A stretch of DNA of 64,000 nucleotides from Shewanella livingstonensis (lineage in GTDB: Bacteria; Pseudomonadota; Gammaproteobacteria; Enterobacterales; Shewanellaceae): assembly GCF_003855395.1 (NCBI RefSeq), contig NZ_CP034015.1:2304001-2368000 (forward strand). Reading direction: 5' to 3'. Numbering within the stretch: the stretch's first letter is position 1; each line of letters opens with the position of its first letter. The notes under the pieces are model-generated. The model made no database searches. It was not told the origin of the DNA and worked only from the letters and a program-made list of their open reading frames with translations. This document shows positions 1-64,000 of this stretch, piece after piece. A program made the position numbers and the translations under genes.

Positions 1-1347
1 CGTTTCCAAATGGAAATGAATCTAAGTCTTGAGGGCATTGGAGCCGTGTTGCAAATGGATGATGACTACACTGTTATCAAAAGTTTAGTAGCAGGTGGGC
101 CAGCAGCCAACAGCGAAAAATTATCTCCTGAAGATAAAATTGTCGGTGTTGGTCAAAAAGAAGGTGATGTTGTTGACGTTATCGGTTGGCGTTTAGATGA
201 TGTTGTTGACTTGATTAAAGGGCCAAAAGGCAGCGAAGTCGTATTACAAATTTTACCTAAAAAAGGTGGCGCGAATGCCAAACCTTTTGAAGTGGTTATT
301 ACCCGAGATAAAATTCGTTTAGAAGACCGTGCAGCTACCTCAAAAGTAGTTGAGCCGAAAGAAGGTCAATATGCCAATCGTAAAGTCGGGGTGATCCAAA
401 TCCCTGGGTTTTATATGAATCTGTCGCAAGATGTGGTTAAAGAAATTGCTAAACTTGAAAAAGACAACGTTGAAGGCATTATTATTGATCTTCGTGGTAA
501 TGGCGGCGGAGCGTTAACAGAAGCCACATTACTGACAGGCTTATTCATTGATATGGGACCGGTTGTACAAATTCGCGATGCTAATGGCGGCGTTAATCAA
601 AACCGTGATAACGATGGAAAAAGTGCATATAACGGCCCATTAACAGTGATGGTTGATCGTTACAGTGCATCAGCATCAGAGATTTTTGCCGCAGCTTTAC
701 AAGATTATGACCGTGCACTTATTGTGGGTGAGTCTACCTTCGGTAAAGGAACCGTTCAGCAGCATAAGAGCCTAGGTCGAATTTATGATATGTATGAAAA
801 GCCTATTGGTCACGTACAATATACGATTGCTAAATTTTACCGTATTAATGGTGGCAGCACTCAATTAAAAGGCGTTACACCTGATGTTCGTTTTCCAAGT
901 GCTTTAGAGGCTGGCGAATATGGCGAGTCAGAAGAAGAGAATGCTCTACCATGGGACAAGGTGCCTGTTGCTCAATACACTACCTTAGGCAATATTACGC
1001 CAATGTTGATCAGTAATCTTGATGTTAAACATCAAGAGCGTATTAGCAAGGATGTAGAGTTCAGTTACATTTACCAAGACATTACTGAATTTAAAAAACA
1101 TCATAAAGACAAAACAATATCGTTAGTTGAGAGTGAACGTTTAGCTTCTCGTGAAGATGATGATAAGCGCGCTTTAGATCGAGTAAATGCTCGTCGAGTG
1201 CACGATGGTTTAGCTATTGTTAAGTCTCTTGATGATATTGAAACAACCGATGACAGTAAGTTGCCGGATGCCTTTTTAGATGAAACTGCTTATATCACTC
1301 TTGATATGGCAGATGCAGAAAAGATAGCTAAAACAACTTCAAAGTAA
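1..1347 (+). CDS. prc: Tail-specific periplasmic protease Prc (Tsp), 5'-truncated by window edge
   Basis: This is the C-terminal two thirds of the periplasmic serine protease that degrades proteins with non-polar C-termini and trims PBP3 and murein hydrolases. The frame is open from the first base, so the gene starts before the window; E. coli Prc is 682 aa and about 448 codons are visible. Counting from the Met at nt 10, a PDZ domain occupies about residues 5-90 and the S41 peptidase domain about 115-300. The Ser-Lys dyad is visible as S221 in SASASE and K246 in FGKGTV, with D232 between, matching the E. coli spacing. The tail resembles the DUF3340 region. It is followed at once by a terminator, and pepN lies downstream as in Shewanella. 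The identification is very secure. Confidence 0.96.
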   Translation, partial: RFQMEMNLSLEGIGAVLQMDDDYTVIKSLVAGGPAANSEKLSPEDKIVGVGQKEGDVVDVIGWRLDDVVDLIKGPKGSEVVLQILPKKGGANAKPFEVVITRDKIRLEDRAATSKVVEPKEGQYANRKVGVIQIPGFYMNLSQDVVKEIAKLEKDNVEGIIIDLRGNGGGALTEATLLTGLFIDMGPVVQIRDANGGVNQNRDNDGKSAYNGPLTVMVDRYSASASEIFAAALQDYDRALIVGESTFGKGTVQQHKSLGRIYDMYEKPIGHVQYTIAKFYRINGGSTQLKGVTPDVRFPSALEAGEYGESEEENALPWDKVPVAQYTTLGNITPMLISNLDVKHQERISKDVEFSYIYQDITEFKKHHKDKTISLVESERLASREDDDKRALDRVNARRVHDGLAIVKSLDDIETTDDSKLPDAFLDETAYITLDMADAEKIAKTTSK

Positions 1348-1362
1348 TTTTTTGTTATTGTA

Positions 1363-1389
1363 AAAAAACGCGCTTAGGCGCGTTTTTTC
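1363..1389 (+). terminator. Rho-independent terminator of prc
   Basis: An A-run, a CGCGC/GCGCG stem with a TTAG-type loop and a T6 tract lie 15 nt after the prc stop. The flanking A and T runs also pair, so the hairpin is symmetric. Confidence 0.9.
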
Positions 1390-1477
1390 TTAATCATAAT
1401 AACTAACCTCAGTAGGTCTGACATTGTTTTTTAGCCCTACTTATTCATCTCTTAATCCGAGTGAGGTTAACTAAAAA

Positions 1478-1527
1478 TAATACCAGTTCGATACAATGCA
1501 CACGAAAACTTATCCGCACTGGTATTA
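1478..1527. repeat. Palindromic element in the pepN leader (TAATACCAGT / ACTGGTATTA)
   Basis: Two perfect 10-bp inverted arms at 1478-1487 and 1518-1527 enclose 30 bp in the prc-pepN gap. The right arm ends 21 nt before the pepN start, so the pepN transcript may carry this stem-loop. The arm sequence looks like one end of a short dispersed intergenic palindrome, and a related TATACCA inverted repeat lies at 47952-48051. That it belongs to a repeat family is inferred. Confidence 0.5.
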
Positions 1528-1548
1528 GTATCATTCAAAGGATCCTGT

Positions 1549-4110
1549 ATGAACCAAGCGCAAGAAAAACACCTAAAAGATTATACCAAGCCTGCATTCA
1601 CTATTTCCCATGTAGATTTGAACGTTATTCTTGATGGAAAAAATACCAAAGTGACAGCCATTAGTAAGGTTATTCGTAATGGTGAACATCAGCATGATTT
1701 AGTGCTTGATGGTGAACAACTTTCGCTTAGTTCAGTCAAGCTTAATGGCTCGGCGGCTAACTATCGTCAGCATGATAGCCAACTAATGATTAGCACTGAC
1801 CAAAATGAGTTTGAATTAGAGGTGGTTACGTCACTTGACCCTGAGGCTAACTCTAGCCTTGAAGGCCTTTTTATGTCAGACGGCGCTTATTGTACTCAGT
1901 GTGAAGCTGAAGGATTTCGCCGCATTACGTACTTCTTAGATAGACCCGATGTTCTGGCTATTTATAGTGTCCGCATTGAAGCGGATAAACATGCCTTTCC
2001 TTTCTTATTAAGTAACGGTAATTTAGTTGATAAAGGTGAGATGCCACGATCTGGGCGTCATTTTGTAAAATGGCATGATCCATTTCCAAAACCAAGTTAC
2101 TTATTTGCATTAGTCGCAGGTGACTTTGACTTGCTTAACGACAGTTTTACCACTCAATCTGGTCGAGAAGTAAAACTGCAAGTTTTTGTTGATAAAGGTA
2201 ACCTACACAAAGCTGATCACGCAATGGCTTCATTGAAAAAATCAATGAAATGGGATGAAACCCGTTTTGGTCTTGAGTACGATCTTGATATTTATATGAT
2301 TGTAGCAGTTGATTTTTTTAATATGGGCGCGATGGAAAATAAAGGTTTGAATGTGTTTAATACTAAATACGTTCTTGCTGACAAAGCCAGTGCTACAGAT
2401 GACGATTACCATGGTATTGAGTCTGTTGTTGGTCATGAGTATTTTCATAACTGGACCGGTAATCGAGTGACGTGTCGTGACTGGTTTCAGTTGAGTTTAA
2501 AAGAAGGCCTAACAGTTTTTCGCGATCAAGAATTTAGTTCCGATGTGGGTTCTCGTGCTGTCAATCGAATCCAAGCTATCCGCGTAATGAAAAATCAACA
2601 GTTTGCTGAGGATGCAGGGCCTATGTCTCATCCAATTCGTCCAGAAAGCGTGATTGAGATGAATAATTTCTACACTGTGACAGTGTACGATAAAGGCGCT
2701 GAAGTGATCCGCATGATGCACACTATTTTGGGTGAAGATGGCTTCCAAGCGGGGATGAAGTGCTATTTTGAACGTCATGATGGCCAAGCGGTAACCTGTG
2801 ATGATTTCGTTAATGCGATGCAAGATGCCAGCGGTAAAGATTTAACCTTATTCCGTCGTTGGTACAGTCAAGCTGGTACGCCAGTTGTCACCGTTAAAGA
2901 CCATTTCGATGCAGACAAAGGCGAGTATCACTTAACGATTACTCAACAAGTAATTTCACAAGGTATAAAGGGCCAAACACTACATATACCGTTCAGTGTT
3001 GAGTTATTGGACAGTTCAGGGCAATCCATTGTCAATAAAGTCCTAGATGTCACTAAAGCCAGCCACACATTTGTGTTTGATGAACTAGAAAGTGCGCCTA
3101 CAGCCTCTTTACTGCAAGACTTTTCTGCACCCGTTAAATTGGTTTACGATTTTACGATTGACCAGCTGGTTCATCTTATGCGTCATGCCTCTAGTGAAGT
3201 GGCGCGCTGGGAAGCATCAGTACAACTAGTTAGTCAATCTATATGGAACAACGTTGCACAGTTGCAACAGCAAAAAGTGATGATGGTTGATACTCGTGTG
3301 GTAGAAGCCTTCAGAGGTGTTATTTTAGACGCTAATATAGACCAAGCTTTAGCGGCAGAAATTCTATCTATTCCCAGCGCTTCAGCATTAATTGAGCAAG
3401 TGGATAAGGTTGATTTAGATGCGTTGGCAAAAGCCAGAGAATTTGTTGTTGAGGAACTCGCATCAGCTTGTGAAGATGAATTGTTAGCACGTTATAGAGA
3501 GCTATTGCTGGTAGATAACTCAGGTGCGCGCGCATTCAAAAACATTGCTTTGTCTTTATTATGCCAAGTTACAGATACTCATCAATCGTTGGTCGAGAAA
3601 CAATATTATTCAGCTAGAAACATGACTGATAGTTTAGGTGCTTTGAAAGCAGCTGCCACGGCTAAATTAGCCTGTTTACCTATGTTATTAAATGACTTTG
3701 AGTCAACGTGGGAATCCACGCCTTTAGTCATGGATAAGTGGCTTACTTTACAAGCGTTAATCAATAGTGATGATGTAATAGAACAAATTAAAACGCTGAC
3801 TAAACATAGCAGTTTCAGTTTTTCTAATCCAAATCGAGTTCGGTCGCTCATTGGGGCTTTTGCTGCGGCAAACACGTATCAATTTCATCGAGCTGATGGT
3901 GAAGGTTATCGTTATTTAACCAAAGTATTAGTCAAATTGAATAAGTCTAATCCACAAGTAGCATCACGAATGATCACTCCATTAATTCAGTTTGCTAAAT
4001 TTGATCAGCAGCGTCAGCAATTAATGAAACAGTGTTTAGTAGAGTTAAAATCACTACCTGATTTGTCGAATGATTTATACGAGAAAGTGACTAAATCTTT
4101 AGCTGAATAA
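1549..4110 (+). CDS. pepN: Aminopeptidase N (M1 family)
   Basis: Cytoplasmic zinc aminopeptidase that removes N-terminal residues from peptides during ATP-dependent protein turnover. The 853 aa length compares with 870 in E. coli. The exopeptidase motif GAMEN is at residues 260-264. The zinc site is HEYFH at 296-300 with the third ligand E319 in LKEGLTVF. The C-terminal half (about 440-853) has the DUF3458-type beta-sandwich and helical layout of PepN. The ATG is preceded by AAAGGA at suitable spacing. The gene stands alone between two terminators, with a palindrome in its leader. No anomaly seen. Confidence 0.97.
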   Translation: MNQAQEKHLKDYTKPAFTISHVDLNVILDGKNTKVTAISKVIRNGEHQHDLVLDGEQLSLSSVKLNGSAANYRQHDSQLMISTDQNEFELEVVTSLDPEANSSLEGLFMSDGAYCTQCEAEGFRRITYFLDRPDVLAIYSVRIEADKHAFPFLLSNGNLVDKGEMPRSGRHFVKWHDPFPKPSYLFALVAGDFDLLNDSFTTQSGREVKLQVFVDKGNLHKADHAMASLKKSMKWDETRFGLEYDLDIYMIVAVDFFNMGAMENKGLNVFNTKYVLADKASATDDDYHGIESVVGHEYFHNWTGNRVTCRDWFQLSLKEGLTVFRDQEFSSDVGSRAVNRIQAIRVMKNQQFAEDAGPMSHPIRPESVIEMNNFYTVTVYDKGAEVIRMMHTILGEDGFQAGMKCYFERHDGQAVTCDDFVNAMQDASGKDLTLFRRWYSQAGTPVVTVKDHFDADKGEYHLTITQQVISQGIKGQTLHIPFSVELLDSSGQSIVNKVLDVTKASHTFVFDELESAPTASLLQDFSAPVKLVYDFTIDQLVHLMRHASSEVARWEASVQLVSQSIWNNVAQLQQQKVMMVDTRVVEAFRGVILDANIDQALAAEILSIPSASALIEQVDKVDLDALAKAREFVVEELASACEDELLARYRELLLVDNSGARAFKNIALSLLCQVTDTHQSLVEKQYYSARNMTDSLGALKAAATAKLACLPMLLNDFESTWESTPLVMDKWLTLQALINSDDVIEQIKTLTKHSSFSFSNPNRVRSLIGAFAAANTYQFHRADGEGYRYLTKVLVKLNKSNPQVASRMITPLIQFAKFDQQRQQLMKQCLVELKSLPDLSNDLYEKVTKSLAE

Positions 4111-4162
4111 TGACTCAAACTGTAATTTATCTCGCATGATGAATCAATTTGTTTAGTATGTT

Positions 4163-4189
4163 AAAAGGAGAGCTTGCTCTCCTTTTTTT
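4163..4189 (+). terminator. Rho-independent terminator of pepN
   Basis: The stem AAAAGGAGAG/CTCTCCTTTT has a CTTG loop and continues into a T7 tract. The tract runs directly into GGAG at 4190-4193, the ribosome-binding site of the next gene, so termination and downstream initiation signals abut. Confidence 0.9.
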
Positions 4190-4196
4190 GGAGTAA

Positions 4197-4415
4197 ATGA
4201 TGGAGTTATTATTTTCTCTTAACGTGAGTTATGAAGCATTTTTACCTTATTACCAAGGGCTTGCAGAAAAAGTGCAAGTGAGAGACCACCAAGGTCGAGT
4301 ATTGCACATCAATGGTAAGTATTTTAGACCTTATTTAACCCCTCAAGGTATTCATGGACAGTTTAAATTAGTCCTTAGTTCAGAGGGGAATTTCAAATCA
4401 CTTAATAAATTATAG
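4197..4415 (+). CDS. DUF2835 family small protein
   Basis: A 72-aa protein of unknown function whose pattern (FSLNVSYEAFLPYYQG near the N-terminus, a KVQVR segment, then a LRPYL/GIHGQFKL-type core ending in a short FKSLNKL tail) matches the DUF2835 proteins of gammaproteobacteria. No signal peptide or membrane segment is visible, so it is probably cytoplasmic. Two ATGs stand in tandem. GGAG at 4190-4193 is 3 nt from the first and 6 nt from the second (4200), so the second may be the real start. The gene follows the pepN terminator directly, so either read-through or a promoter inside pepN must supply its mRNA. Confidence 0.8.
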   Translation: MMELLFSLNVSYEAFLPYYQGLAEKVQVRDHQGRVLHINGKYFRPYLTPQGIHGQFKLVLSSEGNFKSLNKL

Positions 4416-4730
4416 AGTATTTACTTCAAACGTTTGATTGATTCGTTATGTGTGAAGTAACCCTGCTTGAATATTTATAAGTATATGAAAATAATCTTTT
4501 TTCGTTAATAGTGAAATGATTGTATTTTTATCGTCTGTGTTAATTCAAATATAGGCTGGTTTTATTTTGCTATATTTAGCCAGACATCGTTAATTTTCTT
4601 GAACATTTTCTTTTTTTTGACCTTGCTCAATATAGTTAAATGCTGTAACAATGGTGTTGCCTGTGGGCTAACAAGATGTTGGTTAAATTCCTATAACAAC
4701 TAATCCAACAGGTTACGGAGATGAACTAAA
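4416..4730. promoter_or_regulatory. 315-bp leader of the DUF1302 cluster with an inverted repeat
   Basis: AT-rich gap holding the presumed promoter of the 4.7-11.6 kb cluster. A perfect 8-bp inverted repeat, TTACTTCA at 4421-4428 and TGAAGTAA at 4453-4460, lies just after the DUF2835 stop. It lacks a T tract, so it looks more like an operator or weak hairpin than a terminator. GGAG at 4717-4720 is the likely ribosome-binding site for the next gene. I could not fix a -35/-10 pair with confidence. Confidence 0.4.
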
Positions 4731-6779
4731 ATGAATATTGTTAAAAAAAGATTTAACAAGTCGGCTCTCGCTTTGGGGGTGGTGTCGGCATTATGTTTGG
4801 GGATGAGCACTTCAGCCTCAGCCGTTTCTTTCGATTGGGGTGATGTACGAGGTACATTTGACTCTACTTTCACCGCAGGTGCGAGTTGGCGTGTATCAGA
4901 CCGTGATTGGAATGATCAAATCGGTAAGGTCAATCAACCACAATTTGATTGGTCTGGTTACTCTGCCTTTGGTGGTGCCTTTGGTTCAACCAAATACACA
5001 TCTACAGAAATTTGGGCTCAGCCAGGTTCTTATTCAAGCAACAATGATTTAAGTAATTTGTTGTATGCGCAAGGTGATACTACTTCTGAGATCGTTAAGG
5101 GTCTTCATGAACTATCATTGAAGTATGAAAACTACGGTGTCTTCTTACGTGGTATGTACTTCTACGATCGCAAACTCAATAACGGTGATTATGGATTTAA
5201 TGATCCGTTAACCGGTAAAGAGTTCGATCCTTGTGAAGATAAAAAAGCCTCAGAAGTTCAATGTAAAGACGTTCGCTTATTAGATGCGTTTGTTTATGGC
5301 AACTGGGATTTAAATGACGGTGCCAACCCATTAAGTGTTCGTGTGGGTAACCAAGTTGTTTCTTGGGGTGAAAGTACCTTAATTTCTCACGGTATTGCCG
5401 AAATTAATGCTGTAGATTTAAATATCCTCAATGCACCTGGTGCAGAGCTTAAAGAAGCATTCCGTCCTCAAGGCATGGTTTGGGCATCTTTAGGTTTATC
5501 TGAAAACTTAAACCTTGAAGCATTTTATCAGTATGATTGGCAACCAATTTGGATCCCTACACCGGGTTCAAACTTTGCTACCAATGATTTTGCTGGTTAT
5601 GGTGGCTACAACCAAAATGCTCAATTAGGCTTCAACTCTAATCCAGATATTAACCAAGACTTCCTTATTGCTGAATACTCTCGTTTGTATGAAGCAGCTG
5701 CTGCCAGTGGGTTTAATTCAGCGTATGCGGCTTATATGCTGTCTTATTCGACAAAAACAGCTCTCGTAGAAGATGCTGCGGATCCAAGTGATGATGGTCA
5801 ATTTGGTGTTAAGTTAGGCTATTACTCGCCAGAGTTAGGTGAAACTGAGTTTGGTTTGTATTACATGAATTACCACAGCCGTCGTCCAATTATTAGCGGT
5901 ACTGCTTCTAATTTCACTGCGGATGCTATTGGTCGAGACTATGGTCGTTTAGCTCAAAGCGGCGGGGTTATTGACCGTGAACTGCTATTAAGTATGGAAA
6001 CCTTTACTAAATCACAAATTGTTTATCCTGAAGATATCCAGTTATATGGTTTTAGTTTTAATACCTTAGTGGGTGATACATCTGTTGCCGGTGAAATTTC
6101 TCATCGTGTTGATGAGCCATTGCAGATAGATGACGTTGAATTACTTTTCTTAGCGATGCCTCAACAGCTAGCAAATGCAGGTCTTCGTCCTGATTTAGAT
6201 GGTATTTCACAAATGGATAACGTGGCTCCTGGCGCAAACGCTGAGGGTTATATACTTACCGATACAACTCAAGCGCAGATGACCTTTACACATCTATTTG
6301 GTCCAACATTTGGTTTAGATAACTTAACCATGCTGGCTGAAGTGGGTGGTGTGTGGATCCATGATATGCCTGGTTTTGATGAATTACGTTTGAATGGTCC
6401 AGGGACAGCTCGTTCTGGTGGTAATCCAGAAATGACGGGTATTATTGCAGCTTTGCATAATGGTCCAGAAACTAATCCATTCCCAACTGATTTTGCGTGG
6501 GGTTATCGTTTAGTAGCTAAAGCTGACTTTAACAACGTGTTTGCGGGCATAAACATGTATCCTCGTGTGATTTTCTCGCATGATGTTGACGGTATTACGC
6601 CTGATCCAATGTTCTTGTTCACAGAAGGCAGAAAGTCTGTAGCATTGGGTGTAAACTTTGATTATCAAAGTCGTTGGGGCGCAGATATTTCTTACAACAG
6701 CTTTTTTGGTGGTGTAGGAACAACAAATGCTATGACAGATCGAGATTACATCTCTTTCAATGTTAAGTATTCGATCTAA
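4731..6779 (+). CDS. DUF1302 family outer-membrane protein
   Basis: A 682-aa exported protein. Residues 1-31 form a signal peptide ending in ASA before VSFDWGD. The rest is rich in aromatic and alternating residues, with long segments typical of a beta-barrel, and ends in a short strand (SFNVKYSI) terminating in Ile rather than the usual Phe. Content and length match DUF1302, a family commonly encoded beside DUF1329 and an RND transporter in Pseudomonas, Burkholderia and marine gammaproteobacteria. Its function is not established; export or uptake of a hydrophobic compound or lipid is inferred from context. It is the first gene of the cluster, and 13 nt separate it from DUF1329. Residues C168 and C177 lie in a possible extracellular loop and could form a disulfide. 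Confidence 0.85.
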   Translation: MNIVKKRFNKSALALGVVSALCLGMSTSASAVSFDWGDVRGTFDSTFTAGASWRVSDRDWNDQIGKVNQPQFDWSGYSAFGGAFGSTKYTSTEIWAQPGSYSSNNDLSNLLYAQGDTTSEIVKGLHELSLKYENYGVFLRGMYFYDRKLNNGDYGFNDPLTGKEFDPCEDKKASEVQCKDVRLLDAFVYGNWDLNDGANPLSVRVGNQVVSWGESTLISHGIAEINAVDLNILNAPGAELKEAFRPQGMVWASLGLSENLNLEAFYQYDWQPIWIPTPGSNFATNDFAGYGGYNQNAQLGFNSNPDINQDFLIAEYSRLYEAAAASGFNSAYAAYMLSYSTKTALVEDAADPSDDGQFGVKLGYYSPELGETEFGLYYMNYHSRRPIISGTASNFTADAIGRDYGRLAQSGGVIDRELLLSMETFTKSQIVYPEDIQLYGFSFNTLVGDTSVAGEISHRVDEPLQIDDVELLFLAMPQQLANAGLRPDLDGISQMDNVAPGANAEGYILTDTTQAQMTFTHLFGPTFGLDNLTMLAEVGGVWIHDMPGFDELRLNGPGTARSGGNPEMTGIIAALHNGPETNPFPTDFAWGYRLVAKADFNNVFAGINMYPRVIFSHDVDGITPDPMFLFTEGRKSVALGVNFDYQSRWGADISYNSFFGGVGTTNAMTDRDYISFNVKYSI

Positions 6780-6792
6780 AAGGATAATTATA

Positions 6793-8157
6793 ATGAAGAA
6801 ACTGACGATATTATCGGCAGCAGTGATGATGGCACTAAGTGCACCTGCTGCGCTGGCGAAAGTATCACAAGCTGATGCAGACAAATTGGGTACAACATTG
6901 ACCCCTTTGGGTGCAGAAAAAGCGGCTAATGCTGACGGTTCAATTCCTGCTTGGAATGGCGGTATCAGCAAGCCTATCGCGGGTTACACCAAGGGCATGC
7001 ATCATCCAGATCCATTCCCTAGTGACAAAACGTTATTTACCATTACCAATGCAAACAAAGCGCAATACGCTGAATTTTTAACTCCGGGTCAGAACAAATT
7101 ATTTGAAATATACCCAGATACTTACAAAATGAATGTGTATGAAAGTCGTCGTACTGCAGCAGTGCCTCAGTATGTTTATGATGCCACCAAAGCCAATGCT
7201 GTTAGAGCTGAATTAGTGTCTGATGGTAATGGTATTGCTGGTGCGACTATTGGTGTGCCATTTCCTATCCCTTCGAGTGGTTTAGAAGTGATTTGGAATC
7301 ATATTTTACGTTATCGCGGTGTTGATGTAGAAACGTATCGTAGCCAAGCTGCGCCTATGTCTAATGGTTCTTATACTTTGGTTGAAAATGCCGAGGAAAT
7401 TCGTTTTGAATATTCTCGCCCTGAAGTGACTTTAGAGAAGTTAAAAGAAAGCAATACACTGTTTTACTTTAAGCAAGTTGTTACCCAACCAGCACGATTA
7501 GCGGGTACTGCACTTCTTGTAAAAGAAACCATGGATCAAGAAGCGCTTCCACGACAAGCTTGGACTTATAACACTGGACAGCGTCGCGTTCGTAAAGCTC
7601 CTAACGTTGCTTTTGATACGCCAGGTACTGTTTCTGATGGGTTAAGAACAACCGATGATTTCGATATGTTTAACGGCTCTCCAATGCGTTATAACTGGGA
7701 ATTAGTGGGTAAGAAAGAAGTTTATATTCCATACAATGATTATCGATTACATTCAGATTCGTTGAAGTATGACCAAATTTTAAAACCTGGTCATATCAAT
7801 CCTGAATTTGTTCGTTACGAAAAACATCGCGTATGGGAAGTAAAAGCAACCTTAAAAGAAGGCATGCGTCATACCTATAAAACTCGCGTGTTTTATATTG
7901 ATGAAGATTCATGGCAAGTAGCAGTAACTGATATATACGATAACCGCGATGAGCTTTATCGTGTTGGTGTCGCTCATCTTATTAACTACTATGAAGTGCC
8001 TGCGCTTTGGAGTACGTTAGAAGTATTCCATGATCTGCAATCACGTCGCTACTTAGCGATGGGTTTAGACAATGAAGGTCGCATGTATAATTTTGATGCG
8101 TCTCTTTCTGAAGCTAACTTTACCCCAGATGCGTTACGACGCGCTGGTATTCGTTAG
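6793..8157 (+). CDS. DUF1329 family periplasmic (LolA/LolB-like) protein
   Basis: A 454-aa exported protein with a signal peptide over residues 1-22 (MKKLTIL start, APAALA-KVS cleavage). The mature protein begins with the SQADADKLGTTLTPLGAEKAANADG segment typical of DUF1329 and carries the conserved GSPMRYNWELVGKKE and YRVGVAHL-type core. Reported DUF1329 folds resemble lipoprotein carriers; that is family knowledge and gives no substrate here. The ATG at 6793 was chosen over an in-frame upstream Met inside the previous gene because AAAAGG lies 10 nt before it and the signal peptide then begins normally. It is probably co-transcribed with the DUF1302 gene. Confidence 0.87.
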   Translation: MKKLTILSAAVMMALSAPAALAKVSQADADKLGTTLTPLGAEKAANADGSIPAWNGGISKPIAGYTKGMHHPDPFPSDKTLFTITNANKAQYAEFLTPGQNKLFEIYPDTYKMNVYESRRTAAVPQYVYDATKANAVRAELVSDGNGIAGATIGVPFPIPSSGLEVIWNHILRYRGVDVETYRSQAAPMSNGSYTLVENAEEIRFEYSRPEVTLEKLKESNTLFYFKQVVTQPARLAGTALLVKETMDQEALPRQAWTYNTGQRRVRKAPNVAFDTPGTVSDGLRTTDDFDMFNGSPMRYNWELVGKKEVYIPYNDYRLHSDSLKYDQILKPGHINPEFVRYEKHRVWEVKATLKEGMRHTYKTRVFYIDEDSWQVAVTDIYDNRDELYRVGVAHLINYYEVPALWSTLEVFHDLQSRRYLAMGLDNEGRMYNFDASLSEANFTPDALRRAGIR

Positions 8158-8167
8158 TAAGCCTAAA

Positions 8168-8190
8168 AGGGGCGCTTATTTAGCGCCCCT
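8168..8190 (+). promoter_or_regulatory. GC-rich intercistronic hairpin without a T tract
   Basis: Perfect 8-bp arms AGGGGCGC and GCGCCCCT flank a 7-nt loop directly after the DUF1329 stop. The sequence that follows (ATAAATTG) has no U-run. It is therefore more likely a partial attenuator or mRNA-stabilising 3' end than a full terminator, which would let the first two genes be expressed more than the last two. Confidence 0.6.
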
Positions 8191-8212
8191 ATAAATTGTA
8201 AAGGAAGTTTGT

Positions 8213-9223
8213 ATGACGTTTAGCATGCTTCGCAGTGTTGTGGCGATTGGGATTAGTGCATGTTTATATACTACTTCAGTAGATGCCCAGCTCGATCCTC
8301 TTTCTGTTCAAATTCAACCCTTAGCTCAATCCTCTTTATTACTTGATATTGCCAATGCGGGCGACAAACTTGTTGCAGTCGGTCAGCGTGGTAATGTGTT
8401 GCTTTTAGATGATAATCAGTGGCATCAAGTGGCGACGCCTGTACTGTCTCAGTTAACGAAAGTGTTTTTTTTCGACGACAAACTAGGTTGGGCAGTCGGT
8501 CATGATGCAACCATAATTCATACTCAAGATGGTGGTGCAACGTGGTCTGTACAGATGCAGTCTGCTGATATTGAAAAACCTTTTTTAGATGTCCGTTTTT
8601 ATACTGCGACTGATGGTATTGCGGTGGGTGCGTATGGATTATTTTATCGCACTGCTGATGGCGGTAAAACGTGGCAAGAAGAATTTCACCAGGAACTACT
8701 TTTTGAAGAAGATGTGGCTTATTTAAATGAGCTCAAAGCAGAAGATGAAGCATTGTATTTATCTGAGCGTTCGTCTTTATTACCTCATTTCAACCGTCTA
8801 ATTCGTCTGAAAGATAAGCGGTTATTATTGGTGGGTGAGCTTGGTATGGTGGCGGTATCGGATGACAATGGCCATACATTCGCTAAAACTAATTTTGATT
8901 ATGACGGCTCAATGTTTAATGCCATTGCTGTTGGTGATGATGTTTATGTGATGGGACTCCGCGGTCATGTGTTTAAGTCGGACTTAAGTCTATCGGCATG
9001 GCAAGAAGTGGAATTACCTGTTCAATCATCAATTAATAGCGCACTTATTACACCTAATAATGACTTATACCTAGTCGGTAATGCTGGCATTGTATTGTCT
9101 GTTGATGATGGTAAAGCAACCATAGTTGCTAGACGCCAAGGTGAAAATATTGTGGCTATTGCTAAAGACAGCAAAGGCCAGCTATGGTTTGCCGGTTCTA
9201 AGGGACTGTTCCAGCTTGATTAA
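8213..9223 (+). CDS. YCF48/BNR-repeat periplasmic protein
   Basis: A 336-aa exported protein. Residues 1-25 form a signal peptide (cleavage near VDA-QLD). The mature part contains recurrent Asp-box/BNR motifs, for example DGGATWS and DGGKTWQ and a weaker DDNGHTF, in a beta-propeller pattern like the photosystem II assembly factor HCF136/YCF48. In this gene context such proteins are presumed to help assemble or scaffold the envelope complex. No photosynthetic role is implied. AAGGAAG precedes the ATG. It lies between the DUF1329 and RND genes, 49 nt before the latter. Confidence 0.82.
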   Translation: MTFSMLRSVVAIGISACLYTTSVDAQLDPLSVQIQPLAQSSLLLDIANAGDKLVAVGQRGNVLLLDDNQWHQVATPVLSQLTKVFFFDDKLGWAVGHDATIIHTQDGGATWSVQMQSADIEKPFLDVRFYTATDGIAVGAYGLFYRTADGGKTWQEEFHQELLFEEDVAYLNELKAEDEALYLSERSSLLPHFNRLIRLKDKRLLLVGELGMVAVSDDNGHTFAKTNFDYDGSMFNAIAVGDDVYVMGLRGHVFKSDLSLSAWQEVELPVQSSINSALITPNNDLYLVGNAGIVLSVDDGKATIVARRQGENIVAIAKDSKGQLWFAGSKGLFQLD

Positions 9224-9272
9224 CCTTTTGGTTAAACTGGACAATTAAAACAACAATAATAGGGCCGAAAAG

Positions 9273-11579
9273 ATGTTAGAAAAACTGGTCAATGGATTTG
9301 AATCTCATTTATTTCGTAATCGGAAATGGGTCATCATTTCGTTTATTTTTATTACTATTTTTTTAGGGTATCAAGCCAGCCAATTAAAAATGGATGCGGC
9401 TTTTAGTAAAAATATTCCTCTTAATCACTCTTATATGAAAACGTATACCAAACACCAAAAAGATTTTGGTGGTGCTAACAGCATTATGGTTGCGGTTGAA
9501 GACTCGAGTGGCAACATATTTAATCCAGAATTTTTTGATGCATTAAAAAATGTCCACGATCAATTATTCTTTATTCCGGGTGTTGAACGTTCTCAGGTTA
9601 AGTCACTTTTTTCGCCTTCAACTCGTTTTACCGAAGTTGTAGAAGACGGCTTTGCTGGCGGTCCGGTGATCCCAGCTGATTTTCGTAATGACGACTTTGG
9701 TCTGAAAGTTGTGCGTGATAATATCGAAAAAGCCGGCATTGTAGGCCGTCTTATCGGCAACGATTATACCTCTGCCATGGTGTCTGCGCAGTTAATGGAG
9801 TTTGACCCACAAACGGGTGAAGCCATTGATACAATTGCGTTTGCCAATCAATTAGAACAAGAGCTTCGTGGCAAATTTGAAAACGATAAGATTAAAATTC
9901 ATATCATCGGTTTTGCAAAAATGGCCGGAGATGTTGCTGAGGGCGCTAAAGGCGTACTGCTATTCTTTTTAATCGCTATTGCGATTACTGCTGTGATGGT
10001 GTATTTATTTTCAAAATCGATAGTGCTGACTGTTTTGCCACTAGTGTGTAGTTTGGTTGCCGTATTCTGGCAATTAGGCTTATTAACCGTAGTTGGCTTT
10101 GGTTTAGACCCAATGTCGATTTTAGTGCCGTTTTTAGTGTTTGCTATTGGTGTCAGTCACGGGGTACAGATGATCAATGCTGTACGTCGTCGTGTGCTTG
10201 ATGGCCAAACAACTAAAGCTGCTGCAGCGTCTGCATTTCGTAGCTTATTAGTGCCTGGTGGTGTTGCGCTATTATCTGATACGGTAGGTTTTTTAACCTT
10301 ACTTTCAATTGATATTGGTATTATTCGTGAGTTGGCCATTTCGGCTTCATTAGGTGTGGCGGTTATTATTTTAACCAATCTAATTTTACTGCCGTTGGTG
10401 ATTTCATACTTTGAATTACCGAGTAAGCAAGACAGTCTTGCAAAGCGTCAAAAGATTGAAAATATTTGGCGTGCTTTGTCTAAATTTGCGACCCCTAAAT
10501 ATGCCATTATAGTGTTGATTTCGACTGCGATACTTTACGCGGTAGGTTTTCAACAAGCGTCTAAAATGCAAATTGGTGATTTACAGGGCGGGGCGCCTGC
10601 ACTGCATCAAGACTCTCGTTATAACCAAGACACTTTCTTTATCACCAAACATTTTTCAATTACAACTGATGTCATGTCTGTGATTGTAGAAGCGACACCA
10701 GAAGCTTGTACTTATCATTCATTGTTATCTCAGATTGATCAGTTCGAATGGATGATGGCAAATACACCTGGAGTTGAGTCAACGGCAAGCTTGGCATCTA
10801 TTGCTAAGAAAGTGAATGCTGGATTTAACGAAGGCAACCCTAAGTGGGAGATTTTACCGCGTACCACCGCGAGTTTAGTCCAAGCTGTTGGCCAAGTACC
10901 GACAACATCGGGTTTACTTAATAGTAATTGCTCGGTTATGCCAGTTTACTTGTTCTTAAAAGACCATAAAGCTGAAACTATTGAAGTTGTTGTTGATAAA
11001 GTTAAAGCGGTTGCCGCACAACTTAACTCCGATACTTTACAGTTTAAGTTAGCATCTGGTCCCGTTGGCGTTATGGCTGCTACAAATGAAGCCGTGAGCG
11101 AAGCTCAGCTACCCATGATGCTATATGTATATGGCGCTGTATTTGTACTGTGTTTAATTAGCTTTAAGTCACTCAAAGCGACGATTGCGGTAATTATTCC
11201 ACTTTATGTGGTATCAACATTAGCGCAAGCATTAATGACTTTGCTTGATATTGGTTTAGCGGTGAGTACCTTACCGGTGATTGCATTAGGTGTGGGTATT
11301 GGCGTGGATTACGGGATTTATATCTTGTCGACCATGTCTAATAAACTCAGTAATGGCATGCCGGTGCAACAAGCGTATTTCGAAGCACTCGTTGAACGAG
11401 GTAGTGCGGTTATCTTTACTGGCCTAACGTTAGCCATTGGAGTGAGCACTTGGTTCTTCTCAGACCTTAAATTCCAAATGGATATGGGAATTTTGCTAAC
11501 ATTTATGTTTTTAGTGAATATGTTGGGAGCAATTATTATTCTACCAGCACTTTCAGCGATGTTTTGGCGAAAAAAATAA
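9273..11579 (+). CDS. RND-superfamily transporter (MMPL/HAE3-type)
   Basis: A 768-aa inner-membrane protein with two repeated halves. Each half has a transmembrane helix (about residues 17-36 and 410-428), a long periplasmic domain, then a five-helix block (about 226-385 and 612-765). This is the single-chain MMPL/HAE3 layout seen in hopanoid and lipid exporters such as HpnN, and it is shorter than the ~1,030-aa AcrB type. GFGLDPMSIL and GVGIGVDYGIYIL occupy the equivalent fourth-helix positions of the two halves, the latter with the conserved Asp of proton-driven RND pumps. It has no adjacent periplasmic adaptor of the AcrA type, so DUF1329 and YCF48 may serve instead. Substrate unknown. Confidence 0.87.
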   Translation: MLEKLVNGFESHLFRNRKWVIISFIFITIFLGYQASQLKMDAAFSKNIPLNHSYMKTYTKHQKDFGGANSIMVAVEDSSGNIFNPEFFDALKNVHDQLFFIPGVERSQVKSLFSPSTRFTEVVEDGFAGGPVIPADFRNDDFGLKVVRDNIEKAGIVGRLIGNDYTSAMVSAQLMEFDPQTGEAIDTIAFANQLEQELRGKFENDKIKIHIIGFAKMAGDVAEGAKGVLLFFLIAIAITAVMVYLFSKSIVLTVLPLVCSLVAVFWQLGLLTVVGFGLDPMSILVPFLVFAIGVSHGVQMINAVRRRVLDGQTTKAAAASAFRSLLVPGGVALLSDTVGFLTLLSIDIGIIRELAISASLGVAVIILTNLILLPLVISYFELPSKQDSLAKRQKIENIWRALSKFATPKYAIIVLISTAILYAVGFQQASKMQIGDLQGGAPALHQDSRYNQDTFFITKHFSITTDVMSVIVEATPEACTYHSLLSQIDQFEWMMANTPGVESTASLASIAKKVNAGFNEGNPKWEILPRTTASLVQAVGQVPTTSGLLNSNCSVMPVYLFLKDHKAETIEVVVDKVKAVAAQLNSDTLQFKLASGPVGVMAATNEAVSEAQLPMMLYVYGAVFVLCLISFKSLKATIAVIIPLYVVSTLAQALMTLLDIGLAVSTLPVIALGVGIGVDYGIYILSTMSNKLSNGMPVQQAYFEALVERGSAVIFTGLTLAIGVSTWFFSDLKFQMDMGILLTFMFLVNMLGAIIILPALSAMFWRKK

Positions 11580-11600
11580 CTAAAACATGTAGTTAAATAA

Positions 11601-11625
11601 AAAAGGGAGCTTAGCTCCCTTTTTT
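11601..11625 (+). terminator. Rho-independent terminator of the DUF1302-RND cluster
   Basis: AAAAGGGAGC pairs with GCTCCCTTTT around a TTA loop, followed by further T residues. It lies 21 nt after the RND stop and closes the cluster. Confidence 0.9.
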
Positions 11626-11626
11626 G

Positions 11627-11907
11627 TTTTGCATAGTTACTCTGTGCAAACGACTTAAATGTCATTTTAAACGTCAATCTATGCTGCCGACTGGATTTAT
11701 AGAGGATGTACCACTAAAATTTTCCTCGATATAGCAGCAATTTAGTAATAAACTTTGCACCAGATCTCAAATATGAGTTTCTTTTGTTAAACGAAAAACA
11801 GTTATTTACGTGCTACACACAAAATGACTCGGACCGACAGAATCAACAAGCCGAAGCATCCATATAATGATAAGAGCGCTGCCATAGACGCTTAAGGAAT
11901 CTGCAAC
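11627..11907 (+). promoter_or_regulatory. Leader region of the NAD-glutamate dehydrogenase gene
   Basis: About 280 bp with no gene on either strand that I can support. It should hold the gdh promoter. A Shine-Dalgarno-like AAGGAAT lies shortly before the ATG at 11908. No clear hairpin, operator or RNA gene is visible. Confidence 0.4.
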
Positions 11908-14900
11908 ATGGCCTTGAAAGATGCAATGCCTTCAGTACTACTGGAAAATGTAGTCAATTTAATTCACACAAAAATCCCTCATTCTCAAGCCAAACAAGTT
12001 GAGCAATTTGCCAATTGCCTCTACGCCCATATGTCAAAAGACGATCTCAATGCTCGTAATGACAGTGATTTATATGGTGCAGTAGTGAGCCTTTGGAATG
12101 CGCTGAATAAAACGGCACAGGATAAAACACACATCCGTGTATTTAATCCTAGCCAAGCAAAACATGGCTGGCAGTCAACCCACAGTATTATTGAGGTTAT
12201 TCAACTTGATATGCCTTTCCTGGTTGACTCACTCTCAATGGCATTAAATCGTATGGGCATAACAGCTCATGTGATGTTACATACGCCATTAGCCGTTATG
12301 CGTGGTGATAACAACAATGTGACAGATGTGTCATTTGTCAATGAAGCGACAGATGGCAGCAATAATGTTGCAGTATTCTTAGTCGAAATTGACAAGCAAA
12401 ATAGTGATGCTGACATTAAGGCGATTGAGAAAGAAATTCAATCTGTCCTTGCTGATGTCGCCGCATCGGTCAATGATTGGCAATTAATGTCAAAAACTTT
12501 AACCGATACGATTAAGCAACTACCTTTACGTCCGTTTCCTGGGGAGAAAGCGGAACTTCAAGAGTCAGTTGATTTCTTAAATTACTTAAATAATCACCAT
12601 TTCACTCTACTCGGCTACCGTTATTATGATTTAAAACGCGTAGAAGGCGATGTTGAGCTTGTCCCTAATATGGAATCTAGCTTAGGACTAATGAACCGTT
12701 CAAAAACCTCACACAGTGAGCGTGGTTTATTACTATCAAGTTTATCAGATTCAGCCCGTAAAGAGGCATTAGATGAAAGCTTACTCGTTCTTACCAAAAG
12801 TTCTGCTAAAAGCCGTGTACATCGTCCGGCTTATGTAGACTATGTTGGTGTTAAACGTTTCGATAAAAAAGGTAATGTCATTGGTGAAGATCGTTTCATT
12901 GGCTTATATGCTTCAAATCTTTATAACCGTAGCCCACGTGAGATCCCATTATTGGGTGAGAAAGTGCAACGGATCCTGGATAATTCAGGGCTAGCACCAC
13001 GCTCGCATGACTACAAAGCGTTAATGAACATTCTTGAGAACTTACCCCGTGATGAGCTAATCCAAGCAAAAGATCCAGAGCTATCGAATATTGCTTATGG
13101 TGTATTGGAAATGCAAGATCGCGATAAGCTAAAGTTGTTTGTGCGTAAAGACGGTTATGGACGTTTCTTGTCATGTTTAGTGTATGTGTCTAAAGACCGT
13201 TACAACACTAAGCTACGACAAGACACTCAACGTATTCTGGCGCAGCATTTCCAGAGTAATGAAGATGTTGAGTTCACCACGTACTTTTCAGAGTCTACTT
13301 TGGCTCGAACTCATTATATTATCAAAGTTGATAATAACAATATGGATGTTGATGTGGCCGCTATTGAAAAAAATCTTATCGAAGCTGCTCGCTCGTGGGA
13401 TGACAAATTACACACAGCGTTAAATAACGCTGTAGGTGAACAAGCAGGTACAGGACTTACAAAACGTTATTTAAATGCGTTCCCACCTAGCTACAAAGAT
13501 GATGTATTACCAAGCTCTGCGGTTGTTGATATGCAGCACCTAGAAGCATTGGATGATAATCATAAGTTAGGCATGTTGTTCTATCAGCCACAAGAGTCGG
13601 CGTTAAACGACAATAAAGTTCGCTTAAAACTGTTCCACAAAGATGAACCAATTCACTTGTCTGACGTACTGCCAATGCTTGAAAACTTTGGTTTACGTGT
13701 GATCAATGAACGTCCATATGAAGTGAAAACTAATGATGGTGCAACGTTCTGGATTTTAGACTTCTTAATGACAGTACAGGGCGCTGCGACAGAAAACCTA
13801 GCTGACAGTCAAGATCGTTTCCAAACGGCTTTGTTGCAAGTGTGGCAAAAGAAGTTAGAGGACGATGGCTTCAACCGCATGGTACTTTCAACGGGCTTAA
13901 GTGGTCGTGAAGTGTCCATTTTGCGTGCGTATGCTAAGTATATGCGTCAAATTGATGCCACGTTTAGTCAATCTTATATCGAAGAAACGTTCAGCCGTTA
14001 TCCGAAACTTGCGGATTTATTGGTGAAGATGTTTATTCGTAAGTTTAATCCTAAGCTAAAAACGCGCACCTTAAGTAAGTTCTTAGAGCAAGTGAACATA
14101 CAGCTTGATGATGTTTCAAGTTTAGATGACGACCGTATTATTCGCCGTTACTTAGATTTAATTAACGCCACATTGCGAACCAACTTCTATCAAACAGCAA
14201 TCAGCGGCCAATCAAAAGACTGTATCTCATTTAAATTTGCACCGAGCTTAATTCCAGAAATGCCTAAGCCGATGCCTAAATTTGAAATTTTCGTGTATTC
14301 GCCTCGAGTTGAAGGGGTACATTTACGCGGTGGTAAAGTGGCTCGTGGTGGTTTGCGTTGGTCGGACCGTCGTGAAGATTTCCGTACCGAAGTATTAGGC
14401 TTAGTAAAAGCACAACAAGTTAAAAACACCGTGATTGTACCTGTGGGCGCAAAAGGTGGATTTGTGTGTAAGCAACTGCCTACAGAAGGTGGTCGCGAAG
14501 CTATATTTACAGAAGGGCAAGAATGTTACCGTATCTTTATCCGTGCGTTATTAGATATTTCTGACAACATTGTTAACGGTGAAGTTGTTCCGCCAGCTGA
14601 TGTTGTCCGTCACGATGAAGACGATCCATATTTGGTAGTTGCAGCTGACAAAGGCACCGCAACTTTCTCCGATATTGCTAACGCGATTGCGATTGAATAT
14701 AACTTCTGGCTAGGTGATGCTTTTGCGTCAGGCGGAAGTAACGGTTATGACCATAAGAAAATGGGTATCACTGCACGCGGTGCATGGGAGTCTGTTAAAC
14801 GCCATTTCCGCGAAATCGGTGTTGATTGCCAAACTACACCATTTAGTGCGTTAGGTATCGGTGATATGGCCGGTGACGTATTTGGTAATGGTATGTTGTT

Positions 14901-16755
14901 ATCTGAGCAAACTAAATTGGTTGCAGCATTTAACCATATGCATATCTTTATCGACCCAACACCTAATATTGAACAAAGCTATGCAGAACGTCAGCGTTTG
15001 TTTGTACTGCCTCGCTCTAGCTGGGAAGACTACAACGCAAAACTGATTTCTAAAGGCGGTGGAATATTCTTACGCTCTGCTAAGTCAATTAAATTGACGC
15101 CAGAAATTAAGCAGATGCTAGATACCGATAAAGATAGTATGAATCCTATCGAACTAATGAAAGAGCTACTGAAAATGCCAGTAGATTTGATTTGGAACGG
15201 TGGTATCGGTACTTACCTTAAATCGAGTAAAGAATCACACGCAGAGGTAGGCGATCGTGCCAATGATTCATTACGTGTTAACGGTAAAGAAATTCGTGCC
15301 AAAATTATTGGGGAAGGTGGTAACTTAGGTTGTACTCAGTTAGGCCGTATTGAATACTGCGCTAATGGTGGCCGCATGAACACCGATTTTGTTGATAACG
15401 TTGGCGGTGTAGATTGTTCTGATAACGAAGTTAACATTAAGATTTTCTTGAATACCTTGGTTGCTGAAGGTGAGTTAACCGTTAAACAACGTAACCGTTT
15501 ACTTGAAGATATGACTGACCAAGTCAGCGAGATTGTGATCAAAGATTGTAAAGATCAGACTCGCACTATTTCAGTTACCCAAGTTCACGGTGTAGCACAG
15601 CTTAAAGAGCAAATTCGTTTTATTCAATATCTTGAAAAAGACGGCAAGCTTGATCGTGCGCTCGAGTTTTTACCAACAGATGATGACTTAGCTGAACGTT
15701 TAGCCAATGGCCGTGCACTAACACGTCCTGAGTTATCAGTATTAGTGGCTTACGCTAAGATGGTACTTAAAGAGCAGCTAGTAACGCCTGAAATCACTGA
15801 AGATGCTTTCTTAAGTAAATTGCTCGTAGCTTATTTCCCTAAAAAGTTACAAGCAAAATACGCGGATAAAATGACCGCACATCCTTTGCGTGGTGAAATT
15901 ATTGCAACGTCATTAGCCAATGAATTGGTTAATGATATGGGCTTTAATTTTGTACAACGTATGCAAGATGAGACCGGTGCAACAGTTGCTGAAGCAGCTA
16001 TTTGTTACACTATGGCTCGAGAAGTTTTCGGTCTCGATGAATTAACAACCTCCATTACTGATTTAAGCGGTATTATTCCTGCACATGTGCAAGGAGAAAT
16101 GTTACACCAATTACGTCGTAATATGCGTCGCGCATGTCGTTGGTTTATTCGTCATCGTAATCGAGCTCATGATATTGACCAAACTGTTGCGTTCTTTAAG
16201 CCAGTATTTGAACAGCTTAAAGCCAATGTCGATCAATATATGATTGCCGCTGAAGTGAAAGCGATATCTGCTGAAATTACTGCGTTAACCAATGAGAATG
16301 TTCCTCAAGATGTTGCACAAGTTGTGGCTAAAATGAGTACATTATTCTCTGCGTTAGACATTGCTCAAATTGCGCAAATTGAGAATAAGTCACTTGAGTT
16401 AGTATCAGAAACATACTTTAAACTAGGTGCTAAAGTGGAGCTACATTGGTTCTTAGCTCAAATCAGTGCTCAACCTGTTGCTAACCACTGGCAAGCACTT
16501 GCTCGTGCTGCTTTCAGAGAAGAGCTTGATTGGCAGCAACGTGCATTAAGCTCAGCTGTATTACGTACTTGTACTGATACTTGTGATGCCGATAGTGTTA
16601 TTAATCAATGGATTACGCTAAATAAGCCATTGCTTGAAAGATGGTATCACATGCTAGCAGATTTTAAGGTTTCTCAAACCCATGAATTTGCGAAGTTCTC
16701 AGTCGCTTTACGAGAACTGAATTTGCTGATTTTGCATTGCGTAGGTCAGAAGTAG
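11908..16755 (+). CDS. gdhB: NAD-specific glutamate dehydrogenase, large (GDH-180) class
   Basis: Oxidative deamination of glutamate to 2-oxoglutarate and ammonia with NAD, a catabolic entry into the TCA cycle. The 1,615 aa length is typical of the 180-kDa class and far above the ~450 aa of classical GDH. A long N-terminal region (about residues 1-700, ACT-like segments in this family) precedes the catalytic core. The core includes [15 protein letters not shown] and the lysine-bearing AKGGFVCK near residue 847, and a Rossmann segment around [12 protein letters not shown]. The C-terminal helical extension is complete. In this class activity is often allosterically controlled through the extensions. 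It stands alone with its own terminator, upstream of pyrD. Confidence 0.95.
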
Positions 16756-16774
16756 TTTTTATAATGTGAATAAG

Positions 16775-16800
16775 CCCTGGCAATTGCCGGGGTTTTTTTT
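16775..16800 (+). terminator. Rho-independent terminator of gdhB
   Basis: CCCTGGC pairs with GCCGGGG (one G-T pair) around an AATT loop and runs into T8. It ends 16 nt before the pyrD ATG, and an upstream extension of the pyrD frame would have to be translated through it, which supports the later pyrD start. Confidence 0.92.
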
Positions 16801-16816
16801 AGGTCTAGGAGAAAAC

Positions 16817-17836
16817 ATGTTTTATAAACTCGCACAAAAAGTAATGTTTCAGTTGGACCCTGAGTTAGCTCACAATATCGCGATTGGCAGTTTGAAAATG
16901 ACGGGTAACAATCCGTTAAATTGTTTTTATCGTCAGCAGGTTAAGTCTGCTCCAGTAACCTGTATGGGACTAACGTTTCCTAATCCTGTTGGCTTAGCTG
17001 CCGGGTTAGACAAAGACGGGGAGTCAATTGATGCTTTTGATGCAATGGGTTTTGGCCATGTTGAAGTCGGTACGGTAACGCCACGGCCACAAGCCGGTAA
17101 TGATCAGCCTCGCTTATTTAGATTAAAACCTGCTCAAGGGATTATTAATCGAATGGGTTTTAACAATAAAGGAGTCGATAATCTGGTCCGTAATTTAATG
17201 GCTAAAAAGTCTGCCATTATGGTTGGTGTCAATATTGGTAAAAATAAAGATACCCCGGTAGAGCAGGGTAAAGATGATTACCTGATCTGCATGGAAAAAG
17301 TGTATCAATATGCCAGTTATATTGCAGTTAATATCTCTTCTCCTAACACCCCTGGCTTACGTTCAATGCAATACGGTGAGTTACTTGATGACTTACTCAG
17401 CTCAATCAAAGCTAAACAAACTGAGTTAGCTGCTAAACACGGTAAATATGTACCTGTAGCGCTGAAAATCGCCCCAGACTTAAGCTCTGACGAAATTAAA
17501 GCCATTGCCGAGTCGTTACTTAGTAATCAGTTTGATGGTGTTATAGCGACTAACACCACATTAAGTCGAGATGCCGTTACCGGTTTAAAACATGCCGAAG
17601 AAATGGGTGGTTTGAGCGGTAAACCTTTGACTGACTTATCTACCCAAGTGATCAAGCAATTAGCGATCTGTTTACAAGGAAAGATCCCGATCATTGGTGT
17701 GGGTGGGATCAATTCTGCCGCAGATGCTTTAGCTAAATTTGACGCAGGCTCAACCATGGTACAGATATACTCAGGTTTTATTTATCAAGGACCTAAACTA
17801 ATTGATCAGATCGCTAGAGCTTATTGTACAAAATAG
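16817..17836 (+). CDS. pyrD: Dihydroorotate dehydrogenase (quinone), class 2
   Basis: Membrane-associated flavoenzyme oxidising dihydroorotate to orotate with quinone, the fourth step of UMP synthesis. At 339 aa it matches E. coli PyrD (336). The N-terminal amphipathic helix ([15 protein letters not shown]) that attaches class 2 enzymes to the membrane is present. Other conserved blocks are [19 protein letters not shown], the catalytic serine S175 in [11 protein letters not shown], and the FMN-phosphate loop IGVGGI. The start at 16817 has AGGAGA five to ten bases upstream. zapC follows, as in E. coli. Confidence 0.96.
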
Positions 17837-17873
17837 CGACTAAAATACGCTTTTATCGATCAAAAATCATGCC

Positions 17874-17901
17874 GCGATCGAGTGTAAGATCGTTCGATCG
17901 C
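17874..17901. repeat. Inverted repeat GCGATCGA / TCGATCGC between pyrD and zapC
   Basis: Perfect 8-bp arms at 17874-17881 and 17894-17901 enclose 12 bp, and the whole block is dense in CGATCG/GATC sequences. It has no T tract, so it is not a standard terminator. It could be a weak hairpin ending pyrD mRNA or a protein-binding site near the zapC promoter. Function unknown. Confidence 0.5.
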
Positions 17902-18003
17902 CCTAACACTATGAAATTCATGTCATATTTATAATTAAATTTTGATATTGGATGAAAAATAATCTATTATGCATAAGTGTTTAACATTTAGGTGTAAATA
18001 GTC

Positions 18004-18537
18004 ATGTTATTAATGCCAAACAAGGACTGGCGTTGGGAATATAATGGAAGCTTGAAGTTATTGAGCATTTCGTTAGGTTCCGAGATGGAGTTCTTAACCC
18101 CATATAAACCAAAAATATTAATTCCAGATGCATTAAAGGCAGCTGAATTTAATCTTGAACACGTAAAATTCTATATTAAAATGCTCGAAACCCTGCCTAA
18201 GGTGTTACATATTTCAGATGCAGGTATTGTACAAACCGCACTAAATGCCACTGCTGCTCATTTTTTATTACAATCGCAAATGCCAAAATCTTGGTTTTTT
18301 GACGTTAGTGATGAATGTGTTTATTGCGAAGTGGGTAAATTGTTTCAACTCAATTGTGGCTACTCAAAAGTTTTAGCATTAGTTGTTGAAAATGGATTAC
18401 AAGCAGCAACTGTGATGATTTTGTCACAATACTGTCAATTATCTGAAAGTAAATCATTGGCACAATTTGATACCATAAAAGTGATGCATAACCGTTTGCA
18501 TCCACTGCGTAAAGCTAAGCAAGTCGTCGCGGCGTAG
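18004..18537 (+). CDS. zapC: Cell-division protein ZapC
   Basis: A 177-aa cytoplasmic protein that stabilises FtsZ bundles at the division ring. It shows the family pattern: an N-terminal DWRWEYN block, LIPDALKAAEF, the hallmark QMPKSWFFDVS near residues 92-102, and a C-terminal KVMHNRLHPLRK segment close to E. coli KIMNDRLKP. Length is close to the E. coli protein (180 aa). Its position directly after pyrD is conserved from Enterobacteria. It has its own 167-bp upstream gap with the inverted repeat at 17874-17901. About 290 bp follow before the convergent SDR gene, with no RNA or gene that I can support. Confidence 0.9.
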   Translation: MLLMPNKDWRWEYNGSLKLLSISLGSEMEFLTPYKPKILIPDALKAAEFNLEHVKFYIKMLETLPKVLHISDAGIVQTALNATAAHFLLQSQMPKSWFFDVSDECVYCEVGKLFQLNCGYSKVLALVVENGLQAATVMILSQYCQLSESKSLAQFDTIKVMHNRLHPLRKAKQVVAA

Positions 18538-18827
18538 TTAATCGTTAAGCTAAAATCGCTTTTTTATGATGTTGACAGCTTGATTATATTCTCTTTAGCG
18601 ACGAAGAACCTTCCTTAATTTTTTCCTAATATTCATGTCCATAGTCACATTGATTTGTATTCTAATTTTACATCTCTACATTATTTCTGCGTATCACTAA
18701 CTGTTGATCAATTTTTTTAATCCGTCTTTAACGGCTTTAGCTAATAGAAATACCTGCAATACCCGACAACGTAAAACCAACACTTTGTTCGGTTAATCTA
18801 ATGGTCATTGTCGAGTTTTCCAGCGTA

Positions 18828-19577
18828 CTAACTCATTTTACGAATAACACTAAGCGGGGCAACACGTAATATCCAATGTAAAATAGCCCATGGATAACTC
18901 GGCACAAACGCATTAGCTTTTTCTTTTTGGATAGCGTTTACCATCGCTTTACAACCCGTTTCAGTATCGACAATAAAGGGTACAGTTTTCACTTTTTCAT
19001 TTATTTCGCTACGTATAAACCCTGGGTGCACACAAGTGACTTTTATAGGTGTGTTCATCACATCGATGCGAATGCCTTCTGATAGTGAAGTTATCGCAGC
19101 TTTAGTGGCAGCGTAAACGGTCATTGCACGTCTAAAACCACGAACAGCGCTAATGGATGAAATGGTTACAAGGTGGCCATTGTTTTGCTCACGGAAAATG
19201 GCCATCGCTGCTTCACATTGGGCGATAGCAGCAATAAAGTTGGTTTGCGCAGTTTGTAAGTTGGCAGCAAAAAAGCCTGTGCCTATTGAGGCTCCTTTGC
19301 CCATACCTGCGTTAACAATCACTCTATCTAATTGCCCTAACTCTTGTTTAAACTGACTAAAAACCTCAAACACTTGTAGGTGATCGTTTACATCAAGTGA
19401 TTTAATCAATACCTTGATATTAGGATTTATAACCAGTAACTCTTGTTCTAGTGCTTCAAGGCGGTCCATTCGTCTAGCGCAAAGTGCGAGATTATGGTTT
19501 TGTTTAGCAAATTCAATCGCCATACCGCGGCCTAAACCAGAACTCGCCCCAGTGATCAGTATGTTTGTCCGTTTCAT
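18828..19577 (-). CDS. Short-chain dehydrogenase/reductase (SDR)
   Basis: A 249-aa classical SDR. The NAD(P)-binding motif is G10-A-S-S-G14-L-G16, NAG follows at 89-91, the catalytic serine is in TISSIS near 138-143, and Y155-A-A-T-K159 is the active-site YxxxK. ALCARRMDRL after beta-2 has two arginines, which usually favours NADPH. A hydrophobic C-terminal stretch (about 226-240) could associate with membrane. It lies 181 bp after the four-gene catabolic operon on the same strand, separated from it by the 12-bp tandem repeat at 19593-19706, so its expression may be independent or repeat-dependent. The substrate is unknown. Confidence 0.87.
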   Translation of the reverse strand: MKRTNILITGASSGLGRGMAIEFAKQNHNLALCARRMDRLEALEQELLVINPNIKVLIKSLDVNDHLQVFEVFSQFKQELGQLDRVIVNAGMGKGASIGTGFFAANLQTAQTNFIAAIAQCEAAMAIFREQNNGHLVTISSISAVRGFRRAMTVYAATKAAITSLSEGIRIDVMNTPIKVTCVHPGFIRSEINEKVKTVPFIVDTETGCKAMVNAIQKEKANAFVPSYPWAILHWILRVAPLSVIRKMS

Positions 19578-19592
19578 AATGTCTCTTTATTA

Positions 19593-19706
19593 TTGTAATA
19601 TTAGTTGTAATATTAGTTGTAATATTAGTTGTAATATTAGTTGTAATATTAGTTGTAATATTAGTTGTAATATTAGTTGTAATATTAGTTGTAATATTAG
19701 TTGTAA
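19593..19706. repeat. Tandem array, 9.5 copies of a 12-bp unit (TTGTAATATTAG)
   Basis: Nine identical 12-bp units run from 19593 to 19700, with a half unit to 19706. Each unit contains the palindrome TAATATTA, so the array places nine identical AT-rich palindromic octamers 12 bp apart. It sits in the 181-bp gap upstream of the minus-strand SDR start (19577), inside what should be its promoter or leader. Perfect identity suggests recent expansion by slippage. There are no distinct spacers, so it is not a CRISPR. Both strands stay open through it only because the unit length is a multiple of three. Confidence 0.97.
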
Positions 19707-19758
19707 AATTATTCACTTTCATGGCGTAACATATATCACTCTGAGTGTATTATCAGGC

Positions 19759-20460
19759 TTAAATCAGACTGTGTAAATGTCGCTGCGATCCATCAAAAAA
19801 GCCGTGTTCATTCATAGTGATTAAACTCAATCGCTGCTGTTTAAGCTGTAATTGCGTCACACTGCAATTGACTATCTGTTTATTAATATTGAAAAATTGT
19901 GCGCCGGGTATTGATAAACTCTGCATTATGGCTGCGCTGATTGCGCCGCCGGAGGTGAATACAAATACCGTATCATCTTGTCCCGTTTGAGTGCTTAATT
20001 GTGTTAAGCCTGTGGTGACACGCTGGCTAAAGTGTTGCCATGTTTCACTGTAGTCATTTGCATTGGGTGCTTGCTGCCATTGATAAATAGCTTGGCTAAA
20101 TAACTCAATAAATGCTCGTGTAGGCGATGCTTGTTGATGAAGATATTGTTTCATGGCTTCAGGCTTGGCCAAATCTGGGCGATGAACAGCAATGACATTT
20201 TCATGGTTAAATTCATTCCAATCAGCGCTTATTTGTAATGAATCATGCAATAAAGGCGGCGATAAAGTGGCTAAGCATGCATCACGGGTTTGCAGATGGC
20301 GGGTCATGTTGCCACAAATTACATGAGTTGGGCGAATATCGCGTTGATTAAAATGTTCGCCTAAATGGCGGGCTTGGCGATGACCTAAGCTCGATAAGTT
20401 GTCGTAATTTTGGGCGCCGAAACTGGCTTGGCCGTGGCGGATTAAATAGATATTAGCCAT
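19759..20460 (-). CDS. Histidine phosphatase (phosphoglycerate-mutase fold) family protein, second His absent
   Basis: A 233-aa cytoplasmic protein with the N-terminal LIRHGQASFG signature (R8-H9-G10, where H9 is the phospho-acceptor in the family). The second motif, normally a His in a VxSHGG-type segment, reads FTSGGAIS here, so the catalytic second histidine is replaced by Ser. From memory, TSGG variants occur in relatives encoded beside acyl-CoA dehydrogenases, so this may be a subfamily trait rather than decay. It follows the APH-fold kinase with a 2-nt gap. The partner kinase suggests it acts on, or merely binds, a phosphorylated acyl intermediate; that role is inferred. Confidence 0.82.
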   Translation of the reverse strand: MANIYLIRHGQASFGAQNYDNLSSLGHRQARHLGEHFNQRDIRPTHVICGNMTRHLQTRDACLATLSPPLLHDSLQISADWNEFNHENVIAVHRPDLAKPEAMKQYLHQQASPTRAFIELFSQAIYQWQQAPNANDYSETWQHFSQRVTTGLTQLSTQTGQDDTVFVFTSGGAISAAIMQSLSIPGAQFFNINKQIVNCSVTQLQLKQQRLSLITMNEHGFFDGSQRHLHSLI

Positions 20461-20462
20461 GG

Positions 20463-21530
20463 CTATCCTTGTTGTTTCATTGCACGTTTACAGCGCCACA
20501 TTAAATAATGTGAGAAAATCCAAAATTGTTTAAACGCCGGATTACGGGTTTGCTTGTGGTGATAGCGGTAATAAATTTGCTGCACTATGCCGGCTAAGCG
20601 AAATAATCCAAATACTTCATAAAAGCGAAAATCATCAATGGTAATAGCCATTTTGTCGCAATAATATTCAACCACTTGTTTACGCGTTAGCATGCCATCA
20701 AGATGTGTTGGTTGGCGACGGGTCATCTGTGCTAAAAAGTCATCATCAGCTTCTACCCAGTAGGCCAGGGTATTGCCTAAGTCCATTAGCGGATTACCAA
20801 GCGTAGCCAGCTCCCAGTCTAGTATGCCATTCACTTTACTGATGTCATCAAGGTCTAACACCACGTTATCGAAGCGAAAATCATTGTGAGTTAAACAAAT
20901 GGTTTCTTGTGCGGGCTTATGTTGTTGTAGCCAAGCCATGACACTCTTACCAGAAGGTACATTCCATGTTTTTGCTTGTGTGTAGCGCTCGCTCCAGCCA
21001 TCAATTTGGCGTTGAGTGTAGCCTTCACCTTTGCCAATGTGAGTAAGGTTTGCCTTATTAATGTCAACTTTGTGCAATTGGATTAAACAATCCATTACGT
21101 TGGTACAAAGGGTTTTAGCTTGCTGTTTATCGACCTGTAAACCTTTAGGTAAATTCTGCCTTGGGATAATGCCATTAAGCTTTTCCATAACATAAAACTC
21201 AGTGCCTAACACGCTGTTGTCTTCGCAATGGGCAAGCATAGCGGGTACATAAGGGTAAACAGGTTTAAGGGCTTGCTGTAAACGATACTCGCGGCCCATA
21301 TCGTGTGCGCCTTTGGCTTTGGTGCCTTTTGGAGCTCGGCGTAATATCAGTTCACGGTTATCGTAGGTTAAACAGTAGGTCCAATTTGAGGCGCCACCTG
21401 TGTATTGGGTAATGTTCAGTTTACCTTCAAGACCTGCAATGTGTTGTTTGAGCCATGGGTCAATAATAGCAACGTCAAGTTCTTCACCTGTTCGTACTGA
21501 CTTGGCTTTATCTAAATATTGCTGGTTCAT
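20463..21530 (-). CDS. APH-fold phosphotransferase, LvaA/ACAD10-11 kinase-domain type
   Basis: A 355-aa protein with the aminoglycoside-phosphotransferase kinase fold. The nucleotide region has EL(I)LRRAPKG near 60-69, the Brenner-like loop is H215-N-D217 with N222, and the metal-binding equivalent of DFG is D238-W-E. In this family, relatives include LvaA of Pseudomonas putida, which phosphorylates 4-hydroxyacyl-CoA, and the kinase domain of mitochondrial ACAD10/11. Antibiotic resistance is unlikely given the neighbours. Its ATG overlaps the stop of the upstream SDR by one base (TAATG), so it is translationally coupled within the operon. A hydroxyacyl-CoA substrate is inferred. Confidence 0.85.
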   Translation of the reverse strand: MNQQYLDKAKSVRTGEELDVAIIDPWLKQHIAGLEGKLNITQYTGGASNWTYCLTYDNRELILRRAPKGTKAKGAHDMGREYRLQQALKPVYPYVPAMLAHCEDNSVLGTEFYVMEKLNGIIPRQNLPKGLQVDKQQAKTLCTNVMDCLIQLHKVDINKANLTHIGKGEGYTQRQIDGWSERYTQAKTWNVPSGKSVMAWLQQHKPAQETICLTHNDFRFDNVVLDLDDISKVNGILDWELATLGNPLMDLGNTLAYWVEADDDFLAQMTRRQPTHLDGMLTRKQVVEYYCDKMAITIDDFRFYEVFGLFRLAGIVQQIYYRYHHKQTRNPAFKQFWIFSHYLMWRCKRAMKQQG

Positions 21531-22366
21531 TACGCTTGATCCTCCTTTAACAGTTGTCTTAGTCGGTGGGTTTGTTTCAATACTAAATGAAAATACCAGC
21601 GTAGCGGTAACAAGCGCTTTAAAAGGTAAAGGCGCTTACCTTGTTGATGTGTTAGTAACAAAAACTGCTTTTTAGATTCGCCTTGATAAGCGAGGTCAGC
21701 GACTTGTTCTGCATCTATCGGTGATTTATCAAATAGCTTACCCATGAGTTTTTCCATCTTGGGCAATTGAGTGCGTAAGCTACTGCCAAGATTAGTTTTA
21801 AAAAATCCAGGGCATAATACACTGACATTAATATTGTCGTCGGCTAGCTCTAAGCGCAGTGTTTCAGACAATGACACTACTGCCGCTTTTGAAGCGTTAT
21901 AACTCGACATAAACGGAATAGGGGTTAAGCCAGCTTGTGATGCCACATTAAGAATGCTGCCATAACCTTGCTGCTTAAAAAGTGGTACAAAATGTTGGCA
22001 CATATTGACGATGCCAAATAAATTTATTTCAATAATCCAGCGCCATTGCAACATAGGTTCTGCTTCAATTTTATCAGCAGTTGCCACACCAGCGTTGTTG
22101 ACTAATAAATCGATATGTTGCCATCGAGACTGCAAGGCGTTTTTAAGTGCATTTATACTGTCTACATTTGTAATGTCACAGGGTACAAAAAATGCTTTAC
22201 CACCTAATGCTTTTATTTGTTCGCATACCTGCTCACCAGCTTGCTGATTAATATCTGCAACACAGACTTCGGCATTATGACTTGCCCACTTTAACGCTAG
22301 CGCTTTACCTAAACCTGAAGCGGCACCGGTGATCACCACATGTTGCTGTTGTTTAATCTGATTCAT
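21530..22366 (-). CDS. SDR family oxidoreductase of the acyl-CoA operon
   Basis: A 278-aa short-chain dehydrogenase. TGAASGLG lies at 13-20, an acidic residue at the end of beta-2 (VADINQ) suggests NAD rather than NADP, NNAG is present, NVASQAG carries the catalytic serine, and YNASK supplies the Tyr-Lys pair. About 25 residues longer than minimal SDRs, with a basic, hydrophobic C-terminal tail. It lies 11 bp after the acyl-CoA dehydrogenase and overlaps the kinase gene by one base. An LvaD-like role in oxidising a hydroxyacyl intermediate is possible; that is inferred from gene content. Confidence 0.87.
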   Translation of the reverse strand: MNQIKQQQHVVITGAASGLGKALALKWASHNAEVCVADINQQAGEQVCEQIKALGGKAFFVPCDITNVDSINALKNALQSRWQHIDLLVNNAGVATADKIEAEPMLQWRWIIEINLFGIVNMCQHFVPLFKQQGYGSILNVASQAGLTPIPFMSSYNASKAAVVSLSETLRLELADDNINVSVLCPGFFKTNLGSSLRTQLPKMEKLMGKLFDKSPIDAEQVADLAYQGESKKQFLLLTHQQGKRLYLLKRLLPLRWYFHLVLKQTHRLRQLLKEDQA

Positions 22367-22377
22367 AGGTTTTACCG

Positions 22378-23598
22378 TTATTTGTATTTTGCCAGTTCAA
22401 GGCGGGACACCATGGCCATATGTACTTCATCAGGGCCATCAGCTAAGCGTAAACTACGGGCCATTGCTGCAAAACCAGCTAACGGTGTGTCGTGGTTCAT
22501 GCCGGCACCGCCATATAGTTGAATAGCCATATCGACGACTTGAGTTAACATATTTGGCACTACCACTTTAATGGCTGAAATATCAGTCATAGCAAATTTT
22601 ACACCTACGTTATCAATTTTCCAGGCCGCATTTAAGGTGAGCAATCTGGCTTGATCTATTGCTATACGAGCTTGGGCGATACGTTCAAGATTACCCCCTA
22701 ATTTGATAATCGGCTGGCCAAAGGCGACGCGAGATTGACCACGCTCGATTGCTAATGATAATGCACGTTCAGCCGCGCCAATCGCGCGCATACAATGATG
22801 AATACGCCCAGGACCGAGTCTACCTTGAGCGATTTCAAACCCTTTTCCAAGCCCTTTAATGACGTGGTTTTTTGGTAATCTGACGTTAGTGAGTTCCATT
22901 TCCCCATGGCCATAAGGGGCATCATAGTCACCATAGGCGGTCAACATGCGGGTGATACTAACGCCCGGCGTGTCTATAGGCACTAACACCATGCTATGTC
23001 GTTGATGTTTTGGGGCATCGGTATAAGACAGCCCCATAAAAATCATTATGTTACTGTTTGGATGACCTAAACCCGTTGACCACCATTTACGGCCATTAAT
23101 GACTACGTCATCACCGTCTTCAATAATAGTGGCTTGCATGTTAGTAGCATCGGATGAGGCGACGTCAGGTTCAGTCATCGCAAATACTGAGCGGATTTCA
23201 CCTGCGAGTAAAGGCGTTAACCATTGTTGCTGTTGTTGCTTATCACCGAAGTGATAAAGCACTTCCATGTTGCCGGTATCTGGTGCATTACAGTTAAATA
23301 TTTCTGGCGCCAGGATTGAACGCCCCATTTCTTCAGCTAGCGGTGCATATTCAACACATGTTAACCCTTGACCTAACGTGGTATCAGGTAAAAATAAATT
23401 CCACAACCCTTCGGTTTTAGCCTGTACTTTTAGGGCTTCAATTTGTGGCAGTAACTGCCATTGAGTCCAATCACTGCTATGGTTAATTCGTCTGTTTTCT
23501 GCTAACAACTCAGCTTCAATGGGGAGAATATATTGATCAATAAACGATTTTACTTTAGCTAAATATTGTTGAGATTTTTCTGTAGCGTAAATATTCAT
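22378..23598 (-). CDS. Acyl-CoA dehydrogenase family protein, ACAD11/LvaC-like
   Basis: A 406-aa flavoprotein with the acyl-CoA dehydrogenase fold: helical N-terminus, FAD-binding MTEPDVASSDATNM, WWSTGLGHP, and a C-terminal helical domain with QLYGGAGMNHDTP. At the place where MCAD-type enzymes carry the catalytic Glu (YEGT), this protein reads ADGPDEVH, so the base is D387. That pattern is what I recall for ACAD10/11 and LvaC-like members acting on 4-phosphorylated acyl-CoA. The ATG at 23598 is preferred over an in-frame TTG at 23610 because it is a standard start and follows TTGGAT. It is the first gene of a tight minus-strand operon, divergent from a LysR gene. Confidence 0.87.
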   Translation of the reverse strand: MNIYATEKSQQYLAKVKSFIDQYILPIEAELLAENRRINHSSDWTQWQLLPQIEALKVQAKTEGLWNLFLPDTTLGQGLTCVEYAPLAEEMGRSILAPEIFNCNAPDTGNMEVLYHFGDKQQQQQWLTPLLAGEIRSVFAMTEPDVASSDATNMQATIIEDGDDVVINGRKWWSTGLGHPNSNIMIFMGLSYTDAPKHQRHSMVLVPIDTPGVSITRMLTAYGDYDAPYGHGEMELTNVRLPKNHVIKGLGKGFEIAQGRLGPGRIHHCMRAIGAAERALSLAIERGQSRVAFGQPIIKLGGNLERIAQARIAIDQARLLTLNAAWKIDNVGVKFAMTDISAIKVVVPNMLTQVVDMAIQLYGGAGMNHDTPLAGFAAMARSLRLADGPDEVHMAMVSRLELAKYK

Positions 23599-23770
23599 GT
23601 ATGCATCCAATGTTATCTAAGCCTCAATCATTATCATGATGTGACAGAGCTCTGATTATGTTGTCAGCATATCGCAGTAGCTTGAGTGAATGAAATGAAA
23701 TAACATGCCAACCCGTAATGAATTCAATTCACACCTAAGTGTAAGATACTTAATTACAATAGAGGCTAAG

Positions 23771-24688
23771 ATGGCAGATACCAAAGCAATTCAACAACTT
23801 GATTTAAACTTACTCAAAATATTTGAAGCGCTTTATTCTGAACAGAATATGACGTTAGCGGCTAAATCGCTGTTTATTACCCCATCAGCGGTCAGCCATG
23901 CGATAAAACGGTTACGTTTAGTATTAAACGATCCATTATTTGTTCGCCAAGGGCTACAAATGCAACCGACGCCCGCGTGCCAAAGAATGGCTCCGCAATT
24001 GATTAGCGCCCTTAACCGGATAAGACAGGTGTTACAGCAATGCGGTGAATTTGACCCATTGACTACCGAGCAAACCTTTAAAATAGCCATTCATGAAGCG
24101 TTAGAAAGTCAAATAATGCCAAGGTTGATTAAGCAAGTTTCCCAACTAATCCCCCATGCTTACGTTGTTAGTATGTCTTTTTCACGAGACAATATTGCAC
24201 GCCAACTTGCCAATGGCGAAGTGGATGTCGCCATTGATGTTGCTCGAGCCGTGAATGCCCCTTTAGCGCATAAAGCGCTGTTGTCAGATCCTTTTTGCGT
24301 GTTGATTGATCGTCAATATCATCCTCTGTCAACTGGCAAATTGTCGGCAGCGGATTATATGAATGCTGAACATATCGCCGTCTCTAGCAGGCCTATAGGT
24401 CGGGTTATGGAAGATATGTTATTACAACAACAAGGGATTAATCGACAGATTAAATACCGTTGCCAGAGTTATCAAACTGCCGCTAAAATGATAATAGGTT
24501 CGCCGTTTATGTTGACCTTACCTCGCACTATAGCGCTGCAATTTATCCATCAAGATTTATATGTGCATACCATGCCATTTGAACTGCCAGATATTGATAC
24601 CCATTTGTATTGGCATACCAATACTGAAACAGACCCCGCTTTTATGTGGTTAAGAACTCAAATAGAACAGGCCGTAGTGGCCGAGTAA
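23771..24688 (+). CDS. LysR-type regulator divergent from the acyl-CoA operon
   Basis: A 305-aa LysR regulator. The winged helix-turn-helix covers about residues 9-68 (LNLLKIFEALYSEQNMTLAAKSLFITPSAVSHAIKRL read in pieces), with an effector-binding domain beyond residue 95 of the NodD/SyrM-like kind. The ATG at 23771 was chosen because AGAGG lies 6 nt before it and the protein then starts at the usual distance from the HTH; an upstream in-frame ATG at 23705 gives an atypical 22-residue extension and no good ribosome-binding site. The 172-bp divergent gap is the likely shared promoter region. It is the obvious candidate regulator of the 18.8-23.6 kb operon. Confidence 0.88.
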   Translation: MADTKAIQQLDLNLLKIFEALYSEQNMTLAAKSLFITPSAVSHAIKRLRLVLNDPLFVRQGLQMQPTPACQRMAPQLISALNRIRQVLQQCGEFDPLTTEQTFKIAIHEALESQIMPRLIKQVSQLIPHAYVVSMSFSRDNIARQLANGEVDVAIDVARAVNAPLAHKALLSDPFCVLIDRQYHPLSTGKLSAADYMNAEHIAVSSRPIGRVMEDMLLQQQGINRQIKYRCQSYQTAAKMIIGSPFMLTLPRTIALQFIHQDLYVHTMPFELPDIDTHLYWHTNTETDPAFMWLRTQIEQAVVAE

Positions 24689-25075
24689 CCATTTGCATGT
24701 TACGCGGCCAGCATCCGTTGAGAGACAATTATGTTGCAGTAAATTTAAGGAGATCAATTAGGATGTTAATAGCATGGGCTCGGTGGGTTTTTATCTTGTT
24801 GCTCTTTAGTTAAAGATGATTATCGACTAATTGAATAGGCCAGTTTAATACTTTATCAAACCATTAAAAGTAGAGTAGATGCTTTGCTGATTGTTTACTA
24901 ATAAGTGTTTATTTTTTGTGATTTTTAATCGCTAACATTGACAATTGTTCAGTAAAGCACAACAGTTATAATATCGTTAAGCAACAGAGTAAATTTTTAC
25001 GATAACTATTTTGCTAAACCTGAGTCAGTATTCATTCCAAAACCATTTTAATAATAATAACGTCATGGTGCCTGT
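24689..25075. other. 387-bp intergenic region before the chemoreceptor gene
   Basis: No gene of normal size is supported. A possible 16-codon ORF at 24763-24813 (MLIAWARWVFILLLFS) has AAGGAG ten bases upstream and would encode a single hydrophobic helix. The stretch 24900-25070 is AT-rich and should hold the promoter of the chemoreceptor. I looked for a sigma-28 promoter and did not find a convincing one. Confidence 0.35.
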
Positions 25076-26725
25076 ATGAACCCAACGAACATGTTTTTTC
25101 GCAAAACGACCATAGCTAACCGTCTACTCGGGATGTTGGCATTAGCCATTGTTGCCACTATTGTCGTTTTCTGGTTTTCATTAACGCGGGTTGAAAACGT
25201 GTTAATTAACGAAAAAGAAGCCAAGCTGAATGCTTTGGTGGACGTCGCTATTACGATAACGGATAAATATTACCAAGATGCACAGTTAGGGAGTATGACC
25301 GAAGATGAGGCGAAAATATTAGCCTTAGCGGCGATAGATAAACTGCGCTATGCAGGTAACGAGTATTATTTCAGTATTGATACTCAAGGAACCATGATCC
25401 AACATGCTTTTGCTAAGCAATTAGTCAATACCAAGGTGTTAGCAATGCAAGACCCTAATGGTGTAAAGCTGTTTGAACAAATGATCCAACGCACTGAACA
25501 ACAAGATGCTGCCCGGATTGATTACATGTGGAATAAACCACAGCAGGAACAACCGAGTCCCAAAATGTCGGTGGTTAAACGCTTTAAACCATGGGGCTGG
25601 ATTATCGGCACAGGAATTTATATTGATGACATCCAAGCGGATAAAAACCAATTTATAACTCAATACTTACTGCTACTGACACTAGTGTGGTTGCCGGTTA
25701 TCTTATTACTGTTTTTTATCATTCGAAGTATTTCAGGACCGATGATTGACACCATAAGCGCGTTTAAGAATATTGCTAAGGGCGAGGGGGATTTAACTTT
25801 ACGTTTGCCTGAAGAAGGAAATGATGAACTCAAGCAAATTGCTCATCATTTCAATATCTTCATTGAAAAAATCCAAAAAGTGATTATGTCGGTAAGCCAC
25901 TCGGTTGATGAATCAAGCCGCTTAGCTAAAAACATGTCAACGATTGCAAAACAGGCCAATCAAATTTCATCGAATGTACAAGCCGAAACGGCCAATGTCG
26001 CCACTGCAATTAATCAAATGTCGATGACCGCATCTGAAGTGGCCTCTAATGCACAATTAGCAGCAGACAGTACTTATCATGCTGATACTGAGGCAGATAA
26101 ATCCGCCGCTGTTGTTAATAATGCGATGAAAAAAATATCAGAATTATCCAATGAACTGGCTGCGACAGAAGAGGTTGCCCGAGGTTTGCAAGTGAGTTCG
26201 AGTAAAATTGGTCAAATTCTGGATGTTATTGTCGGTATTGCTGATCAAACTAATTTACTTGCGTTGAATGCTGCTATTGAAGCCGCTAGAGCCGGTGAAG
26301 CTGGGCGGGGGTTTGCGGTTGTTGCTGATGAAGTTCGTACTCTTGCTAGTCGAACTCAAGCGTCAACAAGTGAGATTAACCTTATTATTGATGCCATCAG
26401 AAGTGCCATTGACAGTGTTAATGCCTCTGTAGCGAGGGCTAGAACTAAATCATCTGAAACCGTCAATGAAACTCAGCAAGTTGTTGGCGCGCTTGATAAT
26501 ATTAAATCATCAATCGAGCAAATATCACAAATGAATATTCAAATTGCGGCTGCAACAGAAGAGCAAAGTACTGTTATAGCAGAGCTTAATATGAATATTA
26601 CCCGAATCAATGACATGTCATTAGATAATAGAACTCAAAATGAACTTATTAATAAAGGCAGTATGGATATTGAACAGGGTGCAACACAGTTACATCAGCT
26701 CGTGGACCAATTTAAAGTAAAATAA
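25076..26725 (+). CDS. Methyl-accepting chemotaxis protein with single Cache sensor
   Basis: A 549-aa membrane chemoreceptor. TM1 is about residues 17-36. A periplasmic Cache_2-type domain follows, recognisable from [18 protein letters not shown] and [17 protein letters not shown]2 is about 196-216, HAMP about 217-270, and the cytoplasmic coiled coil carries the invariant tip [20 protein letters not shown] near residue 388 and [12 protein letters not shown] after it. It should signal through CheA/CheW to the flagellar motor. There is no C-terminal pentapeptide for CheR/CheB docking. Cache_2 sensors often bind small carboxylates; the ligand here is unknown. Confidence 0.95.
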
Positions 26726-26731
26726 GCGGCT

Positions 26732-26766
26732 ATTAATCGGGCTGATGTTACATTAGCCCGATTAAT
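26732..26766. terminator. Bidirectional hairpin between convergent genes
   Basis: Perfect 12-bp arms ATTAATCGGGCT and AGCCCGATTAAT flank an 11-nt loop right after the chemoreceptor stop. T-rich sequence follows on both strands (GTTTATATTTTA on plus, TTATTTTAC on minus), so it can serve both this gene and the convergent 26812 gene. Confidence 0.75.
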
Positions 26767-26811
26767 GTGTTTATATTTTATAACGAAAGTAGTTGAGTTA
26801 GCGCATCAGTA

Positions 26812-27126
26812 TTAACGTGATAATTGCACCATAATATTGATGACATCTTGATATGAGATATTATATTTGCGAGATAGATTGATTATTTTAGTTTTATAAG
26901 TTTGAATATGTTCTTGTTTAAGGAGTCCTATTTGTTTTTGTTCAACAATAGAATTTACCGTATCTTGCAAGATTAATAAGCGGCGCAAACTAAAATCCAG
27001 CGAGTCAATATACGCTGTCATTTGCTGCTTATTACGCGCATTTTCAAGATTTGTAGTTGTGCGTTGTTCGAAGTCTAACTCATCAAACGCATCCATCATT
27101 TGCTTTAAATTTAAATCTTCACTCAT
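26812..27126 (-). CDS. Hypothetical protein, predicted all-helical
   Basis: A 104-aa acidic-to-neutral cytoplasmic protein that I do not recognise. It has no signal peptide, membrane segment or cysteine. The N-terminal third (MSEDLNLKQMMDAFDELDFEQ) is acidic and helical; the middle has Leu-rich heptad-like spacing (SLDFSLRRLLILQDTVNSIVEQ) suggesting a dimerising helix; the end is more basic (KTKIINLSRKYNISYQDVINIMVQL) and could be a small helix-turn-helix-like unit, but that is a guess. The ribosome-binding site is weak. It lies convergent to a chemoreceptor and divergent from the rraA-like gene. Confidence 0.65.
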   Translation of the reverse strand: MSEDLNLKQMMDAFDELDFEQRTTTNLENARNKQQMTAYIDSLDFSLRRLLILQDTVNSIVEQKQIGLLKQEHIQTYKTKIINLSRKYNISYQDVINIMVQLSR

Positions 27127-27319
27127 AAGTATGATTGTTTACGTTATTTTTGGAAATTATATTCATTTTTATTGAATAAGTCACTCTTTAACTTAATTTG
27201 TGGATCTGTTGATATACTCAGTAAACGGTACTTTTTGAGTATAATAATATATCGTTAACAAAACTTGTTGAAATACCTAATAATTAGTAATCTAAGATTC
27301 TGATTTGCAAGGAGGACTT

Positions 27320-27814
27320 ATGTTAGATTTATTACCAGATCTATTCGATCACTATCCCGAAAAATTAATATTATTGCCTATTCCATGGCAATCCTTTGGT
27401 GCCAAACCGATATTTTATGGTGAAGTAGTAACGGTAAAATGCTTTGAAGATAATTCCAAAGTAAAATCTGAATTAGCTAAAAATGGCCAAGGTAAAGTCT
27501 TAGTTGTTGATGGTGGGGGCTCAACGAGACGTGCGCTTCTTGGTGATATGATAGCCCTTAATGCATATGAAAATGGCTGGGAAGGTATCATTATTAATGG
27601 TTGTATTCGTGATGCAGGCACCATCAATACTATGGACATTGGCATACAAGCTTTAGGTACTAATCCGATTAAAACAGATAAAAAAGATGTGGGTGATGTT
27701 AATGTTACTATTGATATTGCAGGTGTCAGTATTTTTCCTGGAATGATGATCTACGCTGATTTGAATGGTGTTGCCGTCAGTAGACAGGCACTAAATTTAA
27801 CGGTGTTAGCGTAA
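27320..27814 (+). CDS. RraA family protein (RNase E regulator or HMG/CHA-aldolase-like)
   Basis: A 164-aa protein of the RraA/methyltransferase-like fold. Conserved blocks are VKCFEDNS, VLVVDGGGSTRRALLGD, WEGIIINGCIRDAGT and YADLNGVAVS, all close to E. coli RraA. Unlike E. coli RraA, which has Gln after the Arg (from memory, GAVRQ), this protein has R97-D98, the Arg-Asp pair that binds substrate and metal in 4-hydroxy-4-methyl-2-oxoglutarate aldolases, so enzymatic activity is possible. The ATG has AAGGAGG four bases upstream; an in-frame TTG five codons earlier is unlikely. asmA follows after 25 bp and is probably in the same transcript. Confidence 0.85.
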   Translation: MLDLLPDLFDHYPEKLILLPIPWQSFGAKPIFYGEVVTVKCFEDNSKVKSELAKNGQGKVLVVDGGGSTRRALLGDMIALNAYENGWEGIIINGCIRDAGTINTMDIGIQALGTNPIKTDKKDVGDVNVTIDIAGVSIFPGMMIYADLNGVAVSRQALNLTVLA

Positions 27815-27839
27815 AATAGCGACAGACAAGGAGGCAATA

Positions 27840-29663
27840 ATGAAAGTAGTAAAGTGGTTATTAGCTATAATGCTAACTTTAGTGGTAGGTGTGACAGTCT
27901 ATCTAACAATGTTTTTCGATTTAAATAATTTCAAACCGCAAATCGTCGACGCCGTGAAAAAGCAAACTGGCCGCGATTTACACATCAGCCAAGATTTAAG
28001 CTGGAGCGTGTTTCCCTCGTTAGGGATCAAGCTTGGGGGTATTTCGCTGTCTAATCCAGATGGCTTTACGCCTGTTGCAATGCTTGATGTTAATGAGGCT
28101 ATTGCCAATGTGGCACTGATGCCATTGTTTAGCCAACAGATTGAAGTTGATTTATTAAAGCTTGACGGCTTAACCCTTAATTTAGTCACTCAAAAAGACG
28201 GTAAAACCAGTTTTGATGGATTGGCTGCAGACAGTACAGCAGACAAGCCAAAAACGACAGCCCCGAGCAACGCTAAAGATATGTCATTACAAACATTAGA
28301 TATTGGCGGTATTGAACTGACGAATACTAATATTAACCTCATTGATATAGCTAGCAATACTACGCAAACATTCAGTTTAAAGCGTTTTACTTTAGGTCAG
28401 TTCAGTCTAGGTCAATTCGCTGATTTTGCTTACGAATTTTCAGCAACACTACCTGATATGACGTTAGCATCATCTGGACAAGGTAAAATTAAAGTCGACC
28501 AAGCCTTAAAGAATATCACCATTAATGATTTTGTAATGGAACATAAAGCTCAAGGTGACAGTTTACCGGGTAAAGTGGTTAATGCAGATATTACCGCACA
28601 AATGACCATGGCATTAGATGCTAAAACAATTGATCTTCAATTAACTAAATTGGCTGCCATGGACTTAGCAGCAACTGGAGATATTACCGTTAACTATAGT
28701 AATAGCATTCCTAAAATTGCCATGAACCTAGATATTGGCGATATAGACGTAGATGCGCTATTACCACCCAAAGAAGGTAGGGCTGACAAGTCAGAAGTCA
28801 ATGCTGCAACAGGGCCAAGCCAAGAACCGGATCTATCGGCATTGAAGAGTATCGATTTAACCTTAAACTTATCGGCTAAATCAATTAAAGTCAGTAATTT
28901 ACTCACGCAAAATTGGCAAATGAAAATGGCCATTAATAAAGGCATATTGAACTTGTCGTCGCTTACTGCCGATTTGTACCAAGGTAAGCTAGCACTTAGC
29001 GCTAAGCTTGATGGTCGTAAAGCGATACCAACCTATCAGTTTGATAAAAAATTGACTGGCGTGCAAATTCGTCCGTTATTAACTGATGCGGTTGAAGTTG
29101 ATTTAATTTCTGGTACCGCAAACTTTGAAGTTAAAGGCAGTGGTAGCAGTTTGATCCCAGACAACCTTAAAAACAACCTCGATGCAGTGGGTAAGTTTGA
29201 AGTGGCTGATGGTTCGCTGTATGGCGTTAATATTCCACAGATGATCCGTAGTGCTCAGCAAAAATTGAAAGGTGACTTATCGGCTAATAGTAAAGAAGAG
29301 TTGAAAACCGACTTTACCAGTCTAACAGGCAGCTTTACGCTTAAAGACGCCGTTGTTAACAATCCTGATTTAGCGATGGCAGCACCGTTAATTCGATTAA
29401 AAGGTAAAGGCACGGCAAACATTGCAACAGAAGTGTTAGATTACACTCTAACGACCAGTGTAGTAGGTTCATTAGCGGGACAGGGCGACGCTGTTGATGA
29501 GTCACTTAAAGGTGTTGATATTCCGTTAACGATTAAAGGTACATTCCAAGAGCCTAAGTTTGGTATTGATACTAAAGCATTATTGGAAGGTCAGTTTAAA
29601 GATGAGGCTGATAAAGCCAAAGAAAAGCTAAAAGAAGGGTTGTTTAACAAGCTAGGTCTTTAG
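27840..29663 (+). CDS. asmA: AsmA family protein
   Basis: A 607-aa inner-membrane-anchored periplasmic protein of the AsmA/bridge-like lipid transfer group, linked to outer-membrane lipid homeostasis. One N-terminal helix (about residues 4-24) is followed by the family opening FDLNNFKPQIVDAVKKQTGRDLHI and then a long beta-rich groove-type domain. The C-terminal AsmA_2-like part has the VDLISGTANFEVKGSG and LKGVDIPLTIKGTFQEPKF segments. Length is close to E. coli AsmA (617 aa). GGAGG lies 5 nt before the ATG. It is downstream of the rraA-like gene. Which of the AsmA-like paralogues it corresponds to cannot be settled here. Confidence 0.85.
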   Translation: MKVVKWLLAIMLTLVVGVTVYLTMFFDLNNFKPQIVDAVKKQTGRDLHISQDLSWSVFPSLGIKLGGISLSNPDGFTPVAMLDVNEAIANVALMPLFSQQIEVDLLKLDGLTLNLVTQKDGKTSFDGLAADSTADKPKTTAPSNAKDMSLQTLDIGGIELTNTNINLIDIASNTTQTFSLKRFTLGQFSLGQFADFAYEFSATLPDMTLASSGQGKIKVDQALKNITINDFVMEHKAQGDSLPGKVVNADITAQMTMALDAKTIDLQLTKLAAMDLAATGDITVNYSNSIPKIAMNLDIGDIDVDALLPPKEGRADKSEVNAATGPSQEPDLSALKSIDLTLNLSAKSIKVSNLLTQNWQMKMAINKGILNLSSLTADLYQGKLALSAKLDGRKAIPTYQFDKKLTGVQIRPLLTDAVEVDLISGTANFEVKGSGSSLIPDNLKNNLDAVGKFEVADGSLYGVNIPQMIRSAQQKLKGDLSANSKEELKTDFTSLTGSFTLKDAVVNNPDLAMAAPLIRLKGKGTANIATEVLDYTLTTSVVGSLAGQGDAVDESLKGVDIPLTIKGTFQEPKFGIDTKALLEGQFKDEADKAKEKLKEGLFNKLGL

Positions 29664-29679
29664 TTCATCATCTTTGATA

Positions 29680-29716
29680 AAGGTTGTAGCTTATTGGTAA
29701 TCAATACTACAGCCTT
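29680..29716 (+). terminator. Probable first terminator hairpin after asmA
   Basis: AAGGTTGTAG and CTACAGCCTT form a 10-bp stem with one G-U pair, and a smaller ATTG/CAAT stem forms inside the loop. Only a short T-rich sequence follows, so it is a weaker terminator than the one at 29862-29897. Confidence 0.5.
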
Positions 29717-29861
29717 ATTCAACATTTCAATAATGGATGATTAGGCTGACGATGTACAATTGGTTATATCATCAAGCAGATGTAATCGCACCCTATAGAG
29801 CTTAATAGCGTAATTGAATGTAGTGAACAAATGAGCTTTTATCTGCTTTAATCTTAAGTAT

Positions 29862-29897
29862 AAAAAAACGGACAAGTGATGACTTGTCCGTTTTTTT
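29862..29897. terminator. Bidirectional rho-independent terminator between asmA and mltD
   Basis: A7 then CGGACAAGT, a GATG loop, ACTTGTCCG and T7: a perfectly symmetric hairpin that works on both strands between two convergent genes. It sits in the 320-bp convergent gap 29664-29983, which holds no gene. Confidence 0.95.
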
Positions 29898-29983
29898 ATA
29901 ACCTGAAATCAGCGCTATGGTGAATACTCATCAGCACAACAATCCATTTATTATCAGAATCATCGTCTCATGAGCTAAATTGC

Positions 29984-31537
29984 TTAGCTATTGGTCATAA
30001 TCAGTTTTAATATCTGGCCAGGTTGAATTAACTTACTGTTTTGTAGACTGTTCCATTCAATTAGCTCTGCAACAGTTACCTTGTACTTTAACGCGATACG
30101 CGCTAAAGAATCACCTGATTGAACACGATAGTTGACAGTTTTCTCATTGCTGGCGGCACTTACGGCCATTTCGTTAGGATAAATAACTAAGTTTTTACCT
30201 ACCGATAATGTTGCTTGTTTCTTAAGGTTATTCCACTTCATTAATTGCGCCACACTCACTTGTTGTGACTGGGCTATTTTCCATAATGAGTCGCCGGATT
30301 TAATCGTATAACTCTGTTTATTCGAGCTCGACTTAACGACTGCTCTACGTGCAAGAACCTGGTCTGCGGTCATAGTGGCTAAATCTGGATCTTTGGCCGC
30401 GACAGGAATAATTAAGAACCTACCGGCAATAATATTGTTGCCTTTAATGCCGTTACTGCTTCGAATTAATATTGCGGTTGTTTCAAATTGATCCGCAATT
30501 TTACCGATGCTGTCACCAGACTTGATTTTATAGCGAACCCAGTTAATACGAGAATCTGGCTCTATAGTAGCTAATGAGCGTTTAAAGCTTGCAGCCTTGT
30601 CGCTAGGCACAACTAAATGATGGGGCCCTTGTGGAGCTGTTGCCCAACGCTTTAAACCTGGATTAATCGCCTTTAAGTCTACGATATCAATCTGCGCCAA
30701 ATCTGCTGCTAGGGTGATATCTAGTTGAGTTTCAATATTAACAACTTCAATCTGTGGCGTATTGTCGATAGGCGTTAACGTAATACCATATTTATCGGCA
30801 TGCTTAATTACATCGGCTAATGCTAATAATTGTGGCACATAGTGCGCGGTTTCTTTTGGTAGTGATAACGACCAAAAGTCAGTTGATTTTCCACGAGCTT
30901 GATTATGCTTAATAGCATTTAAAATTCGACCTTCGCCTGAATTATATGCGGCAATAGTATACAACCAGTTTTGATCCATTTTAGGATACAAGTACTGCAT
31001 TAAATCTAATGCGCCTTTGGTTGATGAGGCTACATCGCGGCGACCGTCATACCACCAATTGGTTTTTACGCCAAAAGATAATGCGGTTGGTGGGGTTAAC
31101 TGCCATAGGCCAGAGGCATCACCGCTTGAATAGGCTAGTGGATCAAAACCACTTTCAACAATGGGTAACAAAGCCAGTTCGATTGGTAGATTTCGCTTTT
31201 CGAGTTGCTCAACAATATAGTATAAAAACGGGCTGGCACGTTGAGTCACTATTTCTAAATGCTTTGGGTTATCGATATACCATTGTCGATACTGGGCAAC
31301 CAATGCATTGTCTATAATTGGCAGATGCATTTGATTGCTGATCCGCAGCCATAAGTTATTCACTTCGGCAACTTGTACTTCTATTTCATCAAGTGTCACC
31401 GTTGGCGATTTTTTGCTTTTAGCTTTAAAGGCGACGGTTTGTTGATCAATGTCTGTTTGTGGGGCTGTAGTTTGAAGGGTCTGACACCCCGTTATTGCCA
31501 GTAAGCTACCGGCAACAATCAATAAGTTTGCTTTCAT
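29984..31537 (-). CDS. mltD: Membrane-bound lytic murein transglycosylase D with three LysM domains
   Basis: A 517-aa lipoprotein that cleaves the MurNAc-GlcNAc bond of peptidoglycan to give 1,6-anhydro ends. The lipobox is ITGC (Cys18). The SLT domain (about 90-230) has the catalytic glutamate E128 in PIVESGFDP, then GLWQLTP and the YNSGEGR motif. Three LysM repeats follow at about 338-382, 412-456 and 467-512 (each beginning xIKSGDS- or VQSGDS-like). The ATG at 31537 is chosen because the lipoprotein signal then has normal length; an in-frame GTG at 31549 overlaps the GAGGAA ribosome-binding site. gloB lies upstream on the same strand, as in E. coli. Confidence 0.95.
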   Translation of the reverse strand: MKANLLIVAGSLLAITGCQTLQTTAPQTDIDQQTVAFKAKSKKSPTVTLDEIEVQVAEVNNLWLRISNQMHLPIIDNALVAQYRQWYIDNPKHLEIVTQRASPFLYYIVEQLEKRNLPIELALLPIVESGFDPLAYSSGDASGLWQLTPPTALSFGVKTNWWYDGRRDVASSTKGALDLMQYLYPKMDQNWLYTIAAYNSGEGRILNAIKHNQARGKSTDFWSLSLPKETAHYVPQLLALADVIKHADKYGITLTPIDNTPQIEVVNIETQLDITLAADLAQIDIVDLKAINPGLKRWATAPQGPHHLVVPSDKAASFKRSLATIEPDSRINWVRYKIKSGDSIGKIADQFETTAILIRSSNGIKGNNIIAGRFLIIPVAAKDPDLATMTADQVLARRAVVKSSSNKQSYTIKSGDSLWKIAQSQQVSVAQLMKWNNLKKQATLSVGKNLVIYPNEMAVSAASNEKTVNYRVQSGDSLARIALKYKVTVAELIEWNSLQNSKLIQPGQILKLIMTNS

Positions 31538-31689
31538 TTGAAGATACACTTCCTCAAGTTCTCAGGGCGTTAAAATAAAGGGTCGAACATACCAAGTGCC
31601 TATGAGACTCTTTTGGTCATGCTTTAGTTCAGTTTGGCATTGTAGATTAAATTATTTGGCTTGTCTTATTAAAGTGTTTTCATGTTAAT

Positions 31690-32475
31690 CTAGAATTGAT
31701 CTTTCCATTGCCTTAACAGTGTAAACGTTTGAATTTCATCGATATTAGTTTTGTTGTATTCGGTTGAAATTGCGACTTGAGTCTCATTTAAATGACAACG
31801 TAGGAATGGGTTTATGGCTTTTTCAGTAGCGATTGTGCTAGGGATTGTGGGTTTGTTTTGTGAGCGTAATTGGTCGACTTTATTGGCATAATCAATTAAC
31901 TGTAAATTATTTGGCGTTACGTGTAAGGCAAAGTTGAGGTTGGATCTGGTATATTCATGAGCACAAAAAACTTGGGTTGTATCTGGCAAATTTGCCAACA
32001 TAGTCAGTGATTGCAACATTTGCTCCGGGGTTCCTTCAAATAAACGTCCACATCCGCCACTAAATAGGGTGTCGCCACAAAATAGTTTATCGTCAATATA
32101 ATAAGCAATATGGCCTAAAGTATGCCCCGGAACGGCCATGACTTGGGTCAGTCCTAAGTGTGGCATATCGATGCTTAGCGTCGATGTGGTTGCCACTGTC
32201 AATGGCTGGGTTAATCCATCGATACTTTCGTTACTAGGACCATAAACAGTAAGATTATTATTGAAGTGTTGTTGCAGTTGTTTTATACCGCCAATGTGGT
32301 CACTGTGATGATGAGTAATAAGTATACCCACTAGATTAAGCTCAGTAGTGGCTAAATAATCGATAACACTTTGGCCACAACCAGGATCAACCACATAAGC
32401 ATTAAGGTTGTTTTTTTGATGAATTAACCAAAGATAGTTGTCATTAAAAGCTGGAATGGTATGAACGTTAAGCAT
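31690..32475 (-). CDS. gloB: Hydroxyacylglutathione hydrolase (glyoxalase II)
   Basis: Metallo-beta-lactamase-fold thioesterase that hydrolyses S-lactoylglutathione in methylglyoxal detoxification. The 261 aa include the metal-binding T-H55-H56-H57-S-D59-H60 motif, VPGHTLGH with the next ligand, and FCGDTLFSGGCGRLFEGT with the bridging Asp. The C-terminal glutathione-binding segment (AINPFLRC) is present. It is divergent from the yafS-like gene, the order seen in E. coli. Confidence 0.95.
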   Translation of the reverse strand: MLNVHTIPAFNDNYLWLIHQKNNLNAYVVDPGCGQSVIDYLATTELNLVGILITHHHSDHIGGIKQLQQHFNNNLTVYGPSNESIDGLTQPLTVATTSTLSIDMPHLGLTQVMAVPGHTLGHIAYYIDDKLFCGDTLFSGGCGRLFEGTPEQMLQSLTMLANLPDTTQVFCAHEYTRSNLNFALHVTPNNLQLIDYANKVDQLRSQNKPTIPSTIATEKAINPFLRCHLNETQVAISTEYNKTNIDEIQTFTLLRQWKDQF

Positions 32476-32647
32476 AATCTGACTCGAGTGATGATTGACT
32501 ATCTGTTAGGGTAACGGATATTGTTTAATAACTTCAAGTAAAGTCATACTAAAAGTATCAATTATGGTTAGCTGAAAATGAAATAGGTTATGGTAAAGTT
32601 GCAGTAGTTGATATGACATTTTTGCACAGTAAACGTTGGCGGGCTTC

Positions 32648-33427
32648 ATGTTAAAACCCCTTATTTGGCAAGACTTACCTTTTGGTGAGTTACTGCAAAC
32701 CGAAATAGAAGCAAAATTAGCGCCTTGGTGGCCGCGTATATTTGGCTATCATTTACTTAAAGTCGGGGCGTTAAGTGGTCAATTAAACAGTTTACATTGC
32801 AGCATAGCTCGACATTTTTGTGTTTATGATGCTCTAGAGGCCTGTATTCAGGCCGATCCTCATCATTTACCGATACAGCAGAGTGCTATTGATGCGGTGT
32901 TAAGTTGTTTTTTACTTGAATTTGAATCAGATCCTTACCAAATTTTACGCGAGTTCGATCGCGTCCTTATTAGTAGTGGTTATATATTTATTGTCGGTTT
33001 TAACCCGGTAAGTCCCGCTTTTATAGGTAAAATATTACCCAAGTACCAAACTCAACCACCTTGGAATGGGCAGTTTTTTATGCCATCAAGAGTAAAAGAT
33101 TGGCTTGGATTACTGGGTTATCAAGTGTTAGCTGACGAACGTTTAATGTACCATTCATTATTAGGTCAAAGCGTTACTAACCGTGGTCATAAAGCCAACC
33201 AATCTCAACACACTCCTTTTTGGCAAAAAAGTATTGCTAATTGGCTGCCGAGTACGGGCAGTGTCTATTTAATTGTGGCTCGAAAAATGACTATACCGCT
33301 TACGCCGATAAAAGATAAATCAAAACTAAAAGCGCCTAATTGGTCAACCGCACCCACAGCAGGCCGTTCTGGATTAACTCAAACTCAGCGTGTTGAAAGC
33401 CAAATATTGAAGTCTACAAAATCATAA
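32648..33427 (+). CDS. YafS-like class I SAM methyltransferase-fold protein
   Basis: A 259-aa cytoplasmic protein similar in pattern to E. coli YafS, which also lies between gloB and rnhA. Shared features are the N-terminal WQDLPFGELLQ and WWPRIFGYHLLKVG, a central AIDAVLSCFLLEFESDPYQILREFDRVL, and IFIVGFNPVSPA. The SAM-binding glycine loop of motif I (normally GxGxG) is not clear; the segment LKVGALSGQL has only part of it, so activity is unproven. The ATG at 32648 replaces an in-frame TTG four codons earlier. The basic C-terminal tail (about 225-259) is probably disordered. Its substrate is unknown. Confidence 0.85.
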   Translation: MLKPLIWQDLPFGELLQTEIEAKLAPWWPRIFGYHLLKVGALSGQLNSLHCSIARHFCVYDALEACIQADPHHLPIQQSAIDAVLSCFLLEFESDPYQILREFDRVLISSGYIFIVGFNPVSPAFIGKILPKYQTQPPWNGQFFMPSRVKDWLGLLGYQVLADERLMYHSLLGQSVTNRGHKANQSQHTPFWQKSIANWLPSTGSVYLIVARKMTIPLTPIKDKSKLKAPNWSTAPTAGRSGLTQTQRVESQILKSTKS

Positions 33428-33453
33428 ATGGGTAATCGTAGTCGGGTAATTAA

Positions 33454-33927
33454 TTATTCTGGCTTATAACCCGTATCGACTTGTTGCGGTTTCGCTTCGG
33501 CTGCTTTTCGAGCCAATACGTCACAACGTTCATTTTCAATATGGCCTGCATGGCCTTTTACCCAGTGCCAGTCAATCTTGTGTGATTGACTTACTGTATC
33601 TAAACGCTTCCATAAATCGACATTTTTTACTGGTTGTTTGGTTGAGGTAATCCAACCCTTTTTCTTCCAGCCATGGATCCACGTCATAATGCCTTGGCGC
33701 ATGTACTGACTATCACTGGTTAAAATGATGTTACAGGGTTCATGTAAGGCTTCTAATGCAATAATCGGCGCCAAAAGCTCCATGCGATTATTGGTCGTTA
33801 ATAAGAATCCATCAGCCATTTCATGCTGCTGATGTTTATATTTCATTACCACACCATAACCACCAGGTCCGGGATTTCCTAAGCAAGAGCCATCAGTAAA
33901 GATATACAGCTGTTTGAGTTCGGCCAT
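33454..33927 (-). CDS. rnhA: Ribonuclease HI
   Basis: Endonuclease that degrades the RNA of RNA-DNA hybrids, removing primers and R-loops. The 157 aa (155 in E. coli) carry all four catalytic acids, D12, E50, D72 and D136, each offset by two from E. coli D10/E48/D70/D134, plus the [15 protein letters not shown] handle. The ATG at 33927 was chosen because a further 17 upstream codons have no family match. It is divergent from dnaQ across 77 bp, the arrangement conserved in enterics, so the promoters overlap closely. Confidence 0.96.
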
Positions 33928-34004
33928 CAAGTTGTTACCATAGCTAAATATTGGCGCCAGTATACTCAATTTATACAAGGGCGAGAGTTGAATGAGTAAA
34001 AAAT

Positions 34005-34733
34005 ATGAACATTATTTCTAGTGCAAGTCGTCAAGTCATTCTCGATACCGAAACAACCGGTATGAACCAAGCTGGTGGACCCATTTATGTGGGTCATCGG
34101 ATTATTGAAATTGGTTGTGTTGAAGTCATTAATCGTCGTTTAACAGGCCGAACATATCATCAATATATTAATCCTGGTCAAGCGATTGATGAAGAAGCTA
34201 TTCAAGTTCACGGTATTACCGATGACCGCGTTGCTAATGAGCCGCGCTTTCACCAAATAGCCAAAGATTTTATCGATTTTATTGATGGCGCCGAAATTGT
34301 CGCGCACAACGCTAATTTCGACGTGAGCTTTATGGATCATGAGTTTTCAAAGCTCAATCCTATTGGTCCAAAAACTAAAGATTTTTGTACTGTTTTAGAC
34401 AGTTTGGCCATTGCCAAACGTCTGCATCCAGGCCAAAAAAACAATCTAGATGCATTGTGTAGACGTTATGGTATCGATAATGGTCGGCGTACTTACCATG
34501 GCGCATTACTCGATGCGGAAATTCTCGCTGATGTTTATTTAATCATGACCGGTGGACAAATTAAGTTTAATTTGTCCAATGAAAAAGCGGGTCAAGAAGG
34601 AGGCGGGATAAAAAAAATCGACCCTGCGGCGTTTAATCTTAAAGTCGTTGGTGCATCTGCCGATGAAATACTATTACACGAACAACGACTTGACCTCATT
34701 GCGAAGTCAGGTAAATGTCTCTGGAGAGGGTAA
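34005..34733 (+). CDS. dnaQ: DNA polymerase III epsilon subunit (3'-5' proofreading exonuclease)
   Basis: Proofreading subunit of the replicative polymerase core. The 242 aa contain Exo I D14-T-E16-T-T-G, Exo II with D106 in HNANFDVSF, and Exo III with H165 and D170 in YHGALLDAE, matching E. coli D12/E14, D103, H162/D167. A C-terminal segment ending in CLWRG, as in E. coli, binds the alpha subunit. A ten-codon overlapping frame (ATG at 33992) begins just upstream of the ATG and stops inside dnaQ. The TIGR03503 gene follows after 10 bp. Confidence 0.96.
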
Positions 34734-34743
34734 ACCAACCTTT

Positions 34744-36081
34744 ATGAGTGCTACTCGCGCCGGTTATCTTGTTATTCCATGTTTATTATTGCTGAGTCTT
34801 ATCTTAGCTTGGCAACCTAATGCCCAGGGTGCAACGGTCAATGCATCGCAAGCAGCAGAACTTAAAAATCGTTTCCGAATCGATCATATGGTTGATAATC
34901 TCACTTTAGTGATCCAACGAAGCTATGGTTCAGCCCCTGTGGTGGTTATTTTACCTGATGGCAGTAAATGGTATTCAACTCGTCATCCTCAAACCGTAAA
35001 GTGGGTCGACGGTATTGCTGCCGATATGATTTATATCGACAATCCGATGCCTGGTCCTTGGCAGTTATTAGGCAGCGTGGTCGAAGGCTCTACTATTCAA
35101 AAAATATCTGCATTAGATATTGCAGTGCAACCTTTACCTCAACCTCTTTATCAAGGAGAAAGGCTCAAGGTAACCGCAAAACTACTTGGTGATAATTTAA
35201 CCATGAGAATGCCGGGTTTAGAGTATATGGTGGAGTGGACGGCTCGTTTTACCAGTGAGCATCTTGCTGGTGATGATAATTTTGCAACGGGGACTATCAT
35301 TGTTGGTGCATATAAAGACAACGGTGAATTGTTGGACGAAGCTCCTGACGATGGCATTTTTACTGGCAGCCATAATTTGAAACAACCGACTGGCCATTAT
35401 GTGTTGAATGTTATAGCCCGAAATAATGTATTTGAGCGTGAATATGTGATGCCTTTTGAGCTTTCTCCTCAACCTATAACCGTTAAAATGGTACCTAACA
35501 GCGACCCACTAAAGGAAATCTGGCAGATTCAATTAACGGTAGATGATTCAGTGGTAGTGCTAGCACAAACTCATTTTGAGTTTGAATTAGTTGGGCCTGC
35601 GGGTTTATCTCTGCCCTTAACGCTGCAAACGATGACTCGTGCTGAACAAATTTTATATTTACCCAAAGTGACCGAGTTTGGCAGTTATCGTATCAAAGGC
35701 GATGTGTTTTCTACAACTGTTGATGGTCGTGAAATTGTCTTAAATTTACCAGAAATGTTTTTTAATTTGGTTGAACCTCCGGCTCCGGGTCCTACCCTTG
35801 AAGAACTTGCGGCTAAAGCAGCCATTCAAGCTGTACTTGAAGAGCAAGTGGCCAAAGATAATGCCATGTTTTGGATTATTACCATTAACGGGGTACTTTT
35901 TTTAGTCGGCATTGTTGGTTTGGTGGTCTGGCGTAAAAAACAGACATTGGCAAAAGCGATGGCTGCTGCGGAAGAAAGATTAAAGCAAAATCCAGTGAAT
36001 GAAGAAAAGCCTAAAGACAGTATTCTTGAAAGCGTCGATTTAGATGATATTGATCTGAGTATGCCAGACGATAAAAGCTAA
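34744..36081 (+). CDS. TIGR03503 family single-pass membrane protein
   Basis: A 445-aa exported protein of unknown function that I associate with the TIGR03503 family of Shewanella and Vibrio. The signal peptide covers about residues 1-30 (MSATRAGYLV start, cleavage near AQG-ATV). The large extracytoplasmic part has beta-rich, immunoglobulin-like or VWA-associated segments (VVVILPDGSKWYST, MPGPWQLLGSVVEGS, DDGIFTGSHNL). One transmembrane helix near 375-397 (ending VVWRKK) leads to a short acidic cytoplasmic tail. ATG 34744 is preferred because the signal peptide starts there; upstream in-frame codons overlap dnaQ. Its link to replication is positional only. Confidence 0.75.
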   Translation: MSATRAGYLVIPCLLLLSLILAWQPNAQGATVNASQAAELKNRFRIDHMVDNLTLVIQRSYGSAPVVVILPDGSKWYSTRHPQTVKWVDGIAADMIYIDNPMPGPWQLLGSVVEGSTIQKISALDIAVQPLPQPLYQGERLKVTAKLLGDNLTMRMPGLEYMVEWTARFTSEHLAGDDNFATGTIIVGAYKDNGELLDEAPDDGIFTGSHNLKQPTGHYVLNVIARNNVFEREYVMPFELSPQPITVKMVPNSDPLKEIWQIQLTVDDSVVVLAQTHFEFELVGPAGLSLPLTLQTMTRAEQILYLPKVTEFGSYRIKGDVFSTTVDGREIVLNLPEMFFNLVEPPAPGPTLEELAAKAAIQAVLEEQVAKDNAMFWIITINGVLFLVGIVGLVVWRKKQTLAKAMAAAEERLKQNPVNEEKPKDSILESVDLDDIDLSMPDDKS

Positions 36082-36164
36082 TTCATTGAGAACTATTCTT
36101 TGTATACGTAACTTTTCCGCTGAGTGTTTTTTAGTCAAATGAACTAAAGCAATTAAAAAAATAG

Positions 36165-36193
36165 TTGACGATTAATTCTGACAACTTTATTAT
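36165..36193 (+). promoter_or_regulatory. Sigma-70 promoter upstream of tRNA-Asp
   Basis: TTGACG, exactly 17 bp, then TATTAT. This is a near-consensus promoter and the best in the 302-bp gap between the TIGR03503 gene and the tRNA. It would give a leader of about 185 nt before the tRNA. A second weaker candidate lies closer (TTGTAT at 36342-36347, then an AT-rich -10 near 36365). Confidence 0.65.
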
Positions 36194-36383
36194 TTACCGC
36201 ACTTAAGTACAGTTGATGTGCCGTTTTTCTTAACACTTTATGAGCGTTGATAAAATAGTATTGTTTACTTAAGATACCTTTGAATAGCGTGAAGTTAATT
36301 TCTTAAGCGACTGTTTATATTTAGAAAAACTAACCACGGTATTGTATACTTGTTAGTTTTGCTAAGTATATACAAACCGTTTT

Positions 36384-36460
36384 GGAGCGGTAGTTCAGTT
36401 GGTTAGAATACCGGCCTGTCACGCCGGGGGTCGCGGGTTCGAGTCCCGTCCGCTCCGCCA
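36384..36460 (+). tRNA. tRNA-Asp (anticodon GTC)
   Basis: A 77-nt cloverleaf: acceptor GGAGCGG pairs with CCGCTCC, the anticodon stem CCGGC/GCCGG presents CTGTCAC with GTC, and the T arm has GGTTCGAGTCC. The CCA end is encoded. It decodes GAC and GAU. A strong terminator follows 14 nt later. Confidence 0.97.
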
Positions 36461-36473
36461 AAATAAGACTAAG

Positions 36474-36501
36474 GCCTCTACAGCAATGTAGAGGCTTTTT
36501 T
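36474..36501 (+). terminator. Rho-independent terminator of tRNA-Asp (copy 1)
   Basis: GCCTCTACA pairs with TGTAGAGGC around GCAA, followed by T6. A near-copy of this hairpin lies at 36669-36698. Confidence 0.93.
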
Positions 36502-36771
36502 CGTTTACAAATCTATCTAGGTGATAATTTCTTATTACTAATAATGTTCACATTGTTTGCCATTAACCTTTTGTATGGCCTTATTTGATGGCTCACTAAA
36601 ACCACCATATCACGTGGGCGAACGCGAGTTCATTCTTTTCAATATCACATCAATTTTGCCAATGTAATAAAAGCCTCTACGGCAATGTAGAGGCTTTTAT
36701 TCATGTAAAACCAACAACGATGTTGTTTACATTAGCTGTACTTGTTGTTGTCGAGCATTGATTGGTTAGCA
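36502..36771. other. Gap after tRNA-Asp holding a second copy of its terminator
   Basis: About 270 bp without a gene. At 36669-36698 AAAAGCCTCTAC and GTAGAGGCTTTT enclose GGCAAT, sharing the stem and loop of the tRNA-Asp terminator. Upstream of it, near 36619-36638, a GCGAACGCGAGTTCA-type segment loosely recalls a tRNA T arm. The simplest reading is a tandem tRNA-Asp duplication whose second tRNA has decayed; this is inference. On the minus strand the second hairpin would also serve as terminator for the TonB receptor gene. Confidence 0.6.
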
Positions 36772-38916
36772 CTAAAAAGCGTAACTAACATTCAGCTCAA
36801 GGGAGCGACCCGCAGCGGCTATTTGTTGAAAACCGTTGCTGCTGTCAGCTTTATAATCAGCAATACTTACACCACCAAGAGGCAGTTGATAATACTCATC
36901 CAGTAGATTTTTCACTGCTATAGTCATTGTGGCATCTTGCCATTGGATACTGCTGCTTAAATTAAGCAGTGTGTAACTGTCAGTTGTGTTTTCTAAACGC
37001 TGTTCATCCACGCGATCTTTACTTGCAACCCACAACCAACTGAGACTATTTTGCCAATCACCTAGCTGTTGTTGCAACGTTAGCTCTGTTTGCAAAGGTT
37101 TTATTTGATACAGCGCTTGGTCGTTGTCATCTCTTTCGCCGCGGGTTGCGTTGATGTTAGCGTTAATGAGCCATTTACCCGTGTCGTTGTCTGCTAGTTG
37201 ATATTCAGCATCAATGCGTGCACCAAACAGGGTGGCGTCGACATTGGTAAACTGTAAAATATGACGACTATTAGTATCGATACTTGTGCGATTAAAGCTG
37301 CTGAGCACATTGGCATCAATAAAATCGTTAATGCTGCTGTACCAAGCTGTTGCACTAAATGCTAAATCATCTTGTACTAGCTTGTAAGCCAAACTCAATG
37401 TATGCGCAGTTTCTGCACTAAGGTCTGGGTTGCCTATGTAGCCGTTTGCATCGCCATACCAGCCAATCATCGTTGTGGCCATGGTGCTTTGGCCCCAACT
37501 GTATCGCTCATATAAATTTGGGGCGCGGTTCTTTCGGGCTAAACCAAGTTCTATCACTTCAGTATCACTGAGTTGATAGCGAGCAAGAAGAGTCGCATCG
37601 ATGTTATTGACATTGCGCTTTCGATATAGGCTATTAAATTGATTTGCTGCTATGGCATTAACATTGGTCATGCCCATCATACTCATGGTGTTATAAGGCT
37701 GAACCTCACCTGTGCTGGTTGATACGTATTCATAACGAACACCTGCAGACAGCCACCAACGTGTATTAAGTGTTTGTTGCCACTCGCCATAAAGAGCTGC
37801 ACGTTGGCGTTCGCCATCATTGATATTGACGTAGTCATTGGGGCCCATCATGGTAGAGCCTTCAATCGCTGGCCATGTATCATCAAGTTGATACACATAA
37901 TACTCATGGCCAATTAATAAGATGCTGTCTGAGCTCATTGGTAGCAGCCAATGCAGTTGGTAACTGTAATCTTTACTCTTAGTTTCCATTGGCATCATGC
38001 CGTTTTTTTCATCGCTAAAGAAACCCATTTGATGCTCTACATTGTGCCAGTTTACTTGGGCTGTGAACTTGCCTTCGTTTTCAAGTGTTCGTTGATAGCG
38101 CACTAATGCGCCATAACTGTCATTATTCGTCATGTCCATATACTGGTTAGCGAAACCTTGAAAGGGGATATGTTGATGGGTCAATTTGACAGCAATTTGT
38201 TGGTTGTCATCTTGCCAAGCAGCAATTAATGCATGATTTTGTGATTGGTATAAAGTGTCTATTACTTTATCGCCGTGGCCGTCGGTATAGCTGTTTGCAT
38301 CTTCAAATGATCCTTGGTAACTAAAGCTAAATGTTTTACTTGCAACAGTGGCATTTACACCTGCGAGAACTGCGTCATTAGTGCTTCGATAACCGCTAGA
38401 TATGTTGCCATTTTGCCATGTCACATTGTCGCTATCGGTAAATACAGGGGTTAAGCTAGTGACGTTAATGACGCCAGCAATGTTATCGCCACCGGCGCTC
38501 ACCGGAGAGACTCCAGCAACCACTTGGGTCGAACTAATTTGATTGGCTGACACATAAGAAAGTGGCGGGTTCATCTGGTTTGCACATGATGAGGTAATGT
38601 CGCTGCCATCAATGAGAACTTTAATGCGATCACCCATCATGCCATTTAAAATCGGTAATGCAGATACGCCACCCGCTTCAGAAAAATCTACGCCTTGCTT
38701 TTTAAGTAAGCTTTGGGCTGAACCGAGTAAATCGCTATTGGCCGCTTGTCCATGTACTTCAACCCGCTCAATGCCTTCACTATTTCGCTTATCATACTGT
38801 TCAGCCATCACTGGTTGTGTAATAGCAAACATTACAGCCAATGCAATTGATGAGTAAACCCATGGGGAATTAGTATTTAATTTAATGGTTTGCATTACTT
38901 TATTTGTCAATGTCAT
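36772..38916 (-). CDS. TonB-dependent receptor, copper-receptor (OprC/NosA)-like
   Basis: A 714-aa outer-membrane gated barrel. The signal peptide ends near residue 38 (PVMA-EQYDK), and a TonB-box-like IERVEVHG follows at 49-56. The plug (about 70-170) contains DGSDITSSCANQMNPPLSY, with C111 and M115 in the CxxxM spacing; H295-Q-M297 provides an HxM, followed by a Met-rich loop NGMMPM. OprC binds copper with a CxxxM-HxM set, which is the basis for the call. The barrel ends in VSYAF as expected. The exact start is uncertain: GTG 38919, ATG 38916, TTG 38907 and ATG 38895 are all possible, and the AAAGG at about 38920-38924 best fits the TTG. Confidence 0.85.
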   Translation of the reverse strand: MTLTNKVMQTIKLNTNSPWVYSSIALAVMFAITQPVMAEQYDKRNSEGIERVEVHGQAANSDLLGSAQSLLKKQGVDFSEAGGVSALPILNGMMGDRIKVLIDGSDITSSCANQMNPPLSYVSANQISSTQVVAGVSPVSAGGDNIAGVINVTSLTPVFTDSDNVTWQNGNISSGYRSTNDAVLAGVNATVASKTFSFSYQGSFEDANSYTDGHGDKVIDTLYQSQNHALIAAWQDDNQQIAVKLTHQHIPFQGFANQYMDMTNNDSYGALVRYQRTLENEGKFTAQVNWHNVEHQMGFFSDEKNGMMPMETKSKDYSYQLHWLLPMSSDSILLIGHEYYVYQLDDTWPAIEGSTMMGPNDYVNINDGERQRAALYGEWQQTLNTRWWLSAGVRYEYVSTSTGEVQPYNTMSMMGMTNVNAIAANQFNSLYRKRNVNNIDATLLARYQLSDTEVIELGLARKNRAPNLYERYSWGQSTMATTMIGWYGDANGYIGNPDLSAETAHTLSLAYKLVQDDLAFSATAWYSSINDFIDANVLSSFNRTSIDTNSRHILQFTNVDATLFGARIDAEYQLADNDTGKWLINANINATRGERDDNDQALYQIKPLQTELTLQQQLGDWQNSLSWLWVASKDRVDEQRLENTTDSYTLLNLSSSIQWQDATMTIAVKNLLDEYYQLPLGGVSIADYKADSSNGFQQIAAAGRSLELNVSYAF

Positions 38917-39139
38917 CACCTTTATTGTTATTTTATCAACCTTTGATGAATATATTTCAAAGGTGTTTATTAGTCTGTTAAATTATAACCTGCTAATAAA
39001 TATGATGAATGCGACATAGTGTCGCACCTTGATGAATAGCTGTCTGTGGTGATGAATGAATCATGGAGATATCAATAACACTGCATCAGTTTCTGACATG
39101 TGGATTGATGACTTTTGTATGAAATGATTATTTTAGTGC

Positions 39140-39169
39140 TTGTTATTTAGCGATAAGCTTGCTTATACT
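39140..39169 (+). promoter_or_regulatory. Promoter of the thiamine operon
   Basis: TTGTTA, 18 bp, then TATACT. Initiation about seven bases downstream would place the transcript start almost exactly at the 5' edge of the TPP riboswitch. The region 38920-39139 is otherwise the TonB-receptor leader on the minus strand and shows no gene. Confidence 0.6.
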
Positions 39170-39176
39170 GCGTGAC

Positions 39177-39263
39177 ATCTTGTCGGAGTGCCATTATGGC
39201 TGAGACCGTTTATTCGGGATCCGTTGAACCTGATCAGGCTAGAACCTGCGAAGGAAACAAGCG
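39177..39263 (+). ncRNA. TPP riboswitch (THI element)
   Basis: The conserved core is present: CGGAGTGCC, GGCTGAGA, then GGGATCC, GAACCTGATCAGG, CTAGAACCTGCGAAGGAAAC read in pieces, closed by a P1 stem CTTGT/ACAAG. It lies about 215 nt upstream of thiC and should repress the thiamine operon when thiamine pyrophosphate is bound. Confidence 0.97.
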
Positions 39264-39302
39264 TAATAATCATGATTATTGGGAAGATAAATAACGTATT
39301 AA

Positions 39303-41480
<2,178 letters not shown>

Positions 41481-41485
41481 TCGCC

Positions 41486-43156
41486 ATGAATTCATCGACA
41501 TTTGTCAGTGAATCAATAACGCAAACCCCACCCATTGTCTGGACTATAGCCGGTTCAGACAGTGGTGGTGGTGCGGGGATTCAAGCTGATTTATTAACTA
41601 TGCAAGACTTGTCGTGTCACGGGTGTAGCGTGATAACCACATTAACCGCACAAAACTCAGTCAGTGTGAGCCTTGTTGAAACCGTTTCTGAATCCATGTT
41701 GTTGGCTCAGTTCAGTAGTTTACTCGTGGATTTGCCGCCAGTGGCGATTAAAATTGGCCTGCTTGCATCCCAAGCACAGGTCGACATATTGGCTGACTGT
41801 TTGGCTCAGATGCGTGCCACTCAGAAAGTGGTACCTTTTGTGGTACTTGACCCCGTCATGGTCGCCAGTAGTGGGGCTAATTTTAATTCTATCGATCTCG
41901 ATTTTAGCCCTCTCATTGGTTTAATTGATTTACTAACGCCTAATCAGCACGAATTGAAGCGCTTATGTTCTCAGTCTGCATTGGCGCAAGATTGTGCTGA
42001 TGTCGGCAACAATGGTTCTCAGCAACAGCAACAGCAAATGATCCACGATGCCAAATTGTTATCCGATACATTTAAATGCCATGTGCTCGCTAAAGGCGGT
42101 GATGCTCAGTGGCAGCAACAGCAGGCGATAGATGTATATGTGAGTAAAAGCGTTAAAGGCGCCAGCCTTGCACACAGTAATGCGGTGTTTATGTTAAGTA
42201 GCCCGCGAATAGCAACCACCAATAATCATGGCAGTGGATGCACATTATCATCTGCAATAGCGTGTTTTATTGCCCATGAGTTCGTGATCCATGATGCTAT
42301 TGTGCTGGCAAAAGCCTACGTCAATAAGGGACTCACTTTAGGTGTAAGCCTCGGCCAAGGACCTGGTGTATTAGCCCGTACTGGTTGGCCTGCTGATTTA
42401 GGCATGATGCCATCAATCAAGCTAGTATCTTCAGACTCTCACGCTCAAAATCGGTTTAAGCAAACTGCACTGAATGGTTTTAAAGTGCTGCATCAATCCT
42501 TGGGGATTTATCCTGTTTTAGATGATCTTCGAATATTAAAAAATGTCTTAAAAGCGGGCTGCAAGACGGTCCAATATCGTGCCAAGCTAGCGACTAATAC
42601 CGATGAACGGCAACGATTAACACTCGAAGCGAATATTATTGAGGCCATCAAACTAGGCCGCGAATATCATGCACAGTTATTTATTAATGACCATTGGCAA
42701 CTGGCGATTAAACACGGTGCTTTTGGGGTTCATTTAGGCCAAGAGGATTTGGTCATTGCAGATTTAACCGCGATAGCGGCAACAGGAATGGCGTTAGGGT
42801 TATCGAGTCACAGTTATTTTGAAGCCTTGTTAGCCCACCAATGTTCGCCTTCATATATTGCTCTTGGGCATATTTTTGCTACAACGACCAAGCAAATGTC
42901 TTCCGCCCCTCAAGGACTCAGTAAACTTAAACGTTATGTTAGTTTATTTGCGCGCCATTATCCTACTGTTGCAATTGGCGGGATAAATCTCAATAATTTG
43001 GAGTTGATTGCGGACACCGGCGTTGGTGATGCTGCTGTTGTTAGAGCGGTAGCTATGGCTGACGATCCTGCGAAAGCGTATCGAGCCTTGCATCATAAAT
43101 GGTTGCAGCTTACGCGGCCTTTGGCAAAAGCCTGTTCACCTCAGGAGGGCGTATGA
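41486..43156 (+). CDS. thiDE: Bifunctional HMP(-P) kinase / thiamine-phosphate synthase (ThiD-ThiE fusion)
   Basis: A 556-aa fusion of two steps. Residues about 15-300 are ThiD: AGSDSGGGAGIQAD at the start, DPVMVASSG in the core, and NHGSGCTLSSA as the ribokinase-fold anion hole. Residues about 330-545 are ThiE, a TIM barrel with TVQYRAK, INDHW, GVHLGQEDL and AIGGI that joins HMP-PP and thiazole phosphate. Separate ThiD and ThiE are usual in E. coli; the fusion is known in Shewanella and relatives. It starts 5 bp after thiC and overlaps thiF by 4 nt (ATGA). Its own ribosome-binding site is weak, so coupling to thiC is likely. Confidence 0.95.
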   Translation: MNSSTFVSESITQTPPIVWTIAGSDSGGGAGIQADLLTMQDLSCHGCSVITTLTAQNSVSVSLVETVSESMLLAQFSSLLVDLPPVAIKIGLLASQAQVDILADCLAQMRATQKVVPFVVLDPVMVASSGANFNSIDLDFSPLIGLIDLLTPNQHELKRLCSQSALAQDCADVGNNGSQQQQQQMIHDAKLLSDTFKCHVLAKGGDAQWQQQQAIDVYVSKSVKGASLAHSNAVFMLSSPRIATTNNHGSGCTLSSAIACFIAHEFVIHDAIVLAKAYVNKGLTLGVSLGQGPGVLARTGWPADLGMMPSIKLVSSDSHAQNRFKQTALNGFKVLHQSLGIYPVLDDLRILKNVLKAGCKTVQYRAKLATNTDERQRLTLEANIIEAIKLGREYHAQLFINDHWQLAIKHGAFGVHLGQEDLVIADLTAIAATGMALGLSSHSYFEALLAHQCSPSYIALGHIFATTTKQMSSAPQGLSKLKRYVSLFARHYPTVAIGGINLNNLELIADTGVGDAAVVRAVAMADDPAKAYRALHHKWLQLTRPLAKACSPQEGV

Positions 43157-43989
43157 ATTCTCTATCTGGTCATGATTACATTCAGTATTCACGCACCATG
43201 TTACTGAGTGATATTGGAGAAGCAGGGCAGCTTGCCATTATGAATAGCCCTGTAGTGATCATCGGTGTAGGAGGCTTAGGAAATGTAGTGGCGCATTATT
43301 TAGCTGCTGCGGGTGTTCAGCAAATATTGTTAATTGATCATGACGTGGTTGAATTATCGAACCTGCCAAGACAGCTATTGTTTACGGCTGCAGATATTGG
43401 CCAAGCCAAAGTTGATATTGCCAAAAGTGCATTGAGCGATGCTTATCCTCAAATCAACATCGATGTACTCGCCGAAAAAGTGACCACCCAACACTTTAAT
43501 CAGTTTGCCCAGTGCCAAGTAACACAACCTCTAGTATTTGATTGCACTGACAATGCCAGTGCACGGCAGCTTATTAACCAAATGTGTGTTAAGTACCAAT
43601 TGACACTGGTTAGTGGTGCGATCAGTGGTTATCAAGGACAACTTTTTTGTATTGATTTTTCAGATTCATGCTCAGATTTTAAATCTCAATCTCAATTAGA
43701 TTCAAACTGCGGTTGCTATTGTTGTTTATATCCACTTGATATGGACATGGCGCAAAATTGTACCCAAGTAGGAGTACTTGGGCCAGCGGTGGGTATTATT
43801 GGGAGTATGCAAGCGCTGGTGGGCCTGCAGCACATCTGCAATACCTTTACCCAATACGGTATTTTACATCGTTTTAATGCTAAAAATTTACACTGGCAGT
43901 ATGCCAAAATGACTCGAGATCCAGACTGTGAAGTGTGTCATCAACAGGCATTAACTCAGCCTTCGGAGCAGCCTAATGCCACAAATTGA
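43153..43989 (+). CDS. thiF: Sulfur-carrier protein ThiS adenylyltransferase
   Basis: E1-like enzyme that adenylates the C-terminal glycine of ThiS for sulfur transfer. The 278 aa contain the nucleotide loop GVGGLG near 38-43, IDHDVVELSNLPRQ, and two zinc CxxC pairs, one within CGCYCC and the other C-E-V-C near the end. AGGAGGG precedes the ATG at 43153, which lies in the thiDE stop (ATGA). The 3' end overlaps thiS by 14 nt, giving equimolar coupling of partner proteins. Confidence 0.94.
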   Translation: MNSLSGHDYIQYSRTMLLSDIGEAGQLAIMNSPVVIIGVGGLGNVVAHYLAAAGVQQILLIDHDVVELSNLPRQLLFTAADIGQAKVDIAKSALSDAYPQINIDVLAEKVTTQHFNQFAQCQVTQPLVFDCTDNASARQLINQMCVKYQLTLVSGAISGYQGQLFCIDFSDSCSDFKSQSQLDSNCGCYCCLYPLDMDMAQNCTQVGVLGPAVGIIGSMQALVGLQHICNTFTQYGILHRFNAKNLHWQYAKMTRDPDCEVCHQQALTQPSEQPNATN

Positions 43990-44203
43990 TAGTCACTCTC
44001 AGATAACATTGCAACTTAATGGGGTCGAACAAATCGTTCGGGCTAATTTAAATTTAGCCGAATTATTGATTTTATGCGATTTACCCACTCAGTCAGTAGC
44101 TATCGTCGTCAATGATAGCGTTGTGCCTCGAAGTCGTTGGATGCATGCAGTGTGTCAAGCCGATGACAATATAACCGTCTTTTCTGCCGTTGCTGGAGGT
44201 TAA
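43976..44203 (+). CDS. thiS: Sulfur-carrier protein ThiS
   Basis: A 75-aa ubiquitin-fold carrier that ends in the required AVAGG, whose terminal Gly becomes the thiocarboxylate. It has [10 protein letters not shown] and [13 protein letters not shown] typical of ThiS. It overlaps thiF by 14 nt and precedes thiG by 2 nt. Confidence 0.95.
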
Positions 44204-44205
44204 TA

Positions 44206-45021
44206 ATGTTAACGATAGCCGATCATCAATTTTCGTCTCGGTTACTCACCGGAACGGGAAAATTTTCAGATCACAATACGATGCTGCAAGCGATAGAACT
44301 CTCTGGATCGCAGTTAGTTACTTTAGCGATGAAGCGGATTGATTTAACCCGCGGTCATGACAATTTACTCGGTCCTTTGCAAAGTATGGGGGTTAAATTA
44401 TTACCTAATACCGCCGGTGCGCGTAATGCCAAAGAAGCTATTTTTGCCGCTGAACTCGCTTATGAAATGCTCGGGACTAAATGGGTTAAACTAGAAATTC
44501 ATCCCGATCCTAAATACCTCATGCCCGATCCTATTGAAACATTAATAGCGGCTCAACACTTATGCGAACAAGGCTATATTGTCATGCCTTATGTGCATGC
44601 TGATCCAGTCTTGTGCAGGCGCTTAGAAGAAGTCGGTTGCGCTGCGGTGATGCCACTCGGCAGTCCAATAGGCAGTAATCAAGGGTTAGCGACGGAAACA
44701 TTCTTAAGCATTATTATTGAACAGGCCAATATTCCGGTAATAGTAGATGCCGGCATTGGCGCACCTTCACAAGCTTGTAGAGCTATGGAAATGGGCGCAG
44801 CAGCAGTATTGGTAAATACCGCGATTGCAAGTAGTGCCAATCCCCAACAAATGGCTAAATGTTTTGCTGATGCGGTTGCCACAGGAAGACAAGCTTATCT
44901 TGCTGGTTTAGGGGCAGTGAACAACCATGCTCACGCGACCAGTCCACTTACAGGGTTTCTTAACGATCCGTTAATAACGGATCGAAACCAGTCAGCTTCT
45001 AGTGTGAGTGATTCAAAATGA
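44206..45021 (+). CDS. thiG: Thiazole synthase
   Basis: TIM-barrel enzyme that forms the thiazole phosphate carboxylate from DXP, ThiS-thiocarboxylate and dehydroglycine. The 271 aa have the Schiff-base lysine K95 in WVKLEI, then [14 protein letters not shown] and [11 protein letters not shown], and [11 protein letters not shown]. An unusual extra ~15-residue polar C-terminal tail ([12 protein letters not shown]) is visible. It ends in an ATGA overlap with thiH. Confidence 0.96.
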
Positions 45022-46133
45022 GCTATTCAAGGGTATTTGCGCAATTAGCCCCCGATGCGTTATCGATGAAGTTGTATTCAACAACCGCCAAAGATGTAGA
45101 GATAGCTTTGAAAAATCCGAGCGGTAATCTTGATAGCTTGTTGGCATTATTATCTCCTGCCGCAATGCCATACATTGAACCGATGGCCCAACAAGCAGCT
45201 CAGCTGACTCGGCAGAGATTTGGTGCCAATATTGGTCTTTTCTTACCCTTATATTTATCAAACCTGTGTGCCAATGAGTGCGATTATTGTGGTTTTAGTA
45301 TGAGCAATAAGGTCAAGCGTAAAACTCTTACTCGTGATGAACTAGCAGCGGAAATGGCTATCATTAAACAACGTGGTTTTGATTCGATATTATTGGTGTC
45401 TGGCGAACACGAAACTAAAGTTGGAATGGAGTATTTTGAGTCGGTGCTACCGTTAGTTAGCAGGGCTTTTAATTACGTGGCAATGGAAGTTCAACCATTG
45501 GAGACTGATCAGTATCAGCGTCTTGGCAAATTAGGTGTTGATGCCGTTATGGTATACCAAGAAACCTATCGTGCTCATACTTATGTTCAGCATCATACTC
45601 GCGGTAAAAAACAAGACTTTATCTATCGCTTAGATACCCCTGACCGCGTGGCAAAAGCGGGTATCGATAAAATTGGCCTCGGAGTATTACTTGGGTTAGA
45701 TGATTGGCGTTTAGATGCATTACTGATGGGCTTTCATCTCGATTACTTGGAAAATACCTACTGGCGCAACCGATACAGTATCTCATTACCTCGTTTACGC
45801 CCGTGCACTGGCGGTATTACACCCAAAGTTGAATTAACCGATGCTGGATTAGTACAAATGATCTGTGCGTTTAGGTTGTTTAACCCCCAACTTGAAATCA
45901 GTTTATCCACTCGTGAGCTGCCGTCGCTAAGGGATAATTTACTTCCTTTAGGAATTACTCATATGAGTGCAGGCAGTTCAACTCAACCAGGCGGTTATAT
46001 GGCACCAGACAGCCAACTTGATCAATTTGAAATCAGTGATAACCGTCCAGTAGAGCAAGTTGTTGAACAAATGAAGCGACGAGGAATTAATCCAGTGTGG
46101 AAAGATTGGGAGATGGGTTGGATTAACGGTTAA
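45018..46133 (+). CDS. thiH: 2-iminoacetate synthase (tyrosine lyase)
   Basis: Radical-SAM enzyme that cleaves tyrosine to p-cresol and dehydroglycine for ThiG. The 371 aa carry the CX3CX2C cluster motif in [11 protein letters not shown] near residues 88-96, with the BATS-type C-terminal domain ([25 protein letters not shown]). Presence of ThiH rather than ThiO fits a facultative anaerobe. It overlaps thiG by 4 nt and is the last gene before the operon terminator. Confidence 0.96.
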
Positions 46134-46169
46134 AATCAAGGGCTGATTTGTTTGAAAACTGTACATATT

Positions 46170-46202
46170 AGTCGATTTAGGTCATACTAAATCGACTTTT
46201 TT
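46170..46202 (+). terminator. Rho-independent terminator of the thiamine operon
   Basis: The 11-bp stem AGTCGATTTAG/CTAAATCGACT has a GTCATA loop and a T6 tract. The ribosome-binding site of the next gene starts 5 nt after the T run. Confidence 0.93.
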
Positions 46203-46220
46203 ATGATCAGGAGCAGTATT

Positions 46221-46502
46221 ATGCAAGTTCAATCAGCCTATGCGTCAGGTATGCAGGGATTGCAGAGTGCTCAACAAGGTTTAGCGCAAGCAACAACATC
46301 GGTTGCCACTCCAGAGCAACAAAAACCAGCAGTGCCTAACACATCAGATACAGTGACATTAAGTGCTCGTGCTGTTGGACAAACTGACACCACTTCTGCT
46401 TTAGTGTCTGCTACTGAATCATCCAACCAAGCTCAAGCATCTGCTAAAGTGATTGAAGTGGCTTCTGAGACTGTTGGTAGCTTGATTGATATTGAAGTGT
46501 AA
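46221..46502 (+). CDS. Small Ala/Ser/Thr-rich protein with rod/hook-like N-terminus
   Basis: A 93-aa protein with no signal peptide, Cys or Trp. Its N-terminus (MQVQSAYASGMQGLQSAQQGLAQA read in pieces) resembles the helical N-terminal segment of flagellar rod/hook proteins, in particular the GLQxAQxGL pattern, but the NNxAN box is absent. The middle is low complexity, rich in Ala, Ser, Thr and Gln. ATG 46221 has AGGAG 8 nt upstream and is preferred over an in-frame ATG at 46203 inside the terminator. It is 2 nt before the SprA-like gene and likely translated with it. Function unknown. Confidence 0.7.
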   Translation: MQVQSAYASGMQGLQSAQQGLAQATTSVATPEQQKPAVPNTSDTVTLSARAVGQTDTTSALVSATESSNQAQASAKVIEVASETVGSLIDIEV

Positions 46503-46504
46503 GC

Positions 46505-47902
46505 ATGAGCGCGGCAATAGTTTCAGCCAATACGGGGTCAATATCCAATGCTGCGCAAATAAAATCCCGCAGTTCATTATTTGCGACAGCTGTTCAAGCT
46601 AACACTCGATCTAGTGCTCAATCTAGTACTAAAGCTAGCACTGATGTGGCTGCGACCCAATCTATCGACTTTCAATCGTCTGGTGCGACTGATAACCGTT
46701 ATCTCAAATCTAGCTCAAGTTCATTTCAAACGACTGCTCCGTCAACCTCCGCATATACAGCACCATTAGATTTAACATCTAATTTAGCCAGCACCAATAC
46801 TCAGCAGAGCTTTGCATTTAGCCCTTCGGAGTCGAATCGTCAGCCTCAAGCCTTTGTGGGCTCGGATCCTAGCAGTTACAGTTTGAAGAGCGGTCCACTC
46901 AATGTTGCTGGGGTCGTTAATCGTTCTCAAACTCCATTACTGGCTACAGGCGCACTCGCTGAAACATCTACCAGTACTCATGCATCAACTATTACCAGCA
47001 ATGGTGATATAAGCAGAGAACAGCAGCCGGTGGCCAATATTTTTAATCAGCCATCAGCTAGCCCTGCTGCAGCGACAGATGATACTGCGCCGGTTTCAGA
47101 TGGACAGAAAGCAACGGCAGATCCGCAATTGTCAAACGGTCAAGATGATAAGGCAGCAGAGCAGGTTGAGCAGCAAGTTGCAAAAAAACAACAGCAAATT
47201 GCACAAGCTGAAACAAAACAGATTGATCAACTCGCGCAGCGAGATACTGAAGTTAAAACCCATGAGCAAGCTCATGCCGCAGTGGGTGGAAGTTTAGCCC
47301 AGAGCCCTAGTTATCAGTATGAAAAAGGCCCAGACGGACGACGCTATGCCGTAGAAGGTGAAGTCAGTATTGATGTGTCGACTGTTTCTGGTGACGCTCA
47401 AGCGACATTAACTAAAATGCAGAAGGTGTATGCCGCAGCAATGGCGCCAGTGCAACCTTCTATGGCCGATATTCGAGTGGCTGCGCAAGCATTACAGAAC
47501 ATGAATGAAGCAAATAAAGAGTTGATTCAACATCGTCAACAAAATGTGAGTTCTACGCAGAAAAGTCAACATACGTCACTAGCTGATAATATTGTTAACT
47601 CTATGGATAATGATCAACAATTTACTTCAACAATGGACTCTAACAATATCATCACACCAAATAGCCGTACTTTAACTGTGGAGGGGTTTAGTGGAGATGA
47701 AGCAAATATGAATTTATTATCGGCAGAGCGGGGCGCTAATACGGTTTCAAATGCTAATATCCTAAGTGACACTATTTCGAATATTACGGATTCAAAAAAT
47801 ACAACAGTGGCCGAGGGTAACTCAACCCGTCAAATAGAAACGCCTTTGTCTTCACCCGAACGTTATCAGCAGCAACATCAGGCTATTGAAATATACGTAT
47901 AA
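46505..47902 (+). CDS. SprA-related putative metalloprotease (CJM1_0395-like)
   Basis: A 465-aa protein. Residues 1-200 are low-complexity Ser/Thr/Gln/Ala-rich. Residues about 215-345 are the conserved domain of the SprA-related family: a Gln/Lys-rich coiled segment, then H253-E254-Q-A-H257 (HExxH), followed by SPSYQYEKGPDGRRYAVEGEV read in pieces, and a helical APVQPSMADIRVAAQALQNM. The rest is again low complexity. Zinc protease activity is predicted from HExxH but unproven. No signal peptide is visible. It forms a pair with the preceding small gene. Confidence 0.8.
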   Translation: MSAAIVSANTGSISNAAQIKSRSSLFATAVQANTRSSAQSSTKASTDVAATQSIDFQSSGATDNRYLKSSSSSFQTTAPSTSAYTAPLDLTSNLASTNTQQSFAFSPSESNRQPQAFVGSDPSSYSLKSGPLNVAGVVNRSQTPLLATGALAETSTSTHASTITSNGDISREQQPVANIFNQPSASPAAATDDTAPVSDGQKATADPQLSNGQDDKAAEQVEQQVAKKQQQIAQAETKQIDQLAQRDTEVKTHEQAHAAVGGSLAQSPSYQYEKGPDGRRYAVEGEVSIDVSTVSGDAQATLTKMQKVYAAAMAPVQPSMADIRVAAQALQNMNEANKELIQHRQQNVSSTQKSQHTSLADNIVNSMDNDQQFTSTMDSNNIITPNSRTLTVEGFSGDEANMNLLSAERGANTVSNANILSDTISNITDSKNTTVAEGNSTRQIETPLSSPERYQQQHQAIEIYV

Positions 47903-48200
47903 TCCTCATTGTTATATCATTTTTTCAAATGTTGATTGGTAGTCGTTAACCTTATACCAAATTCATATCAAATTTATAAAATATGCAATACTAAGTGATT
48001 AAAACATTATTTCATATTTTGAGCGTCGTTATCTGTACATTGGGTATAAGCCGTTATCAAAATGCTCTCTGTTGTATCAACTAATAAAGATATTCTACAT
48101 CGGAAAAGTCATGTGTTATTAAAACGTAAACGCAGATAAATCGATTGATCAACGTTCAATGAAACTCACCACATATTAATAAAACCACAACTACTGATAA
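47903..48200. other. Convergent gap with a TATACCA imperfect inverted repeat
   Basis: About 300 bp between the SprA-like gene and the convergent LysR gene. CTTATACCAA at 47952-47961 and TTGGGTATAAG at 48041-48051 form an imperfect inverted repeat about 100 bp across (one extra G). The interior is AT-rich. It may be a small non-coding dispersed element related to the one at 1478-1527. No clear terminator for the SprA-like gene was found. Confidence 0.45.
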
Positions 48201-49100
48201 TTAACCATTAAATGGTAAATTATGATGTTTTAAAATTAAGCTTTCTAATAATTTACAGGCAGGACCTTGCTGATCGCGATTCGGTATCACTAAATTGAGC
48301 ATTATTTTACGTTGGTAACTACCACGTAAATGTAAGCGAATGAGTTGTTTGTTGGCAATTTCTTGTTCGACTAAAAAGCTGGGTATCCAACAAAAGCCAA
48401 TATTTCGGGCCAAAATGATTTTTGCTTCATGAAAGTTAGACACAGTCCAACGTTGTTCTGCTTTTAACCACCCAATATCGTTGGTAGCATTAACGCCAGT
48501 ATCTTTAATCACAATTTGTAAGTGTTGGGCTAATTGCTTGTCATCTTCGATTAACGAAAGTTGTGCTAGAGGATGAGCAGGATGGCAGACTAATTCAAAA
48601 TTTAATTCACCTAATGGCTCAGAGATATGGCCTTTTGGAGGGGTAGCGCAGATAGCAATATCAACTTGATTATTTTTTATTAATTCGTGAGTGCCTGATA
48701 TAACTGAATCAATTATGGTCACACGAGTGCCGCGACTTTCAGGTAAAAATGCTGTTAATGACTCAACAAGGTCGTCCATCGGATAAACAATCTCTCTGGC
48801 AATAGTTAGATTAGGCTCCCAACCTTGACCTAGATTACAGGCTAATTGCTCAAGCTCTTCAACCGATTGTGTTAAGTGGCGAGAGCGCCGCAAAAGCACT
48901 TCTCCTTGTTCTGTTAAATAGGCTTTTCGACCTTTTACTTCAAGTAAGTTTATTCCTAATTGATGTTGCAACTTAGCCACAGCATGATTAAGTGATGACT
49001 GGCTTTTATTGAGTTTTTCTGCTGCTTGAGCATAACCGCCAAAATCAACGACGGCTTGGACAATTCGCCATTGTTCTAAGGTTGATTTAGCTCGGCTCAT
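48201..49100 (-). CDS. LysR-type regulator
   Basis: A 299-aa LysR regulator. The winged HTH is at about 8-65 (YAQAAEKLNKSQSSLNHAVAKLQ in pieces) and the effector domain at about 92-290 (ending LLESLILKHHNL). It is transcribed on the minus strand downstream of the terminator at 49163-49187, so it is a separate unit from the amidoligase cluster. Its targets are unknown; neither flank provides a divergent operon. Confidence 0.9.
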   Translation of the reverse strand: MSRAKSTLEQWRIVQAVVDFGGYAQAAEKLNKSQSSLNHAVAKLQHQLGINLLEVKGRKAYLTEQGEVLLRRSRHLTQSVEELEQLACNLGQGWEPNLTIAREIVYPMDDLVESLTAFLPESRGTRVTIIDSVISGTHELIKNNQVDIAICATPPKGHISEPLGELNFELVCHPAHPLAQLSLIEDDKQLAQHLQIVIKDTGVNATNDIGWLKAEQRWTVSNFHEAKIILARNIGFCWIPSFLVEQEIANKQLIRLHLRGSYQRKIMLNLVIPNRDQQGPACKLLESLILKHHNLPFNG

Positions 49101-49162
49101 TAAGTGCTCTCTGTTTTGTTGATTAATAATGAAGGAAAATCATAGCATTTTTTGTAATAAAA

Positions 49163-49187
49163 AAGGCAAATGCAGCGCATTTGCCTT
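49163..49187 (-). terminator. Terminator of the cmoA-to-DUF3541 minus-strand unit
   Basis: On the minus strand AAGGCAAATGC pairs with GCATTTGCCTT around a 3-nt loop and continues into a T6 run. It lies 26 bp after the DUF3541 stop. No other terminator was found between it and cmoA, consistent with one long transcript. Confidence 0.9.
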
Positions 49188-49213
49188 AGGCTGAACACGA
49201 CTAACACTGAGTG

Positions 49214-50338
49214 TTATTGAGCATTAACCATAGAAGCTTTTGGCTTGACTAATTTTGGCAAGTTCTTCTTGGTGCTAGGAATATTATTTAAATATGGACC
49301 TTTATGTAATGTTTCAGGCCAATCTAATAACATCATTGCTAACACGTTTCTGTGTTCACCGCTGGATAAATCAGCTTTACCATGAGGTGATGGGATCATC
49401 ATTATTTTAGGGTCATAAGCCGCAATCACGTGCTGTTTAACTTTATCAACAACTGGGTTATCACCGTTACCCGTAATTAAGAAACTAATACCCACTTCAG
49501 TAATAATATCTTCGGTGGTATCGGTTAAAATACGGTCAATGTTGTTCTCGAAATAATCTAAAATCCATTGATATTCTTTAGGTTCAACAGGGTGTTGATA
49601 ATACTCGCTCGCTGAAAAAATAAAGTGAGTCATGCCATAAATTTTATTTTTGTATTGGCTTTTTTTGAGCAGATCATCTTTACTGTTTGGATATGTTTCA
49701 ATAAAGGCTTTTTTATAAGCTTGGTAATAGTCGCCAACACCAATTTGTTTTGCCCAGTACACATAGTTAATTAATTGTGCAGCCCAAGCTTCAATCATTT
49801 TCTTATCGGTTAAAGCGGGTGCTAAGTTCACCTTTTTTAGGGTTTTTATCATTAAATCATGACAAGGACCAGTAAAGCCAAATTCATCGACACGACTGGC
49901 ATAACGTAATAATACATCGCTATACAACATAAAATTAGGGTAAGGAGCCACGGCTGCCTTACGAGCTATACCACGAGGACCATTACCTAATTTATCTACT
50001 TCTATTTGTGACTCGCTTTTAATAAAGCCTGGTTTATCCAGATTACAAGAATAGTAGGCTTGACGTTCAGCAATAGTGAGCAAATCAATTAATGAACCAT
50101 TGGCATATTTGGTTTCACCCGTCATGCGGTATTGACGGATGGAATAATGGCCTTGGACTCTCGGCGGTAATGAATAAAGCTGGGTTTCTAAATTAGCTTT
50201 GATACCTTGATAAACTTGTTCTGCCGTTAATTGGTGAGCTGTTTTGTCGACGGGCTCTTTTGCCAACGCCACACTACTAAACAACGTCGCTGACAATAGT
50301 AAGTACGAGAGTGTTTTACTGTTGCGTAGTTCCAGCAT
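49214..50338 (-). CDS. DUF3541 exported protein of the amidoligase cluster
   Basis: A 374-aa exported protein with a signal peptide over about residues 1-26 (VALA-KEPVD). The remainder is mainly helical, with several conserved-looking patches (LYSLPPRVQGHYSIRQYRMTG, SGEHRNVLAMMLLDWPETLHKG, both split here) and one Cys pair (C97 and C157). I assign it to DUF3541, known from Vibrio and Shewanella but without a function. The ATG at 50338 has AGGAG 8-12 nt upstream, while an in-frame start 19 codons earlier lies inside the M3-like gene. It overlaps that gene by 23 nt, indicating coupled translation. Confidence 0.78.
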   Translation of the reverse strand: MLELRNSKTLSYLLLSATLFSSVALAKEPVDKTAHQLTAEQVYQGIKANLETQLYSLPPRVQGHYSIRQYRMTGETKYANGSLIDLLTIAERQAYYSCNLDKPGFIKSESQIEVDKLGNGPRGIARKAAVAPYPNFMLYSDVLLRYASRVDEFGFTGPCHDLMIKTLKKVNLAPALTDKKMIEAWAAQLINYVYWAKQIGVGDYYQAYKKAFIETYPNSKDDLLKKSQYKNKIYGMTHFIFSASEYYQHPVEPKEYQWILDYFENNIDRILTDTTEDIITEVGISFLITGNGDNPVVDKVKQHVIAAYDPKIMMIPSPHGKADLSSGEHRNVLAMMLLDWPETLHKGPYLNNIPSTKKNLPKLVKPKASMVNAQ

Positions 50339-52094
50339 GTTTAAATCTCCTGATGAGTGAATGTGGGTCAATCGGCGGGCCAATGAGCTGCTCAAGTTGA
50401 TCGTTTAAGGTTAAATATGTTTCGTTTACAACCAGTAAAGTGAATATTTCTTTTGCGGATTTTCTGGCCGGTGTCTCAGAAATAATCAGTTGAGTTAACG
50501 CGTTATGCCATAAAGGAAGATAATGATTAATGCCTTCATTAGCAATAGCTTGATAACTATATATTGCATCAGTTGCGCTTGGCCATTGTTGACCAAAGCT
50601 TTGCTCAAAAGCCACTGATAATGATTGGTTATGACTTAACCAATCATCTTGTTTCTCTCCTTCTATATCACCTTGATACTGATAAAATGCCAGTGAGACT
50701 TTTGCTCTAAACACCCCGAGTTGTTGTTGGTATTGCTCGGCTAATTGATGGCGCCCAGACAATTCAGGTAAATTAAGCTGCTGCTTAATATAGTGGGCTA
50801 ACCACTGTGTTGCAATAGCATGAGTATCGATGTTTTGTCCTCTGTTGGTGAGAAAATAAAACTGCCCACCTTGCGCTAAGGATACTATTGCCTGGCTCAA
50901 TGCGATAATTAATTTTTGTTGTTGTATCGAGTGGGTTAAGTGTTGTGGAAAACTAAGCGCATATTGGCCAAATTGATGGCCAATAACGGTTTGTTTTATC
51001 AATTGCCCATCTACGTTTCGACTATATTGCTGTTTACTGTGCGGATAGGTAAAGATTTCACCCAGTAATCGTTGTTGATGCCAAACCCGAATCATTCGTG
51101 TGTTACTCAGGCGATTATGCTCAATATCATCAGCGGAGGCATTCGATTTATCCATGTTTATTAGCTCAAACTTAAGACCTATAGACTCCAGGCTATCGAA
51201 TATTTGTTGTAAAAAAACAGTGGAGCTCATCGTTTCCATGCTAGATGATTTACTGGCTCGGCTCAGTGCACGGGCTATGTTCCATGGCGCAATGTCGAGG
51301 TCAACGGTTTGACTGGCTAAAAATCGTGCTAGCTGCGTTGGGTCTAAACCATGCAATGACAACTGAGCTTGGGCTGTATTGCTATATTGTTGTTGTATTG
51401 CGCGTTGTTGCTGCAGTTGATGGATCAATGCAAGCGCAGGGGTTTGTTGGGCTTTAGCGCGAATTTGGTAGGCGAGCCACGCTTGTTTTCTACAGTATTC
51501 ATTAGGTTGTTTAATTAAATACTTAGCAATATTAATATCGATATTAGTCTTGCCATCAGATTCAATATTAGCCTTTTGGGTTAATACACAATCTTGCTGA
51601 TTAAATTGCATAGTAAATTGTTGACGTGACAATGCTTGATGAATACTTGCTTGGGCACTGTGCAGTTGTGATTTTTCGATTAACGGCCATTGGGTTCGTA
51701 TTATCGTGATTAAACGCTGCCCTAACTGATCATAAGGTGATTCAAGGTACGGTAGTTTATCAATGAGGTATTGGGTTTGTGCTGCAGTTGTTAATGCATA
51801 CAGTTCATCGGCAAGGTGTAGCTGACACCATAATAAACCTTGTTTATTGAGGCTATCGTTGGCGAAAGGGCGATAATATTGAATTCTGTCATTGATATTA
51901 TTTAACGCAATAGTGCGCTTTTCAAATTCTACAGCTTGTTGTTCAACAGACTGAAAAGAAGCAAGCTTATCTGGTTCTAACTCAGGTTGATATTGTAAGC
52001 ACTGCTCGATGAACAGTGCTAAAGGATTAGCCACAGCATTTGCTGTGGCTAAAATATTAAAAAATAGGGTTGCTACAAAAATGCTTTTTAGCAT
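50316..52094 (-). CDS. Exported M3-peptidase-like protein lacking HExxH
   Basis: A 592-aa exported protein with a signal peptide (about 1-21). Several segments recall M3 oligopeptidases: CRKQAWLAYQIRAKAQ like the REKxYxAYxxRA helix, and a C-terminal NDQLEQLIGPPIDPHSLIRRFKHAG like the FxGRxPxxxxLLxxxG end. The zinc site is missing: no HExxH occurs anywhere, and the place where HEFGHALH would fall reads ALSQAIVSL. It may be a pseudopeptidase acting by binding. The M3 relationship rests on my own reading. ATG 52094 is preferred over TTG 52112. It overlaps the ATP-grasp gene by 38 nt. Confidence 0.62.
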   Translation of the reverse strand: MLKSIFVATLFFNILATANAVANPLALFIEQCLQYQPELEPDKLASFQSVEQQAVEFEKRTIALNNINDRIQYYRPFANDSLNKQGLLWCQLHLADELYALTTAAQTQYLIDKLPYLESPYDQLGQRLITIIRTQWPLIEKSQLHSAQASIHQALSRQQFTMQFNQQDCVLTQKANIESDGKTNIDINIAKYLIKQPNEYCRKQAWLAYQIRAKAQQTPALALIHQLQQQRAIQQQYSNTAQAQLSLHGLDPTQLARFLASQTVDLDIAPWNIARALSRASKSSSMETMSSTVFLQQIFDSLESIGLKFELINMDKSNASADDIEHNRLSNTRMIRVWHQQRLLGEIFTYPHSKQQYSRNVDGQLIKQTVIGHQFGQYALSFPQHLTHSIQQQKLIIALSQAIVSLAQGGQFYFLTNRGQNIDTHAIATQWLAHYIKQQLNLPELSGRHQLAEQYQQQLGVFRAKVSLAFYQYQGDIEGEKQDDWLSHNQSLSVAFEQSFGQQWPSATDAIYSYQAIANEGINHYLPLWHNALTQLIISETPARKSAKEIFTLLVVNETYLTLNDQLEQLIGPPIDPHSLIRRFKHAGTTQQ

Positions 52095-53013
52095 AAGCCA
52101 CACGTTCCTCAACAGACATTGTTGAGCTTTTCATCGCTTCAACATGCTTAAGTCGAGGTAAAATCCCTCTACCATTGGCAATTTGAATTGTTAAACCTGG
52201 ACGGGCATTCAATTCAAGTAACAATGGACCTTTGTTTTTATCTAACACCATGTCAGTACCCAAATACCCTAATTCACACATTTCATAGGCACTCGATGCC
52301 GTGTGGAGTAGGGTTTCCCAATGAGGAACAACTATGTTCGACAGTGGGAAGTGGGTATCAGGATGTTTATCAACAGGTAAATCAAATTGCACTGCGTGCA
52401 AACTGTTTCCGGTAGCGATATCTAAACCTACACCGACAGCACCTTGATGTAAGTTTGCTTTGCCATCTGATGCGGCGGTTGATAAACGTAACATTCCCAT
52501 TACAGGAAAGCCTTTAAAGACAATTAGGCGGATGTCAGGGACACCTTCATAACTTAAGCCTTCAAAGACAGGGTCAAATTCAATTAACCCTTCTACAATT
52601 GCGACATCTGGCTTACCACCAAGTGAGAATAAACCACTTAAAATGTTAGATACATGACGATAAATTTCGCTATGAGTCACTTCATGGCCATTGGGCTTGT
52701 AATAACAGCCATTGCTCACTCTGGTGATCACCATAATCCCTTTACCGCCAGACCCTTTTGCTGGCTTGATTACAAAACCAGTTCGGTCAAGTACCATAGT
52801 TGGTATTTCTTGGATTTTATGTTGTTGATGAACAACTCCAATTAAATCGGGAACCGCAATACCATTAGCAAGCGCAAGTTGCTTAGTAATTAGCTTGTCA
52901 TCAACGCGTTTATAAAACTTACGCTGATTATAACGACCAATATAGCTAATGTTGCGCCTGTTCATGTTGAGTACACCGCTACGGCTTAATTCCCAGGGCC
53001 AGGCGTACTTCAT
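52057..53013 (-). CDS. Alpha-L-glutamate ligase-like ATP-grasp protein
   Basis: A 318-aa cytoplasmic ATP-grasp ligase of the RimK-related group (TIGR02291-like). The ATP-binding lysine K83 is in FVIKPAKGSGGKG (glycine loop 87-92), and the metal-binding pair E267/N269 lies in LLLELNARPG. In this family, an amino acid (probably glutamate) is ligated to a carboxylate of an unidentified acceptor. Its acceptor is unknown; the envelope neighbours suggest an exported peptide or lipid-linked product. The gene overlaps both the upstream membrane gene (1 nt) and the downstream M3-like gene (38 nt). Confidence 0.85.
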   Translation of the reverse strand: MKYAWPWELSRSGVLNMNRRNISYIGRYNQRKFYKRVDDKLITKQLALANGIAVPDLIGVVHQQHKIQEIPTMVLDRTGFVIKPAKGSGGKGIMVITRVSNGCYYKPNGHEVTHSEIYRHVSNILSGLFSLGGKPDVAIVEGLIEFDPVFEGLSYEGVPDIRLIVFKGFPVMGMLRLSTAASDGKANLHQGAVGVGLDIATGNSLHAVQFDLPVDKHPDTHFPLSNIVVPHWETLLHTASSAYEMCELGYLGTDMVLDKNKGPLLLELNARPGLTIQIANGRGILPRLKHVEAMKSSTMSVEERVAYAKKHFCSNPIF

Positions 53014-54521
53014 TATTGCTCTCCAACTAATGGTTTAAAGCGTTTTAGCTCAGTTAAACGGTAACCAGTGTACTGTCCCATCACTAATACCAACGCTAAG
53101 ATCACTAAATGAACACCCAAGAAGTTGAATACCCAATGTTGAACTAATTGGTTGTCCATGGCTAAGTATGCCAATGTGGCTACAAATAAGCTGCCACCAC
53201 CTGATACAAAGACTTTCTTAGGGCCTTCCTCTTCCCAGAGAATCGACATACGTTCAATGGTCCATGCCAGAATGATCATCGGGAAGAAGGTAATCGTTAA
53301 GCCTTCACTTAAGCCCAGTTTGAATGAGATTAGGGTAAATAAGCCGATAATAAAAATAACCACAATGATTACCGCCGATATTCGGGATATGAGCAGTAAG
53401 TTGAGTGTCGACAGATAGGAACGGATCATTAAACCAAAAGCAACAATCAGTAAGAATCCAATTAGGCCAGTTAAGAGTGTAGTTTGAATAAATGCCAGAG
53501 CAATCAATACCGGCATAAATGTACCCGATGTTTTGATGCCGACAATCACGCGTAAAAACACCACAACTAATACCCCGATAGGGATTAATAGAATGCCTTT
53601 AAATGTACTTTGTTCTTCAAGCGGTAATTGATACAGAGAGAAATCCCACGCATCGTCATTCATCATCATATCGATAGATGTCGCCAACGCTGAACGAGTA
53701 TCTTGCAGCATTGAAAAATTCACTAATGAATTAGTTCCGCCCATAACATCAAGCACTGAATTACCAGTATATTCCCATAACACTAGGGTATTATCACGGC
53801 CTTTCTTGTTGTTTGGAACGTCGAAAAGCTCCCATTCACCATCATTATAAACTTGAACGTATGACGTGAGCTGCTGACGGCGTCGCTGATCTTCAAGTTG
53901 CAGACCGTTAACAATACGTGCCGGTACACCTTTTGAGTGCAGCATGTGCACAAACAAATTGGTTGGAGTATTAGCAGATAATAGTAAAGCCATATTTTGG
54001 CTTTGATCATTATCATTAATCAAATTCATTAGTTGCTGAGCAAAAGACAAATTAGTTGCACTGCGTACCCATACTTCTTCTGTTATTTGCTCTGCAGCTG
54101 ATTTTTCAGTTGCAGGCCATAAGTAAGCTTCAGGTGCGACAGGCACTTCATCTGTTTCAATATTGAGTTTTCCAGTCGGTACCAAAGTCACTCGATAATA
54201 CAGGGCTTGTGAGCCTGAAGCTTCACGAATGGACCACACCGCACGACGATTCTTGGCTTCAGCTGAAATAGTCAAACCATAGCCTGGTGACGATGCATTT
54301 TCGACTAAAATGTCAAACGCAGGATCGTTAGGTAATGAAAAATTGACTTCAGCAGGCTGGTTAGTGCCATTAAAACTGATTTTGGCATCAACGGCCCAAC
54401 TTTGTACCTGTTCACCAGGTAAAAACGGCACATTGTGTTCTATACCACGATATATGCTGGTGCTGATCCCGATGATAAATAGCAACGCAACAAATATGTA
54501 AAACGGTTTACGAGAATGCAT
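53013..54521 (-). CDS. Inactive transglutaminase fused to a seven-helix membrane domain
   Basis: A 502-aa membrane protein. One N-terminal helix (about 6-24) is followed by a periplasmic region with a beta domain and a transglutaminase-like domain (about 150-260). The Cys normally before the GxPAR helix is absent (NTPTNLFVHMLHSKGVPAR) and the His position reads TSYVQVY, so catalysis is unlikely. Six to seven helices follow at about 308-490. This is the architecture I know from amidoligase clusters beside ATP-grasp and retropepsin-like genes. It is 8 bp from the upstream lipoprotein gene and its AGGA lies within that gene's stop region. Confidence 0.85.
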   Translation of the reverse strand: MHSRKPFYIFVALLFIIGISTSIYRGIEHNVPFLPGEQVQSWAVDAKISFNGTNQPAEVNFSLPNDPAFDILVENASSPGYGLTISAEAKNRRAVWSIREASGSQALYYRVTLVPTGKLNIETDEVPVAPEAYLWPATEKSAAEQITEEVWVRSATNLSFAQQLMNLINDNDQSQNMALLLSANTPTNLFVHMLHSKGVPARIVNGLQLEDQRRRQQLTSYVQVYNDGEWELFDVPNNKKGRDNTLVLWEYTGNSVLDVMGGTNSLVNFSMLQDTRSALATSIDMMMNDDAWDFSLYQLPLEEQSTFKGILLIPIGVLVVVFLRVIVGIKTSGTFMPVLIALAFIQTTLLTGLIGFLLIVAFGLMIRSYLSTLNLLLISRISAVIIVVIFIIGLFTLISFKLGLSEGLTITFFPMIILAWTIERMSILWEEEGPKKVFVSGGGSLFVATLAYLAMDNQLVQHWVFNFLGVHLVILALVLVMGQYTGYRLTELKRFKPLVGEQ

Positions 54522-54529
54522 TACGGATC

Positions 54530-55300
54530 CTACTTAATTAACGTGGTAATTTGGTTTTTGGCTTTACCATGAATGTAGATTTGGCCTACATCAACAATGG
54601 CAATATCTTTCATAAACTTGCGACCTAGTAACAGAGGATAATCTAGGTGGCTTCGATCCGTAAGGTTTAAATCTGTTTCGGCGGCATATTTACCTATTTT
54701 TAAATGAGCATGGATAACGGGACGACGATCATCACCCGTATCAGCATCTTGTTTAATACGTACAAAGCGTTCTACTTTAGATTCAAACGTATTGACGGGT
54801 TGATCTATACCATTAGTTAGCACGTCATAGCGAACCCACTGTTCACCTTCACGTTCAAATAATACGATATTACGTGCATCTAATGATGATGATTCTGCAC
54901 CCGTATCGATACGAGTGGCAAACTTAGCTTTTACTTCATCAACAAATACACTTTCGACTTCACCTAATAGAAACTTTTCGCCGATAATGTTTTCTGGACA
55001 TTGCTGCAGAATTTCTGCTGCTTTTTGTATTGGCGGTTGAACAATAATTGTTTTCGGTTTTTGGTTCATCGCGGTACTAACTTGGGTCTTCAACTTTCTG
55101 ATTTCGTCAGACAGCGCCGTCATCGTGTCTGCATGTTGGCTATTTTGTGAATTTATCACATCAATAATAGCGGTTTGAGACACTTGCAAACTGCTATTCA
55201 AATCAGCATTGGTTAGCGGAGGTGTTATTGGTTTTTGAGTATTTGTACAACCCGACATAAGGGCCGCTGCAACGGATAGAGCAATTACCTGCTTTAACAT
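54530..55300 (-). CDS. Retropepsin-like lipoprotein (so-called ATP-dependent zinc protease, RimK/LysX-associated)
   Basis: A 256-aa lipoprotein with lipobox LMSGC (Cys18), so the protein is anchored in the envelope. A coiled-coil-prone segment (about 38-80) and the conserved CPENIIGEKFLLGEVE block precede the protease domain. D132-T-G-A at the start of the domain is the aspartyl-protease signature of single-domain retropepsins, although the family was once named a zinc protease. A hydrophobic Asp-dyad partner would come from dimerisation. It is the first gene of the envelope cluster and lies 25 bp after cmoB. Confidence 0.83.
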   Translation of the reverse strand: MLKQVIALSVAAALMSGCTNTQKPITPPLTNADLNSSLQVSQTAIIDVINSQNSQHADTMTALSDEIRKLKTQVSTAMNQKPKTIIVQPPIQKAAEILQQCPENIIGEKFLLGEVESVFVDEVKAKFATRIDTGAESSSLDARNIVLFEREGEQWVRYDVLTNGIDQPVNTFESKVERFVRIKQDADTGDDRRPVIHAHLKIGKYAAETDLNLTDRSHLDYPLLLGRKFMKDIAIVDVGQIYIHGKAKNQITTLIK

Positions 55301-55325
55301 GTCAATTCCTGTTGAATAATATTAT

Positions 55326-56318
55326 TTATACTAAATCGAGATTCGGTTGGTTCTTTGTTGCGATAATGATGGCCCTCTTGGGCGCAGGATAACCTTCTAT
55401 AGTTAAGCTCACATCATTAGGATCAAGATAGTCGACTAGAGATTCATTTTTCATCCAGTGGGTGCTGCGTTGTTCTGCTAGCGAGGTGATATCAATGTCA
55501 ACACAACGAATATCGGTAAACTCGCATTTCTTTAACCATAGCATTAAGGCTGCAACAGAAGGTAAAAACCAAACGTTGTTCATTTTGCCATATCTATCTT
55601 CGGGTACAAGCACCGCATTTTCATCGCCATCAATAACCAGAGTTTCAAGAACCAGTTCACCACCGACTCTTAATTGGTCCCGTAATTGTAGTAGATGATC
55701 TATAGGTGAGCGGCGGTGATAGAGTACGCCCATAGAAAACACCGTATCAAATGCATCCAAAGCAGGTAACTCTTCAATACCTAAGGGCAGTAAATGTACC
55801 GGGTGCTGATTACCTGCAACCCGTTTAATCGCTTCAAACTGACATAAGAATAATGGTGACGGGTCAATCCCGACCACTCGTGCTGCACCATCACCCAACA
55901 TCCGCCACATGTGGTAGCCACTGCCGCAACCGACATCTAACACAGTACGATTTTTTAAAGGTGAAATGTAATTTTTAACTCGATCCCATTTCCAATCACT
56001 GCGCCATTCGGTATCAATTTGAATACCATGAACACAAAATGGACCTTTACGCCACGGTTGAAAGACAGCCAATAGGTTGGTGAGTTTTTCAACTTGACCG
56101 GGGCTGAGTTGTTCTCCGGTTCCAATCGTTACACTGCTGCTAAAATCTACTTTGTCAGGTTGTGGATAATGTAATTTATTGAGCACTTTTTCCCATTTAG
56201 GCAAATTACCATGCTTATGATCTCGTTGCCATTTACCTAAAATAGCTGGTAATGTTTCTAACCAATGTTGTAAGTTAGAATCAGCAATATCTTTATAAAA
56301 AGAACTGAAATTGATCAT
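55326..56318 (-). CDS. cmoB: tRNA U34 carboxymethyltransferase
   Basis: Transfers the carboxymethyl group from carboxy-SAM (made by CmoA) to 5-hydroxyuridine 34 of tRNA, giving cmo5U. The 330 aa align by eye with E. coli CmoB along their length: SHWLETLP-like start, [19 protein letters not shown], the SAM motif [34 protein letters not shown] and EGYPAPKRA. It overlaps cmoA by 4 nt. Confidence 0.97.
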
Positions 56319-57046
56319 TTAATCGCTACCATTGAAGCAAAGTTGAAACACTGAAACCAGACAGAGAAATGACTGAAGCCGTTTTCGGTTAAGCGTTTTT
56401 GGTGCACATTTAAGCTGTCTGGACGCATAACGTTTTCTAATGCACTGCGTTTTTGACTTATTTCGAGCTCACTATACCCATTTGCACGCTTAAAATCTAA
56501 ATGCTGTTCATCTAATAACTGTTGAATTTGATTATCTTCAAAAAATAACTTTTCTGAAATGACTAAAATCCCACCAGGTAACATACCGTCATATATGCGT
56601 TTAATTAGCGCATCTCTGTCATGAATAGGCAAAAATTGTAGGGTAAAGTTTAGCACTACCATCGACGCATTTTGAATGTCGATTTCTCTTATATCGGCAC
56701 ACAGTAAGTTAACCTTTATGTCGCTGACATAAGCCGCCAGATTTTCATTACAACGCTCAATCATAGACTGGCTGTTATCTACGGCATAAATTTGACACTC
56801 ACGTCCTTCAATTTGGCGACGAATACTTAACGTTGCTGAGCCTAACGAGCTGCCTAGATCGTATATATTGCTTCTGGGTGTGACAAATCGGTTAGCAAAA
56901 TCACCAATGGTATTGATAATTTGTGCGTAACCAGGAACCGAGCGGCGGATCATGTCATTAAATACACCCGCGACACGTTGATCAAATTGAAAATCAGTAA
57001 TTTGGCCTGTTGCATTAGCGTATATCGTATCTTGTTGAGGGTTCAT
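56315..57046 (-). CDS. cmoA: Carboxy-SAM synthase
   Basis: Converts SAM and prephenate to carboxy-SAM, the cofactor of CmoB. The 243 aa include [19 protein letters not shown] at the N-terminus, [14 protein letters not shown] as the SAM motif, [12 protein letters not shown], and NFTLQFLP. It is the first gene of the minus-strand unit that runs to 49.2 kb. Confidence 0.96.
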
Positions 57047-57662
57047 GAGTTGTTATGTAAAAAAATTATGTTTGTATTTTAGCTAATGATAGTGAACTGC
57101 AGCAAGTATCCTATTGTGTTTTTGTGAGTTTTTTTTCAAATAGTTGGATATGTTGTAAACAGGACCTGTTTTGAATGCTGATATTATATACAATCCGTTT
57201 AAATTATTAATGTGGCTTCGTAAAATTTGCAGGAAACAAGGTTAAATAATGATATTATTTAGCCTTGTTACAAAATAGTAACAAAAAGTGTCTGCTATGC
57301 TATTTTATTCTTTATTACGAGCGCTAATGGTATTTATCGTTGGGAATATGCAGCTAAATGCATTAAAAATGACAATGCAGCGGTTCATTAAATAGCTTAA
57401 ACCAGCTTGGGGTAATAAATGGTCATTAATCAATTTTTTGGTCTTGCTCGCTTCGTGGTATTGATCTGCAATAGACTTGTTATAAGCGCAGCGATAAACA
57501 AGTTATAGCGTCTTGTTGGCTAAAATGGCAAGTTTGATATGAATATAAGTGAAATAATCTGATTTTTAGTTTATGTATCCATCTCTGTTAGTTCGAGTTG
57601 AGATTAAATAACCCGAGTTCAGATTAAATCAGTATAAAAAGTGAAAGTATTAGGGAAAAAAC
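57047..57662. promoter_or_regulatory. 616-bp divergent region with nested palindromes
   Basis: Separates cmoA (minus) from the diguanylate cyclase (plus). At 57235-57269 a 16-bp stem forms between AACAAGGTTAAATAAT and ATTATTTAGCCTTGTT (one G-U) around a GAT loop; it overlaps a second inverted repeat TTGTTAC/GTAACAA at 57265-57284. These may be an operator cluster or a hairpin RNA. A 32-codon frame at 57297-57395 has no ribosome-binding site and is not called. The last 300 bp show no gene. Confidence 0.5.
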
Positions 57663-60488
57663 TTGAAATTTATACCTTGGATATTGGCAATATTACTTAC
57701 GTGGATATCGTTACCTGCGTATGCAGTACATTCAGACAAAGCCGCAACACTAGATCAAAACTTACCATTGGTTATCGTGATGGGAGAAGATACTTATCCA
57801 TTTGAATATTTGGATGAAACGGGAACGCCTGCCGGTATCATGGTTGATTTATGGCGCGAATGGTCAATGATTACTAATACCAAAGTACAATTTGTGTCAC
57901 GGCATTGGCAGCAGTCACTTGATCAACTTGAACAGCGACAGGCAGATGTCCATATTGGTATGTCTAAAAATAATGCACGCCTGGAAAAGTTTGATTTTGC
58001 CGAGCCATTCACCTCGGTAAATACCTACCTATATGTTCACAAATCTCTTAACAGTAAGAAGCAAATTAGTGACTTAGTGCCTTATCAAATAGGTGTTGTA
58101 ACGGGCTCTTCCCATGAGGCGACGTTATCAGCGATAGAACCTAAGCTAAGCTTTAAACGATATCAAAATCGTGAACAATTACTGCAAGCGGCTGTTAATG
58201 GAGAGTTGTTTGTTTTTGCCGGCATTGAAGGCTATCAGCGTAACTTAGCACTAGAGCAAGATATTGCGGCAAACTTCTATAGTTCATCACGTATTTTGAT
58301 CAAAAAAATCAATTTATTACCTGCCGTCATCAAAGGCAATCAGGCTCTTATTACCAAAATTAATAATGGTTTTGAGTTAATTCCTGCCAAGATAATCCAG
58401 CAGATAGAGCGTCGTTGGTTAGGTTATCATCGACAAACCTCAGGTGTGATTATTGCTATGCAAAATGGAGTAGAGCCTTATGCTGACATCGGTGCTGATG
58501 GCTTACCACATGGGATGTTAGTTGACTTATGGACACTATGGTCTGAGAAAACCGGTATCAATATTGATTTTGTTCCCGGCGATATGAACAGCTCTATTGA
58601 TGATGTTAAGCGTGGCGTGGCAGATGTACATATTGGTTATCCTGAAAGCCAAGATATGCGAACAGGCTTAAAGCAAGCGTGGCATATTATTTCGGTAAAG
58701 AGTCGTTTTTTTAGTTCCAATTTAACAATTAATAAAATTGAAAATATTGCAATGCGAATTGGTGTCTTTCCAACAGCACCTTATATCAGCGATATAAAAA
58801 AAGCGTTTCCTAAGGCACAGCTGCGTTTTTATGATTCATTAGACAGTATGGTCAAAGCGGCTCGTAATGATGAAATTAGCGGGTTTGTTTCTTCTGCAGC
58901 AATGACATCACATTATTTACTGGCCAATAAATTATGGGCTGAGTTTCGTCAATATACCAATATTGAATTTTCTACGGATATGTATGCGTTAACCCGAATT
59001 GATGACCGAGGTTTAGCCGATCGGATTCAAGCGGGCTTTAATTTAATCTCTGTTGAAGAGCAAATCCACATCGAGCGCAAATGGTTAATTAATCCTGACG
59101 ATCGTTTTTTTGCCAATTCTGCCAATAAAATAAAACTAACAACTCAACAGAAACAGTATGTTAGTAGCCTAGGTGCAATTAAGATGGGTTACCTTAAAAA
59201 TTGGGCCCCGATGGAGTTTCAGGGTAAAAATGGTGAGTTTTTAGGGGTTAACGCCGACATTAAAAACTTACTGGTTAAGCAACTCAATTTAACCATTATC
59301 CCCGTGGCTTACGATGACTTTGGTAATATGATGAGTGACCTGGTTAAAGGAGAAATTCATTTAGTTGCTAGTATGGCTAAAACCGCTGAACGCGAAAATA
59401 CATTAGCGTTTTCGTTAGCATATTGGCCGTCACCTTGGGCGATAATCACGTCGTTAACTCAACCGCCTATTTTTAATATCTCACAAGTTGCCGGTAAACG
59501 ACTGGCTGTTGTAGAGGGCTATCATATTGTTGACCAACTGCGTCAACAATATCCAGCGATAAATTTAGTGATTGTTGCAGATACCAAGCAGGGGATGGAA
59601 TCGGTACTAAATGGCACTGCAGATATGTTTGTTGAGCAGGTCGCTACTTTGGCGACGACCTTAAAAGGTGGCCAGTATCCAAGTTTAAAAATGTCGTTAT
59701 TAGCTGAACTTACCGAGCAGCATAGCCATATTGGTTTATTTCCTGGAGTTAAAAATTTAGTTCCTTTAATGGATAGGGTGATTGCAACCATTGATGAAAC
59801 AGAACAACAAAACATGTATCAAAAATGGGTATCGTTAGATCTGAATAGCGACACATTACGTTATCAACGCTGGCTGAAACTATTGGTTATTAGTTTGCTA
59901 GTTATCACTCTTATAGCCATAGTGATATTGATGTCCAATCGGCGTTTAAATGTCGAAATTCAAAAGAGACTTAAAGCAGAAGAAAACCTTAAGTTTATGG
60001 CCAATCATGACAATGTTACTGCACTACCAAATCGTAGCTTACTTGATGATAGATTAGCGCAAGCAATATTAATTCATCAGCGAGACAAATTAAAATTTGC
60101 ACTGTTATTTATTGATTTAGATGGTTTTAAAGCGATAAATGATCGGCATGGCCATCATGTGGGAGATAAGTTACTACAACGTATAGGCGTGCTATTAACC
60201 AAACACGTTAGAGAGTCCGACACAGTTGCCCGATTTGGAGGCGATGAGTTTGTGGTACTGCTAAATCACATAGAAGGCAAGGAAAGTGCCCGTCAAGTAG
60301 CAGACAACATGTTATTGGCCTTTAAAAAACCATTATTAATCGATGATGTCAGCGTTACTATTTCGGCCAGTATCGGCATCGCTGTTTTTCCAGATGATGC
60401 CGACAGTGCTGCTTTATTATTGAAAAAATCAGATCAGTTAATGTATCAAGCTAAAAAAGTGGGTGGCCATCAACATAAAATGAGTTAG
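57663..60488 (+). CDS. Diguanylate cyclase with three periplasmic solute-binding-type sensor domains
   Basis: A 941-aa membrane protein that should make c-di-GMP. A signal peptide (about 1-22) leads to three tandem SBP_bac_3-like domains, about residues 35-255, 262-475 and 492-720. Each opens with a DxYPFEY / GVEPYADI / NWAPMEF-type substrate segment and ends in an MYQKW/RKWL-type helix. One TM helix lies at about 738-760. The GGDEF domain has the intact G859-G-D-E-F863 active site and an R850-E-S-D853 inhibitory site, so product inhibition is expected. The start is TTG with an AGGGA-type site upstream. The ligands are probably amino acids or similar small molecules, but none can be assigned. 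Confidence 0.92.
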   Translation: MKFIPWILAILLTWISLPAYAVHSDKAATLDQNLPLVIVMGEDTYPFEYLDETGTPAGIMVDLWREWSMITNTKVQFVSRHWQQSLDQLEQRQADVHIGMSKNNARLEKFDFAEPFTSVNTYLYVHKSLNSKKQISDLVPYQIGVVTGSSHEATLSAIEPKLSFKRYQNREQLLQAAVNGELFVFAGIEGYQRNLALEQDIAANFYSSSRILIKKINLLPAVIKGNQALITKINNGFELIPAKIIQQIERRWLGYHRQTSGVIIAMQNGVEPYADIGADGLPHGMLVDLWTLWSEKTGINIDFVPGDMNSSIDDVKRGVADVHIGYPESQDMRTGLKQAWHIISVKSRFFSSNLTINKIENIAMRIGVFPTAPYISDIKKAFPKAQLRFYDSLDSMVKAARNDEISGFVSSAAMTSHYLLANKLWAEFRQYTNIEFSTDMYALTRIDDRGLADRIQAGFNLISVEEQIHIERKWLINPDDRFFANSANKIKLTTQQKQYVSSLGAIKMGYLKNWAPMEFQGKNGEFLGVNADIKNLLVKQLNLTIIPVAYDDFGNMMSDLVKGEIHLVASMAKTAERENTLAFSLAYWPSPWAIITSLTQPPIFNISQVAGKRLAVVEGYHIVDQLRQQYPAINLVIVADTKQGMESVLNGTADMFVEQVATLATTLKGGQYPSLKMSLLAELTEQHSHIGLFPGVKNLVPLMDRVIATIDETEQQNMYQKWVSLDLNSDTLRYQRWLKLLVISLLVITLIAIVILMSNRRLNVEIQKRLKAEENLKFMANHDNVTALPNRSLLDDRLAQAILIHQRDKLKFALLFIDLDGFKAINDRHGHHVGDKLLQRIGVLLTKHVRESDTVARFGGDEFVVLLNHIEGKESARQVADNMLLAFKKPLLIDDVSVTISASIGIAVFPDDADSAALLLKKSDQLMYQAKKVGGHQHKMS

Positions 60489-60660
60489 TTTTTGGTTGAT
60501 GGTTTTTCCGTCAGTCGATTGAGTTTATTCGCTGTAGGTCTGGTTAATTGCTGCAATCTGATTGATACTTCAATGCATAAGTTTGAGTCACGGTATATAA
60601 TGCCGTTTTTATGGTTTTCGATTTCCAAAATACCGCTTTGTGGATAAAGGATAGAGTTCA

Positions 60661-62436
60661 ATGCGCAGTCATTATTGTGGAGACATTAATACGTCTCATC
60701 TAGGTCAAGAAGTTACTTTAGTTGGTTGGGTTAACCGTAGTCGAGATTTAGGCGGAGTTGTATTTCTAGACTTACGCGATAGAGAAGGGCTGGTTCAAGT
60801 TGTGTATAACCCAGATCTAAAAGACGTTTTTGATATAGCGAGCACATTACGCAGTGAATTTTGTGTTCAAGTTAAAGGTGTCGTTAACGCTCGTCCTGAT
60901 AGCCAAGTCAATTCGCAAATGAAAACAGGTGCAATTGAAATTTTGGGTACCCAACTGACCGTTATTAATGCTTCAGCACCGTTACCATTAAGCATGGATA
61001 ATTATCAAAATAACAGCGAAGAACAACGTTTAAAATACCGCTATTTAGATTTACGTCGTCCAGAAATGGCTGAGCGTCTTATCTTTCGTGCCAAAGTGAC
61101 TAGCTCTGTTCGTCGCTTTTTAGACAGTAATGGCTTTTTAGATATCGAAACGCCTATTTTGACTAAAGCCACCCCAGAAGGCGCGCGTGACTATTTAGTG
61201 CCAAGCCGGACTTATAAAGGTCAATTTTTTGCTTTACCTCAATCACCACAGCTGTTCAAACAGTTACTAATGATGTCTGGTTTTGACCGCTACTATCAAA
61301 TTGTTAAATGTTTCCGTGATGAAGATTTACGTGCAGATCGCCAACCTGAATTTACGCAAATCGATATCGAAACGTCATTCATGTCAGCTGAACAAGTCAT
61401 GGAAAAAACTGAGCAAATGATGCGCGGTTTATTTCAAGATTTATTGAATGTTGATTTAGGCGAATTTCCACGTATGACTTACGCTGAAGCCATGAAGCGT
61501 TATGGTTCTGATAAACCGGATTTGCGTAATCCGCTTGAGTTAGTTGATATTGCCGATTTAGTCAAAGATGTCGAGTTTGCGGTATTTAATGGCCCAGCAA
61601 ATGATGTTGAAGGTCGCGTAGCTGCATTACGTATTCCAGCTGGTGCTTCTTTATCACGTAAGCAAATTGACGATTATACTAAGTACGCCGGTATTTATGG
61701 TGCTAAAGGCTTAGCATGGATGAAGATAAATGACTTAGCGGCCGGCATTGAAGGTATTCAATCTCCTGTACTTAAGTTTTTAACCGAATCGATCGTCAAC
61801 GATATTATCAACCGTACTGGCGCACAAACAGGCGATATTATTTTATTTGGTGCAGATAAAGCCAATGTCGTAGCTGAAGCCATGGGCGCATTACGTATAA
61901 AAGCCGGTGAAGATTTCAAACTTCTTGAAGGTCAATGGCGCCCAATGTGGGTCATTGACTTCCCAATGTTTGAAAAAATAAATGGTGGTTTCCACGCTGT
62001 TCATCATCCTTTTACCGCGCCTCGTGGTATTAGCGCAGAACAGTTAGCTGCCGATCCTGCAGCAGCGATTTCAGATGCTTACGACATGGTGTTAAATGGT
62101 TGTGAGTTAGGTGGTGGTTCAGTGCGTATTCATAATGCTGAGATGCAAAGTACCGTTTTTGGTATTTTGGGGATTGAAGCTGAAGAAGCACAAGAAAAGT
62201 TCGGTTTCTTACTTGAAGCATTACGTTATGGTACGCCACCACACGCTGGTTTAGCGTTTGGTTTGGATCGTATTATCATGTTGATGACCGGCGCAAGCTC
62301 AATTCGTGACGTAATGGCATTTCCTAAAACGACTACCGCAGCGTGCCCATTAACTAACGCGCCAGGTTTTGCTAATCCAGTTCAACTGGCTGAGTTAGGC
62401 ATTGCAGTGGTTGAAAAAGTTAAAACAGCAGAGTAA
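60661..62436 (+). CDS. aspS: Aspartyl-tRNA synthetase
   Basis: Class II synthetase of the bacterial type, 591 aa (590 in E. coli). An N-terminal OB-fold anticodon domain (about 1-105) precedes the catalytic core with motif 2 [18 protein letters not shown], and the bacterial GAD insertion lies at about 285-420. Motif 3 is [13 protein letters not shown] near 535. AAAGGA precedes the ATG. It is co-oriented with yebC and ruvC. Confidence 0.98.
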
Positions 62437-62480
62437 AGCGCTAACGATAGCCATTTGCTCGCCCTTGACAGGGGACTACA

Positions 62481-62507
62481 TACCGAGGCTTTTGCCTCGG
62501 TACGTTT
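62481..62507 (+). terminator. Rho-independent terminator after aspS
   Basis: TACCGAGGC pairs with GCCTCGGTA around TTTT, then CG and a T5 run. It separates aspS from yebC-ruvC. Confidence 0.9.
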
Positions 62508-62560
62508 TTAACAAGTAAACAATTTACTTGTTACGTCCTATTGAATAGTAAGGAGATACA

Positions 62561-63313
62561 ATGGCTGGACACAGTAAATGGGCCAATATTAAACACCGTA
62601 AAGCGGCACAAGACGCTAAACGCGGCAAGTTATTCACTAAATTCATTCGCGAACTCACTGTCGCAGCCCGCGAAGGCGGTTCAGATGTTGATGCCAATCC
62701 TAGATTACGTGCTGCCGTTGATAAAGCCTTATCCAATAATATGACTCGTGACACCGTTGAACGTGCAATTAAACGTGGTGCTGGTGAAGTCGATGGTCAA
62801 CAATTAGAAACCATCATTTATGAAGGTTATGGCCCCGGTGGTACAGCCGTAATGGTTGAAACCATGACAGATAATCGTAATCGTACTGTTTCGGGTGTAC
62901 GCAATGCATTTAATAAGTCGGGTGGTAATTTAGGCACCGATGGCTCAGTGGCATATTTGTTTACTAAATCGGGCATTATTTCTTATGACACTGATATTGA
63001 TGAAGATAGCTTAATTGACAGCGCATTAGAGGCTGGTGCAGAAGATGTTATCACCCATGACGATGGTTCTATCGATGTGTTCACCACTCCAGACACTTTT
63101 GGCAAAGTCAAAGATGCACTTGATAGCGCATCTTTTGGTTCTGTCCATGCTGAAGTGACTATGGTTGCGTCATTAAAAGCTGAACTCGATGCTGACACGG
63201 CTGAAAATTTTTTACGTTTAATTGATACCTTAGAAGATCATGATGATGTACAAGAGGTATATCATAATGCTGAGATTTCAGACGACGTTATGCAAGCGTT
63301 AGATAACGCATGA
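62561..63313 (+). CDS. yebC: YebC/PmpR family protein
   Basis: A 250-aa protein of the YebC/TACO1 family, variously described as a transcriptional regulator or as a translation factor acting at polyproline stretches. The signature [22 protein letters not shown] (split: [22 protein letters not shown]) opens the protein, and [19 protein letters not shown] and [10 protein letters not shown] follow. AAGGAG lies 6 nt before the ATG. It is 7 bp from ruvC. Confidence 0.95.
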
Positions 63314-63320
63314 GGCATCA

Positions 63321-63842
63321 ATGGCCATTATTTTAGGCGTCGACCCCGGCTCCCGTATTACCGGTTATGGTGTGATCCAATGCCAAGGCCGTCAACAGAT
63401 TTACCTTGGCAGCGGCTGTATTCGAACATCTGCCGACGATTTACCACAACGATTACAACAAATTTATGCCGGTTTATGCGAAATTATTACCCAATATCAA
63501 CCTGATGAGTTTGCCATTGAACGGGTATTTATGGCCAAAAATGCTGATTCGGCTCTTAAATTAGGCCAAGCTCGAGGCGCGGCGATTGTCGCAGCTACAT
63601 GTGCTGGATTACCTGTTGCCGAATACAGTGCTACACAAATAAAAAGTGCTGTCGTTGGCACTGGCAGAGCTCAAAAAACGCAAGTTCAACATATGGTGAA
63701 GCAATTACTTAAGCTACCTGCGTCACCACAGGCCGATGCCGCGGATGCATTAGGCGTAGCAATATGCCATTTTCATACTTATCAAAGCCTTATCGCTATG
63801 GGCGGTAAAGCAAGCAGCAGAACATATGGAAGATACAAATGA
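63321..63842 (+). CDS. ruvC: Crossover-junction endodeoxyribonuclease RuvC
   Basis: Holliday-junction resolvase, 173 aa as in E. coli. The four catalytic acids are visible as D8, E67, D139 and D142, each offset by one from E. coli D7/E66/D138/D141. The [18 protein letters not shown] helix is intact. The stop overlaps the ruvA start (ATGA). Confidence 0.97.
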
Positions 63843-64000
63843 TAGGTCGTTTAAGCGGTATTTTAGTTGAAAAACAAGCCCCTGAAGTGGTGTTAGACGT
63901 CAATGGTGTCGGTTACGAGTTACAAGTGCCGATGACCAGTTTTTATGAGTTACCTGCGTTAAATCAGGCAACCATGTTATTTACTCATTTTGTGGTGCGT
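63839..64000 (+). CDS. ruvA: Holliday-junction helicase subunit RuvA, 3'-truncated by window edge
   Basis: The first 54 codons of RuvA, which binds the four-way junction and recruits the RuvB motor. [21 protein letters not shown] and FTHFVVR match the E. coli domain I. It overlaps ruvC by 4 nt, so the two are coupled. The rest lies outside the window. Confidence 0.95.

Follow-up and report, generated by a model that had tools for sequence, protein, structure and literature searches.

A 2009 paper on amidoligases is said to be probably the first account of a three-gene association encoding a retropepsin-like peptidase, an inactive-transglutaminase membrane protein, and an ATP-grasp ligase. According to the available part of a study of this association in Pseudomonas aeruginosa (PMC12239564), the resulting Rlo system governs hypo-osmotic survival, cell shape, biofilm, and antibiotic tolerance. 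RloA of this organism has a positively charged channel and cleaves poly-glutamate: 8E and 10E are cut, whereas 6E and anything shorter are not, while loss of rloBC rescues the loss of rloA. The inactive transglutaminase is a family trait of RloB, as indicated by the Pfam name and by the same part of that source. For Shewanella vesiculosa HM13, the accessible part of another report (PMC12096838) describes that disruption of hm2192, encoding an inactive transglutaminase, increased vesicle output and disturbed vesicle size.

A related locus is found in Shewanella livingstonensis, in the window, i.e. the whole analysed stretch of 64,000 nucleotides to which all coordinates refer. All five open reading frames reported in the initial annotation are present, tightly packed on the (-) strand from 55300 to 49214 downstream of cmoAB, and a terminator-like site follows, so that the proposed five-gene unit closed by a terminator was recovered:

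57183..57210, (-) strand: sigma-70-like promoter TTAATA-16-TATAAT upstream of cmoA (consensus scan 10/12)
56315..57046, (-) strand: cmoA (TIGR00740 over cut-off)
55326..56318, (-) strand: cmoB (NF011650 and TIGR00452 over cut-off)
54530..55300, (-) strand: rloA, retropepsin-like aspartic peptidase (PF05618, DTGAES, lipobox-like MSGC)
53013..54521, (-) strand: rloB, inactive-transglutaminase domain plus 7 TM helices (PF14400, PF14402)
52057..53013, (-) strand: rloC, RimK-like ATP-grasp ligase (TIGR02291, PF14397)
50316..52094, (-) strand: M3L, pseudo-M3 oligopeptidase, 592 aa (profile-profile match to active operon M3s; catalytic columns)
49214..50338, (-) strand: DUF3541 protein, 374 aa (PF12060, E 1.3e-151)
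49163..49187, (-) strand: intrinsic terminator-like site closing the unit (11-bp stem, T tract)
48201..49100, (-) strand: LysR-type regulator just past the terminator (PF00126/PF03466), a neighbour not assigned to the unit

With ATG starts at 52094 (M3L) and 50338 (DUF3541), which are the analysts' choice from the sequence, the previously noted overlaps of 1, 38, and 23 nt were reproduced; the listed TTG starts at 52112 and 50395 are probably too early. Gaps of 25 nt and 8 nt separate cmoB from rloA and rloA from rloB, respectively. The terminator-like site (49187-49163) was rated strong in a scan that returned 14 such sites in 10.5 kb on both strands, compared with 8.4 expected. The promoter upstream of cmoA is only suggestive as a possible start of the unit, because the scan of the region gave 25 matches versus 33.4 expected in shuffles. 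Synteny of the LysR gene extends to many Shewanella loci and to Gallaecimonas.

Judged by domains and motifs, the first three genes are rloA, rloB, and rloC of the Rlo system as described in the available part of PMC12239564, which gives a name to what had been annotated as a known association. RloA matches PF05618 (E 2.7e-35) and carries an IDTGAES motif and a lipobox-like MSGC, in agreement with the proposed retropepsin-like lipoprotein with DTGA; the secretion expected for the first protein of an Rlo system is read by eye from the lipobox. The best NCBIfam models are RloA3, RloA2, and RloA1, all under their own cut-offs, and the RimB model reaches 54 bits with a cut-off of 200. Among PDB sequences, RloA matches 9g59 (E 7.6e-19) and 9g58 (E 3.1e-18). 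RloB has the Rlo-type combination of an inactive transglutaminase with seven transmembrane helices (PF14400 and PF14402). The loss of the catalytic Cys and His was borne out, as the whole protein contains zero cysteines and TSYVQVY occupies the place of the transglutaminase His, a position assigned by eye with PF01841 matching only in part. The RloB model NF052267 (type 'exception') gave E 1.4e-97 and 327.6 bits, under its cut-off of 900, and the best match to PDB sequences was at E 1.3. RloC, the RimK-like ATP-grasp ligase expected as the third gene, matches TIGR02291 with 463.4 bits (cut-off 314.2).

The DUF3541 protein matches PF12060 over its full length (504.5 bits, cut-off 28.2, model positions 2-330 of 330), and its N-terminus is signal-like by eye and may direct export. 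Its structure model (pLDDT 92.1) has a predicted alpha/alpha-toroid-like fold, a reading based on VIA-align of the model; enzymes of the alpha/alpha-toroid class include LanC, terpene cyclase, and GH88/GH105. A Foldseek comparison returned no match at E <= 0.001, and there were 0 matches among PDB sequences at E <= 10. The protein has ten near-invariant basic residues, and the term DUF3541 was not found in the literature searched.

The fourth protein, M3L, contains no HxxxH of any kind, and neither Pfam models, PF01432 included, nor NCBIfam models match it at E <= 1. The kinship with M3 peptidases is invisible from M3L of the window alone and becomes apparent with its relatives: aligned by hhalign with active M3s of the same operon slot, M3L matches over most of its length (99.3% probability, E 1.1e-20, 490 columns), which upholds the annotation as an M3-like protein without HExxH. 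In a homologue search that scored the 8000 candidates sharing most words, HExxH was found in 0/53 of the homologues listed, and 19 of these 53 carry a precomputed PF01432 assignment. PF01432 also matches two of five diverged homologues tested, at 6.8e-7 (over the cut-off) and 4.7e-6 (just under it).

The same slot in Gallaecimonas and Thalassotalea-type genomes holds an M3 with an intact zinc site and, because of this, M3L is by its sequence a dead M3 homologue that lost the zinc ligands, including HExxH and the downstream Glu, the transition-state residues, and most of the basic residues typical of the operon M3s. In the alignment of pseudo-M3s, the first His and H503 are each kept in 0/55 sequences, and none of the three zinc ligands remains in 50/55, with a single one in the other 5/55. 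New conserved residues, such as IANEG, occupy the former transition-state segment. M3L has a signal-like N-terminus by eye, suggesting export. No account of such a pseudo-M3 was recognised in the available part of the literature listings. The claim of two dead enzymes holds insofar as both proteins look inactive, but these are different matters: inactivity of RloB is family-wide, whereas no family other than that of the window showed a dead M3.

The gene order rloABC-M3(HExxH)-DUF3541-DUF3541 occurs in three Gallaecimonas genomes and in five Thalassotalea-type genomes (family f6), which contradicts the assumption that the last two genes are lineage-specific. PF01432 matches the three active operon M3s tested (E 1.2e-39 to 1.7e-44) with the zinc site kept, and HExxH, the third-ligand Glu, H503, and Y507 are kept in 7/7 active M3s aligned; a profile of active operon M3s only matches the solved neurolysin (E 4e-40). 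R351, H352, R353, K384, and K421 are basic in 10/10 operon M3s versus 0-6% of 49 other M3s (48 distinct; nine are paralogues encoded in genomes of Gallaecimonas and family f6), and the net charge of the operon M3s is +10 to +25 versus a median of -5 in the other M3s. Since other M3s hardly ever have these basic residues, the sequences suggest an acidic substrate such as oligoglutamate for the active operon M3s.

M3 enzymes are broad peptidases. It is accordingly conceivable, if rather doubtful, that the operon M3s are general oligopeptidases acting on ordinary periplasmic peptides instead of Rlo products, and that their basic residues serve another purpose. This is opposed by the near absence of these residues from the 49 other M3s, and by the two Gallaecimonas genomes without RloB (2/2), in which M3 matches are paralogue-level only (<=110 bits versus at least 473 for operon M3s). 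Among the best 80 of 141 loci encoding relatives of the active M3s, a genome-contig scan found Rlo or DUF3541 genes only at the Thalassotalea locus L242. In one Thalassotalea-type genome (G505), rloABC is accompanied by both DUF3541 genes but the operon M3 is missing, which speaks against the explanation preferred below.

Among 394 genomes of the order, RloB is present in 63/63 genomes with DUF3541, compared with 136/331 of those without it, and the association is significant at the genus level (P = 2e-4). In some of the 63 genomes DUF3541 and rlo are unlinked. The 16 non-Shewanella loci fetched (families f21, f11, and f12) had no rlo gene within about 7 kb on each side of DUF3541, or less where the contig ended, and DUF3541 alone is common to the neighbourhoods of 18 unlinked loci, the next largest gene family occurring in 5. 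Such unlinked loci, and the many DUF3541 genomes from clades where RloB is common, would fit an association that mirrors shared gammaproteobacterial ancestry only, with no functional tie. This explanation is unlikely in view of contrasts within groups: DUF3541 is found in 23/24 Shewanella genomes of the order sample with RloB versus 0/6 without, and in 3/3 Gallaecimonas genomes with RloB versus 0/2 without. In family f6, in which DUF3541 is rare (6/196 genomes), all 6 have RloB, and DUF3541 adjoins the rlo operon in three families. DUF3541 also goes with rlo in 4/4 independent contrasts on a 62-locus tree, which is a quick tree with long branches flagged and for which the four-contrast sign test cannot give a p below 0.125. 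By co-occurrence, DUF3541 thus looks like a functional partner of Rlo. Its absence from 136 genomes with RloB and the Shewanella genomes with rloABC but without DUF3541 (G017, G121) or with only a distant unlinked copy (G018) count against the preferred explanation, as do the 16 non-Shewanella loci with no rlo gene nearby.

The distribution of M3L is different. It is present in 56/56 Shewanella genomes, nine of which have neither RloB nor DUF3541, and adjoins rloC in 47/56; rloB is in pieces at 4 of 47 Shewanella loci. The adjacency to rloC, the overlapping reading frames of the window, and the purifying selection on M3L speak for a single five-gene pathway, in which the pseudo-M3 would still serve Rlo by binding or sensing a glutamate peptide that it does not cut. 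The gene co-occurrence test of the one-pathway claim favoured DUF3541, which tracks RloB, but not M3L, which is not a strict member of the pathway because it is kept in 9/9 Shewanella genomes without RloB, with a similar dN/dS there (0.15 in the closest rlo-less pairs versus 0.14 in rlo-bearing ones). Glutamate-peptide sensing by M3L is weakened because it retains few of the basic residues that mark the active operon M3s: R351 is basic in 8/55 pseudo-M3s, R353 in 13/55, K384 in 5/55, and K421 in 5/55. Still basic are R457 (35/55) and R201 (55/55), the latter common to most other M3s, and the median net charge is -8. Overall, a single pathway including M3L is improbable.

Purifying selection on M3L is evident in the pairs measured, with dN/dS of 0.11-0.23 in 8 pairs and 0.10-0.15 in 6 pairs of a second set that includes rlo-less pairs. 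The dN of M3L exceeds those of rloB and rloC several-fold, and the gene is broken in 1/56 genomes, as might be expected of a gene that is decaying or is an accidental, functionless resident of the cmoB-lysR syntenic slot. These ratios, the frame left unbroken in 55/56 Shewanella genomes, the newly conserved IANEG, and the presence of M3L on the 62-locus tree whichever way rlo changes make this very improbable. A pseudogene was ruled out by dN/dS and the unbroken frames. A regain of rlo is possible in three genomes (G015, G024, and G408) inside a clade with rlo-less members; their M3L copies group with those of their neighbours.

The preferred explanation, to which about an even chance is given, sees the locus as an Rlo envelope operon with additional genes; in Shewanella, its M3 peptidase would have lost activity and been put to a new use. 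The roles of the RloABC core are transferred from the work on P. aeruginosa: the cytoplasmic ligase RloC and the inner-membrane protein RloB would make, or present at the envelope, a glutamate-rich modification, which the lipid-anchored periplasmic retropepsin RloA would trim back. The ancestral operon would also have encoded an exported M3 oligopeptidase, presumably clearing the short acidic peptides left by RloA. DUF3541, whose association with RloB is observed, may act as a periplasmic toroid-like protein working only with RloB; it would have kept its partnership with Rlo, and genomes lacking RloB lack it as well. In the family of the window, the M3 would have lost catalysis, been kept by purifying selection, and been re-purposed, in Shewanella for an Rlo-independent job. 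A bolder version, a complete envelope glutamylation cycle, is speculative and rather unlikely to hold in full. Here, RloC and RloB would add a polyglutamate chain, RloA would cut it, the basic M3 would digest the acidic stubs, the Rlo-obligate DUF3541 would bind or process the chain or its acceptor, and the dead M3 would have been recruited genus-wide to an Rlo-independent envelope role.

Two further candidate Rlo components provide new handles on Rlo. The basic residues of the apparently active operon M3 predict an acidic substrate that is directly assayable, and DUF3541 gains a first functional context, with RloB present in every surveyed genome holding it. In the Shewanella branch, nature provides a clear series in which an enzyme loses catalysis but remains conserved genus-wide.

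Compared with known systems, the locus resembles P. aeruginosa RloABC in the order of the three genes and in the architectures of their products, namely a secreted retropepsin with DTG, a 7TM protein with an inactive transglutaminase, and an ATP-grasp protein of the cytosol, as given in the available part of PMC12239564. It differs in that RloA has 256 aa, versus 159-178 in the RloA models, and bears a lipobox, and in that M3L and DUF3541, neither mentioned in that part of the paper, join the three genes behind cmoAB. DUF3541 corresponds to a whole Pfam family (PF12060) named for its unknown function. Within peptidase family M3 (thimet oligopeptidase, neurolysin, oligopeptidase A), the active operon relatives keep PF01432 and the zinc site, but they are shorter and have a signal-like N-terminus and the operon-type basic residues, and the window protein is without zinc ligands. 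Annotated architecture and genus liken window rloB to hm2192 of S. vesiculosa HM13 (available part of PMC12096838). The RimB/RimK ribosome-modification pair follows the same logic of a retropepsin and an ATP-grasp glutamate ligase; however, RimB is cytoplasmic according to the available part of PMC12239564, whereas RloA of the window has a lipobox and stays under the RimB cut-off.

Reading of the open reading frames places cmoA, cmoB and five more genes on the minus strand of the window, running from 57046 to 49214, with 25 nt between cmoB and rloA and 8 nt between rloA and rloB, followed by overlaps of 1, 38 and 23 nt, these overlaps agreeing with the initial annotation. Upstream of cmoA lies a promoter-like site, the density of such sites in the region being not above that in shuffles. 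The other end is marked by the following feature:

49187-49163, minus strand: terminator-like hairpin with a T tract, 3' of the DUF3541 gene and before lysR

A single transcript from cmoA to the DUF3541 gene would be plausible. Divergently from cmoA, positions 57663-60488 encode a 941-aa protein with three SBP_bac_3 (solute-binding) stretches and a GGDEF domain. A SprA-related family protein (PF12118) with a HEQAH motif is encoded at 46505-47902, and its gene is preceded by a 99-aa ORF without Pfam match.

Family searches and motifs place the first three genes of the unit as encoding a retropepsin-like lipoprotein, an inactive-transglutaminase 7TM protein and a TIGR02291 ATP-grasp protein, which identifies them, at the sequence level, as rloABC. 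A study on Pseudomonas aeruginosa, in which this trio has been characterised, reports that loss of three RloA-type peptidases is harmful at low osmolarity, that loss of rloB or rloC suppresses the defect caused by RloA loss, and that RloA in vitro cuts chains of 8 or 10 glutamates and leaves those with up to 6 glutamates uncut (PMC12239564). Aligned with solved relatives, the RloA of the window keeps the Asp of DTG as well as the Arg of RPVI and of TDRS. The RloB of the window has zero cysteine residues, and transglutaminase inactivity is a trait of the whole RloB family and no local loss.

The fourth gene (50316-52094; M3L) is, as judged from conserved residues, a dead homologue of M3 oligopeptidases. 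The best named matches of the M3L and DUF3541 proteins are both Shewanella proteins (73% and 90% identity, respectively). No Pfam or NCBIfam model matched the M3L of the window at E <= 1, and precomputed PF01432 was present on 19 of the 53 M3L homologues listed. The M3 identity of M3L is clearest via other genera: M3s with an intact HExxH fill the same slot between rloC and DUF3541 in Gallaecimonas (G049, G074, G110) and in the family f6 (G166, G453, G480, G527, G546). The N-termini of these operon M3s appeared signal-like by eye wherever read, and three of them matched PF01432 with E-values of 1.7e-44, 2.7e-43, and 1.2e-39. In a profile-profile comparison, a 36-sequence alignment of M3L homologues matched four active M3s with 99.3% probability over 490 columns. 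At the catalytic columns, all seven active M3s carry the two His and the Glu of HExxH, a Glu as third ligand, and also H503 and Y507. The pseudo set comprised 55 sequences, namely the 53 homologues and two sequences from the second genus of the window's family; the first His, H503, and Y507 occur in none of them, the HExxH Glu in three, the second His in four, and the third-ligand Glu in one; 50 keep no zinc ligand and five keep one. The earlier description of an M3-like protein without HExxH is borne out by the absence of this motif from all 53 homologues among the matches listed and of an intact zinc site from all 55 sequences. A shorter dead version is encoded in two genomes of the second genus (G400, G417) and absent from a third (G064). 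The rloC-M3-DUF3541 slot is common to the operons, and the zinc site of the M3 is absent from the window's family.

The two extra genes, M3L and DUF3541, behave differently. Among 56 Shewanella genomes (sets of 36 and 20), M3L was found in all, RloB in 47, and DUF3541 adjoining the operon in 44. The M3L frame is intact in 55 of these genomes and broken in G035; rloB is fragmented in four of the 47 (G001, G003, G035, G137). In the nine genomes without RloB (G002, G005, G006, G029, G271, G281, G364, G382, G391), DUF3541 is also missing, rloA and rloC are missing locally, and M3L stays between cmoB and lysR. The initial annotation had assigned both genes to one pathway with the first three, and separate occurrence in other genomes was to count against this; M3L does occur separately, and DUF3541 is absent without RloB. 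Two genomes (G017, G121) carry rloABC and M3L without DUF3541, and in G018 the sole DUF3541 copy is unlinked and distant. Such distant copies, 37-40% identical to that of the window, occur alone or beside an operon copy in G018 and G152 (L097, L219).

M3L is under purifying selection, with dN/dS values of 0.11-0.23 in eight pairs of a first set and 0.10-0.15 in six pairs of a second, four of the latter between rlo-less genomes. In the Shewanella pairs of the first set, rloC had 0.01-0.04 and DUF3541 had 0.03-0.09. These pairs are non-independent, several dS values come close to saturation, and in each set one saturated pair yielded no value. A quick tree of 62 loci was built from cmoA, cmoB and lysR, and a number of its long branches were flagged; on it, the rlo state changed at least four times, and DUF3541 changed alike in 4/4 independent pairs (p 0.125 at best). 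In the M3L tree, the copies of G015, G024, and G408 cluster with the one from G382, a neighbour lacking rlo, which is what a resident gene would show. In these three genomes (L119, L124, L237), which are nested in a Shewanella clade, rloABC and DUF3541 surround the resident M3L, and the other five sampled members of the clade are without both. Repeated loss could explain this pattern, as could recombination that returned the genes to the same slot.

In an order-wide even draw of 394 genomes, on which the DUF3541 and RloB searches are both assumed to have been run, RloB was present in 63/63 genomes with DUF3541 and in 136/331 genomes without it (Fisher's P 7.5e-22, relatedness ignored). At genus level, RloB occurs in 36 of 114 genera, and these include all seven genera with DUF3541 (P 2e-4). 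Within-group contrasts agree with this association: RloB, DUF3541, and the operon M3 occur together in three of five Gallaecimonas genomes, and the other two have neither RloB nor DUF3541 and M3 matches at paralogue level only; in f6, DUF3541 is found in six of 196 genomes, together with RloB in all six and with the operon M3 in five. DUF3541 co-occurs with RloB, co-occurrence being no proof of interaction. Counting against a simple operon story, no rlo gene was found near DUF3541 in 16 fetched loci of the families f21 (presumably Vibrio), f11, and f12, and 18 unlinked DUF3541 loci had nothing but DUF3541 common to all. Tandem separate DUF3541 genes are found in Gallaecimonas and Thalassotalea-type loci, whereas in G166 (L208:11007-13112) both are fused in one 701-aa frame with two DUF3541 domains.

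For a possible substrate, ten active operon M3s were compared with 49 other M3s (48 distinct, one paralogue counted twice), comprising nine Gallaecimonas and f6 paralogues and 40 sequences that passed a motif filter from 79 other loci, which were drawn from 80 of the 141 loci encoding an active-M3 relative. R351, R353, and K421 are basic in 10/10 operon M3s and 0/49 other M3s; H352 and K384 are basic in 10/10 operon M3s and in 2-6% of the others. The net charge of operon M3s is +10 to +25, and the median of the other M3s is -5; residues and charge would fit an acidic substrate. In the pseudo-M3s, with a median net charge of -8, positions 351, 353, and 421 are basic in only 8, 13, and 5 of 55 sequences, respectively, and 35 of the 55 retain a basic residue at position 457. 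The basic residues of operon M3s are thus mostly lost in pseudo-M3s. Clearing of oligoglutamate by the active M3 would be a reasonable reading, and continued sensing of oligoglutamate by M3L in Shewanella is not favoured. In Gallaecimonas G049, cmoB and rloA are separated by an oppositely oriented gene for a glutaminase (L098:3254-4168; PF04960, E 1e-112), which may or may not be tied to a glutamate-based pathway.

In the proposed mechanism, RloC and RloB would make a glutamate-rich envelope modification, the M3 would clear stubs, and DUF3541 would act on the chain or its acceptor; M3L in Shewanella would have taken a new role. In Shewanella vesiculosa HM13, disruption of an annotated inactive transglutaminase, which by its annotation would be RloB, leads to more vesicles and disturbed vesicle size (PMC12096838). 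The basic residues of the operon M3s parallel the positive channel of RloA.
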